64,000 nt of DNA. Source: Branchiostoma floridae. Lineage: Eukaryota > Chordata > Leptocardii > Amphioxiformes > Branchiostomatidae. Position 1 is the stretch's first letter; every line of letters starts with the position of its first letter. Both the position numbers and the translations under genes were made by a program. The notes beneath the pieces are model-generated. The model made no database searches, was not told where the DNA came from, and saw nothing but the letters and a program-made list of their open reading frames with translations. Of the stretch, positions 1-64,000 are shown one piece after another. The stretch lies in the NCBI RefSeq assembly GCF_000003815.2, contig NC_049986.1, positions 10,085,915-10,149,914 on the forward strand, read 5' to 3'.

Positions 1-44
1 TGGCCATAATTTTGAAACTATTAATATTATATAGAAAAATTGTA

Positions 45-125
45 AATTGTATTTATTTATTTATTTGTACAGTTGTTAACCAACAGCCAGGGTTGCCCAA
101 CTAGCCATGGGCTATTGCCAAGGAC
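45..125 (-). mobile_element. Probable LINE 3' tail (CR1/L2-like)
   Basis: On the minus strand a 'ctagttggg..accctggctg' segment is followed by a run of AAAT units. The same segment followed by AATAAATCAAATAAAATC occurs on the plus strand at about 11120-11215, so this is a dispersed repeat with a short A-rich tail. Assignment to a CR1/L2-type LINE rests on that tail style only. The rest of 1-626, which would be intron of P450 gene A, shows nothing I can support as coding. Confidence 0.35.
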
Positions 126-626
126 TTACCCCGAGAGGAAAAGTACATGTTACATATTATATAAATCATTAACATTAGTTTAGAAACAATAATGGTTACA
201 AATTTACATCATATATTACATGTATACTATCTGTGTGTACATGCTAAAAGTCACATATCATGAGGTAGTACAGGTTCTGACATTAAGCAACAGAGAATGG
301 ATCTCCGAGGGAGAACCAGGTTTTGGCTTTGAAGGATGATAATGTGGTAGCTGTTTTGTTTCAAGTAGGAGATTGTTTCATTGTAAATTGTAAAAGTAGA
401 ATTTGTTTGTTCTTTGTTAATGCGCAATGCCACACTCTGGCATTTTACACTACTCAGGGTTGACTCTAAATCGCGTGTATAAAACTCAGCCATTGTTAAT
501 GTTTGGAAATGAGACTTATGTATTCACCCAGTCACCTGATCGTCTTTATTTGTGTCGTGTTGTTACGTTATTTAAGCTTGAGTATTGCATAAAATACCTC
601 TAAAATGAGAATATCCGCAAAAATAC

Positions 627-1517
627 CTTCAGACAGAGCTGACGAGCCTCTTCTCTGATGTTTTCTTCCATACTGCCTGGTCCCATTCTCATTCCCAGGT
701 TTCTCAGCGCACTGTAGGCAAACTTGCGTTTTTCTTTGTAGACGTGGTCGAATTTTGTGAGCCCTATGCCTGAGATATATTAGAGAGAATTCGAACAAAC
801 AAAAGAGTCATGGGTAGTATGTCGTTATGCGAGGACAAAGTGTGCAAAATCACACATATAGAAGGAGCCATTTCTCCCTCACAGGAGTTAAGAAAACGTC
901 TCACACGTAGAGAGGTTTTATGACTATGATTTTCTCTCCCTTATTGATTTTGAAAAATTACAATTTTTCTCTTACGGATGTTTCAAATATTATTCACATA
1001 TCTTTTTTGTGTGCGACATTTTATCAACAATTGTGTATGTGTGAGAAAAGAAAAATATGTCTCTTTATATGTGTCATTTTGCAGCACTTGCCCCCCGATA
1101 CTATTGGTGCCTTCTTGCAACCTATGGTATAGTGAACGCGAAAATTGAAGAGAAACCCACAAGCATACCTTTTCCAAAGCCAGATACTAGATTCAGCATA
1201 TAGACGTTTGGCCTGCTGGAGAAAGCATCCTTGTAGTCCACAAGCGCCTCTTTGATGGCTCGGTAGCCGTTCAGAACCACCACGTCTTCCATCCCCATTC
1301 GAACAGTGTACACGTCGCCATACTGCTTCCTCCACTCCGTAAGCTTCAGGTGGGGCGCTCGGCCGAGGGACAACAGGTGGCCGACAACAGGCCAGCTCCC
1401 ACTCGGTGACGGTGGGAGGTTCTTACGTCGTTTGAAGAAGACCAGAAGAGTGAAGGAAACGACCAAAAATACCGCGATGGTGCGTATGGAGACTTCTGAC
1501 AACAACGCAGCCAACAT
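627..1517 (-). CDS. CYP2-like cytochrome P450, gene A (partial, exons 1-2)
   Basis: This is the amino-terminal part of a microsomal haem monooxygenase of the CYP2 clan. Exon 1 (1169-1517) begins with ATG and encodes a hydrophobic membrane anchor (about residues 8-28), a basic FKRRK stop-transfer, the proline hinge PPSPSGSWP, and the conserved start of the catalytic domain. It ends in phase 1 at G|GTATGC. Exon 2 (627-769) encodes [19 protein letters not shown] and the EEARQLCLK helix-C region, and ends AAG|GTATTT. Exons 3-7 lie beyond the left edge. Exon lengths (349 and 143 bp) equal those of genes B, C and D. The acceptor just upstream of the ATG (ACACAG|GACAATG) implies a separate untranslated first exon. 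Substrate cannot be told; CYP2-clan enzymes usually oxidise lipids, steroids or xenobiotics. Confidence 0.88.
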
Positions 1518-1651
1518 TGTCCTGTGTTCGAAAACAAGTGGGAGGGGGTGTACTACAGTTAATAACTATAATTGTTGCCTTTTTTTCACACACTATGGTT
1601 TTAACACATTCACAAGAAGCTCTTAAATGATCAATGAAAAGTTTACCTCAC

Positions 1652-1865
1652 CTTGCCATTATAGCATCTGTAGCTGTGTTACATGTACAGAAAGATAAGG
1701 TGTCTTGAAGAAACGTCCGGGCAGCGTCGTGGATCGAGTGATTGACCTTTGTTTTTCGCCTCGTCTTTGCTGCTTGGTTGACTCCGGTTCCAAAGGGTAC
1801 ACGTGCATCGGTCGTACCAGGGTTTACGTCTTTGAACTTTAACCTCGGAATGATCACACAATGGC
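1652..1865 (-). promoter_or_regulatory. Conserved P450 leader exon and 5' flank of gene A
   Basis: A minus-strand block ending in a donor (GCAAG|GTGAG at 1652) matches the corresponding blocks upstream of genes B (donor 10800), C (19537) and D (29685). It reads as an untranslated first exon spliced to the ATG exon about 130 bp downstream. The upstream end is not defined by sequence alone. A diverged second copy of this block lies at about 2050-2300. Confidence 0.5.
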
Positions 1866-2049
1866 TGTCAAAAGTCTACCCAAGATCTCCAAAAAGCCTT
1901 GACGTTTAAAGATGTCAGTTAAGAACTCGATACGACATGTCAACTTGAAATTATATAAACCTACCTCAACATAAACACCACGGTATATAGCTTAATTGTA
2001 TTCTTTAGAAACCTTTTCCCCCACATTCTCATGCACTTCATTTGTTCAA

Positions 2050-2300
2050 TCATTTTCCCTACCGTACTGACTTATGGTTCTGAAACATTCACCAAAAGCT
2101 CTTACGAAACATAAATCTATCTCACCAATGTGTAACTGTGATACACGTGCAGGAATATGAGGAATCTTAAAAAACGCCCAGGCAGCTTGGCGGAGAGATC
2201 ATTGCTTGATTCCTGTAGCGTCTTTATCCCCCCATGTACCAGGTTTCACGTACTTGATCTTTTGACCTCGGAATAGTGATACAATTGTTCTTAAAAAGTC
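2050..2300 (-). repeat. Second, diverged copy of the P450 leader/5'-flank block
   Basis: The order of short matches (atctatctcacc, tgtaactgtg, aggaatctt, aaaacgcccaggcagctt, ccaggtttcacgt, cttttgacctcgga) follows the leader block upstream of genes A-D. The copy has no P450 exon 1 directly downstream except gene A itself. It is probably a tandem duplication of the gene A 5' region or a relic of a lost gene. Confidence 0.5.
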
Positions 2301-2689
2301 TTCATAATGTCGTCATATAACACGATAACGACACAAGTTTTTACCGTAATTGTTGTTTACAAGTACATCATTGTCTGAAAATTTTGTGATCATACAATAA
2401 GTTTAGGTGTGGGTCCCAAAAGTTTGTTTTAAAAAACTGCACATTTTGCTGGGGTCAGTTTTGAACCCACTGGACCATACATAAACTTTCTAGAATAACT
2501 TAATTAACGATGAGCCAATCTCAGTAAAAACGTATGAGAAGTTTTATATTTATAAGATATATATACAAACAAACTCATAGGAGGAATTTTGTTTTCGACC
2601 AGAAATGTCACAATGGTACATAATTATCTATATACGCCTGGGGTCAGTTTTGACCCCATACGGTGGTTTGAGGGTCTTAACATTAGACT

Positions 2690-2930
2690 AACAAGGCGCG
2701 GTATGATCAAACAGAATATATTTTCTGATTCCGTTCAACAGTATATATATGTCAAAGCGTCAAATGTAATATGTAGAAATTTCTTACACCGTTTTATACA
2801 TGTGTATTGTCGATAACCTTCACAATACGTCTTTAATGGACCACCCTAGCAACCCATGCAGTCATAGACCTCCGGTGCAGCGACGCCCTCTGGTAACTTG
2901 AAGGTGAAGTGTTTCATGTTGTTATAAGTG
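2690..2930 (-). pseudogene. Relic last exon and 3' flank of a lost P450 gene
   Basis: Minus-strand 2916-2846 reads MKHFTFKLPEGVAAP, then diverges and reaches a TAG. This matches the carboxy end of P450 exon 7 (for example gene D, 20851-21023). The homology stops at 2916, so the haem-binding half of the exon is gone. The flank at 2690-2845 also matches the flank downstream of gene D (20695-20850), including a motif near cttacaccgttttatac. No other exon of this copy is visible, so it marks a former gene between A and B, closest to D at its 3' end. Confidence 0.75.
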
Positions 2931-3647
2931 AGAAGTGTATTGTGCAACCATCGCAAGGACCCGGTGACAATTTATTCACCATTCGTCAGGTTACTATGTA
3001 CATATAATATATGTATATAGTAGCCTGACGATTTTTTTAAGATGACTATATGTCCTTGCACAAAACCGTGGGAATACTTGCGAAATACTAAACACATTTA
3101 CGTCTCAACATGTTGAATACTTACATTGCAACATGCTATACATACATTTTGTACGTGCTAGTAAGGCCACAGCAAGTAAATTTTATGGATGACATCCTCT
3201 GCGGACTGCAAAAATAGTGCGATAGGGCGAAAAAAAAACAAGATGGGTGAAAAAAAACAGGATGGCTATTTTAGAAAATAGGCACCATAAAGTTGTGATG
3301 GATGTTGTAACAAGAATTAGAGGGACAAAGCATGGTATCAGCGCCAACAAGGCATTCATTCCTGTATTCAAGACATGTACTGGTGTGGTATAAGTGACAC
3401 TAGTGTGGTAGACTGGCACTCATACGCGTAGCTTCCATATTGGTATCACTTTTACAACTATCCAATAAGTTTTCTACAACTGCAGTCCTGGGTCCACTTC
3501 CTATCAAGTGGGTTGCAACACATTTTTCACACAAAAAACATGATATTATGTATTTGTAACTCCAACATGTGAATATCATAGTTCATCTACTTTAAATGTA
3601 AACGTAAATTTCACAATCAATATCTACAATGTCCTAAATGAGTAATA
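2931..3647. other. Spacer with no gene seen
   Basis: AT-rich spacer. No P450-like exon, RNA gene or clear terminal-repeat element was recognised. Confidence 0.4.
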
Positions 3648-4964
3648 ACTAGAGTTCGACAAACACATTCTCTTTGCCAAATAATCATGCCTTTATCAAG
3701 ACTGTAACGTCTTATTCATGTATAATACATATATTATATAATAATTTAGTAATTTACTAAATAGTACCTACCCCAATAGCAAATGACTGCATGAACGTGT
3801 GTTCCTCAGAAACCGACAAACGACAAATGCTACCAAAAACATAACCGTCTCAGCGAACTGATGACAATGAAATTATGTACATATGTTGTGATATTTTCCA
3901 GCGCAACTTTCATAGTGTTTTGTTAAAATCAGTAGTCTCACCAGACTACGGCCTGGTCGAATAGTACACAGATGACCTTGTATGATCCCTGGTCAATCAG
4001 AATTTCATGCTTTCAAGACATATCATCCCTGGTCAATCAGAATTTCATGCTTCCAAGACAACGCCAGGGATTCTCTGCTTCCACTGGCTCTCTTGACCTA
4101 ATTCTTCTCTATTTTTAGACATCTATGGGCCGATTCAAGTCCTTTCAGGTAACTCCGTCACAAGTATATTGCAACCATTATAGTTTCCCTAAGTAATTAT
4201 ATTTAATACATAGTGATTTATATAATTAGCATCTCATTATGTTGATAATCACCCAAAGTACCTACATACCAAAAACAAAGAATATCCATCAATCCCCTCA
4301 GGAGTTATACATCTAAAAAGTTACAAACTATAAGACCCACTGCAGTTCCAAACAAGCTACTAGGGGGCCCAAAATTACACCATTTACTCCTAGTCCCAAC
4401 AGCTACCCACCACTTAAAATTCATGAACCTGGCACTTCTGGAAAATTTAGGCGCAAACTTTGACGCTCACTTGCAGTACCAAAACAAGTTGCCAGGAAGC
4501 CCATTATCGAACTTGACCTTCCTTTCTGTGTCCCCTACCTATCAACGAAATATCATTAGCATCCATCAAGAACATCTCGAGTTATCTTGCATACAGACAA
4601 ACGCACTTACATACAAAGCCAGCTACAGCACCATAGGTAAAAGCTAGCTAAACCATTCTCGCACATGACAATCCTTTCCACAACCGCTACACACCTGCTA
4701 AATATCGTGGAAATCGCCCAGCTGCATTTTGACTTATGCTTCCGGAAACAAACCCCGAAAAAATACAAAGCTCACTGCTGTACCGTAGGAAAACGCCAGG
4801 TAAACCGTTTTCGAAATAGGCATGCCTTTTGACAACCGCTACACACCTGCAAAAAATCAAAAAGTTCCATCCACAATTTCTCGACTTATATGTTGTTGAC
4901 CTACATACAGACCCAAGTCGGCAAAATCATACTCTATCGCCATTGGCGAAGAGAAAAATATGCA
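3648..4964 (-). repeat. Dispersed element R1 with 'aactagagttc' terminus
   Basis: A repeat of about 1.3 kb that recurs in inverted orientation at about 24178-26522 (R2) and 26866-27976 (R3). One end reads aactagagttcg with TTTGCCAAATAATCATGCC just inside. The other end contains TTCGCCAATGGCGA. Both termini therefore carry a TTCGCCAA-type motif in opposite orientation. The interior holds several degenerate subrepeats around 'ctagggggccc' and 'gagttatctt'. A 40-bp direct duplication (tccctggtcaatcagaattt) lies at 3980-4060. No transposase frame is visible. Confidence 0.6.
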
Positions 4965-5132
4965 CTGCATGCTCAATCAGAAAAGTTATGATAAATTCCA
5001 TTATATAGTCCGCATATGTGAAAGCATACGTCAAAGGTCATAACATAATTATAAAAGGGTTATACACTTATTCTGTACATGTTAACATGTGCATCATCAA
5101 TCCTTGTCACAATTTGCTTTAAAACGGACATA

Positions 5133-8100
5133 CTAGCGCCGATTAATGCACATATTGATTGTTGGTGGGACCAAAGTTATTGTCATGCAGCCATCTGTCG
5201 AAGGTGCAGCGGCGCCCTCTGGCAACTTGAAGGTGAAGTGCTTCAGGAGGGAAGAGAAGATCAGAAAGAGCTCCATCTTAGCCAGCTGCTCACCAAGGCA
5301 GACACGGCGACCTGTAGAATAGGATAACGAGAAAAAATTAAAAGAACATTGCAAGAAAATCGTTTTTGATGACACGAATGACTGGTTTATGACTTAATAG
5401 TTTAAGGTGCTTAAACACACTTCTAGTGCTTTTCGTGATCAGTGTGGATGACATCAGTTTATAGTTTAAGGTTCCAAAACATACTTTGAGTGTTTTTATG
5501 TCATCTTGTTTAAAAACTCACCGGTAGAAAAGGGCATGTAGGATTCCGGCCTGGTAGCCACCTTGCCGTCAGAGTCCAGGAACCTACGGGGGTCAAACTT
5601 CTCTGGGTCCGACCAGTATTCTGGGTCCATATGAGCTGACCACAGGTTGGGAAGAACCTTCAAATTAAAACGAATAGACTGCAGTAAAAGAATTTTTAAG
5701 TTTTAGTATCAATTGCAATACCACGTGGCGAGTGGCTATAGAAATATCATTTTGCGATTCTAGTCAAAATAAAGAGCTTTTTGACATATAAATCACCCGA
5801 TTGAAACGTAAAATCCTCATATATACCTAGCTAACTACGTCTCATGAACGATCCCAAAGATTTTTTTTTTTAATTTTTTTTATTCACATTTCTTTAAAGA
5901 GGATGAGACGGAAAGCAGACCCTGCTTATCGAGGTCTTCTCCTCATGTACATAAACAAAATAAGGACACACATACAGGACTACAAAACGCTAAATAACAA
6001 AGGCAAGAGATAATGATAACGACATGAAATAAAACAACAAGGAATCAAATAACAAAGTGACGTGTAGCTGGCATAAAAACTTAGAAGTAATCAAATAAGG
6101 TTATAAATCAACTTAAACAACCTGTCTATTGAACACAAGACATAACTACATGAAAATAAACAAGGAATCAAACAACAGAGTGACATATGGCTGATAAACA
6201 AACTTAGAAATAATCAAATAAGGTTCAGCTAAAATGATCTGTCTGTTTGATGAACTTAAATACAACATCAAATAAATGACAGTTCTGAATGGTAGATAGT
6301 ACTGGGTTTCCCCTGAGTAAGGTTGAACATAAAATATTTTCAGTGGTGTGTCTTGGGTCAAATGGTAAGATACCCTGCATGAACATAGTGGTTAAAGATG
6401 ACAACATATCAAGTCTTGCATCATTGTATAGAGGACAGTGTAGGCTCTTAATAAATCTCTCACCTGCGTTCCCGCTGGGATGTCATAGCCTCGAAAAGTC
6501 GTGTCCTCGTTAGGGGCGCGAGGAACACCGAGAGGAAGGATGGCCCTGATGCGCTGGATTTCCATGATAGTAGCCTCGGTATACGGGAGCTGGGACCTGT
6601 GAGCCAGGGTGGGCACGTCATGGTCTGTTCTCAGGATACTGTCCAGCTCAGCTTGGACCTGTTACAGATTTTTCTCATATGAATCAACAACGCTTACTGC
6701 AGTTACAATAACAGTATCCATTACTTTAGGTCAAAGTAGACGTTTATACTTCAAATAAGCTATCTGGAGTTCTAAGTCCGTATATGTGACTTATGAATTG
6801 TGTTATAGCTTAAATTTTAGAACTTGAAGATCCTTTGACTATTGTACGACCAGCTTCCTCGCCATTCCGAATACGCATGCGCAGCGACAGGAATTGTGGG
6901 ACGGGTAATACAAATGTATGTCAAAAGCGACCGTTGTCTTGATTTGCATAAAAATGTCCAGACGCGTGTTTTGCTTATGATATATAAATGTCTCAGGGTC
7001 TATTTTGCTGTGAATGCGTTATTGGAATCGTGAACAAGCCTATGCCTTCTCACACTTTCGACTTTTGTAAAACACTAGAACTAGGGCCTAGACGACAATG
7101 CATTACTCGTACATGCGTACTACGCACTTTAAGGTACCTTTTGTTGTTCCTCTGGACACAGAACCATGAACAGAAGACCCCATCGCAAGCTGGTGACTGT
7201 GGTCTCGATTCCAGCGAAAAACAGGTCTTGAATTATCCAGTCAATATTCTCCTCAGTAAAGCAGTCGGTCTTCTGTAATTCGTTGAGGAGGAGGTCGATG
7301 AAGTCTCGTGGATTCTCGTTGTCCATGGTCTCGCGATGCTGTGTAATTTCTTCTCGAAGGAATGCGTGGGTCTCTTCAATGCATTCGACAAGAATCCTGT
7401 TTGTTGAATTTACTGTAAAGGAAACAAATTCAATATGACATCAAGCAGAAAACAACATTGCTGCGTCAAAACTACAAGCTGTGTGACCAAAATGAGATCA
7501 TCGATATTGAATATACGTCGATGTAAGTTAAACATCCAGGTAGTAAGATACGCCAAAAAGTAGTTACTCAAGAAACTGGATATGGTTTTGGAAACGGTCA
7601 GACGTTTCGGACCTACCTTTGTTTGCGGTTGAAATCTAAATTGTCTTCAGCTTGAATTGTCTTACATGTCTCCGATTGGACATCTAAAATTTTCTTCATT
7701 CATAGTTAGGGTAAAAAAAAGATCTGTTTCTTTCAGATCACTTTAGTGTCACTGACGAAGGATAGTGGATTCTATCCGAAGCGTCTGACCGTTTCCAAAA
7801 CCATATCCAGTTGCTTGAGTAACTACTTTTTGTGGATATTGGACATATCTGTGCTTTGCGACTATAGACTTTGCCGCTCTACAATCAGTAAGGTGAGCAC
7901 TTGTGATGAATACTGACGTAATTGCTCAAACTCAAAACCATTTATGAACAAAGCATCGTTACATATCTAATATCATAGCCTGGGTACCATCCGATTACTA
8001 CCAGGCTAAATATTTAAGGTGCCCCGGTAGAAGTTGGATGGTACCTGAGCTAACAATATCTTACCTCCCGGTATGAACCGCAGAAAAGGAAAAACAGCCA

Positions 8101-10666
8101 TTAGTTGACTTGATCCTACTTGGGCGGCCACCTTGTTGACGATCTTGGAAAGTTCGAGGAACTTTTCATCATCGTAGTCGTAACGTTTCCCGAACACCAT
8201 GGAGCAGATGATGTTGGCGACTGACACAGTCAGGTTGTCGGCGATGTCACGTGGATGTGCGTCCCCTTGCTCGGACAGCTATGGAAGATTATCTTTATTC
8301 TCATGTCATGCTTGTATCTATATGTACAGCAAAGGCCGTGTACGACGTGCATTTGGAATTGAGAAAGACTGATCATGTGCTCACAACTCAAACCACTATC
8401 ACCTGGTCGTCATTAATTTTGTGCTGTGTTGTAACATTATGAAACCTTATTTGTCCCTTTGGAAGTGCCAGAAGTGAAATTTAAATACCTTCATACAGAG
8501 CTGACGAGCCTCTTCTCTGATGTTCTCTTCCATACTGCCTGGTCCCATTCTCATTCCCAGGTTTCTCAGCGCACTGTAGGCAAACTTGCGTTTTTCTTTG
8601 TAGGCTTGGTTGAACTTTGAGATCGCGATGTCTGTGAGATGTATGATATCATATTCATATATATTTTACAAATGCGGTATGTCATGGGCTGAAGGGAAGA
8701 GCAGAAGGGTATGATTATCATTGTTTGTTAAGTATTGTTTGCAATGCTGCCGGGCCATATTGTACAGATGTACTAGTACATAGTGCCGCGGATAATACAT
8801 TGAGAATTGGTACCCATCTTATTGGCACCCATCTTATTAACACTGCTACAAGTGAAGGTCACTATTAAGTTAAGATATTCGAACACCTTATGGTAACAGT
8901 GTGATGGCTCCTTGAAAATCGTCATGTAGTAATATACATTCCCGAATGTTCTTTGAAACTCTATTGAGGGGGGGGGGGCGGTCTTTTGAGGCCCACGCAA
9001 ACTTTCATATCGCATGACGTCAGAACTTACGCTAGAGCCACCAAATTTGGTGACTTTTCGCGAAATTTATATTAATTGCCAAAGATTTCAAAAAATGTTT
9101 CCCGCACTAGCGATCTCGCCCTCCCCGGCTAGTGATCTCGCCCCCCTACCTCGCCCCCCTTTAGCGATTTCGCCCCCCCCCCCAAAAAAAAACGGGTTTA
9201 CATGACATTTTAGAAGTTGATTGGTATTAATCACAAAATGCAGTTTCAGAATGATATAAGTACACGAGTTTGATACATAACTCCATTCATAGTATCAATA
9301 TTAACGTAATTACATGGTAATAAGATAGTTGAACTTGTTTCAGACAAGGAGGGTTTGGTCCCTTGAATTCCCATTATTGCATATACCTGAGTCTTGACAT
9401 AAGATGTATTTCATTGTATTCACCTGTCCTCAAGCAACCTATATATCTCCAATATGAAGTCTCTACCATGAAGTGACCACAAAAGAACTATGTAATGTCT
9501 TTATTAATTATGCAAATATTAGGTATTAATTAGAATAACGCACATTTTGGTATATGCACCTGGCCAAGGGATATATAAGGATATAATAAGATTTATTATT
9601 ATTTTCACCTCCAACATGACTGTTTTTTTCTAGTATTTAGGAACTGATGCATTTACCCGTGTTTCTTAAGACAGGTACTTTACAAGTGTTTGTGTAGCAT
9701 TTAGCAACAGCTATATCAACTTGCGCTTAGATAGTGTTTATAATGAGAAACTATTATTCACTTGTGTTTTTGTTAGTGCTTTGGAAATGTTTCCAGCACA
9801 AGAAAGAAAACACTGTGACAAATTGAAAACATATAGCTGACGTATTCCGTACCATAGACGGTGTTGATTTATACGTTATGCCAGCTCAGCTGCAAAAATT
9901 GTCTTTTTCATTTCAATGTCATGTTTGCACCGAACAATATAGTATCGACTTTCGAGGTGTGACATCTTACGGTACGGTAATAAGGTGCCATATAGGTACC
10001 AGGTAACACACCATATACGTTACTCCCCAGGTGCAGTATAGTACCAGGTAGCGCACCTGTAATATGTAGTAGCCAGCTGCTCTTGGGGGGGGGGGCGAAA
10101 ACGCTAGTGATCTCGCCCCCGGGGGGGGGGGGCGAGATCCCCGGGGGGGCGAGATCGCTGTCACACCGGTCTGAATAGGGTTAACATAGTAGTATAAACA
10201 TCTCTTCCTGTACGAGCTAGCACCTAACTAAATCGTTCAAGACCATCAGTTTCAAAACTCTACATAGTTGCAGGCTATGAAGACTGCGAAAATTCGAGAG
10301 AAGCACCTAGTATGTACCTTTTCCGAAGCCAGATATCAGATTTAGCAAGTAGACGTCTGGCCTGTTGGAGAAAGCGTCCTTGTAGTCCACAAGCGCCTCT
10401 TTGATGGCCCGGTAGCCGTTCAGAACCACCACGTCTTCCATCCCCATTCGAACAGTGTACACGTCGCCATACTGCTTCCTCCACTCCGTAAGCTTCAGGT
10501 GGGGCGCTCGGCCGAGGGACAACAGGTGGCCGACAACAGGCCAGCTCCCACTCGGTGACGGTGGGAGGTTCTTACGTCGTTTGAAGAAGACATGAAGAGT
10601 CAGGAAAACGACGAAAAATAGCGCAATGGTCTGGATGGAGATTTCTGGCCACAACGCAGAAAACAT
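5133..10666 (-). CDS. CYP2-like cytochrome P450, gene B (complete, 496 aa)
   Basis: A membrane-anchored haem monooxygenase of the CYP2 clan. Coding exons, 5' to 3': 10318-10666, 8489-8631, 8065-8278, 7138-7412, 6464-6658, 5522-5657 and 5133-5311. All have GT-AG junctions, and lengths sum to 1491 nt with no frame break. Visible hallmarks are the N-terminal anchor, the PPSPSGSWP hinge, the I-helix AGIETT, the ExxR motif inside [13 protein letters not shown], the PERF-like region FDPRRFLDSD, and the haem loop FSTGRRVCLG with its thiolate cysteine. Exon 4 is 9 nt shorter than in C and D. Intron 1 holds a G/C-rich foldback element and intron 3 a palindromic element. An untranslated leader exon is inferred at about 10800. 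The substrate is unknown. Confidence 0.92.
5860..6230 (-). mobile_element. LINE-like 3' tail and tandem duplication in intron 5 of gene B
   Basis: On the minus strand, CATGAGGAGAAGACCTCGAT and a 3' UTR-like stretch lead into GTGAATAAAAAAAATTAAAAAA, a typical LINE-type A-rich end near 5860-5950. Just upstream a segment of about 125 bp is tandemly duplicated (motif aacaaggaatcaaa at 6037 and 6158, taatcaaataagg at about 6091 and 6212). No reverse transcriptase frame remains. Confidence 0.4.
7551..7832. repeat. Foldback element with about 57-bp arms in intron 3 of gene B
   Basis: Left arm 7551-7610 and right arm 7776-7832 are inverted copies: aagtagttactcaag...ggtcagacg against cgtctgacc...cttgagtaactactt. 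They enclose about 165 bp. One arm recurs at 47602-47720 in the RNF2 gene and a shorter trace at 58156-58190 in the GPCR intron. This is a MITE-like family; no coding capacity is seen. Confidence 0.7.
9100..10165. repeat. G/C-rich foldback region in intron 1 of gene B
   Basis: Several copies of 'agtgatctcgccccc' at 9105-9190 face inverted copies ('ggggcgagatcgc') at 10085-10160. Homopolymer C and G runs of up to about 11 flank them. The arms look like subterminal repeats of a nonautonomous element of about 1.05 kb; the exact ends and any target duplication are not clear. The run-rich arms could form G-quadruplexes. The AT-rich interior has no recognisable gene. Confidence 0.5.
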
Positions 10667-12276
10667 TGTCCTGTGTTTGAAAAGAAATGGGAGGGGTCGT
10701 ATCTACTATAATTTTGTTGCCCATATATTTGCCTTTTTTTACACTCTATGGCTCTGAAACATTCACCAAAAAGCTCCTAGGAAATACAGTGTATCTCACC
10801 TTGCTTTAAGAAAATGTGTAGCTGTATATACCACGTACAGGAAGATTAGAAATCTTGAAGAAACGCCCAGACACTTTGGCGGGATCCTTTCTTGGTTTTT
10901 GTTGCGTCTTGCTGCTTGATTGACTCCGGTGCCAAAGGGGGTCACGCATACCTTTGTTGTACCAGGCTTTCACGTCATTGATCTTTTAACCTCCGAATAG
11001 TGATACAATTCTTCTAAAAAAAGTCCTTACATGCTGCAAAATAAACACCAAGGTATGTGGAATCGACTCTAATACTGTTGTATATTGTATACTATTGTAT
11101 AATGTATTTTGTATTGTTACCAGGGCTAGCCCGTGATAATAGCCTCCGGCTAGTTGGGTAGCCCTGGCTGTATCTCTTATGACTATACAGCCGAATAAAT
11201 CAAATAAAATCAAATTAACCTCTGTTCTAAGGAAACCCAATCTTCAACAAAAACTTTCCTCACTGACATCGCTTGAAAGTGCCGTGAAAGGAAACGCAAG
11301 GGCTTACGATGAAGAACCATAGCGCCATGAGTATCAGGTATCTTCTGAACTGTTGTATAAACATTCTGGCGTTTGTATTTTGGTCAGGCACATTGTCAAA
11401 GAAAACACACTGCCAGGGCACTGCCGCGGTCACTGCTCTGGAGGATTGCTTCAAATGGTACGATGCGTTGTTTGAGGGGTGGGGTCGGGGTTCGATGGGT
11501 ATAAAATACTATATTAAAGTTCAGCTATCTAAATCTATGTGAATGATTATTGATATCGATTTATGAAATATAGCACTATATCACATTGTCATAATGATTT
11601 AAATTACATGCCGCCAAATAATTTTATTCACAGAGCAGTAGAATGCTTCATTGTATGCAATAATTCTCAAGTGGTCATTACTGACCTCTGGGAAGAGCAG
11701 CTAAGGCCGATTGGGCCATTCCAGTTCAAATAAAGGAAGCTGAACTGAACGTAAATTATACAAAAAAAAGCAAGAAAAATACACCTTTGTCTCTAGCATG
11801 TCGTTTTGGTTCAAAAGTGGGAGGTTAAGTCCGGTGTTTTAACGAGCTACAGTCAGATGATGGGAATGACACCTGGTGGACTTTACCCTGGTCTAATATT
11901 GTAGGACTTGTATAACATTCATTATCCACATGATACTGCTTGCTTATACAAAGTTTTGAAAAAAATTATTAGTTCCTATCAAGTGGGTTTCTATGCTCTT
12001 TCACCAAAAACATACATTTGTAACTCTAACATGTGAACATAATAGTTCATCTACTTTACATGTAAACGTAAATTTGACAATCAATGTCTACAATGTCGTA
12101 AGATGGGTAATAAGAATAGGCACTTCAAGGTCAATCAGAAACGTTAACGTTATGGTAGATTCCGTCATATGGTGCACATATCCAAAGCTTCAAAGGTTAT
12201 AACATTTAAAAACTGTTATAAACTTATTAAGTACATGTTATCAATCCTTGTCACAATTTGCTTTAGAACGAGCATA
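10667..12276. other. 5' flank of gene B and spacer to gene C
   Basis: Holds the conserved P450 leader-exon block (donor at 10800), then a LINE-like tail at 11095-11215. The rest is AT-rich spacer in which I see no gene. A segment near 11700-12230 resembles the 3' flanks of the other P450 genes. Confidence 0.45.
11095..11215 (+). mobile_element. LINE-like 3' tail
   Basis: The segment ctagttgggtagccctggctg is followed by AATAAATCAAATAAAATCAAAT. It matches the inverted copy near 45-125, which supports a dispersed retroelement tail with an AATAAA-rich end. No coding part remains. Confidence 0.4.
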
Positions 12277-15200
12277 CTAGCGCTGGCTGATGCACATATT
12301 GATTCTTGATGGGACCAAGGTTATTCCCATGCAACCATCTGTCGAAGGTGCAGCGGCGCCCTCTGGCAACTTGAAGGTGACGTGTTTCAGGAGGGAAGAG
12401 AAGAGCAGAAAGAGCTCCATCTTTGCCAGCTGCTCACCGAGGCAGACACGGCGGCCTTTGGAATAGGATAATGAGAAAAAAATTCAAAGAACAAGCAAAA
12501 CGTTTTTATGACAACATATCGTTTATGACTTAATAGTTTGACATGCTACACACACTTAATTGGGTGAATTTGTTAGTCTTTGCAACTGGTTTAAAAGACC
12601 TCACCTGTTGAAAAAGGCATGAAGGATTCCGGCCTGGTAACCACCTTGCCGTCAGAGTCTAGGAATCTACTGGGGTCAAACTTCTCTGGGTCTGGCCAAA
12701 ACTCCGGGTCCATATTAGCTGACCACAGGTTGGGAAAAACCTTCAAAACAAATAGACAGTAAAGACATTTTTGACTGTCAGTATTAGTACCATACTGGCA
12801 TGTCATGTGGCGTGTGGCTATGAAATCATATCGGCACTAATTACTCAAGTACATAATGTATGTTTACTATGTATTCTGTATACCTGTCCCATGTTGCAAT
12901 TAGCCCTCGGGCAAGAACTTGCAAATAAACTTTCATTGTAGAGACCTTATTTGACATATAGTCACTTGATTGAAAGGCGAAAACGAAATTCCCATGTCTA
13001 TGTACCTCACTTATTACGTCCCATGAACGACTCCCAAAGATCCGTGTGCGCATGTGTGAGTAATGCATTATGGTCGAGGTCAATGTTCAGCAAAACGCAG
13101 CGAAGATAGCAGAGAAACGTAAAGGCTCTTTATCTAAAAATCTCTCACCTGCGTTCCCGCTGGGATGTCATAGCCTCGGAAAGTCGTGTTCTCGTTAGGA
13201 GTGTGAGGAGCAGCAAGGGGAACTATGGCCCTGATGCGCTGGATCTCCATGATAGTAGCCTCGGTATACGGGAGCTGGGACCTGTGGGCCAGGGTGGGCA
13301 CGTCATGGTCTGCTCCCAGGACACTGTCCAGCTCGGCCTGGACCTGTTAAAGATTATTTGTCTCATACGAATCAACAAAACTGACTGCAACTGCAATAAC
13401 AGTGTCCATTACGTTTGCCGTTTTTACTTCAAATAAGCCATGTGGAGTTCCATGTGCAACAGTTCTAGCAATCATGACCATTGTCTCGATTTGCATTAAC
13501 ATATTCCAGACTTGTTTTGTTTATATTTCAGGGGCCTTTGCTGTTCATGCGTTATCGGAATGGTAAACAAGTCTATTCACACTTTTTGGAAACAGTAAAT
13601 AGTGTTAAACAATTTTTAAAAAATCACTGAAATCGACTCTAACCCTCTGTATACGTAAGACAGCAGAATTTTTCGTAAACATCTGGACAAGTGTTTCCTA
13701 ATCGAAGTAAGAGATATTTGACTTGGACCTAGACCATAACCCATACAAGCACATGCGCACTCAGCACTGTGACGTACCTTTTGCTGTTCCTCTGGACACA
13801 GAACCATGTACAGAAGACCCCATCGCAAGGTAGTGGCCGTGGTCTCGACTCCAGCAACAAACAGGTCTTGAATTATCCACTCAATATTCTCTTCTTTAAA
13901 GCAGTCGGTCTTCTCTTGGGTCTCTAGTTCGGCGAGGAGAAGGTCGATGAAATCTCGTGGATTCTCTTTGTCCATGGTCTCGCGATGCTTTGTAATTTCT
14001 TGTCGAAGGAATGCGTGAACCTCTTCCATGCACTCGACAAGAATCCTGTTTGATGAATTTACTGTGAAGAAAACAAAATTCAATATGATAAAGTACATGA
14101 AACAACATGCTTAATGTGAACAACATCGCTGCTGCGTCATTGTGGACTAAATAGGCAAAACTACGTACTAGTATACAAGCCAGGTGACTGAAAATGAGAT
14201 CATCGATCTTGGGCATACGTGATATTTTCGAATGTAGACTTTACCGCTCTACAATCAGTCAGGCTTTGTTGGCCTGAAAAAGGCTGTTAGACTGCCTGAA
14301 ATCATAATGTTTCATCAGAACTCCAGTATCTACCCACATATTAAAACTCATACATAACTAGAGTTCGGCGACCTCATACCTCCATGAATATTTAGAGCTT
14401 TTGTTAATTTCATGCAAATGACTTAACATTAACATGATTATTGTATGGTGTTGTTCATCATTGAATAACGTACAGTACACCTGTCAAATTCCCAATTCAG
14501 ATCATTAATCATTAATTTGTTTTGCAATTTTTGCATAAATTATGCAAATAAGTTCCTCATTTGCATATTTCATATCTACATATGTTTCACCGATTATAAT
14601 TAACAAGTGTTAAATTTATCAAAGTCCAGTTATTGCAAACAATGGAATTATACAATTTACTCATTAATTATGCAAATTAAGTCCTCATTTGCATAAAATG
14701 CATATCATTATGAACATCTTTGCCTAAGCTACCTGCATACCTAAAATGCAGGCAATCCATCGTTCCTTTCTGCAGTTATTGTTAGGGGACTGAAACTTGC
14801 CCTACTTTGTCATGACGCTAAACGCTATCTACCACCCAAATGTCACGACCATATCATGTCCGGGAGAAGAGATACATTGAAAAAACTGCTATGATAGAAT
14901 ATTCTCATTAATTATGCAAATGTACTACTATTTTGCATAATTAGTATCTTATCTTGTACAACATTGTCTAAGGTACCTACATACCAAAAATCATGACAAT
15001 CCGTTGTTCCCTTCTTGAGTTATCCTCTTCAGAATTTTTTGACAAAAATGCCCCTGCTATCCCAAAACTAGACGCTAGGGGGCCCAAACTTATGTCATTT
15101 CTTCCTGAGCACAAGAGCTATCTAATACTCAAAAATCGTGACCATGGCATGTTCAGAACACCGAGAAAGCAAAACCAGAAGTTGCACTGCAGTACCAAGG

Positions 15201-18200
15201 GGACCCGCTAGGGGGGCCAGAATCTAATCATTTCCAGCTTTCACCACACCCCACCAACACACCAAGTATGAAACCAATCTTCCCAGCCGTTCTTGAGTTA
15301 TCTTGTTTACACACACACAGACACACACACAGACACACAGACAAACGCAGGGTAAACTAGAGTTCGGTGACCTCATACCTCAATGAATATTAAGAGCTTT
15401 TGTAAATTTCATGCAATTGACTAAGACATTAACATAATTTATGCATGGTATTGTTCACCATTGACTAACGTACACGTGTCACAATAATAAAATTTCCATC
15501 ATAAATTATAAAGCGGTTTAGCAATTTTACATAAATTATGCAAATAAGTTCCTCATTATCATATTTGGTATTTGCTTATAATCCACCCATCATAATTAAC
15601 ATGTGTTACATTTATTGAAGTCCAGTTATTGAAAACAATCGAATTATACAATTTCCTCATTAATTATGCAAATTAATTCCTCATCTGCGTAACATGCATA
15701 TCATTATGAACATCTTTGCTCAAGGTACCTGCATGCCTAATATGATGCCAATCCCTCAATCCTTTCTGCAGTTATCCTCTTTGGAATGTCTTGACAAAAA
15801 CGCCCCTGCAGTTCCCAAATTTAATGTTAGGGGGCTGAAACTTGCTCCACTTTGTCATGACACAAAAAGCTATCTACCGCTTAAATGTCAAGACCATAGC
15901 ATGTCTAGAACGAGAGATATATTGAAAAAAACTGCTATGATAGAATATTCTCATTAATTATGCAAATGTGCTCCTATTTTGTATAATTAGTATCTTATCT
16001 TGTACAACATTGTCTAAGGTACCTACATACCAAAAATCATGAAAATCCGCTGTTCCCTTCTTGAGTTATCTTCTTCAGAAGTTTTTGACAAAAATGCCCC
16101 TGCTATCCCAAAACTAGGCGCTAGGGGGCTCAAACTTATGTGACTTCTTCCTGAGCACAACAGCTATCTAACACTCGAATATCGTGACCATAGCATGTTC
16201 AGAACACCCAGATAGCAAAACCGGAAGTTGCGCTGCAGTACCAAGGGGAGTTGCTAGGGGGCCCAAAATCTAATCATTTCCAGCTTTCACCACACACACA
16301 CCAAGTATGAAATCAATCCACCCAACCGTTCTTGAGTTATTCTGTTTACACACACACAAACGCAGTGTAAACTAGAGTTCGGCGACCTAATACCTCAATG
16401 AAAATTTAGAGCTTTCGTAAATTTCATGCAATTGACTAAGACATTAAGATAATTTATGTATGGTGTTGTTTATCATTGACAAACGTACACATGTCACAAT
16501 TATAAAATTCCCATTATCAATCATAAAGCGGTTTTGCAATTTTACATAAATTATGGAAATAAGTTCCTCATTACCATATTTGGTATCTGCTTATATTCCA
16601 CCTATCATAATTAACATGTGTTACATGTATTGAGGTCCAGTTATTGAAGACAATGGAACTTATCAATTTCCTCATTAATTATGCAAATTAAGTCCTCATT
16701 TGCATAACATGTATATCATTATGAAAATCTTTGCCTAAGCTACCTGCATGCCTAAAATGCAGGCAATCCGTCGTTCCTTTCTGCAGTTATCCTCTTTGGA
16801 GTGTCTTGACAAAAACGACCCTGCAGTTCCACAATTAAATGTTAGGGGGCTGAAACTTGCCCCACATGTTTGTGGCACTAAGAGCTATCTACCACCTAAA
16901 TGTAAAGACCATAGCATGTCTGGAACAAGAGATACATTTGAAAAAATGCTATGATAGAATATTCTCATTGATTATGCAAATGTACTCCTATTTTGCATAA
17001 TTAGTATCTTATCTTAAACATTGTCTAAGGTACCTACATACCAAAAATGATGAAAATCCGTTGTTCCCTTCTTGAGTTATCCTCTTCAGAAGTTTTTGAC
17101 AAAAATGCCCCTGCTATCCCAAAACTAGGCGCTAGGGGGCCCAAACTTATGTCATTTCTTCCTGAGCACAAGAGCTATCTAATATTTAAAAAATCGTGAC
17201 CATAGCATGTTCAGAACACCGAGATAGCAAAACCGGAAGTTGCGCTGCAGTACCAAGGGGAGCCGCTAGGGGGCCCAAAATCTAATAATTTCCAGCTTTT
17301 GTCACACACTACCAACAAACCAAGTATGAAACCAATCCACCCAACCGTTCATGAGTTATTTTGTTTACACACACACAGACACACACACAGACACACACAC
17401 AGACAGACAAACGCAGGGTAAAATATAACCTCCATGACATTTCATGGAGGTAAATATAACCTCCATGACATTTCATGGAGGTAAATATAACCTCCATCAT
17501 GCTCCATGACATTTCATGGAGGTAATCATCAGCAGGCACTTGAGTTATAGGTGCAAACACACAAACAGTACCCCCGTAAGAACTAAACCTTCTTCCTGGA
17601 CCCATTATGGTTTATGCGTCAGTCATCATAAAGTAGATATTTGCTGACACGTTAAAAGCATAAAGGTAGTAATCGAACACACCAGGTTGGTTCGGTTGGT
17701 GAACACTATTGGTAAATACTGACATAAGTGCCATTCATGAACAAAACGTTACATGTCCAATATCCTAGCCTGGGTACCATCTGATTACTACCAGGGTAGG
17801 CAAGGTACATCTGAATAGCAATCGGATTGTACCCAAGCTAACATTATCCTACCTCCCGGTACGAATCGCAGAATAGGGAAAACAGTCATTAATTGACTCG
17901 ATCCGAGTTGGGCGACCAGCTTGTTTGCAACCTTGGACAGTTCGAGGAAATTTTCATCATCGTAGTCGTAACGTTTCCCGAACACCATGGAGCAGATGAT
18001 GTTGGCGACTGACACGGTTAGGTTGTCGGTGATGTCACTTGGCTGTGCGTCCCCTTGCTCGGACAGCTATCAAAGTACACATTGCATGGGTCAGATTGTG
18101 TATCCTCTCATGTCATGTTTGTAGCTATGCATTTGTACAACAAAGGCCATATACATTTGGAAATGAGGAAGGCTGATGTACTCTCAACTTAAAATCTTAA

Positions 18201-19412
18201 ACCACTTTTACCTGATCGTTATTAACATCGACTATCATAATTCCACCAGGTGCCATAACAACACCACCTCAAAAAACGTTAGTATAGAGGTCTTCCCAAG
18301 ATTGTCTTGAACACCAAATGTTAAATATCCTAAATGTGATACAATTCAGATATTTAGGTGTTGAAGACAATCCTTAGCAGGCCTCTCTAACAACGTTTTT
18401 TGAGGTGGCGGTATGATGGCACCTGGTGTAATTATGTGAATGTATGTTCCTTGCGTGTTGTAATGTACCGTTGTATCCACACCCCATTTGTAACCGTTTC
18501 AAGTACCTAAAATATAAGCAAAAATACCTTCAGACAGAGCTGACGGGCCTCGTCCCTGATGTTTTCTTCCATACTGCCTGGTCCCATTCTCATTCCCAGG
18601 GTTCTCAGCGCACTGTAGGCGAACTTGCGTTTTTCTTTGTAGGCTTGGTTGAATGGTGACATCACAATGTCTGTAAGATGTGTGATATAATATTTATCTA
18701 TACATACGTCATGGATTGAAGAGAGCAAAACAGTAGGGTATCGTTACCATTGTTTGTTATAAGCATTGTACAAATGTAGGCAGTACATAGTGCCTTGGGC
18801 AATACATTTTGAATGGGCACCCAAACAAAACAAAACAAGGCGTGTTATCAAGACTGCTAAACGACGAAGGTGACTAAGAAATTCGGACACCTTAAGTAAT
18901 ATGCAACACCCAATGTTCTTTAACATATGTAGTATAAACATTGCTCCCGGTACGAGCTAGCACCTCACTACATCGTTCAACGACAGGTCATCATCAGTTC
19001 CAAGACAATATAGTTACAAGTTATGGGAACTGCGAAAATTGAAGAGAAGAACCTAGTACGTACCTTCTCCAAAACCAGATACTAGATTCAGCACATAGAC
19101 GTTTGGCCTGCTGGAGAAAGCGTCCTTGTAGTCCACAAGCGCCTCTTTGATGGCCCGGTAGCCGTTCAGAACCACCACGTCTTCCATCCCCATTCGAACA
19201 GTGTACACGTCGCCATACTGCTTCCTCCACTCCGTTAGCTTCAGGTGGGGCGCTCGGCCGAGGGACAACAGGTGTCCGACAACAGGCCAGCTCCCACTCG
19301 GTGACGGTGGATCCATCTTACGTCGTTTGAAGAAGACGAGAATGGTCAGGAAAACGACCCAAATCACTGCGATAGTGCGGATAGAGACTTCTGACAACAA
19401 CGCAGCAAACAT
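12277..19412 (-). CDS. CYP2-like cytochrome P450, gene C (complete, 499 aa)
   Basis: A microsomal CYP2-clan monooxygenase. Coding exons 5' to 3': 19064-19412, 18528-18670, 17853-18066, 13778-14061, 13149-13343, 12605-12740 and 12277-12455. All junctions are GT-AG, and lengths sum to 1500 nt including the stop. Motifs: N-terminal anchor and PPSPSGSWP hinge (exon 1), [11 protein letters not shown] (exon 3), I-helix AGVETT (exon 4), [13 protein letters not shown] with ExxR (exon 5), [10 protein letters not shown] (exon 6) and FSTGRRVCLG haem loop (split over exons 6 and 7). Exon 1 carries K-to-M and N-to-D changes just before the hinge relative to its paralogues. Intron 3 is swollen to 3.8 kb by a threefold tandem array, and intron 2 carries a 201-bp MITE. 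Nothing suggests loss of function; the substrate is unknown. Confidence 0.92.
14356..17420 (+). repeat. Three head-to-tail units of about 1 kb in intron 3 of gene C
   Basis: Units start with aactagagttcgg at 14356, 15355 and 16370 (lengths about 999, 1015 and 1050). Each ends with a CA-rich stretch and caaacgcag(g/t)gtaaa, which joins directly to the next unit. Within each unit two half-units of about 260 bp are themselves related: a 'tctgcagttatcctctttgga' half and a 'cttgagttatcctcttcagaa' half, each with a 'ctagggggc' or 'ttagggggc' motif. The start motif is shared with element R1 at 3648 and, inverted, with the ends of R2 and R3. No transposase or other gene is visible. Open frames inside are short and differ between copies. 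Confidence 0.85.
17421..17522. repeat. Short tandem hairpin minisatellite
   Basis: The palindrome cctccatgacatttcatgga(gg) is repeated three times, separated by taaatataa. The third copy has a small internal duplication (catcatgctc). Each copy can fold into a perfect hairpin. It directly abuts the end of the 1-kb tandem array. Confidence 0.8.
18236..18436. mobile_element. 201-bp MITE with about 85-bp inverted repeats (intron 2 of gene C)
   Basis: The left arm (cataattccaccaggtgcca, then caccacctcaaaaaacg) and the right arm (cgttttttgaggtgg, then tggcacctggtgtaattatg) are inverted copies over nearly the whole element. No coding capacity is seen, and a target duplication is not clear. Confidence 0.7.
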
Positions 19413-20850
19413 TAGCCTGTGTTCGAAAACATGTGGGAGGGGGTGTACTTAGTACTGTTGCCAAAATTTGCTATTTTTCACCCTTTGGGATTGAAACATC
19501 CAACAAAAGCTCTCAGGACATGAAAATCTATCTCACCTTGCTATTAGAGCATGTGTAGCTCTGAAAAATGGGCAGGAAATGAAGAATCTCGAAGAAACGC
19601 CCAGGCTAGGTAGCGTGGCGCAGACTCTACGAGATCCTTGCTTGTTTGTCGTTGTGACTTTACCGCTTGATTGACTTTAGATCTGGTGCCAAAGGTCATG
19701 TGTACTGGTTGTACCAGGTTTCACAGTCATTGCCTTGTTACCTTGGAATAATGACAGAACCTCGAAATAATCTCACAGTTGTACTGAAAAAGTGTCCAGA
19801 GGCTCTTCAGAAGGCCTTGACGTTTGAAAATGTCAGTTGAGAACTCGTAGCAACATTCAAATACGTCACCTTGAAATTATGCATGATCACCAAGGTATAA
19901 CATGAGTAAATTCTTTAAAAGCCCCCCTCCCCATCTCCTCACGCACGTCTTCTGGAAAGCAGTGAGGCTTCAAATAACTTCCCCTACCCAAAAACCTAGC
20001 GTACTGACCTAAACCAAGACCAAATAAAACGATATTTTGATTATTCCATCTGTTGTAAGGAAATCCAATCTTCAACAAAGACTTTCCTCACTGACATCAC
20101 CAGGCCAAGCTGGCATATTTGCCGTGAAAGCAAGGTTAAGGGCTCATGCTAAAGCCAAGGGTTCACGCTAAAGAATCAAGGCGCTATGAGTATCAAGTGT
20201 CTTTTTAACTGTTGTTTAAACATTCTTGCGTCTGTATTCTGGTCAGGAACGCATCGCCAAAGAAAACACACCAGTTGTCGGGGGACTGTCGCGGTCATTG
20301 CTCTCGAGGATTGCTTTCACCGGCCCTACGTACGCGTTGTTCGCGGGGTGGGTTTGGGGTTTGATGGGTATAAAATGCCATATGCAAGTTCAACTATCTA
20401 AAGCTATGTGTATGATTATTGCTATCGAATTATGAAATATAGCATGATATATCACATATATATCACATTATCAGTAAAATTACATGCCGTGGAATCATTT
20501 TATTTACTTGTACAAAACAGTAGAATTCTACATGGTATGCAATGATTCTTAAAGTGTTCAACACAATCGCCAAGGTTATGTCTGGGGTAGCATTTGTATG
20601 TATGTATGTGTGAATGTAGAAGACCAGCATAAATGGAGAACGTTTAGTCGATCTAACAAGTAATATCTGCAATGTCTTATATGAGGGAACAAGGCGCGGT
20701 ACGATCAACAGAAGATATGTTCTGATTCCGTTCTAAATTGCACATATGTCTAAGCGTCAACAATTATATAGAGAAAGATTTTACACCGTTTTATACAAGT
20801 TAACTTGTGTATTGTCGATGATCTTCACAATATGTTTTGAATCGAGCACC
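19413..20850. other. 5' flank of gene C and spacer to gene D
   Basis: Contains the conserved P450 leader-exon block (donor at 19537) and its upstream flank with the CCAAAGGTCA-like motif near 19688. The following AT-rich spacer is related to the other P450 3' flanks. No gene is recognised; a short (gtat)n run lies near 20595. Confidence 0.45.
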
Positions 20851-23800
20851 CTAGCGCCGAGTGACGCACATATTCACTGTTGGTGGTGAAAGACCCATGC
20901 AGTCATCGGCCGACGGTGCAGCGACGCCCTCTGGCAACTTCAAGGTGAAGTGTTTCAGGAGGGAAGAAAAGAGCAGAAAGAGCTCCATCTTAGCCAGCTG
21001 CTCACCGAGGCAGACACGGCGTCCTTGATACAGGATGATACGAAGTAAGAAACAAAACTAAAAAAAGTTGACACCAACTGCTTGGTTATAACTTTATAGA
21101 GTACTTTAAAAGGTTGTTTTTTTTTCAGAACTGGGAGAGCAAAACGTCTATTTTCATTGGCACCAGAGAACTATCGCAGTCGATCGCGAAGAAAAATACT
21201 TCTATGGAGTTTTCGGCTGAATTTGGGTTTAAAGACTTACCAGCAGAAAAGGGTAGGTACGAGTCCGGCCTGCTGACCACTTTGCCGTCAGAGTCCAGGA
21301 ACCTACGGGGGTCAAAAGTCTCTGGGTCCGGCCAGTATTCCGGGTCCATGTGGGCTGACCACAGGTTGGTAAGGACCTTCATAGCGAATAGACGACAAAA
21401 AAAAGTTTGTTTCTGACACTATCTGCACTGTGATCGTGAGGCTCTCTATGTACATCATGTGACATAACACGTAAAATATCATCATTCTTCATACAAAAAA
21501 GTATCAACGGTGAAAATGCCAAGACCTATATTCTTACACAAACCTCACTTTTCAGTGACGTCGACTCGATCAGTGAACCATCGGGGTTCTACAAGTAAAG
21601 AAACGCAATGAGGATAACGAAACGTAAATAATGCATATACATTACTCACCTGCATTCCCGCCGGGATGTCATAGCCTCGGAAAGTCGTGTCCTCTGTAGC
21701 AGCGTGAGGAGCATTAAGTGGGGCTACAAGCCTGATGCGCTGGATCTCCATGATAGTAGCCTCGGTATACGGGAGCTGGGACCTGTGGGCCAGGGTGGGC
21801 ACGTCATGGTCTGTTCCCAGGACACTGTCCAGCTCAGCATGGACCTGTTACAGATTTTTCTCATGTGAATCAATAAAGCTTACTACAGCTATAAGTGTAA
21901 CAGTGTTTTGTTTTCCTTTTCAAATAAGGCATTTGGGGTTCCAAGTGCGCACATTTGAACTTATGGCTCCCTGGATTAGCAAAAAGATAAGCTCGTTTAC
22001 CATTCCGAGTACGCATGCGCAGTACCAGGAATTGTGGGTAGTACTTCAAATGTATACGTCAAATCGAACCCTCTACAAGATAGCAGACCTTTGCATAAAA
22101 ATCTAGACAATTCTTGAACTTTGACCTAGACCACAATGAATTACGTAACGTACGGTACCTTCTGCTGTTCCTCTGGACACAAAACCATGTAGAGAAGACC
22201 CCATCGCAAGGTGTTGGCTGTGGTCTCCATTCCAGCGAAAAACATATTTTGAATGATCCACACAATATTCTCCTCTGTAAAGCAGTCGGTCTGCTCTTGG
22301 GTCTGTAGTTCGGTGAGGATGAGGTCGATGAAGTCTCGTGGATTCTCGTTGTCCAGGGTCTCGCGATGCTTTATAATTTCTTGTCGAAGAAATTCGTGGA
22401 CCTTGTTAATGCATTCGACAAGAATCCTGTTTGCTGAGTTAACTGTGAAGAAAACAAAATTCAGTATGTTGGTGTCCCGGTAATTTAGACATGAAATGAT
22501 TGTCCGATGATGAACCCTTCACATAGTCATTGTCTACGGCTCAAAGAAGAGAAGTAGGATTGGTTAATACTAGTCATACGTACTAGCCGAAAATCAAGTT
22601 TTCAAACATAAATCCAGGTATATATTTGAGATCCTACCTCCCGGTACGAATCGCAGAAAGGGAAACACTGTCATCAGCTGACTGGATCCATGTTCAAATT
22701 GGGACAGTAGCTTGTGTATAATCTTGGTCAGTTCGACGAACTTTTCATCATCGTAGCCGTAGCGTTTCCCGAACACCATGGAGCAGATGATGTTGGCGAC
22801 TGACACAGTCAGGTTGTCGGCGATGTCACGTGGATGTCCATCTCCTTGCTCGGACAGCTTAAAAAATGCACACCACATGGGTCAGATTGTCCGTCCTCTC
22901 ATGCCATGCTTATGTATTTTTGTCAAACAAAGACCCTGCACTGCTGCTTGCTATCGCCTCCCTGCTCTAGCGCTGAGCAACAGGCACCAACCAATCACGT
23001 CTCAGCCTACAGTGAAAAGGCCATTTGATTGGCCTACTGAAACCGTAATAACATGATCACTACTTATGTGCAACGTTATTCAAGCCTAATGTGGGTTTAA
23101 AATGTCAAAAGTGGGAATATTCACAAAATACCTTTATGCAGAGCTGACGAGCCTCTTCTCTGATGTGTTCTTCCACGCTGCCAGGTCCCATTCTCATTCC
23201 CAGAGTTTTTAGGGCACTGACGGCAAACCTACGTTTTTCCAAGTAGGCTTGGTTGAATTTTGAGAGGGCAATATCTGTGAGATAAATATGCGGTATGTCA
23301 TGCATTGAAACTCTGCTAGTAAACTGGAAATTTGGTGGCCATATGATGAGTCATTTGGGAGTTAGAAGGGGCGTGCCTCAAACGCCCCCCCCCCCGTCCC
23401 ATGTTGATAAAAAAAAGTCCGGTCTGAATAGTATCGACTCCTATAAGGGCTTATTCTTTATCATTGATTGTACACACAGGTCTCCAGATACAGGCTACTA
23501 TCAAACTACATTGTTTACTTAAAATCTAAAAACTACTTGGCTGCACAATAAGCTTTAGTATTATGTTGATACGTAAAGTAAAGAGAAGAACATAGCATAC
23601 CTTTCCCAAAGCCAGATACTAGATTCAGCAAATAGACGCTCGGCCTACTGGAGAAAGCGTCCTTGTAGTCCACAAGCGCCTCTTTGATGGCCCGGTAGCC
23701 GTTCAGAACCACCACGTCTTCCATCCCCATTCGAACAGTGTACACGTCGCCATACTGCTCAGTGCGACTAAGACATATCTCAAGACCCCCAGCAAAGCGG

Positions 23801-26800
23801 GCGTTGGCTGCCCTAGCAACACATAGATACAACCTTTGACCCTGAATTTTCCTCATTTCCCCTATTGTTCGATAATTACCCCCTCCCCACCCAGTGTGAT
23901 AACAATGCAGGGAGGGTGCCAGTGGACCAGGTGAGGTGATGCCTGTCCTCCTGTGGAGTGTGAAATATCAGACTGTCTGGGATTGGTGCTGGATGTGTAT
24001 TATGATTGACAAAGGATTTCCTGGGTTTAGGAGTATTTCTAATAACTTACACACTGATTGATTCACGGTTTCATCAAATTTGACCACTTTAATTACAAAT
24101 AGCCCGACAGAATCTTATAAAGATAACCAAATTCAACCAGGGTGTAATCTGACCAATTAAGCTGACCAATAGTTTGATAATTAGCTTCGCCAAGAAGCTT
24201 ATGTTTTTGTCGACTTGGGTCTGTATGTAGGTCAACAGGATATAACTCGAGAAATTGTGGATGGAACTTTTTTATTTTTTGCAGGTGTGTAGCGGTTGTT
24301 TAAAGGCATGCCTAGTTCGAAAATGGGTTACCTGGCGTTTTCCTATGGTACATTAGCGAGCTTGGTATTTTTTTTGGTGTTTTTTCGGGAGGCATAAGTC
24401 AAAATGTAGCTGGGCGATTTCTACGATATTTGGCAGGTCTGTAGCGGCTGTGGAAAGGATTGCCATGTGCGAGAATGGTTTAGCTACCTTTTACCTATGG
24501 TGCTGTAGCTGGCTTTGTATGTAAGTGCGTTTGTCTGTAAGCAAGATAACTCGAGATGTTCTTGATGGATGTTAATGATATTTGGTTGATAGGTAGGGGA
24601 CACAGAAAGGAAGGTCAAGTTCGATAATGGGCCTCCTGGCAAATTGTTTTGGTACTGCAAGTGAGCATCAAAGTTTGCGCCTAAATTTTCCAGAAGTGCC
24701 AGGTTCGTGATTTTTTACTGGTGGATAGCTGTTGGTACTAGGAGTCAATGGTCTAATTTTGGGCCCCCTAGCAGCTTGTTTGGAATTGCAGTGGGTGTTA
24801 TATTTCGTAACTTTTTAGATGGATAACTCCTGAGGGGATTGATGGATATATTTGTTTTTGGTAGGTAGGTACTTTGGATGATTATCAACATAATGAGATG
24901 CAAATTATATAAATCACTCTGTATTTAATATAATTACTTAGGGAAACTTCTATAACGGTTGAAAAATACTTGTGACGGAGTCACCTGAAAGGACTTGAAT
25001 CGACCCATAGATGTCTAAAAATAGAGAAGTAGGTCAAAGGAGCCAGTGGAAGCAGGGGCTCCCTGATAAACAGACGTTGTCTTGGAAGCATGAAATTCTG
25101 ATTGACCAGGGATGTTACTAGGTCATCCATGTACTATTCCGCCAGGATGGAGTCTGGTAGAGACTACTGGCTGAAAAATGCCTATAAATGGTCATGGTTC
25201 ATGTTAGCAAAATACAAAGCCTGACCGTGTCCAACACGTATCTATAAAATTAAGCAATTAAATAGCTTGCTGAATTGATGTCAATACGACGGCACACAGC
25301 AAAGGATTCATAGCAGTTGAAATATAACATATCTATATACAAGTGTTGCTTATATCTATATACAGATCAACAATAAAAGTAACACTATATCATGGGAACG
25401 GTAAAAATGTAGTAGAGGGAACTTGACGAATATCACTTGATATAAAGATGTAGAGCTAATATCTACGAGACACTTCAGGTGTATTTTCTTATGATGGACT
25501 GCAAGGAAACTTGGTGTTCCATGTGCCAGTAACACTACATGGGTCTAAACAAACGAATAAGTACTATGTAAAGTCAGTAATATAACATAATTGAACAATG
25601 ACGGCTTGTAACACATAGTACTTACATCTGTGAACTAGGTTAAAACAACAAGTGACCAAGTGCTGGGACAAGACAAACCCAACATGTTGAAGAACAGCAC
25701 TTAGGTCAAAAGGGTCACCGTCAATTATCCACGCATTCCTCAACTCTTAACAGAGATGTCATGTTGTAAGGGAAAGGTCGGCTAGAAAGAACTGACATCA
25801 TTGCGAGAAATACAAATCGCCAAAGGTGACAGGCGGCTGTCATCGGACAGTCGCAGAAATCATAACCTTGGACTCTGTAAAATACCTCTGACTTAACTCG
25901 CGACTGCAAAACTTTACTTTCTATTTTCATGAGATTGAAACAAACGTTCACCAAGGCGGGGGTCGTAGCAATCCTTACATATGGCCCTTAGATGACCCTT
26001 GGTGAGTTAAAAAGTTCCGTAAATTGGAAGGAACAACTGTTACAGTGGCCGGGGTTTGGTGAGTGACGAATGCAATTATCGGCGTGACTTCCTGTGGTTT
26101 CCAGGTTTCCAAGACCTACCCACGTACCAAATATCACTTCAATCCATTCAGCCGGTCTTCAATTTGCTGGTTTCTACATACATACATACATACATACATA
26201 CATACATACATACATACAAACGCTACCCAAAACATAACCAGCTCTCCGAAAGTAATTATGACAACACAAAATAGAACAGTAACCTCATACCTGTACAAAT
26301 TGTTCTGATTATGCAAAGACATTCATTCACATCGCCAAAACATTTGCTGCATTATGTACACCGACAGAATAGACTAATCTACTCACAATGTTCATAATCC
26401 AACCAACCACTACATGATGTGACTAGATAACATATGGACTTATACACATTAATCATTCAAAAAGAACTATCTTCCATAGAAATTGTTTATTTGGCGAAGA
26501 TATGTGTTCGAGGAACTCTAGTTCCCCATGTTCTTTCCTGGATCTGATGCCGGCTTTGTTTGTTTTGATAATCGATTTTTATTCCAAAACAAGGTATTTG
26601 ATAGAAAACAACGCTCAGATGAAAACTGTTGTACCAATAGTCTGTTTGATATACTACGGTTACGTAACCTACCACACACACATTTTTTTTAGCAAAGTTC
26701 ACAAGAGCAAGGACGTTATAGTTGAGAAAACACTCTTTTGATAGAGATAAAGAGATAACGGATTGTATTGTAATCAAAGTCTCAGTGTAAGCACGTCTAA

Positions 26801-29559
26801 TCCTCGTGTGTCAAGGAACAACAGGCAATAACCTGGATAGTTTCAGTCTGGGAGTGTAATTAACTTGTTCTCTTCGCCAATGGCGATGAGTATGTTTTTG
26901 TCGACTTGGGTCTGTATGTAGGTCAACAGCATATAACTCGAGAAATTGTGGATGGAACTTTGTGATTTTTGGTAGGTGTGTAGCGGTTGTCGAAAGGAAT
27001 GCCAAGTTCGAAAACGATTTACCTGGCGTTTTCCTACGGTACTGCAGCGAGCTTGGTATGTTTTTTGCAGTTTGTTTTGGGCAGCATAAGTCAAAATCTA
27101 GCTGGGCGATTTTCAAGAAACTTGGTAGGTGTGTAGCGGTTTTGGAGAGGAAGGTCAAGTGCGAAAATGGTTTACCTGGCTCTTACCTACGGCACTGTAG
27201 CGGGATTTGTATGTAAGTGCGTTTGTCTGTAAGCAAGATAACTCGAGAACCCTTGAATGGATCCTGATGATATTTGGTAGGTGGGTGGGGGTCAAGAAAA
27301 CGAAGGTCAAGTTCGATAATGGGCCCCCTAGTGACTGCCTAAGGTACTGCAGCAAAACTTTTATTTTTGACACTTCGTGTTTTGGATATGCTGTGGTCAT
27401 GATTTTTGAGTGGTAGATAGCCCTTGGGGCAGAGAGTAAGTGCTGTGAGTTTGGACCCCCTAGCGGCTTTTTGGGAACTGCAGGCACCGATTTCCTTTCA
27501 AACTTTGAACGAGAATAACTCGAGAACGTGTTGACGGATCATCAGGATTTTTTGGTATGTAGATAGAATGAGTACTTAAAATAATAATCTACATGGAAAG
27601 ATGCATTTAATTGTAATCAGTGGCCAATTAACAGAAATAAACTGTTTTGTATATACATGTATCTCACTTGACCTATATCTATGGACACATCTGTTTGACA
27701 GATGTTTGTACTGGAGGAAACACTGACAAGCCGTGAGCTGGACACTGAAAAGCTTGAAATTCTGATTGACCAGGGGTGCTATCAGGTCATCTTGTACAAT
27801 CAGGTCTTGTTTTGGTAGCATTTGTGGGGTTTGGGGGTAGGTACTATTTAGTAATACATGAATAAGACCTTAAAGTCTTAAATAAAGGCATGATTTAGTA
27901 ATACATGAATAAGACCTTAAAGTCTTGAATAAAGGCATGATTATTTGGCGAAGAGATGGGTTCGTTGAACTCTAGTTAAAAAGAGTATCGCACCACTCTA
28001 AGTTACACATTTTGCTGCTCCTTTAATACATGCTTAAGCTGTCGCCAGACTGTAATTTCAGGGCCACACAGGCCAGCTCTGACAGCTCCAGAGCCCACAT
28101 TCAAAGGTTTTTGTTGCCTGTCCCGGGCTGGCCCTGAACAGATGCAGCTTTTTACCTGTTGTGCACTGACATAGTTGAATGTTGACACTATGTTTGTATC
28201 ATTCTATATTTGTTTAAGCTATAAATTGCAGTAAAGCTATAACATGCTGTTAACTACGTCTTACTCTCTAATTTTGAACTTTTGGTCACTCTGTCAATAA
28301 CCAGCTGCCTAAGAATTCCCTTTATGTACACAATTGTTTTACCAAATTTGTTACATAAGTCACTTGAATCCCTTCATGCCAAATGCCCTCATAAGGCCTC
28401 TTGCAACATTCAAGCAAGGAGCTTTTAACAGTTTGATTCAAGTAACTTCAGTGTACATGAGCATCTTCCATTTGTTTCAAGGAAAATTTTGTTTCTGATT
28501 GCAAACATATCTTTGATAGACAGTTATGTCTTCTGTGTACATATTGTATTTTGAAATCCATGCTTCATAACAATTCTTGTAACATATTCCTTGTTTACAC
28601 TAAATTACAGCCATGTTTGTGTTTTGTTGATATAACCCAAGCCAAGCTGTCTGCCACCTATGCCACTTTCAAGCAAAGGTGTGAACACCTGGCTATTGTT
28701 TTCCTCAGGTGCTGAGCTACCCTGCTGTCAGTGCCCTAAGTAAACAAGTTAATTGCCCTTATTGTCCACTTGTCCAAACAAAGATATCAAATTTCACCCA
28801 TGGAGGAGCCAAAACTTGAATATTTGTAATTTTATTCTATTTCAGAAGGTGCAACCATATGCAATATATTTTGCGGTCATAAAAGACATTTTTAGAAAGT
28901 AGACATGTGGTGCTACAACATCCAAGTGGGAATGTACATTGTAAAGTCACTAGGACTTAACAAGACCTTCATGAATATTGCCAATATGCCATTTTTGTCA
29001 ATATTTTTAACATATTAAAGAATATCCTTGTTATTATTGGATCAGCAAGCATGTACCTCCCTGATTGTTACAGAGTACTTATTGATGAATACATACATAC
29101 CAAATTTACTTCAATTAGATATACCTTAGCGATGCACCAAGAGCCTAAAAGCGATAAAATGCAGCAGTGCTTATTATTCATATAATTTAATATCAATTAT
29201 ATTTATGTGAAACCAATGAAGTCAGACTAAATCTTATGGACATGATACATGGCCAGTAATTGAAGATTTTATAATATTACCACCAGGTAAACATTTATTA
29301 CACCAGAAAGTTTCCAGGTCAGTTAATTAGCCAAGGTGGGCAAAACCTGTCTTAACAATACTGAGTGCTTCCTCCACTCCGTAAGCTTCAGGTGGGGCGC
29401 TCGGCCGAGGGACAACAGGTGGCCGACAACAGGCCAGCTCCCACTCGGTGACGGTGGGAGGTTCTTACGCCGTTTGAAGAAGACCAGAAGGGTCAGGAAA
29501 ACGACGCAAACTACCACGATGGTCCGGATGGAGACTTCTGACAACAACGCAGCCAACAT
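20851..29559 (-). CDS. CYP2-like cytochrome P450, gene D; first exon split by a 5.6-kb insertion
   Basis: A CYP2-clan monooxygenase gene. Exon 1 lies in two pieces: 29368-29559 (ATG, membrane anchor, hinge, to TEWRK) and 23601-23757 (from [11 protein letters not shown] to GFGKG). The pieces total 349 bp, exactly the length of exon 1 in A, B and C. Remaining exons are 23132-23274, 22638-22857, 22159-22442, 21650-21844, 21241-21376 and 20851-21023, all open with GT-AG borders. Motifs are intact: AGMETT I-helix, [13 protein letters not shown] and FSAGRRVCLG. Exon 3 has two extra codons and exon 7 two fewer than the paralogues. Without splicing of the insert, translation after TEWRK leaves the P450 frame and ends within about 14 codons. 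It is therefore either a very young pseudogene or a gene that removes the insert as a new intron. Confidence 0.85.
24178..26522 (+). repeat. Dispersed element R2 (family of R1)
   Basis: Starts with cttcgccaagaagcttatgt and ends with ttggcgaagatatg and then gaggaactctagttc. It matches R1 (3648-4964) in inverted orientation over most of R1, including the 'ctgattgaccaggga' and 'ctagcagcttgttt' blocks. A (catacata)n stretch and unrelated sequence expand it to 2.3 kb. Confidence 0.6.
26167..26219 (+). repeat. (CATA)n microsatellite
   Basis: About thirteen uninterrupted cata units inside element R2. Confidence 0.9.
26866..27976 (+). repeat. Dispersed element R3 (family of R1)
   Basis: Starts with ttcgccaatggcgatgagta and ends with ttatttggcgaagaga followed by ttgaactctagtt. 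Interior blocks (gtatgtaggtcaacag, gataatgggccccctag, ctgattgaccagg) match R1 and R2. A 45-bp direct duplication (agtaatacatgaataagacc) lies at 27850-27940. No gene is present. Confidence 0.65.
27977..29365. other. Right part of the gene D insertion, no gene seen
   Basis: AT-rich sequence between R3 and the right terminus of the insertion. No open frame resembling a transposase or any known family was seen. Confidence 0.4.
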
Positions 29560-29684
29560 TGTCCTGTGTTCGAAAACAAGTGGGAGGGCGGTGTACTTAG
29601 TACTGTTGCCAAAATTTGCTATTTTTCACCATTTGGTACTGAAACAGCCACCAAAAGCTCACAGGACATGACAATCTATCTCAC

Positions 29685-29885
29685 CTTGCAATTATTAGAT
29701 CATATGTAGCTCTGAAATAGGTACAGGAAAATGAGGAATCTTGAAAAACGCCCAGGTAGCTTGGCTCAGAGTTTGAGAGATATCCTTGCTTGTTTGTCGT
29801 TGTGACTTTTCCGCCTGATTGAATCCGGTGCCAAAGGTCATGTGTACTGGTTGTACCAGGTTTCACGGTCATTGACCTTGTTACC
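29685..29885 (-). promoter_or_regulatory. Gene D leader exon and upstream block with an IR1 nuclear-receptor-like site
   Basis: The conserved leader block ends at the donor GCAAG|GTGAGATAG (29685). Upstream, 29867-29877 is a perfect inverted repeat GGTCA-T-TGACC, extended to AGGTCA on one side, the IR1 layout bound by several nuclear receptors. A CAAAGGTCA half-site lies at 29832-29840. Genes A, B and C have degraded forms of the IR1 at the same relative place. Binding is inference; only the motif is seen. Confidence 0.45.
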
Positions 29886-30252
29886 TCAGAATAATGACAG
29901 AACCTCGGAATTATAACACAGTTCTTCTCAAAAAGTTTCTCAGAGGCTCTTTACAAGTCCTAATGACGTTTGAAAAAGTTTGTTGAGAACTCGTTGCAAC
30001 ATTTAAAGACGTCACCTTGAAATTATGCATGTCACCGAGGTATGACGTGTGTGAATTCTTTGCCCCCCCCCCTCATCTTCTCACGCACTTCTTTTGGAAA
30101 GTAGACAGGCTTCCGATCACCTCCCCTACCCAACAACCTAGCGTACCCAACAACCAACAACCAACCTAAAATATTTTGATACTTCCATCTGTTTTAGGAA
30201 ACCAAATCGCTAACAAAGACTTTCCTCGCTGACATCACTAGGCCAAGTCGGC

Positions 30253-30440
30253 ATACTGTAAATGCATTTAAGTTCGCGGGGATTTAATTTCACGGTAGCG
30301 AGAAAATGGACTTTTCGCGGTGGATTTAAGTTCGCGGTAACACCATAGACTGCAGTCTAATACCATTATAGAAAAATGTTCGCGGTGGTTTTAATTTTGC
30401 GGTAAAGTGGTCACCGCGAAAACCGCGAACAGGCTTGTGA
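30253..30440. mobile_element. 'ttcgcgg' MITE-like repeat
   Basis: Contains ctgtaaatgcatttaagttc, several ttcgcggt motifs and a closing ccgcgaaaaccgcgaac. Repeats of this form, with TTCGCGG and CCGCGAA copies in both orientations, are widespread in marine invertebrate genomes (from memory). No coding capacity. Confidence 0.5.
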
Positions 30441-31117
30441 TTGGTTTAGATGGCATGACTATTCGATAACGTCGTCAATTATTACCTGCTTGAAAAAAGC
30501 AGGTCTTGATTCTGGTAGGGATCTTTGTGATTCCGGACCGATATCTTTAGAACCTCTGGATGGATTGCGATCGCGTTTGCTATTGGGATAGATATTGCCA
30601 GCCATTGTGCTATAGTGCGCATAAGAAGTTTGCTGCAGTTTTGTGGTTCGTTTAAAAAAAAATATTTACACCCCTTTTTTACTTTTTTTGAGTAGAGTGG
30701 TCCCAGTAACTGATACCCAGCTGTGCCATTAAGCACCACTGTGTGCGGGGTGAATCACTATATACACATTAGGGATATGAAGTCGATGGCTGCACAGATC
30801 CACAACTAGTAGAAAGAGTTACTGTGACCATCCCTGTCACTTATGTATTGAATTAACCAAATTGAATATATACACATTAGGGATATGTGCCAGGTGCAGG
30901 TGTAACAATAGGAAATAAAAAGGAAATGGTGAGGTCACTAGAAAGTTGTAGTTTGGGATCTCACCATTTACCATAGGTAGATATATAAGAACAACGATGA
31001 AGTAATTTTGCCGAACGTCAAACCATATCAACCCCACAACACACCATACGCACCATCACAAAACAAAATATTTCATGCAGGCTTGAGTTTTCAGACTTTG
31101 GTTTTCTCTGTTTATAG
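30441..31117. other. Spacer before P450 fragment E, no gene seen
   Basis: I searched this stretch on the plus strand for P450 exons 1-3 and found none. A 'tatatacacattagggatat' block is duplicated near 30760 and 30865. Confidence 0.5.
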
Positions 31118-33697
31118 TAAATGCATCTTGCAAGATTCTTTACGACCTCACTGAAATGGTCACCACTGTTTTGCGACAAGAAATCAATTGCCACCGCGAG
31201 ACCTTGGACCGCGAGAATCCACGAGACTTCATCGACCTCATCCTCAACAGTATCCTCAACAAACAAGAGACCCAAGAGAAGACCGACGGTTTTACAGAAG
31301 AAAACGTCGTGTTCATAGTTCTTGACATGTTTGTCGCTGGGATCGACAGCACAACCATCACCTTACGCTGGGGTCTTCTCTACATGGTTTTGCATCCAGA
31401 GGAACAACAGAAGGTACAGAAGATTCTTTAATAAGCCAGTAGTTACCACGCACGCGCGGGTGAAAGGTACTCTGGGTAATGTGTCAATGTTGAAGCCCCT
31501 TCCCCCTCCCAATCTTTTTTTCTTAAATGCCGCCATTTTGCAGGCGCCATGACGTTACGGACATTGTTACACAAATTGAAACAATGGTAGAGACGACACT
31601 GTTTATGTCTGGGGGGCCTTAAACTTTGACATATTACCCAGAGTTTCTTTCATCCGCGCGTGTGTGGCAACTACTGCGAAAAGGCTTATTCATGCCTTTC
31701 AGTACAAACCACCAGGCACACTTACAAGTACGCATGTGCGAGTGCATAATGATCAAGGTCAAAGTACAAAATCCTTTTGGTGATAAATAATTTCCACGGT
31801 GAAATTGTTTTTTAATTATTTTTGATGTTACGTATATATACGCTACCTGTAAGTACAGAGGGCTACACGTGTTTTCAGGGACATTGTAACAATCTTTTGC
31901 CGTGTTGCAAACAAAACATTGTTTTAATAGGGATTTTGAACTCTGACCTAGACCACAATGCATCACTCACACATCGGCAATCGGCACTGCAGTATGATGA
32001 CTTTCTTCTCATAACGGCTTGTATCAAACATTTAACCATGCCGTATTCTTCTGAAACACTTCAATGTTGTTCTTCAAATATTGCAGAATGATTTTAATCG
32101 TGTCTTCGTTGCATTTTGTGATAGGTGCAAGCTGAGCTGGACAGTGTCCTGGGAACAGACCATGACGTGCCCACCCTGGCCCACAGGTCCCAGCTCCCGT
32201 ATACCGAGGCTACTATCATGGAGCGCATCAGGGCAATCGCTCCCCTCAGCGTTCCCCATGCTACGGTTCAAGATACAACTTTCCGAGGCTATGATATTCC
32301 AGCAAAGACGCAGGTATTTGAAAACTGAAATAAAATGGTAAAGATTTTGCACGATATTTTCAAATAAGGTACAAACAAACTTTCCATCAGTTATATGATA
32401 CGCTCTCGATTTCAAACGACCCGAATGCCATGTCACCGTAACTCAACTGAAAGTATGACGTCAGCAACGGGCAAAAGATGCCAGGAAGACTGTATCGCCC
32501 CCCGTCTCGGAGCTGCCGTATTTCCGTGATAACGGTATACGTTTCCACAGCTTTGAATCCACCTATCTATAGACTAGTAATGATATTAAATAGAATAATA
32601 TGAAACTATACAGTAGAAAACACGACAGTGTGCTAGTGACAGCATTCACCTGGGCAACATACAATGTACTCTTACCTCCTGTACATTTCTTATGCTTGTA
32701 ATCTGCTCATGGTAGAAACATGTTCTGTGTAATTTCTTCACATTCTGAAAGGTCATTGGCAACATATGGTCAGCTCAGATGGACTCTGAATTCTGGCCAG
32801 ACCCAGAGAGGTTTGACCCCCGTAGGTTCCTGGACTCTGACGGCAAGGTGGTTACCAGGCCGGAATCATTCATGCCTTTCTCAATGGGTGAGTTTCAACC
32901 CAAGAAATATTTTGACAATACCCATATGTTTTTAAGATGCCTAGATATGCTTGTTGATTTTTTTCTAATCCATCCACATCACAAAAATTCCTGTCAAAAT
33001 ATGTAAGGCACACCCTCTCATGTCTAAGCGCTGGTCATTCGCCACGTCAACCAATCAGATACTCCTGTTGTTGTAAAGAAAACTACGGCCAGCCAATCAT
33101 GCTATTTCTTGAATATTATATAAGTGGTCTGACGTCATGATTGACGGCAAGTTTTGGCGGGAAGCGCTAAGAAGGCAAAAAGGACGGATCGCAGACAGAT
33201 ACCGTAACTCGTACGCCACGTGTTACACGTACGTAGTGTTACACATACGCCACGTACGCCACGTGTTAAACGTACGTACTGTTACACGAACGCACATCCC
33301 GACCAGTCAAATCTGGACATTCCTCAAGAATGGGTACATTCCTCCAGGAATGCGGACTATCACATGTTTTTATTGTGGTCAACTTCATTTCCAACTTGCC
33401 TCGATTTAAACAGTATGGTTAACAGCACGTCGAAGGGATTTAGAAGCACATTCTAGCCATTCTATTACAAAAGAAATTATTAATTGTTATCAATCATACA
33501 TATATTTCAACATTACAGACCGCCGTGTCTGCCTCGGTGAGCAGCTGGCTAAGATGGAGCTCTTTCTGCTCTTCTCTTCCCTCCTGAAACACTTCACTTT
33601 TAAGTTGCCAGAGGGCGCCCCTGCACCGTCGACCGTTGGTACTATGGGAATAGGTTTGAAACCCCAAACAGTAAAGCTATGTCTCACTCTGCGTTGA
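31118..33697 (+). pseudogene. CYP2-like P450 3' half (gene E, exons 4-7), probably a pseudogene
   Basis: Plus-strand exons 31118-31413, 32125-32313, 32752-32887 and 33519-33697 correspond to exons 4-7 of genes A-D. They are open and have correct phases and GT-AG borders. Exons 1-3 are absent upstream, where instead the start of gene D lies on the opposite strand. I-helix AGIDST and FDPRRFLDSD are present. Two codons are missing in the ExxR region (MERIRAI instead of MEIQRIRAI). The codon across the last junction is G|AC, so the haem signature reads FSMDRRVCLG, with Asp for the otherwise invariant Gly. The missing 5' half plus the altered haem loop argue for a nonfunctional inverted partial duplicate. 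Expression from an unseen upstream exon cannot be excluded. Confidence 0.8.
31431..31688. mobile_element. MITE with about 75-bp inverted repeats in intron 4 of gene E
   Basis: The left arm (ataagccagtagttaccac, then actctgggtaat) and the right arm (attacccagagt, then gtgtgtggcaactactgc, then ggcttat) are inverted copies. The right arm has a 7-bp insertion near its end. No gene inside. Confidence 0.7.
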
Positions 33698-35226
33698 AGA
33701 CATTTTCAAGTAAAGATTTTTAGGGCGGGTGGGGGTGAGGTGTGGTAGGGCAAAGTTATTTTACAAAAAATTGGGATAACGTAATATTTGTCTTTCCAGT
33801 TACTGTAATCATATTTTTTTTTATATCATAACTGCCGATTTGAATAATAAACAACATTCTATAACGTCCATAAGATGACCAAAAAATGCTAGTATACATA
33901 TAAAAAAACATCAACTACATGTATATTTTAGTCAACAACATATATCTTTGTATTTATTCATAAAAATTCCAATATATCGCTAATGTTAAATGGTGGTGGA
34001 GTCGTCAAGAGCAAACGTTTAGAGTTGCAACATTGACAGGAAGTATGGTTCAGAGTTTGTAAAATGAGTGATTAACCGACCTGGAATGACAGCAGACAGA
34101 AATTCCAGATTATATAGGTATTGTCTTTGGTCTGTTACTGTTGGTTTATGTTTTTGCAATGACTTATTTTCCATATGCAAGTCACTTCTACCTTAGAGTG
34201 ATTGATATGGTGTTAATCAAAAGCTTATTTGCATGGTTAATGAACTATAATCAAACACGACATAGAACTCACGGAGGTATGAGATCATTGAACTCTTGTT
34301 CTTTTCATATTTTCCTGTGAAGTATAGTGCATACGTGTTGATAGTGTTGATAGTTTATATGTCAATATTCCAATTGTTGTTATTAATTATTTAGGGTATT
34401 GTTTGTCTATACAGTATGTTTGATATACCTAAAGTATAGGTAAATGCCTCTCCATTGAGAGCCTCGCAGCGTCCTTGGTTTTTCTCGAACTCACATCGCC
34501 AAACGGTTTGGTTTCAAACTCATTCTATAGCAACAGTTTCTTCTCCCGGACTGCCAAACTGTGTAACTCTCTCGATGACAACCGTTTCCCCCCTGTATAA
34601 AATCGTTAAAACCAGTGTTCACCGCTATCTCCTTGTACAATTATTTCTTCCACCCAACGACGCAGTTCATTGCCTATGATTTGTCTTCTGGCCGTCAAAA
34701 ATGTTGTTTTTCGATGTTTTTCAGAGGATTTTTGTTATGATTACAATGTCATACATCATGTATATAACATTTTTCATATACGACAGTTCACATGTCAATG
34801 ACCCTATGCTGCAAGACGTGTATGTACGAAGTGAATAAATACCACACCTTGTTTGTTGACTCATTACTCCCCCACATGACAAAGTCGTCATACATACGCA
34901 AAGGGTTACTAGCGGGCAAAATGTTTCGATTCAGCCAAACGGCTAAGTATCTAATGTAATGTCATTGCAAATCATTAAATGAATCGAGTTTGGGGTTGAC
35001 TGATTAAAGATAAAGGTGCCTATTATTACATGATATTGCTACAAAATACTGAGGAATTATCCCAGGCTAAGCAAAGAATGATTAAGGTTAGGTGAGGTCA
35101 TCGGATGAAAGGTCGCTATACTACAATGTACCATGTGACTATAGGTGTAACGTTTGTAACGTTACTTCTGGCCGAAGACACGCTTCGATATACACGCGCC
35201 CACTCGCCATCAAGAGATCAGACAGC
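33698..35226. other. Spacer with a LINE relic
   Basis: AT-rich spacer. Apart from the LINE fragment at 34480-34660 and a decayed inverted 'aactagagttc'-family end near 34270-34305, I see no gene. Confidence 0.45.
34480..34660 (+). mobile_element. Decayed LINE 3' coding end
   Basis: In two frames, RTHIAKRFGFK and NSFFSRTAKLCNSLDDNRFP can be read. They resemble the common carboxy end of invertebrate LINE reverse transcriptases (NSFFPRTxxLWNSL type). At least one frameshift separates them, so it is a relic. Confidence 0.5.
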
Positions 35227-38200
35227 ATGAATCTAAGGTAAGATATGAATTACACATGTACTATCATCATTATAGTAACAATATTAATCGTTCGGCTATT
35301 TCATTGGTGAGTTGGATCCAAAGAGCTGTTGATTGTTAAGTGGTAGGTTTGAGTCGCAAATTTTAGTCTCGTAAAGAAATGGTCGTCGCGTCATCGTGTG
35401 TAAATGTTATTTAATATCGCTGTCTATACCATTCCATACTCCAGCATTTCATAACTTGGGGGGGGGGGGCTTCTGAGAAGAAGCGGAAACATACAGAAAG
35501 CAACATTTCGATCACAGCTGTACGGCAATATCGTGATAAATGTTTAAAGATGCTATAGAAACAAAGACAGTGCATCAACTCGGGTTCGAACCCGAGTCTA
35601 CAAGCCTGAGAGCTTAACCCCTTTCCAACAACGCCAGGAAACGTCGCGGTGATCTTGCTGACACTCTTTAAAAGGCGACGGAGCGAGCTAATATACATAA
35701 AAAGGCGACGTCAGTTTACGAGACGGAAATTGGCGCTGGGCAAAATCTACAAAAGAAAACATGAAATCAATATTTCACGGAGTTATAATTCATGATACTT
35801 GATACTTGTTATCTTTTATTATCAGAATCACCGGGCGAGCACTATGGACGATTGTCCTGTTTACCACGCTCACAGCTGTCCCCGTGAGGTCAACGTCCGC
35901 AATATTGGACAAGAGCGTCACCCCTGAGCTAACACATACTATGGGGTTAACGACCGACCTGTCGACTACGCAACCAACCACAAAACAAGATGTCACAGCG
36001 ACTTCGGAGTCAACCGCACCAACTGACCAAACAACAACCTCGACTTACACAGAGACAACCGAACCAGCAACGACTTCGAACATGGTGACGATTCCTGATG
36101 TCACAACACTTGTAACTGCATCTGAGGCATATACAACGACACCAGGTAAGTTTCAGGCTGGTAACATTACTATGGTGGGGTTTATGCTATGCTCGCAATA
36201 TTACATTACCAACATTAATACACCAACGTTATACAAAATAAAAGAAGGGTTATGTTTGACTCCAACAAAAGATATCAACTTTTCGACTATTACGGATAAC
36301 TGAGGACCAGATTCCATAGGAAATACGTCAACTTCTGGCTTCTGGAAGTGTGACGTAGGCTAGAGGTCAAAGGTAGTTGGAAGTTGGTATCTTTCCCCGT
36401 CTATATTCAAAGAAGGTTGTGAACTTCGGCCTGGTGTTGCTGGATAATGGAAGATGTGAACGAGTCAAGTGAAGAGCACGAGTCAGAGTGTCTTTAAAGC
36501 AGATAATCCCTTGTAATAACACTGATGTAAGTCTCACGTGTTCTTTGCGGCTGTAATGTTGAGATAATTATGATATGGTACCCACTGTTTATAGAACCTG
36601 ACTGTTCATTCACTTAGCAATGAGGTTATACGAAATACTCGTATCCTTGTTGAAAGTTGGCATCATGTTCAGCACTCTGTACAAGAACATACAATTACAA
36701 TATACTTTAGAAATCGTTTGACATACCTAGGTGTGTGCAAATTGACTTTTTGAATGTTCTTATAGCTAAGTATACTAATTCTATCTTTCAAGGATTTTGC
36801 CCAATGTACTGCGGTTGCATGGCTGACCGGATGACCGTGTACTGTTCGAACTACGATCATCTCCACTCCATTCCGCAAGGCATCCCGACATGGGTCACGA
36901 CTCTCTGGGTTACTGAGTCTAACATTCCTCGACTGGAGAGGAACTCATTCCAGAACCTTACAGATCTCCAGGTAGGTCATTCCTCGACAGATGTTATATC
37001 CTTAAAAAACTATGTCGATTGCTTAAACCCCAGTCTCACACTAAGGACCTTCCCACGACTTTGCTCGCAATCCCTCCCCAATCATGGTTGTCCCTGAGCC
37101 TCTGGGTCGCTAGAAGGTTAGAATCCGTCCTATACTAGCCCAAGTTCGCTTCTTTGATCAAATCAATTTCCCGAATTGGATTTGTCAGTTGACGTATACT
37201 AATTAGAAAGCTCTTAGGAAACATCGCAATGTCAAACATTGCTGACCATCTCTAGACCATGGTTGAGAATAGGTCGCGATCGTGGGCAAAGTTTTATGAA
37301 GTTGGAGGATGCCTACTAGTCTTTAAAATCTTGCAGGTCGACCGAAGTTGTAGAATAAAATCAAAGCTGGGAAAGTCGCTCCTGATTCGATGCAAAATTC
37401 TAGTAGAGAACTTGGAATTATTCCTGTTATCATTATCGTTCTTGATATTTTTTCCGCAGACGCTGATGCTCTTTACGAACTTCATCACGGAAATTGCAGA
37501 TGGAGCTTTTAACGGATTATCATCCATCAAATCCATTTACTTGGGAACCAATTGGATCAATACAATACAAGACGACACTTTCAAGGGGCTGGACAGTCTA
37601 GAGTACCTAGACCTTACCGGTAACAATATCCAGAACTTACCACCCAATGCCTTCCAACATACTCCAAATATTCGGCACCTAATTCTTACTTATAACAAGT
37701 TTGAAATATTCCCAACCCAAGCTCTCTCTACTCTAACGAACCTCGAGCAACTTTACATTGCTGCAACGAAAATCACAACCATCCCTGCCAATTCTATTTC
37801 AACTATTACAAACCTCACAATCCTTTTTCTTCAGGTCAACGAAATAGAGTCCGTTGACCCCCAAGCTTTTGCCACTCAAGGTCCATCCACTCTGAGGGAG
37901 CTCTACCTCCTAGGCAACAAGTTAACGACAGTTCCTCGCAACTCATTTGTACCTTCTATTCGAAAGTTAGTCCTCTCCGAAAACCCCATCACCCAAATTC
38001 AAGATGGCGACTTCTCTGTCTTGGTCGATCTCGAAACACTCGAGTTGAAAAAGATGGGCCTCAATGAATTGGCCGTGGGGTCGTTTCGCTCTCTGAACGC
38101 CATACAAGAGATAGATCTGTCCGAAAACGAACTTACGTCCCTGAATGAGGGTCATTTTAGTGAGTTGTCGACCCTTCGAAATCTGTCTCTAGATGGAAAC

Positions 38201-38437
38201 CCGTGGCATTGTGATTGTGAGTTTTGGAAGATGGCTCAGTGGTTTGGTACAGAAAACATTACAACTGATAGAGTAAAGTGTGAGACTCCAGTTGAGTTGA
38301 GAGGGAGATTTGTACTGGATCTTTCCGGAACTGAAGTAGGTTGTGATGTCAACTCTGGAAGGCTTTTGAGGCAAACTAGAGTATTTCTGTTCATATTACA
38401 GTTTGTTGTTTATGTATGCCACTATATGTTGCACTGA
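35227..38437 (+). CDS. Secreted or GPI-anchored LRR protein with mucin-like N-terminal segment (495 aa)
   Basis: Four coding exons: 35227-35237 (only 11 nt, ATG AAT CTA AG), 35826-36145, 36793-36971 and 37460-38437. Junctions are GT-AG and phases match. Joining exons 1 and 2 gives a signal peptide (MNLRITGRALWTIVLFTT). About 80 Thr/Ser-rich residues follow, typical of O-glycosylated stalks. Exon 3 is an LRRNT cap with CPMYCGCMADRMTVYC. Exon 4 holds about ten 24-residue LxxLxLxxN repeats and an LRRCT cap (WHCDCEFWKMAQW and two later cysteines). It ends in a hydrophobic tail of about 18 residues with no cytoplasmic domain, as in GPI-signal proteins. Such ectodomains act in recognition or adhesion; the ligand is unknown. 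The stalk lying before, not after, the LRRs is unusual. Confidence 0.85.
35570..35645 (-). mobile_element. Possible tRNA-derived SINE head
   Basis: The minus strand has a perfect T-arm-like hairpin, CTCGGGTTCGAACCCGAG (B-box GGTTCGAACCC). About 35 nt upstream lies an A-box-like GGGGTTAAGCTCTC. No full acceptor stem or cloverleaf is visible, so a working tRNA is unlikely. A decayed SINE head fits better. Confidence 0.35.
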
Positions 38438-38460
38438 GCTGTAAGTGTGCCTTTTCCCAG

Positions 38461-38650
38461 ACAACGCTAGTTCACCTTTATCCGCAGCATAACCTATATC
38501 CGTTGTTTATAAAAATTATATGTTTAGGGATATTAAGTTGACGCTGGCTTTTGAAAGATTACACTATTTTCAAAATATTTGTCTTACATAGCCCATTTAT
38601 GAAAAAACAACGGATATAGGTTGCTCAGTGGATAAAGAACTAGCGTTATA
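38461..38650. mobile_element. 190-bp MITE with about 45-bp inverted repeats
   Basis: The left arm acaacgctagttcaccttta...cctatatccgttgtt and the right arm aacaacggatatagg...gaactagcgtt are inverted copies. It sits just after the stop codon of the LRR gene and may lie in its 3' UTR. A target duplication is not clear. Confidence 0.75.
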
Positions 38651-40695
38651 TGATACCCCAATGAATATTTGGATGAAAAAAACAACAGTATGAGTATCCA
38701 ACCTGAAACATCGGATATTTGAGTCATACATTTGTATAAAAGTTGTTAGAACTTTACTGCAATTTTTACATAATATTTATGTAGTTAATACAAATGATGC
38801 AGTCAATAAGATTTACTAATCTAATTTGTCTACTAAATGTGAATTTTAGTTACCAAGCAATTATATGATTGTGTGTATAAAACAGTGTCAATTTTGAATT
38901 TAATGGTTTCTTTTCAATGTAATTGCACAGCTGTAGAACCGCTTTTAAACGAGCTATTATCTGTCAGTGATGTTGATATCAGCAAAAATAATAACCATAC
39001 AGATGTAGGGGCCACCTATTGTTTTATTTCGAATCTAGTACGATGACACTTGGCAAAATTATTCCTTTGTGGCTATCAGCCACAGTGCTCATTTTAGCAA
39101 TGGCCAAACGTTACATTTACAAGTCTTGTACATTGTAGTTGAGTATTCATTGTCATCTATACACAATGCAAGTTTTCCCCAACTATTTCTTTGTCATACA
39201 CATAATACTGCAGTTCACTTTTCGTGTGAGATGAGTTTTAAGAACAGAGCGTACATACAGAGTATTACATGTAAAAGAAATGAAATAATTATTCATATAC
39301 TTGTACACATAAAAAGGGCTCTAAATGACCATATATCCTGTTGTAACAAACTCTTGTCTGATGTACGTTGTACTACAACAACAACAATAGCATATGCCCT
39401 CATTGACTTATACTATTATACCAAGCCTTGCACAAGAATATTTTGAAGAAGCAAAAATGTGACTTTGGCATATTTGTTGGCATCCTACACTTCCAATGTA
39501 TGGGCTTTAAAGCTATCTCTACATACAAAATCCTTACTAGAAGCGAGTTAAAGAGTTGAGTTCACATCACTCGAGTTTTATCTTGCACAAGACATAGTTC
39601 AATTACATCACAAATTGCTCTCATTAGTCACAGTACTGTAATAGCCATAGCTGTATACATGTATTCAATATCTTTCACCAGTGGAAGAAAGAAGTCTAAT
39701 CCCTAAATTACATGTACATGTAGCTGAGTACACCCTATTCAAAGACATTAAGCAATACAGTCTCAATATGCATTATCAATGCATTAACGTAGGCGTTTGA
39801 AGATATAAAAAAATAAGTCAGAAAGTCAGAATACGCCATTACGTAAATTTGGGAATGACCTGACAATCTCACGCACCTATAGTAGTTACATGTGTTAAGT
39901 GTGGACTACTTTGGAAAATATGACAACTACTATACATAATGGATATGTAATACGTACTATAAATATACCCTACATGTATATAAGACTACACCAATCTCAA
40001 CAAGACTTGTGTCTTAAACATATATGAACTACGTCTATACACATTAGGCGTATAGTAGTTTTGGTACGTCACGAAGGTAAATGATTCTTGAGACAGTCAT
40101 TGTCTGCTGATGCATAAAAAAGACTTGGGTTTTTGTTGAACTGGTCTTGTTGATTTACCTCACTTTGACTAATTTTGAGCACTTGGCTGGTACTAAAATG
40201 TTTGAAGCACATCCAAAAAGGCTTGTATGCTACTACATGGATTCTGTGAGACAGTTAGGCCATGTTGATTTGATTATATGGATGACATCTACTCGCACAT
40301 AAATTTTTGTCCATTTTCAGAAAAACATTTCTGACCATACTGTACACGTACATGTAAATTATACAAAGCAGCTGTAAAATGATCAAATATATGACATAAA
40401 TTGTAAAAAAAAAGTTTTGGATAATATATACTAATGTCATAGAATTCCAAAATCGATTCACAAGTCAAGGAAGGCAATGGGAAAAACGAAAATGAAGATT
40501 GCATGTGGTATACCATACTCTGCGTGTTAAGTCATTTGTTCAACCTTCCTGACAACTTAAGGTGGATTTCATAATGAAGACAACTACTTTTTGCCAAGCC
40601 TTCTTTATCAGCACACTCGCACCAGTTTTGAGGTTTTCTGTCATCCTTGTAATCAAATCAACATGGCCTCAAGATGAGTTGCAGATTAGAAAGGC
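38651..40695. other. Convergent 3' region between the LRR gene and RNF2
   Basis: No coding signal. For the minus-strand RNF2 gene the first AATAAA below the stop codon that I noticed is near 39022, implying a long 3' UTR. For the LRR gene no canonical AATAAA was seen close to the stop. Confidence 0.4.
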
Positions 40696-43600
40696 TCATT
40701 TCTTGAGAGAGTAGTACATCTCCAGCGGTCTGTTTACCTTCCAGTGTTTCTCGTTCACAGCTTCCAGGCTCATGCCCCCTGTCAGTGCCTGCAGAAAAAC
40801 AATGAAACAAGAGTGCTTTTGAAAAGCTGACATTTGCGCAGTGCTGTCTCCAGCTTTAAATTTTGTTCTGGCCTACTCATTGTTTGGGAGTCCATGTAGC
40901 TGATGGTCCTTGTTAAACGTGTCATTTTAACCTTATGAAAATAGATTTTCAACAGTCTGATGTTTCTCAGATAGGAGGTCCCATGTTTGAGGAGAGCAAC
41001 AGGGCTAAAAATACTACCTGCATATGCAGGTAAAATTGGAGCAGTGCAGGTATTTCTGGTGTCTACCTACACCTAACCTGCACTGGTCCATGTACTGGAT
41101 TTTATACATAAATGTCATATGACGTAGGTGTGTGCGGATTGTCATTAGCCTCATTGAATGTTACCACCAATTAAGTATAAAAGAACAAAAATAGCAATGG
41201 TTTCTGAACAATTTGACGAGCATGATCTCTACTTCATAAATTCAGAGTGTTGCAAGAAAAATTTGTCAGGTGCAGGTAATTTTCAATGTTACCTGCACCA
41301 GTGCAGGTATGCATAAAAAAGTATCTGGAGCCCTGTGTAAGTTTGAGATACTTACCACAAACTGTCCTGGAGTGGGTGCTATGTAGATGGTGTACTGTGG
41401 CTCCTCAGTACCAACACTGGGAGGACCGGCCACGTCTTCCTTCTGTTTCTCCAGCGCCAGGCGCATTGCCAGGTACCTGGACAGGTGGTCCACTGTAGCG
41501 TTGGCTGTCGTCTTGATGTACCTACAGAAATAAAACACCACGTACAGTGTAGGTTAATGAACACGGACAATGTAAATCATGAACTCATGCCTGATACGTT
41601 GACGATGCGCAAAAAAAATACAATCCTCCACTACAGTACTTGTCTTCGCCAACCAAAGAATGAGTCCAAATGTAGATAAAAACCCAGACTTAATGTAGAA
41701 TGGACAATTCATATCATATACATACAGTGTAGACAGGGTGGGATAAAGGCATTTTTGATCTGGCTATAGCTGTCTGGTCTGCTATATCGCTTTACTAGTG
41801 CATTTGGATGTTACTTCATGTACTTTTTTGAAACGTTTACTGGAAAAAGAACTTGAAGAAGTCTAAAACTAAAAGCATATCATCTTGCAATGGTACCAAA
41901 ATGGTTACAGTTACAACTTCATTTCAAAATGGCTGTTGAGGGGTGAACATATCATATTTTTCAAATAGACCTTTTCACGGTTAGGATACACATGTACATT
42001 ATATTTGATGCATCATACGGGTACATGTCATATGTCCCTCCATGTGGTAAAACAATCATATTTCTTATAATGTTCATTGTTTCGTATGAGGGAGTGCGTC
42101 CAATCTGGTATCCATGTCATTCCGATCATTCCTTTCATCGTTTCTTTTGTCTTCAACTGTGACCTCTGTAACAGTAATTTTGCCCCTCAGGATACCTTAG
42201 AATGCACCACTTTTACTTAAAATGCTCTAAAACTCCGCACCTTGAAAGGCAAATACCACTGGACCACCCAGCTCCCTACAATTTTTATACCTAATTATCA
42301 CTTGCCGCAACTCACAAAGAAATTTGGACTGGAGTTAGTTTAGGATGAATTCCAGGCTAGAGCGCATTATCGTTTTGTATCCAAAGCACAACGTGAGAGT
42401 ATAATATGTTTGTAGGTACTTACTTTCGGGTGAATTTTCTGTCGCTAGATTGGAAAACGGGAGGGGGAGGGAAGAAATTTAGACATGATACAGCTGTGAA
42501 AATTGTCAACAACAACAACATTCAAATTCTGGCAGGAAAACTGAACCAAATGTTCACCTATCATATGATGATGAGAGCACTATGTGTGATTTAACCGTGA
42601 AAAGGTCTACTATTTACTTCACATTTTTATGAAAAAAAAAGAAAAACAACAGAACAATTTTCACCAAGACTACATGTATGCGTACTGAGCTAGATAGGTT
42701 CAACACTGAGGTAACACAATTTCACAAATGCTTTACTCTTTTTAGCCATGGCATTGTGTTTCCATGACATTATGAAAAATGCATGAATCAAGATGCCACC
42801 AAAATGTAGAGAGAACTATGCGTGGAAAACGGAGCATCATTACACAAAACTTATCTTATGGTGCAGTCTTTTAATGCAAACCGGTCGACAGTTACATTGT
42901 GAGAAGGTACTCTTTTTTTATAGCATTTCTGCCAATGTTGTCACTAGTTAAAAGCATTGCATTGCGAAATTGTATTTCATAGCCTGTGAGCTAGTACATT
43001 TTTTTTGTATTTTGCTTCCTTTTGGGGCGTTAGGCTATATTTTTCTTCCCACTTTGTCACGTGACCTAGGCAGTAGCAATATTCAACATTTTAACATATA
43101 TTAGGTACACAGTCATACACAAAAGGCCTAATTTTCACTGTTGACAGACTGAAAACAACGTATACATCAGAGCCAACAGTAGTTTGCACAGCTAGGAGAA
43201 ACGATTTCCTATGTACGATTTTCGTTCCATTTCTTGGCATGTACTATGGAAATCTCCCTTCTTGACTACTAAAGAACCCAAACTTATTAGTTTGCAATGG
43301 AAGATCTTGCATAATATTTATCCGACCAAAATATTGTTGCATAAGATGAGAATTGTAGAAAATAATAAGTGTATTTTTTGCGATATTATAGAATATATAG
43401 AGCATTTTTTCTTTGACTGTAAAATTGTTAAACCATTATGGGATTATGTGGAAAGTTTGTTTAGTTATTCCATATCTCTCACTGTACATGACATTATTTT
43501 TGGATACAACCCTCATATGTTAAACAAGTTTCGGTACATCAATGAACTGCTGCTAGTTGCGAAACTATCCATTGTAAAATATAAGTCTACAGTGTCATCC

Positions 43601-46600
43601 CCGAATTTACTATGTCAAGATGCAGAAATCATTCTGAAAATTTTCAAATCAGAATGTATTCTTAGAAATATGATATAAGCTACATATTGTACAGCTTTCT
43701 GTGACATGTAATAAAGTGCCGTGACGAACACGGAATCAGGAAGAAAAAAAAAAAAAAAGTAGTTTGCACAGCTGGCTCAACATCTACGTGTACATTGTAA
43801 CTCTCTTGCTGGCAGCTTTGTAGAACAAGAACAAAGAAGAATTGCTGCAGTACACAGGGCAAAGAGTGAGGAGTAAAACACAGAGGTCTTATAGAAAATG
43901 AATATGAAAGAGTGTCTGGGAATTTCCAGCAAAATAACCATGCAGATTCACAAGGATAACTAACCTACTGGGATGTATATACACGTATGAAGTACACTGG
44001 TCCTAGTCAATTGTTTATAAAACAAATAATACCCATCCTTTTAGCACACTGGAGTCAGCTCTACCATTTGACACTTAAAAATCTTTCAGAACACAGATTT
44101 TAAGTATTCTCAAAATAAACAATTGCTACAAAATGTGGTTAGTGGGTTGTGATATTCAGGGGGGGTCCATAAGGAAGCCACAAGGAACCCCCTGGTTGAT
44201 ATTGACACATACACATTGAGCTACAAAATATACAGTTAAAATTGTAGCCGATGTATGCAATATTCAATGGGGAGCCCAAAAAGGAGCCCTGAGAAACCCC
44301 CAGTTGGTAGGTCAACACGTTCACATGGAGCTACAAAATAACCATTGAAAGAATTGTAGTACATGTACATGTACGCAATGTTCAGTGAGGGCCCAAAAAA
44401 GGATCCCTGAGGAACCCCTGGTTGGTAGGTTATCACATGCACATGGAGCTTCAAAATAAACAGTACATGTAAATGTAAGCAATCTTCAGTGGGGGGCCCA
44501 AAAAGATACCCTGAGGAACCCCTGGTCCGGGTTAACATATGCACATGGAGCTACAAACTAAACAATTGTAGCACATGTAAATGTATGCAATATTCAGTGT
44601 GGGGGCCCAAAAAGGTACCCTGAGGAACCCCTGCATCTGGTTAACATATACACATGGAGCTACCTTGTCTGACTGTCTGCCTTAGAAGCTGTGGGCGAGG
44701 GATGTGGTTTGAAGACTAACTCAATCTCGTTCACAGCTTCTGGAGTTGGTGGGACACTAGGTTGCCATCCACTGGTATAAAGGGGATATAAAGGGGAACA
44801 AACATGTTGTGGATGGATAACAGGGGTACTCCCTCAACATGGGCATTTCACAGTGTTCACTTAGGCCCGAAAGCCTGAAAATCACAAACAAATGACAAAT
44901 GCAACTGTGATTCACCTACAGTCATGACCCACCATTTAGTGAAATGTTCAGTGTATATTCACACTTTTGAAATGTTGCTATACCACAAGTACATTTCACA
45001 AATGCTACATTTTTTTATATATGACATTGTGTTTATATCAATGACACTGTGTCATAAAAATGTCATGGAAATCACTATGTGAAATTAAATTGAAGAGACA
45101 ATGGCTACTGTTGTCTTTTCCAGGGATATCAAAGCACAATTTTACAATACAGATTTTATGAAAAATGCATGAATCACTATGCCAAGACGCATAAATTTTA
45201 TGGAAATATCCAAAGAACTATGCAAAAACGTACGGATGTTTGGGAAAACACACCACCATTACACAAAACGTATAAGTTTTATGGAATATGCAGTTTTATT
45301 GTGCATATCGGCCGACCACTACATCAGGATATACATGTATGTTTCAGCCGATGTTGCTACCTAAAACTTCATTAAATGGGTGCATACAAACGTTGGGAAT
45401 TAAATTTAATTGCCTGTGAGGTATTTTTTTGCTTCATTTTAAAGCTCACACCATATTTTCCCTGGTGATGACATATTTTGAATATTCATCTTTGTCCCGT
45501 GACTCAGGCAGATGCACATTCATCATCATAATGTGACGTCACAAAGCAATCTACTAGTATTGCTTATTCCTTGACAAAGACTGGAGTTGGACAGTCAAAA
45601 ACCTGGTCAAGTCCAATTTTTTTGTGTTAGAAAGTACAATCCAACATCAAGTCAGAATGACTTCTATCGATGTAGATGAACTTTCGAGTTAAGTCCTGTA
45701 CATGGTTTGCAAGTGCACATTACTCTTTGAAAAGAAATTTAAGAGACTTTTGCAGTCGTCAAAACAAGAAGCAAAAATGAAAGAATAAGAAAGATAGGAA
45801 GGAAACTGGTAAAGCTGAAAGCATCATATAACAGCCGTCTACATTTATAAATGTAATAATATATAGGATATGTTCTGCGAGACTTTGGGTGTAAAGCTTA
45901 ACTGTAGTTGACTACACTTAAATTTGTTCGATCTGACATAATTTGAACCGAACTCATGTTCCATTTGGAGTGATCTGCAGTCATTTACAAGTTTGTACTG
46001 CAAATTGCAGCTGGCATTACGTTTACTCAGGGTGACACACATAAGAAAAAAACACAGTTTTCACAGTATATACAAAACTGTGCTGAAATCCCCGCCTGCG
46101 ATGTGTGTCAAAGGTCATATTAGGTCAGAACGGTTTCTCTGCAATCAGGGAACAACAGGTGTCCTACATGTAATAGTACTGGGCTCCCTGTCAGTGAGTG
46201 TAAGGCGGTCACAAATCTGTACTGGAGATGTTTAACAATTTAAAAAAACAAAAACAATTGTTAAGTGGGCCAAAGAGTGCATGGGAATTGTCCTGGGTCA
46301 GGGGTGGGGATTTTGTGTGCACACATGTATAAGTTGGTTCACAGTTCCAAGTGCTCATGTGCCAAGGTCAAAGGTTACGGCCCCTAAGATGTCTGTCAGT
46401 TCTTTCTGCATGTTTTGCTGAAACCATCACATGGATCACATGTTTTGTCTCAGGGGCCTTAACCTTTAACCAATGCCCTGGAACTGCGAGGAAGCTTTGT
46501 ATTTCATGGAACAAGTAATGCCATTGGCTTTCGAGTTTGACTGCTTTACCTGAGTGAGCGGGCACAGGATTCGCTGATGTCAGCTGGGCTGGAGAGCGGG

Positions 46601-49600
46601 TGGAAGTAAATTTACATTTATCATCGTTAGAAATCTTATCAGTTATACACCAGAGCACCCAACGTCGAAGACGTACAGGGAAAGAAAATGGGGGAGGGGG
46701 ACAATCTGTGACTTTTTTCCACATCTTCAAATTAGCCTGGTATTACCTCGTTCTAGTTCTAGTTTGCTCCTCTGATTGGATTATCTTTATATCTGGTATG
46801 TAGACATACATTTGTAGGTCTCCACGAGTTTCAAAATTGTTCGATTTTAGGCCCCCTGGCGGCTTTAGACTTTAGACTTTAAAGGAGCATAACACAAGAA
46901 GAGGTGGACCCAATATCCTGATTTTTGGTATGTTGATAGCGCACACTGTATATACTGGGCAACTATTCAGCAAAAAAGCATTCAAAATCAAAGGAGGGAA
47001 CCAGAGCTAGACTAGAATAGATACCATGCTAGTTCCAAATACACTTTGCATACAGCAGGTTGTACTGATGATAACTGTCAGCAAGATATTGTGTCTCAAA
47101 CCATGTCCCAAAATACAGTATTTACATGTAGAAATGTACCTTGTTTGGCTGCCATGCTCAGAGTCTTCGTGGTTGTTGGGATGTGGTTTGAAAACCAACT
47201 CAACCTCATTCAAAGGTTCGGGTGGGTCACAGAAGTTCTCGCCTCCTGAAAGAACACATACATGTATGCTGTAAATGAATTTAAGTTAGCTAAGATTCAA
47301 TTTCAAAGTGGGGAAAAAATGGTGTATTTTTTGCAAGTCGCTGTGCCGAGTTCACTATGGTATCTCCAGTGGAAATTGACTTGAATACCTGGTGGCAGGA
47401 ATCAAGAACTGGTAGTATGATTTGTAAGGTTTAAAAATATCAGAATAACGATCAGAAGTAAAAGTTATGTATTTTGTACATACGTCTTTGTCCATTGAAT
47501 GATACTGTTGTATGTATGTAATATGAATGTAACTAGAAAATGCTGAATTTTGATGACATAAGCACTTTAAATATACAGACTACTAAACCAAAATTTGACT
47601 GTGTCACTGACGACAGACGCCGGACAGCTGTCTGAAACGTCTGACCGTTTCCAAAATCATAAAATGTTGCTTGAGTAACTGCTTTTTGGTGCATCTTATT
47701 ACCTGGATGTCTAACCCTCATTGATGCATAATTATAGATATATTTTCTTTCAGTTCAGTTGCTGGTTGGCAGACTGCTTAAAACAAAGTTTTCTACCTGA
47801 GTTGTGAGACTCTTGTTCCGCACCAGACTCGTCGGATCCAGTCTTGGGTCTCTTACGTGGCTGGCCCAGGTCCCCGCCACTCGGCTCTTCCAAATGTTTC
47901 CTAACACGCTGGGCCCTGAAGAAATGTACATATCACACCCTTCATAAAATACGAATAACAAGCGCCAAACATCAATGTGACAATATTTCGGTCCACAAAA
48001 ATTAACTTTATGAGTTTATTGTTCGTTATACTGTGTTCATTCTGTGTTCACTTATTTGTAACTGTAGTATCGGCAGATGCCATTTTTTGTACCATGTACA
48101 ATTGTTGTGCAATAAATTTATGTTGTACATACTTCCCAAACTGCTTAGATTTCATAATGAAGGCAAGGTTTTGGGGGATCAAATTTTTTTTTCATTTGCG
48201 CACTTACATCAATTTTGGGGTTACCATAGTGTGTTTTCCATATAATGAAAGCCACATGGCTTCACCAGGAATGAAATATGTTATGTAGGGGCTTTTCTAG
48301 AAAGATAAATAGTATACATGTAGTGTATGGGGGCACTGCAAAGCAATGGATGGGAGTATGACTGAGGATGTGGTAACAATGTGAATGTATGATTGTGATG
48401 TCTACAATGTATGGGATGAACAAAAAAACAGGGTATCTAAAAATAGGTGTCTTCCTGCAAAAGAGGGTATCTAACTTACTACTTATAGTAAAATTTAGTG
48501 TAAGGTTTCCTATAGATGCCTGGATGCCACCTAACTAATAGCTTGGTGAGGGCCCTGGGTGCCCTACACAGACCTGTTGAGTGCCTGCAGCTTGAGGCCC
48601 TCCTCTATGCTGGAGCTAAGTGCCTGTTGGTTGTGGTGCTTGTTCAGTCGGGCCAGCACACGCTCCTGGTGAGCCTCGTACTCATCACGGCTGGGGTAGA
48701 TCTAAACAAAACAAGAAATCAGAGATTACACTAGCCTGGGTACCATCTGGGTAGTACTAGTTTGCTCCTATGTTTGCTTCTGCTACCTGTGTGGGGAATT
48801 GTATACTAGTATTTAAATCTTTTGGTGGCGACATCATTTAATGAGCAAATTAAGGATTGGATTCTAGAGTGCTCTTTTGAACAGAGGGCTCGAAATACCA
48901 CCTGCATATGCAGGTTAGTGCAGGTAAAATTGGAGCTGTGCAGGTATTTCTGGTGTTTACCTGCACCTAACCTGCACTGGTCCATGTACTTGGTTTTATA
49001 CATAAATGTCCTACGATGTAGGTGTATATGGATTGTTATTAGCTGCATTGATAAAGTATGAAAGAAAAATAGCAATGCAGTAGCACAAGTAAAATTTGTC
49101 AGGTGCAGGTAATTTTCAATGTTACCTGCACCAGTGCAGGAATGCAGAGAAAAGTATTTCTAGCCCTGGAACAGGCATTACAACACGTTTGAATATGTAG
49201 CAAACCAAAACAGAGCTCATTGACCTCCCTTGGCAGATCAGCTGGCTATGGCTTATAGTAGTTATACCACACTACCTTCAAGAAGGGGATGTCAGCCAAT
49301 AATGCTGTAATTACTTGTAAATACTGCTAGGGAGCTCAAGATTGCCACATTTTACAACTACATTGTACCCACATATCAAAATTCATCCTGAACGCTGTCC
49401 TGTACATCAATGCCCATATTGTATGTCCTTACCTTAGAAATGAGAGCATCGAAGTTTGGGTCTGGTCTGAGGGAGCGTTTGGACACCAGTTTCTTGCGGC
49501 AGGTTGGACACTCCTTGTTGCCACTGCGTAGGGCTGTGATGATACAGTCTTGACAGAAGCGATGAAGACACTGCAAAATACAGACCAACATCGACAGTAA

Positions 49601-50379
49601 GACAAAAAGAATGGAGCGTGACTTTTGATGCAAGACGCCACCCCCACACCCCTAAAATGCAAACAAAGAAAAGTTTCCTCTCTCAGTTTTTACACAGTTC
49701 TCAGTAAACACTCCAAGGTTTTCTTCCTAGTTGTCGCCAAAAATACAAACTTGACATGGGATTTTTGGGAGGGATGCAGCACAGACTTTTGGCTAGGATC
49801 TTATAAGTTACAGGGGTCAAAATTTCTTGGTGAGTCACAGTAAGTAAAATAGTCACGACTATTGTAGGGGGATCTGGCGGCATCCACCTTCCATGGTACA
49901 GAAAAATTACTGTCAGAGAGGTCACAGTACAAGACTGTGACCACACAGTAGAAGACTGTGACCACAGATGACCTAGTGACAACCCTGGTCAATCAGAAAT
50001 TCATGCTTGCCAGAGGATCTGTTCCACAGTGTAGGGGCGTCTAATGCATACAATTTCTTGTTTTTGTAAAAAAAAGCACATCAAAATGACGCCCTGATGC
50101 ATGCCTGGCTAAAAGCCTTGCTTCATTGCTTAAGTTAAGGAGAACCCTGGTTGACAAAAAAAAACATCTATTTACCTCCTTGGTCGTCATGGTGTTCTTC
50201 AACATATCCAGACATATCGGGCACATCAGCTCACTGTGTAGGCTGCGTGGGGACACCGCGATCTCCGTGGTGTCCGTGATGGCCTCCTGTGGCGTACGAT
50301 GGAGCTCGTACAGACTCAGCTCCCATGTCTTGTTGGGCGGGGGAACGTTCGGAACGTTCACCGGTACCGTGGTCTGCAT
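40696..50379 (-). CDS. RNF2: RING1/RNF2-type Polycomb E3 ubiquitin ligase (317 aa)
   Basis: Catalytic subunit of PRC1, which monoubiquitinates histone H2A in the nucleus. Coding exons 5' to 3': 50176-50379 (exon starts at 50465), 49433-49570, 48574-48701, 47797-47915, 47140-47245, 41356-41521 and 40696-40788. All phases agree (954 nt). The N-terminal segment [18 protein letters not shown] and the following [20 protein letters not shown] are nearly as in vertebrates. The RING continues across the intron as [41 protein letters not shown] divergent acidic linker with a PRKRPK basic patch follows. The C-terminal RAWUL domain has VELVFKPHP, the [20 protein letters not shown] helix and [24 protein letters not shown] at 50379 is chosen as the start for its position before the conserved block; an in-frame ATG further upstream is possible. 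Vertebrates have two paralogues (RING1, RNF2). Confidence 0.95.
41000..41335. mobile_element. hAT-like nonautonomous element, copy 1
   Basis: Bounded by CAGGGCTAAAAATACT and an inverted AGTATCTGGAGCCCTG. The interior is rich in inverted 'acctgcac/gtgcaggt' motifs. It matches 48885-49168. CAGGG-type termini are typical of hAT transposons. It lies 21 bp from the donor of RNF2 exon 41356-41521. A target duplication is not obvious. Confidence 0.65.
41968..42607. mobile_element. 640-bp MITE with TA target duplication
   Basis: Termini GACCTTTTCACGGTTA and TAACCGTGAAAAGGTC are perfect inverted repeats, and each is flanked by TA. This fits a Tc1/mariner-type target site. No transposase frame is inside. 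It lies in the RNF2 intron before the last two coding exons. Confidence 0.75.
43194..43757 (+). mobile_element. 5'-truncated LINE insertion with poly(A) and 16-bp target duplication
   Basis: An open frame at 43211-43678 has the layout of the C-terminal zf-RVT region of non-LTR retrotransposons. It reads [19 protein letters not shown], then [17 protein letters not shown], a Cys/His cluster. AATAAA lies at 43710-43715 and a run of A at about 43743-43757. The insertion is flanked by a perfect 16-bp duplication, agtagtttgcacagct (43178-43193 and 43758-43773). The frame stays open to its stop, so the insertion is young. It sits antisense in an RNF2 intron. L1/Tx1-like lineage is a guess. Confidence 0.9.
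44145..44662. repeat. Minisatellite, about five units of about 110 bp, abutting the extra RNF2 exon
   Basis: Units share 'cacatggagctac', 'atgtatgcaat.ttcagtg' and 'cctgaggaacccctgg'. The last unit ends exactly at the splice donor of the RNF2 exon at 44664-44771. On the gene strand every unit therefore contains GTAGCTCCATGTG, the same bases that form that donor. Confidence 0.85.
44664..44771 (-). CDS. RNF2: Extra (cassette) RNF2 exon duplicating the start of RAWUL
   Basis: The minus-strand exon encodes [20 protein letters not shown] then [16 protein letters not shown]. It parallels exon 47140-47245 ([12 protein letters not shown]...SQTR). It has a CCAG|T acceptor and AAG|GTAGCT donor, and a length of 108 nt, beginning and ending in phase 2. 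It can be inserted between exons 47140-47245 and 41356-41521 without a frameshift, or joined directly to exon 48574-48701 in place of the next two exons. Open frame and conserved splice sites argue for real use. Whether it is transcribed cannot be told here. Confidence 0.75.
46860..46985. repeat. Decayed fragment of the R1/tandem-array repeat family
   Basis: The block ggccccctggcggcttt followed by 'gatttttggtatgttgatag' matches the half-unit pattern of the repeats at 27430-27570. It lies in an RNF2 intron. No gene. Confidence 0.35.
47602..47720 (+). repeat. Single arm of the 7551-7832 foldback family
   Basis: Shares gtcactgacga, aaacgtctgaccgtttcc and ttgcttgagtaact with the right arm of the foldback in P450 gene B. 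The opposite arm is missing. It lies in an RNF2 intron. Confidence 0.6.
48885..49168. mobile_element. hAT-like nonautonomous element, copy 2
   Basis: Bounded by AGGGCTCGAAATACC and an inverted GTATTTCTAGCCCT. The interior matches 41000-41335 (gcatatgcaggt, taacctgcactggtccatgt, ttacctgcaccagtgcagg). The flanks share gaacag on both sides, a possible partial target duplication. It lies in an RNF2 intron. Confidence 0.65.
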
Positions 50380-50576
50380 GATTCTCTGGTGTAAGCACAA
50401 ATGCAAGACCTTGGTTAGGCTAGCAGGCACGGCATTGAGGGGTCCGACCGTCGCTGGTATAATTCCTAAAGACAAAAATCATTTAATGTGAAAAATATGT
50501 TTCTTAAATTTATTTAGCTATAAGAAATACTAGCCTGAGGCTATTAATAGTATCAAGGGTAACTGTATACATTCAA

Positions 50577-50655
50577 TATTCTTCTTCTTCTTCTATTCTC
50601 AAGGGTAACTGTATACATTCAATATTCTTCTTCTTCTACTTCTTCTTCTTTTCTA
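50577..50655 (+). repeat. (TTC)n microsatellites in duplicated context
   Basis: Two (ttcttc)n runs separated by a direct duplication of 'caagggtaactgtatacatt'. They lie in the first intron of RNF2. Confidence 0.7.
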
Positions 50656-51774
50656 CTGCTCAGCCCCCTTGACGGGGATTAATAGCAGTGCGCATGTTTT
50701 GTTAGTTACAGGTGATAGTGTTTGTGACTGACCTGAACTGAACTGGTGATAGTGCCTTAAAACATTCTCTTCTATTGGCTTTGCAAACAAAGAACGATTG
50801 TATATACATACAATATACAGTCAACAATTTAAACGGTTACATTACGTTTATTGATACAAGTGGGCATGTTTTTCGAACTGGCTTAGACAGACAACACAAG
50901 ATACGGAGAACGTAAGATATTGAGACTATCTGTTTACTAGCGATTGTACTATCTGTAATACTATCTATGATACAAGCAACATTATGAGGCTATATATATA
51001 TATATATAATGCTATATTAAAGTTAAAAGTTAAACCCTTCCCGCGCCAAAGGGCAGTGCCCATTTCTGGCGCATAGGGCGGTGCCCATCTCTGTTTCGTT
51101 AGCCCTGGGCCACACACAACGCAATCACTACAGCAGGGGGCTAGTCCACTGGTAGTGGTGTGTGTTCAACTTCCATACTCTTTCCCGAATGCTGAGTGCT
51201 AAGCAGAGAAATGCTATATGTATACTATTAAGTATTTTCAAACAGTAGCATCAAAACATGAGATTCATCTAGTTTGACTACATATGAAAAATTATCTTCA
51301 TAATTTTCATAAATTGCAGGGGTTTATCAATTTATGCAGTAAATATCATGCTAAATCAATAATGTCAGATCAATGACAATGACATCACAGTGCCACATTC
51401 TTGGGCGAGACAGTTATGGACATCAAAGTCTTGTCTGCTCATATGTTTCTATTATTCTAAAAGATTTACCATAACAATAATTTTCATGTTCCAAGTCCAC
51501 CTTGGACTCCAAGTGCCATGAAGTTACCCATTCATAAATCTAAAAATATTGTTGTTCAAATCAGTTCAGAAAATATAAACATGCCTAAGTTACTAGTAGT
51601 TCTATGCCCTACGTACTCTAAAAACTGTGCTTAACGACAGGCAAAAACGTATCGATCAAGTACTTTTGAGAAACCTAAACACTAGCCATTTATTATGGCT
51701 TCGAAAAGAAAATATTTTTCCGCCCCCCTCCCCACAACAACGACACACCAGGCGACAAAAGCGTAATGATTTAC

Positions 51775-52030
51775 CGATTTTTATCACACCAACGGCGTGG
51801 AACCTTGCTGCTCCGTCCTCCTAAGGTTCTTTGGGTGTTGTCCGTCCCTTCTTCAGCTTTAAGTAGTTTCACAGACTCAAAGAAAGGGCCAAAACGCACG
51901 AAAGTATCTCACTATTTCTCGATCTTCTTCTTTTTCGTCAGGATCTGACGCACATGCGCAGTAAGTCGTTCGTGGCGGGCTGAGGTACCGCTAAGGATCA
52001 TGGGAAGTGAGGTGGACTTGGCGGGAAATT
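51775..52030 (-). promoter_or_regulatory. RNF2 promoter region and untranslated first exon
   Basis: The exon with the start codon opens at an acceptor (GTCTTTAG|GAATT, 50465), so a leader exon must lie upstream. The donor AATCG|GTAAATC at 51775 is a candidate end. Just above it lie an NRF1-like GCACATGCGCAG (51950-51961), an ETS-like GGGAAGTGA (52002-52010) and a perfect E2F-type TTGGCGGGAAA (52018-52028). No TATA box is near. This is the usual make-up of a housekeeping or cell-cycle promoter. Motifs are seen; function is inferred. Confidence 0.5.
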
Positions 52031-52039
52031 TGAATAATT

Positions 52040-52546
52040 CTTCAGATTCGCACTCAGTCTAATTAAAGCGGGAATTTGATATTGTCAATACAGAAATGGT
52101 CGCGTTTCTTTTGTGTTCGCGGTTGTGGCAACGATGACCGCTTCACCGTGAACTCAAAGTCACTGCGAATATTATAGTACGGTGAACTTTCTTTTCAAAA
52201 ACACAAACTAGGTACAAATTCAAATAGGTTCAAATTTTCAACGGCCACTGCTGTCTTCTGAATCATAAATGACCAATCACTTGCAAACGTAAACAAACAA
52301 CAGTTACAAACAAGTTACTTTGACACGTGATCTTGTGTATACGTGACGTCAGTAACTGGTCAAACCTCCCAGGAAGTTTATATCGCCCTCGCTCACCGCC
52401 TCTGTTTAGTAATGACTGGAGTGCCCTGATGTATATGGCCGCCTAACCCCTCATCTATGGCCGCCTAACCCCTCACCAAGGGTGTTATTTAACGTCTTTG
52501 CTCTCACCTCATGCACCCACTGATCGAGAAACCAGGCCATGGTTGT
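52040..52546. other. Spacer upstream of RNF2, no gene seen
   Basis: No open frame with recognisable homology. A duplicated 'atggccgcctaacccctca' block lies near 52435-52475. Confidence 0.4.
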
Positions 52547-53500
52547 CAGTGCACGCTCTGTCTCACCGATGTATGTTTCCTAACATGGGCCTTTACTAGG
52601 GCTGAGTACCGGTACGGTGTGCTGTAAATGTGTAATACACCGTATGCTATGACTGACTGACTGTACCGGTACAAATCCGGTTTTTATTATTGTACCGGTC
52701 CGGAAAAATCGGACCTGAAAAAAATCGGTGGACCGGATGTTGGACCTATTAGAAATTAAACAGATTATATGATCAGGAATTCACGCGTTTTGGGGCTTAC
52801 CGGTCGAGGAAAATAACAAGAGCGAAGCAGAGCAGAGTTTACAGTCATTTCTACCACGTTTTCAGTTAATCGTACAGAGGCAGCTAGTCTTCTAGGATTT
52901 TTGAACGCCAATGGGAGTCAAATACTCCACAAAACAGGCTCTTAGTAGCGAAATGGACCATTGTTTTGAGTATCGTCCATTCACATGCCTTCACACACTG
53001 AATCAGGTTCAGGTTCAGGTCCGGACCTGGACCTGATTCTCTGGACCTGAACCGGACCTGGATTTTCTGTACCGGTACCCAGCCCTAGCCTTTACTAGTT
53101 TGTCCTTGACACGTACGTGATGTGGTACACCACTCCTAGTGGCATCCAAGGATAAAACACCAAAAGAAAGTGGATGTTGAGTGGCGTACCACATCGCGTG
53201 TCGAGGGCACAAACTATTAAAGGCCCATGTAAGGAAGCATACATCGGTGAGACAGAACGTGCACTGAAAACTAGGTTCGTCGAACATCGGCGTCCTAGCT
53301 CTGTCAACTCGGAGGTGTCGCAACGTACAGTCCCCAGGACATTCTATTTCTTTAATTTGGACAAAGTTAGAATCTAAGATACAGAACAGGATTTCTTTGC
53401 GTGAGTCGTGAGAAGGCAGTGTACATCAAAGCCCACCGTCACACCCTCAGTAGAGACGGGGGGCGACATAGACTTTCTGATACTTGTGACCCCCTCCTGC
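52547..53500 (+). mobile_element. Penelope-like element fragments (GIY-YIG) in inverted arrangement
   Basis: At 53200-53300 the plus strand reads CKEAYIGETERALKTRFVEH, the GIY-YIG endonuclease motif of Penelope-like elements. After frameshifts, AVYIKAHRHTLSRDGG (about 53415-53465) matches the tail of that domain. An inverted copy of the GIY-YIG start lies at 52547-52588 and 53096-53140, so two fragments face each other around a short loop. The left copy is split by the hAT MITE. Frameshifts show it is inactive. Confidence 0.7.
52597..53087. mobile_element. 491-bp hAT-type MITE with perfect 8-bp target duplication
   Basis: Termini TAGGGCTGAGTACCGGTAC and its inverted partner GTACCGGTACCCAGCCCTA are nearly perfect. 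The flanks carry GCCTTTAC on both sides (52589-52596 and 53088-53095). Size, 8-bp duplication and TAGGG-type ends identify a hAT nonautonomous element. The interior is full of ccggacc/ggtccgg motifs and has no gene. Confidence 0.9.
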
Positions 53501-56065
53501 AAAAATGATGTGTTCCTGACGCCACTGCTGGAGATAGAGAGGGTTATTCGTTCTGTGAACAAGGTCGACGGAGTTCGTTCGAAAATTTAGATGGGCTGAG
53601 CCCCTATAGTTTAACTTCAGTGTTGGGTGTAAAGAGCTAGCATTTTTCTACAACAACAACGTATGTTTATTCTGCCTGTCAGCAAAATGGCGGAACCCCC
53701 ATAATTTGTCAATCCGTTTGTTTGTTTGTTTTTATGTCTAGGAGAGGGGGGGGGGCAATTGAGCTTTCAAGGGTCCTGGCAAAGAGAGTGTCTATAATAG
53801 TTTATGATGGTCATTCTAGTGCCCAGGGCACAGAAAATATATCTTCATCTATCGCTCATAGATTTTGAAGTCTTTGAATTCTAATTCTATAAAGCTCGAA
53901 AAGAAATACCCCAGACATTCACCTTTAACCATTTGCAAAGTCTTGTCACATCTATTAATCTCGAGTCCAGCTGTGTTCAACTACCACAGCACTTCGGTCG
54001 GTCTTTCGAAAGTGCGTGCTCATCATCGGAATAGGTCAGCAACTGCGTCAGAAAGGATGAACCGTTGCCATAGAGCTAGCTTTAAGCGTATAATAGCGTC
54101 GGGTATTTACTGGACGCTTAAGATGTTTAGCAGTGTTTTCTGAGCGGTTGACCAGTCAAGCCATCGCGAAGGATGAGTCGCCGAAGCTCGACCGCCGCCC
54201 TGCTGCTTTATTATTTACAAGGTAACACAGTATACTATACGACATACGTTCAAAACGTTCTCGGAAAGAATGGGCATCGTCTAGCCTCGTTCGCAGACTT
54301 CTTGGCGACAATTCTTTTCTACGGTAGGAGCGCTGATTCGCTATTTTTTTAGAGGGGTATTTCACTAGAGTGCGGTATATGTCGGCAGGATAGCTGCGTT
54401 CTACATTGAATTTGTGTTACCCTCGACTAAATATTATGCAAAACGTATGACTAAAAAGACAACCAAACACACCAAGCGCAAAAATATTACGGCTTTTTAT
54501 AATGAAATTTGATTTTGAGCGTTTTGTCAAATCTCAGGTGCTAGATACGTATCCGCAATCTTTCTTAAATTGTTGTTGGAAAACCAATCTTCTCCGACTT
54601 AAGAGCTCTAGTTGACCTCAACCGATGTTGAAAATTGCGAATCAGCGCTAGCGCTCCGTCTGAAACAAAAAGTTGCGATCCAGGAAATTTTCGAGTGAGA
54701 CTAGACATCGCTCAAATTTCGTGAGTTGTTTCAATGTCGTCGAAAATTCAAATCATGGCAGGCGACCCCGGTTTAAAAATCATAAAAGGGTATGCAAGTC
54801 ATCGTTCATGAAATCCACGAAAAATGGGTCATAATGGTGCCTTAAGAGTTAGTGCATGCTGTTACTTTGCCAACCCCTTAAGGTAGTATATAAGGGTGGC
54901 TGAGCAAAATTTCAAAATAATAATTCCCCGGCGCGATTTGCAGCTGTTGGAATTGGCGGGCGGACAGTGCTCTTTGCACCGTGGAGAAAGCGGTAAACTC
55001 CCGGTACAATATGGTCTCAAGACTAGTTGAAAACTACCATCTGATAAATTGCTACCAACTAAGGAATATGTTATATGGATAACAGTTAAAGATTCCAGCT
55101 TATGCATCCTAATACGTTATGTTGATACGGATTGCTGCGTCAAAAATATGTGTATATCATTTCTTTCTTTCTTGCATCCAGGTTTAATGGCATTTCCAGA
55201 ATGAAAGAAAATAGTATTGGGCTAGGTTTTGCATGTTGCCTCGGTTGAAAGCAATTGAGCCTATGGTAGCGCAACTTTATCCCTGTGGATTTATTTCTGA
55301 TCAAGTAGTACTAGTATTAAGGAAAATTATATTGTATTTTCTTGTCATTTTTGTACTGATATTTTGGGTGGCTTTAATCTTGCGTGATTTGATAGCAGGT
55401 GCAAATATCATTTTCAGGATGTCAAAACAAACTATCGATATCATAAAAACGCTCATCGGATCCTTTGTCTTTGATTTGCACTTAGTGTAGGTGTGGTCGA
55501 TTTAACGGGATTCTCTGTACGTTGTGTGTACGTGGCCCCGCAAGGTAATCTAATAGCAATCCTCTTGCTTTGATAGCCATATGGATCAAATATGGATCAA
55601 TAAGTTGGCCAGCTCAAACCCCAACAGCAGTTAAACTTTCAAAACAAAACCTAACCTTTGACCTTTATTCCTACTATATCCATCCGCGCTGTGTGAACAC
55701 CCAACCACACAACTCAGCTCAGTCCTTACGCCCCAAAAATGCAAACTGAACAAATTTTCACCCGACTGGGAAAGCTCACACTCTACCTGTTTCTTCTACC
55801 ATAAAAAGCCTCTAATCTGGACCAAAATGTTATAGGAAAGACAGATCTTCAAGTCGGCACTATAGTCGTTGAGTGTAGTAACTAAACTTTGACGACTTTG
55901 ACGTCTGCCATCTTCGCTTTGTAATTAGTACATTTGTAGGTCGTGAGTTTGACCCCGACAGAGACATGTATATGTTTGGGGATAAAAACTAATCCTAAGG
56001 CTATTAGCCCTACATTGTACTTACTCTGCAGTTATTGACGATCTTCTTATAATGCATTCTTACAG
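53500..56065. other. Spacer upstream of the GPCR gene
   Basis: No homologous coding region recognised. The first exon of the GPCR (start codon and beginning of the amino terminus) should lie here, ending in phase 1, but I could not pick it out. A hydrophobic 85-codon open frame at 55233-55490 has no other support. Confidence 0.4.
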
Positions 56066-59000
56066 CTGTGCTACTTGGCCGAGCTCTTTCGGTGGGAACA
56101 CAAACTGACACTGATGTCTACTCACTCTGCAACACAACCTGGACCAACACTACCCGTACCAAGGATAATGTGTCTTTCAATAGCACAAACTTCTTTAACA
56201 ACTCAAGTTTTCTCAGAGACACGACATTCTTTGGAGAAACGTGGTTCTCCAACGACACAATTTTCTTCAATGACACACCACCAGGTACGTCTCAAGTTAT
56301 TTAGAGAATTCCACCAATAGATTATGTTTGCACCGTATGAGATCTCTACACTGCCGAACAGATGAGTAGAGTGAACGCTGTGTATTTATAGATGTCAAGG
56401 AACCTCTTTGGAGATATCTAGTGAAGTTGACGGACGGTGCAATAAATTGAAATATTGCATTTTGAAATCACCGCACGTCGACTTGATATCGCTAGACACC
56501 CTTTTCGTACAAATTTAGGTTACCCCTCGGATAAATTAAGGTAAACTAGCGCTATGTTTGCTTTTGATTTTTTTAGATATCTGTTATCATTCACCTGGCA
56601 GGAAAGTGTTGAACTTTTTCAGGACTGAAGTCACCTCTGGACATGGTCTATGAGTTCCAATGGGAAGACGGCCTGTTGGTTGGACTGCTGGGCATCTCTA
56701 GCATGGTCGGGACCATTGGCAACGCTGCTGTCATCCTGGCCTTCTGCCTGTTCAAGAAGGTATGTCTTTACGATCATCTCACATCCCGTCAACGAAAGCT
56801 ATCCAAATGTCAAGAAATCACGACCATCTGAGCAAGTCCAGAATCAAAGAAATCAAGAGCGGAAGTCCCTCTGCAGTACTGTAACAAGCCCGCTACAGTG
56901 CTTAAGGTGGGGTCACCCATGCGTATATATTCAAGTCCGTTTGAGGTGCGTATGGCGCTTTTAGTCTCTACCAGGCTCCACAGGCCGCGGGAAAAATAGT
57001 ACAAATTGGACAAATATAGATACATAACATGCCAGATGAGTTAGCTCTCAGGTAACTTAAGGCATGTGACACGCGTGTAGCTATGTTAGAACACTTAAAT
57101 CCTCATAACTTTTTGTCGCGTAGTCGTATCACACAATGCTTGAACAGTTTAAAATGTACTAGACACTGGTAGATTTTTATGTGGATCGATGGAATTTGGG
57201 GTTAGAAATACACATTTTGGTAAAAAAAAACATCATTCACTTCAGATGTCCAAGCCTTGGCGAGGACAGCACATTTAGCCTTTATATTCATCAAGATAAG
57301 AGCTTACCTCCTTTAGATTAATTTTGTCGCGGCTATTTTGCTTAAAGTGAAGGAATCTTAACTTTTTAAGGCCAAAAAGAGCAAAAAGATTGTTTTTTTC
57401 CTAATTTTCCGTTAAAAATGACCTCCAGTGAAAATACTCTTAAACAAAAACAAAATAGCCGCGGACAGTTTTAACAAACAAGTGGTAATACATAAAAATA
57501 CACTAAATTTGTCAGCAATAATACTGTTTTGACCGTATGTTTACCATTATGCGGCTTCCTCGGGGACCTTGTATACTTAATCACAATTATTTCAATATTT
57601 GATGAATACTTCATCAATACGTAATACGGTTAGCACTTAGGCGTCTTTCCAAAAGTAGTTAGTGTGCCCCATACATAGTGAGTTCCTGTTTTCGCAATGT
57701 AACGTTACATTATGACATTGGATCGTTCTGAAAACTTGGCGGTCCCGCAGGTCACCTACGGTCACGGAGTGGTTCGAAATTCATGTTCGGTTCCATCGCC
57801 CTGGTAACCTTGCGGGGCCACGCCCTTTTTTACTCCCAGGGAGCTCCATCGAATCACAGGCCTTAAGTTACCCGAGCTGACCGAGAAGTATCGTTAGCGA
57901 CCCAGATAACTCGTCTGACATGTTACCTGTTTACGTTTGTCCAATTTCTATTATTTTTCCAACGACCTGTGGAGCCTGGTGGAGGCAAATACTCCCATGC
58001 GCGCCTCATACGGACTTAAATATATACGCAGGTGTGACCCTACCTTTAGAATCTGATAATTTCCCGGCCTTACAATGACCGGGATTGATACATACCGAAG
58101 ATCAAGACAATCTATCGAGGCCTTCTCAAGCTAACCTTTTCATTCACATACAAATTATGATTTTGGAAACGATCAGGCGTTTCAGGAGGCATCCATTGCC
58201 ATTCGTTTGTGACACTTGATAAGTTTGCATTAATAAATTAGAATTTTGATACTTATATATATATATATATCGATAAATTTTCATACATCTGCATAAATTT
58301 GCATAAATAGAATTATTCGTCCTTATAAAAGTATTTTACATGATAATGAATTCATGATGGACTTTATTATTATTATCATTATTTATCAACACCATACTCC
58401 ATTGTTGTGAATACATGTGTACATATAGTACTCAAGAATACATTTGTATAAATTTGCATTAATCTTTTAATGTAGTTATGACTAGATTTGAATAAATTAC
58501 AAAATAAGTTTGCATTAATGAATTAGAATTTTAACACTAATATCGATAAATTCGCCTACATTTGCATAAATGAATTTATTCGTCCGGACTACCAATGTTT
58601 ACTACTTTACGTTGACAGGTTCGCTCCACTAACAACGCCTTCATCCTGAACACCAGCATCTGGGACCTGGTAACGTCTGCCGTCATCATTCCCCTGATCA
58701 TCTCGTCTACGATGACCGGCCTACCGAACTGTGGGGAAGCTTGTTGTGCCTTCATAGGCTTTCTGAATCTTTTTAGCCTGTTACAGTCAATGTTATCCTG
58801 TGCCCTCATTGCCTTTAACCGGTATGTGCACGTTGTGCTCTCACTAGCCACTTACAAGCGCTTATTCGGTCCTGTCAAGGCATTCCTCTGGGTGGTTGGG
58901 TCATGGTTGACCGGCACTCTGATCATGTTTCCGGCTGTGACAGGTATATATGGCAGTTTGGGATGGGACGCGCATGTACAAATGTGTCAGTTATCGCACG

Positions 59001-59539
59001 AAGACCCGGCAAGTGTACTGTTTTTCCAAAATGTCGTCCTGTCCCTGTACTGGGTTGTAGCGTTCGCCATATCTGCGTTCTACGCCCGAATCTACCTGCA
59101 CGTGCGGAAGAGTACCATGGCCATCGGCCAGCATCTCGGCCACAGCCCCCAGCAAGTGTCCCTGCAGGCGGTGAAGCGTACAAAACACATGTTCTACATC
59201 TTCTTCGCTTTTCTCACGTTGACCTGTCCGGTTGTTGTTGTGAATTACGCAGATTTCTTTGCTACCTTTCTCCCAAAAGCTGTCTTCTTCATCAGCTTTG
59301 CCATGTTTTACTGCAACACCGCAGTCAATCCCATCATTTACACCTGGACCCTGAAAGAGTTTCGGCAAGGGTTCAAGTCCATGGTTCACTGCAGACGACA
59401 TATTGTCCCTACCCCTCAAGCAGCCCAACCTGGTGTTCAGAGACCCGTCAGAGTAATAAATGTCTTGTCACGATCGGGGGTCCCCAACCACGTGGTCCCG
59501 TCAGAACCATCCTCTGATACGTCAGTGTTAAACACGTAA
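56066..59539 (+). CDS. Class A (rhodopsin-like) orphan GPCR, 5' end unresolved
   Basis: Exons found: 56066-56284, 56623-56759 and 58619-59539 (stop TAA). Phases agree and junctions are GT-AG. The first gives an Asn-rich extracellular segment with at least seven N-x-S/T sites (CNTTWTNTTRT, NNSSF, SNDT). TM1 carries GTIGNAAV. TM2 has LNTSIWDL (Asp 2.50). TM3 ends in FNRYVHVV, an NRY variant of DRY. TM4 is FLWVVGSWLTG, and ECL2 holds a cysteine (VQMCQL). TM5 and a TM6 with FLTLTCPV follow, and TM7 has NPIIYTW (NPxxY). NRY and the overall layout recall the moody/Tre1/GPR84 and melatonin-receptor-like branch; the ligand is unknown. The start codon exon was not found. Intron 56760-58618 carries a foldback transposon. 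Confidence 0.88.
56905..58045. mobile_element. 1141-bp foldback element with about 160-bp inverted repeats and TTA duplication
   Basis: The arm 56905-57065 (aggtggggtcaccc, gcgtatatatt, ccaggctccacagg, aaattggacaaa, gtaacttaaggc) is inverted at about 57865-58045. TTA flanks both ends (56902-56904 and 58046-58048). A 3-bp TWA duplication is the habit of PIF/Harbinger transposons. No transposase frame is inside. It lies in an intron of the GPCR. Confidence 0.8.
58221..58583 (+). repeat. AT-rich direct repeats next to the last GPCR exon
   Basis: Two copies of a segment of 80-100 bp (agtttgcattaat.aattagaatttt ... gcataaat...attcgtcc) at 58221-58322 and 58505-58583, with an (AT)n run in the first. 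The second copy ends 36 bp before the exon acceptor. Confidence 0.65.
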
Positions 59540-59851
59540 GAAAACATCGTGCAAGGTGATGATCACAGACCCATCCATAACACACAAAAAAATCAGGAAA
59601 TCAAATTAAGATCGGATGCTAGGTACCTCTCCTAAACTTATCTTTTGAATCGTGTCATAACATCGAATACGAATTACCCCTGTGCACTTGTCAAAAGCAA
59701 ACGACATGTGTAAGCGCGCTGACTCTCAGCGCTTCAGCCAGGGTCGGGGTCTAGAGAATGTTTTGACTGAACTCACCTTGTCTTTGCTGAGGAGTCTTGA
59801 GAGAGGGGACGCGCACTCGCAGACTTACGTTTTGACGGTTTAATCTAGCAG
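59540..59851. other. Short spacer between the GPCR and the BEL/Pao element
   Basis: 3' UTR or flank of the GPCR; no gene seen. Confidence 0.4.
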
Positions 59852-60385
59852 TGTTAGTAGTTGTACAAAGGCCGCCAACTAAACTGGAAAGTTCTGTTTT
59901 TATCCCCTTGTCCGAATCTTCTTAAGTGGGTCCCTTGTTGTGTCCTCAGTGAATTCCTGTGTCCTGTGATTCTCCTCAGTTCTTGTATATTCCAAGGTGA
60001 GCTCTTAATCGTAAAACTTAGTCTGGTCTCCCGGCTACTGGCTGACTGTCCTCTGATGCCTTCTTCTTCTTCTTCTTCTTCTTCTTCTTCTTGGAGTACA
60101 CTTGTCTCCAAGCCTAAATTTCCTGGAGAAATAATCTCCAGGCCTAAGTTTCCTGGGGTTGATCTCCACCAGGCCCAATTTTCCTAGAGTTGATCTCCAG
60201 GCCTTTTCTGCCCTCTGTCTTCCTTCTGCGCGGGTGACTTCCTTCTGCCCGGGTGACTTCTGGGGAGTGGTGATTTGCTTCCCCCGGGGTGGTTGGCATG
60301 TGTGTTTGGCGGGAAACTTATTCAAATTGACTACCTAACCTATTTTAAGGCGGCAAGTTTAAATACAGGAATGTTGGCGCTTACA
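59852..60385 (-). mobile_element. Probable 3' LTR of a BEL/Pao retrotransposon
   Basis: On the minus strand a G-rich tract (TTTGGGGGCCAG) precedes TGTAAGCGCC, a candidate LTR start at 60385. A candidate end is CTACTAACA at 59852, giving about 534 bp with TG...CA ends. A TATTTAAA box lies close to the start, and a (TTC)n run at 60060-60091. The 5' LTR is outside the window, so the ends cannot be checked by comparison. Confidence 0.4.
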
Positions 60386-60614
60386 CTGGCCCCCAAATTG
60401 TCCGTGAGGCAATTTTACTTTAACTACCAAGCCAACTTCCCTACTGTATACACAATAACTATACTCATAAACTTATTGTTAGTAGAAACAGCATGCAATA
60501 ACTTTCACTGAAGTCCATGTAGGTTTGCCTAGTTCACTACGTTGTTGTTACATGCATTACAAGTCTTTGAGACTAATAAAACTGCTTCAAGTCCAATGAT
60601 GGTCCTCCTGGAAT

Positions 60615-63600
60615 TCAGGTTGTGCTCTGGTCTTCTTCCAAGAGAGGACATAGTTTGTCGACTGGCCTCTCCAACACGCTATGTTGCGTTTTGACTTTAA
60701 CACGTCTCACAAGTCCTCTGCTGCCTGGCATCACTTGTACGATTCTTCCTAATGGCCACACTCCTCTTGGTGACTGTTCGTCCTTCAGAAGTACGATGTC
60801 TCCTACTGCCAAGTCTCGCTGCCGTGTTCCCCATTTGGAACGTTCTTGCAGTGATGCCATGTACTCTTTCGACCATCTTTGCCAGAATAGACTTGCTAAG
60901 TACTGTACTTGCTTCCATCGACGCCGCGCATACAAATCGTTCTTGTCGGTCAGATTTGGCGGCAAAGTGGTCTGCATCTTCATGTTTAGGAGATGATTGG
61001 GTGTCAGAGCTTCTAAGTCGTTCACCTCGTTGCTGGTTGTTGTCAAAGGTCTTCCGTTTACTATGCTCTCTGCTTCACACAACAGAGTGTGTAACCCTTC
61101 GTCATCTAGTGTGTGTTTCTTCACGATTGCATTCAGCACCTGTCTTATCGTGCGTATCTGTCTCTCCCAAACTCCGCCAAAGTGCGATCCTGTGGGGGGA
61201 CTGAACTTCCAGTCTATTTCCTTCTGCAATAAGGTGTCCTTAATCTTTTCCTGGTTCCACATCTTTAGCTCTCTTTGCAGTTCAGCTTTGGCACCTACCA
61301 GGTTGGTCCCATTGTCTGACCACATCTCTTTTACCTGACCTCTTCGTGAGATGAATCTGCGCAGAGCATTGATACAGGAGTCTGTATCCAATGAATCAGC
61401 CTTCTCTGTGTGTACGGCTCGGCTACTCATACAGGTGAACACAACGCCGTAGCGTTTTACTATGCTACGCCCTCGTTTTGTCTCGATTGGCCCAAAGTAA
61501 TCCACTCCTACTCTGGTGAAGGGTGGTTCATCTGGAGTAAGACGACTTGAGGGTAAGTCGGCCATTTGTTGCTTGCCTGTCTTGCCACGCAGTCGTCTGC
61601 ATGTTACACACTTCTTATTTAATCTTCGAACTAAGGCATTCACTTGCGGTATCCAGTACCGTTCTCTTGATTTAGAGATCACATAGTTCCGTCCCATGTG
61701 ACCATGTTCTTCGTGGATGCTTCTCAATATCAGCTTTGCCACTTCTGATTCTTTAGGCAGAATGACAGGGTGTTTCGCTTCCTGTGCTAGAGAGGAGTGG
61801 CTCAGTCGTCCTCTCACACGCAGTATACCCTCTTTGTCTACCATGGGGTCTAACCTGTACACACAGCTGGTGGTCTTCACGAATCCCTGACTTTGCAGGG
61901 CTGCCATTTCCTCACTGTAGTGCTTACGCTGCACATGTGTTACAATTTCTGCTTCTGCTGTCTTGAGGTCTCTTGTTGAGAGTCGCTCGTTCACTGTAGT
62001 TTTGCTCCCCTGCTTATTACTCTTTTGCTTGAGTGCTTCCTTTACCTTTAAGATCCAGGCCACTGCTTTCTTGAGACGGTGCCAACTTGAATAGTGCGCT
62101 ATCAGCGCATCCATGGGACTCTGCGTTTCTGCCTGTTCCAATTCAATGGCGTTCACCTTAACTTCAGGGTCTCGTTGCGGCGGCTGTTCAAGTCCATTTG
62201 GCATCTGCGGCCATTCACTCTCTGGGCACCATAGGAAGGATGGTCCTTTTACCCATCTGTCGTTCTCCACGAACTTCTGGATGTCTTGTCCCCTCGACGC
62301 ATCGTCTGCAGGGTTCCTTTTCGATTCGACATAACGCCACTGCTTCGTATCGCTGGCGTTTCTTATTGTCGTTAGCCGATTGGCCACGAATGTGTGGTAC
62401 CTCGTTTGCTCGTTATTAATATATCGCAATACTGTGGTGCTGTCCGTCCAGAAGAAAGTCTTGTCTATCTTGATGTCCAACTCTCTTTGGATCATCTGGT
62501 TTACTCTCACCGCTACTACCGCCGCGTTTAGCTCCAATCTCGGTATAGTGATAGCCTTCAATGGTGCGACGCGGGCTTTGCCCATTAGCAACGCACAGTG
62601 TACTCTGCCCTGTTGATTCGTCATACGCAGGTACGAGGCGGTTCCGTACCCCTGCTCACTCGCATCAGAGAAGTGGTGGAGCTGTACTGATGTAGTGATT
62701 CCGAAATCAACCGGTTTGACACATCTGCTTACCATGAAACTACTACTCAACAATGGTAGTTCAGCTTCCCATTGACGCCAGACCTTGAGATCCTTATCTG
62801 GGATTTCCTCGTCCCAGTCCAACTTTGCCTTGCACAGATCTTGTAGTATCTTCTTTGGTGGCAGAAGTGCAGGAGCTACTAGCCCAAGGGGATCATAGAA
62901 GGAGCTGACTACAGACAGGATTCCTCTTCTCGTTGCTGGCTTCTCACGCCTGACTGCACGAAAGCCGAGTGTATCTGACTGGACGTGCCACAGCATCCCT
63001 AGTGCTCGTTCTGTTGTTACAGCCGTGTGACTGTGGTCTAGATCCATCCTCACCTCGTTTGCCCTTTCCGTCGGTGGGACACTGTCTATAACCTCAGGTT
63101 GATTGCTGACCCACTTGGTCAGTCTAAATCCTCCATCTTTACATGCTTCTCGCATGCCCTCTGCTAAGTCTCCTCCCTCTTTAACTGTGGAGGTAGATTT
63201 AAGCAAGTCGTCTACGTAGAAGTTGTTTCGGATTGCGTCCAATACTCCTTTAGCATATTGGCCCTCTCCGTCATCAGCCAACTTCTTCAACGCGAAACCA
63301 GCACAACTGGGCGATGATGTCGCGCCAAATACGTGTACTGTCATCCTATATTCTTCAGGCGGTTCGTCTAAGTTGCCTCTTGGCCACCAAAGAAATCTTT
63401 GGTAGTCCCTGTACTTCTCTGGTACTTTCACCTGTGAGAACATGGATTCTACATCTGCCATGACACCTACAGGTTCCTGCCGGAACCGAGTCAGGACTCC
63501 CACCAAAGTGTTGTTCAGGTCTGGGCCTTGCAGCAGCTGTTGGTTTAGGGACGTTCCTGCATATTCCGCGGCGCAGTCAAACACCACTCGAATCTTCTTC

Positions 63601-64000
63601 TTCTGTGGGTGGTACACGCCGTGGTGTGGTATGTACCACACCGTAGCATTTTCAGTCTCATGTTGTGGTCCTTCATTCTCGTCTGGTGGTATTCTTTCTG
63701 CATATCCCTTTTCAATGATGTTCTCCATAAAGTCAGCGTAGTCCTTTTTGAAGTCTACATCCTTTGAGAGCTTTCTTTGTAAATGCTTCAACCGCTGTAC
63801 GGCTAGTGGGCGGTTGTTCGGCATGGCTGGGTTGGGTCGCTTGAACGGCAAAGGAACCTCATAGTGGTCACCCGACTTCTTGGTTTCTTCCTCGACTATT
63901 TCCATGAACCGTCTGTCTTCCATGGACATCTCTTTTTTGTCCTCCTTTGCTTCGCTGAAGTCATGATTAAAGTAACTCTCCAGCTGTGTCTCTAGGCTCT
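60615..64000 (-). CDS. BEL/Pao retrotransposon pol polyprotein (RT-RNase H-integrase), 5' end outside window
   Basis: One open frame of at least 1104 codons, still open at the right edge. In order: a pre-RT region ending in YEVPLPFK; a Pao-type reverse transcriptase (VVFDCAAEY, VMADVESMFSQVKV, catalytic YVDD); RNase H (FSDASEQGYG, ELNAA, FWTDSTTVL); an integrase HHCC zinc finger (HEEHGHMG, then CVTCRR); the DDE core (VDYFGPI, WSDNGTN, then PPTGSHFGGVWE); and a C-terminal DUF5641-like domain (RWKQVQYL, then GDIVLLKD). It should copy the element RNA and integrate the DNA; gag and protease would lie to the right. No stop or frameshift is seen over 3.3 kb, so the copy is young and may be active. 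Confidence 0.93.
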   Translation of the reverse strand, partial: SLETQLESYFNHDFSEAKEDKKEMSMEDRRFMEIVEEETKKSGDHYEVPLPFKRPNPAMPNNRPLAVQRLKHLQRKLSKDVDFKKDYADFMENIIEKGYAERIPPDENEGPQHETENATVWYIPHHGVYHPQKKKIRVVFDCAAEYAGTSLNQQLLQGPDLNNTLVGVLTRFRQEPVGVMADVESMFSQVKVPEKYRDYQRFLWWPRGNLDEPPEEYRMTVHVFGATSSPSCAGFALKKLADDGEGQYAKGVLDAIRNNFYVDDLLKSTSTVKEGGDLAEGMREACKDGGFRLTKWVSNQPEVIDSVPPTERANEVRMDLDHSHTAVTTERALGMLWHVQSDTLGFRAVRREKPATRRGILSVVSSFYDPLGLVAPALLPPKKILQDLCKAKLDWDEEIPDKDLKVWRQWEAELPLLSSSFMVSRCVKPVDFGITTSVQLHHFSDASEQGYGTASYLRMTNQQGRVHCALLMGKARVAPLKAITIPRLELNAAVVAVRVNQMIQRELDIKIDKTFFWTDSTTVLRYINNEQTRYHTFVANRLTTIRNASDTKQWRYVESKRNPADDASRGQDIQKFVENDRWVKGPSFLWCPESEWPQMPNGLEQPPQRDPEVKVNAIELEQAETQSPMDALIAHYSSWHRLKKAVAWILKVKEALKQKSNKQGSKTTVNERLSTRDLKTAEAEIVTHVQRKHYSEEMAALQSQGFVKTTSCVYRLDPMVDKEGILRVRGRLSHSSLAQEAKHPVILPKESEVAKLILRSIHEEHGHMGRNYVISKSRERYWIPQVNALVRRLNKKCVTCRRLRGKTGKQQMADLPSSRLTPDEPPFTRVGVDYFGPIETKRGRSIVKRYGVVFTCMSSRAVHTEKADSLDTDSCINALRRFISRRGQVKEMWSDNGTNLVGAKAELQRELKMWNQEKIKDTLLQKEIDWKFSPPTGSHFGGVWERQIRTIRQVLNAIVKKHTLDDEGLHTLLCEAESIVNGRPLTTTSNEVNDLEALTPNHLLNMKMQTTLPPNLTDKNDLYARRRWKQVQYLASLFWQRWSKEYMASLQERSKWGTRQRDLAVGDIVLLKDEQSPRGVWPLGRIVQVMPGSRGLVRRVKVKTQHSVLERPVDKLCPLLEEDQSTT

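Follow-up and report, generated by a model that had tools for sequence, protein, structure and literature searches.

When a transposon lands in a coding exon, does it break the gene, or is it spliced out as a new intron? A cytochrome P450 gene of amphioxus raises this question. The window, the whole 64,000-nt stretch of DNA analyzed here (G000:C8:10085915-10149914, within a searched genome of 513 Mb), contains five P450 genes, whole or partial: A, B, C, and D on the minus strand and E on the plus strand. In D, an insert of 5.6 kb interrupts exon 1. A preliminary description of the locus proposed that this insert had become an intron. We favor a different reading, to which we give a probability of about 0.8: D is a recent loss-of-function allele or nascent pseudogene, disrupted by a transposon and probably still segregating with empty alleles. 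The parts of gene D are as follows, in order of transcription.

29368..29559, minus strand: first piece of exon 1 (192 nt; codons 1-64, up to TEWRK)
29366..29367, minus strand: target-site duplication CA, upstream copy
23756-23757, minus strand: target-site duplication CA, downstream copy (with which the second exon piece opens)
23601..23757, minus strand: exon 1, second piece (157 nt, QYGDV... up to GT)
23132..23274, minus strand: exon 2
22638..22857, minus strand: exon 3
22159..22442, minus strand: exon 4
21650..21844, minus strand: exon 5
21241..21376, minus strand: exon 6
20851..21023, minus strand: exon 7 (contains GRRVCLGE; stop TAG)

With exons 2 to 7 added, the exon-1 pieces make up a complete reading frame (1500 nt, 499 amino acids) with a p450 domain (Pfam PF00067) at residues 35-488 (E 7.9e-124). 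D is thus a CYP2-like P450. It shares the p450 domain with the CYP2 clan, and its closest solved structures are CYP2B and CYP2C, the top match being a CYP2B enzyme (E 9.7e-100). Seven exons are found in B, C, and D, with exon 1 interrupted in D. Exons 2 to 7 are intact: AG precedes each of them, and GT follows exons 2 to 6. The GRRVCLGE motif of exon 7 is presumably the haem-binding region.

The insertion is precise. The two exon pieces were described as 192 and 157 nt, together matching the 349 nt found in the paralogues, and these lengths hold against A, B, and C. When aligned, however, the pieces total 353 positions versus 351 in A, B, and C; the surplus is a second copy of the 2-bp CA, a duplication that the preliminary description had missed. 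Its insert coordinates (23758-29365) are exact, with both edges falling on the ends of dispersed repeats, and we confirm its reading of the insert on the gene strand: the start is CTCAGTATTG (CTCA-GTATTG...) and the end is CACTGAG. If set after the first CA, the insert lies in codon 65, phase 2, although the duplication leaves an ambiguity of 2 nt. Read without splicing, the D frame continues as ...TEWRKHSVLLRQVLPTLAN and then stops, 14 codons past codon 64 and before the haem-binding part.

We compared exon 1 with its paralogues in the genome (150 scored hits of 204 candidates). It is unbroken in 15 close paralogues (at least 87% identity, including A, B, and C), and D is the only split member of this group. 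Fourteen of the 15 cover residues 1-116/117, and one (L046) covers residues 10-117. Retention of an ancestral intron in D alone was rejected, because exon 1 is unbroken in these paralogues and the insert ends are repeat ends.

The insert is a 2.16-kb transposon with terminal inverted repeats (TIRs; ends CTCAGT...ACTGAG) and a 2-bp target duplication, with two later repeats inside it. The preliminary description had also missed these nested repeats, N1 and N2, which account for 3.4 of the 5.6 kb.

23758..24182, plus strand: outer TIR transposon, piece 1 (terminus CTCAGTGCGACTAAGACA)
24183..26521, plus strand: nested repeat N1 (2339 bp, flanked by TT on each side, ending ...CTAG)
26524..26869, plus strand: outer TIR transposon, piece 2 (boundary from the empty site in other copies)
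26870..27975, plus strand: nested repeat N2 (1106 bp, flanked by TT on each side, ending ...CTAG)
27978..29365, plus strand: outer TIR transposon, piece 3 (terminus ...CTTAACAATACTGAG)

The three outer pieces sum to 2159 bp. A repeated TT shifts the starts of the BLAST matches, which place piece 2 at 26519 and piece 3 at 27972. The boundaries of N1 and N2 were read by eye. The two nested repeats are related to each other, and neither occurs in any other full copy of the outer element. By their features (TT flanks and CTAG ends), we take them to be Helentron-like, as a candidate class; elements of that class are otherwise marked by a Helicase/Rep partner, a terminal hairpin, and a T-T target. 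The first ~220 nt of N1 match at least 27 other genomic places at 98-100% identity; N1 is therefore also young.

The ends of the outer element, CTCAGTGCGACTAAGACA and CTCAGTATTGTTAAGACA, are short, imperfect inverted repeats, and the dispersed copies share CTCAGTnnnnnTAAGACA at both ends. A genome search with the left junction returned 12 other places, matching from the insert edge (query positions 57-59) to 24182, and 10 of these 12 have both ends. Four copies (L009, L011, L013, and L016) are 2153-2159 bp long, and the remainder range from 1606 to 2311 bp. With the window included, eight of the 11 copies with both ends carry a 2-bp duplication (expected by chance at 1/16 each): CA in L009, GA in L011, TA in L010 and L016, and TG in L012, L017, L018, and the window. 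There is none in L013, L014, or L015. This count leaves out L019 and L020, for which no right end was recovered. The right end of L019 was located in L058, and this relative, ~10% diverged, has an AG/AG duplication. Across the 513 Mb, and including the window, we found 11 left termini (at most two mismatches) and 15 right termini (at most three), while reversed-pattern controls gave 0 matches. These searches score the best candidates only, so the counts are lower bounds for diverged copies. The family is very small. The longest stop-to-stop frame is 92-141 amino acids in 10 copies, and the element is apparently non-autonomous. No transposase-bearing relative emerged from the frames listed for L019 and L020.

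Two known kinds of element resemble this one in part. ISL2EU, described as a PHIS-type small-duplication DNA transposon, likewise has TIRs and a 2-bp target duplication, but it duplicates AT (A|AT|T), whereas our element has CA, TA, GA, and TG, and its relative AG; on the description of ISL2EU given there, we rejected this identity (PMC4482050). The LanceletTn MITEs of Branchiostoma are, by description, also non-autonomous inverted-repeat lancelet elements that alter gene structure; one of them, LanceletTn-2, is reported inside a gained intron of the lancelet gene PRHOXNB (PMC5802833) and is a precedent for a transposon within a new intron.

Two other places carrying the element or its relative deserve mention in their own right. 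At L019 (1-700) and L058 (1-460; G000:C8:522100-526360), the relative is inserted just before the apparent stop of a C2H2 zinc-finger frame. Read by eye, the original end would have lain a few codons further on, and the C-terminus is now encoded by the transposon, which is not an intron. At L072 (1013-1444), an open frame ends 56 nt before the right terminus of the outer element; we take this frame to resemble an F-type lectin exon.

The insertion is young. In 2159 columns aligned with nine sister copies, 11 substitutions (0.51%) are private to the window copy; the diverged L018 was left aside in this comparison, as were L019 and L020. Together with the repeat-end edges and the 2-bp duplication, this bears out the preliminary view of a clean, young insertion with inverted-repeat ends. 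It is not brand new, given that two further insertions lie within it. The intactness of the later exons of D, also noted in the preliminary description, is correct, but its gloss that this is expected if the gene still works does not discriminate: an insertion 0.5% old leaves exons 2 to 7 intact even in a dead gene. Ratios of dN/dS are 0.31 for D versus C and 0.35 for D versus B, similar to C versus B (0.34). D has been constrained through most of its history, although dN/dS is silent on present constraint.

We propose the following course of events for the disrupted allele. A DNA transposon belonging to a very small and young family landed in codon 65, in exon 1 of array member D, and two other repeats then inserted into it. 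The unspliced frame ends early, ahead of the haem-binding part. Splicing at the GT and AG in the transposon ends would bring the two exon pieces back into frame, but these sites score poorly, so most D transcripts should be truncated or mis-spliced. From its age, we infer that the allele probably still segregates with empty alleles. Several observations count against this account. The intact exons and the low dN/dS are also expected of a working gene; a distant P450 has a predicted intron at codon 65; the insert contains a strong acceptor at 23951; the splice model is narrow; and there are two nested insertions.

A closely allied reading is that the gene itself is functional and the insertion a rare or polymorphic allele of it, captured in the assembled haplotype, and that the species keeps D working through empty alleles. 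This refines the disrupted-allele account rather than excluding it, and the odds of the two overlap; we think that it has a somewhat better than even chance of being correct. Heterozygosity in amphioxus is given as 3.2-4.2% (PMC12500494), and the private divergence of 0.51% is well under half of this value. Two alleles drawn at random thus differ far more than the window copy has diverged, and the insertion could well be polymorphic. The long-term purifying selection on D points the same way. No second intact D-like copy appears among the matches listed, as expected for one assembled haplotype. On the other side, there has been time enough for two further insertions inside the outer element.

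The preliminary description suggested instead that the insert may be removed by splicing. In this case, splicing at CTCA|GT and GAG|, or at AGACAG|GT with GAGCAG|T, would give D a 5.6-kb intron, and its P450 would be altered only slightly, and in frame, just ahead of YGDV. The arithmetic behind this proposal is correct: CTCA plus the 2-bp duplication makes 6 nt, and the terminal GT and AG are thus in frame at any site and in either orientation. The sites themselves argue against it. We scored them with weight matrices built from 23 donors and 23 acceptors of window P450 genes A to E, a narrow model whose sites were placed by eye. The sites named in the proposal are as follows.

29360..29361, minus strand: donor GT in CTCA|GTATTG (score -3.6)
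29345..29346, minus strand: second donor GT in AGACAG|GTTTTG (score 3.5, higher than one of the 23 real donors)
23758..23759, minus strand: acceptor AG in CACTGAG| (score -6.3)

The terminal donor lies below all 23 real donors (1.5 to 11.9 in leave-one-out scoring). The same strand of the window has 4099 GTs, of which 63% score at least as high. Likewise, all 23 real acceptors (-1.9 to 12.1) score higher than the terminal acceptor CTGAG|, and none of the 23 ends in GAG. The terminal pair totals -9.8. Judged by these scores, the claim that the insertion has turned into an intron appears mostly unsupported.

The second in-frame donor suggested in the preliminary description does exist. Paired with GAGCAG|T, an acceptor three bases past CACTGAG| that scores -1.7 (above 1 of 23 real acceptors), it totals 1.8 and adds six codons net with no stop. 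This is ordinary for random DNA. For 300 length-matched random segments, drawn from the whole window including exons and insert and substituted at this site, the best pair had a median of 0.2 and quartiles of -3.3 and 4.7; the suggested pair falls between the median and the upper quartile. Pairing was limited to sites at most 600 nt inside and at most 60 nt outside the junctions. The best in-frame, stop-free pair scores 6.5, a value reached by 17% of the random segments, and joins a weak exon donor (GGA|GTGGAG) to the acceptor at 23951 inside the element. Two stronger sites lie within the insert on the gene strand. The donor AAG|GTATAT at 29124 scores 8.9, and the in-frame stop stays upstream of it. 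The acceptor CCACAG| at 23951 scores 10.9-11.4, and its in-frame, stop-free partners are weak donors only. With the insert reversed, no pair exceeds -0.6, the total for the terminal donor joined to the acceptor that lies three bases beyond the end. The splice potential of the insert is within the chance range.

Codon 65 can apparently tolerate an intron. The distant P450 mentioned above (L052, G000:C9:21702400-21703400) is predicted to carry a GT-AG intron in codon 65 and in phase 2, as for the insert in D, with boundaries read by eye as GA|GTAAGT...TTGCAG|G; the coincidence of position may be due to chance. This intron, the working frame arithmetic, the six-codon pair, the intact remaining exons, and the LanceletTn-2 precedent favor the new-intron proposal. 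Against it stand the site scores and the limited test of other copies given below, and we regard it as improbable. A related possibility is that the geometry shared by the family (CTCA|GT...AG| plus a 2-bp duplication) makes its members removable in frame, and that D already produces some full-length P450 through weak splicing at these or nearby sites. The insert would then be a nascent intron, caught within the population where another P450 has an intron. We consider this about as improbable.

The preliminary description further likened the insertion to an introner gain. Introners were found in 175 of 3,325 genomes in a survey that, as described, places them in only two groups among animals and land plants, both of them animals (PMC9860276). 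The likeness is real in several respects: introners include TIR-type elements with short inverted ends, target duplications, and GT/AG within the ends, and they can add a few codons in frame when spliced, as computed for our insert (12 bp in an Aureococcus case; PMC9860276). However, reported median lengths of introner families are 30-654 nt (PMC9860276), versus 2.16 kb for our element. The outer element also differs in having at most ~15 copies, one of which interrupts a conserved coding exon, and weak splice sites, with no introns recognized among the copies. When the flanks of the 10 other full copies were joined, the longest frame per copy was 43-117 amino acids, and the four longest had no Pfam match, a test that short exons could escape. 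Frames near three further copies with the right end only gave no recognizable sign of an intron either. These 10 full copies appear to offer no support for an introner family, although small exons could escape notice, and with 11-15 termini in 513 Mb, window included, the idea of an introner-like gain appears unsupported. Titles and opening lines of abstracts on lancelet introners and transposon-derived intron gain contained nothing on this case.

Nothing was found in favor of the insert having been misjoined into exon 1 during assembly, and we consider this very improbable: each edge of the insert coincides to the base with a repeat terminus, the 2-bp duplication is perfect, and the nested-repeat junctions are clean too.

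The part of exon 1 that received the transposon has a history of its own. The insert lies within a ~200-nt tract that spans roughly nt 103-300 of exon 1 and is near-identical in 16 paralogues.

29457-29368 plus 23757-23650: homogenised tract in D (also in A, B, C, and loci L032-L046)

Mean pairwise difference in the tract is 0-5% per 20 nt, versus 7-25% in the other exon-1 bins, and introns likewise differ much more than the tract. Fifteen of the 16 paralogues, including D, are on C8 (0.12-10.1 Mb), and one is on C16. The homogenisation probably reflects gene conversion, which could also erase an insertion of this kind. An exon-1 tract homogenised across two chromosomes merits separate attention.

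What the insertion in gene D means depends on its splicing. If the insert is left unspliced, this is an ordinary but well-dated transposon break in a P450 array, and it would provide a usable presence/absence marker. If it is spliced, it would be a young chordate intron gain caught early, an event that is rarely observable.
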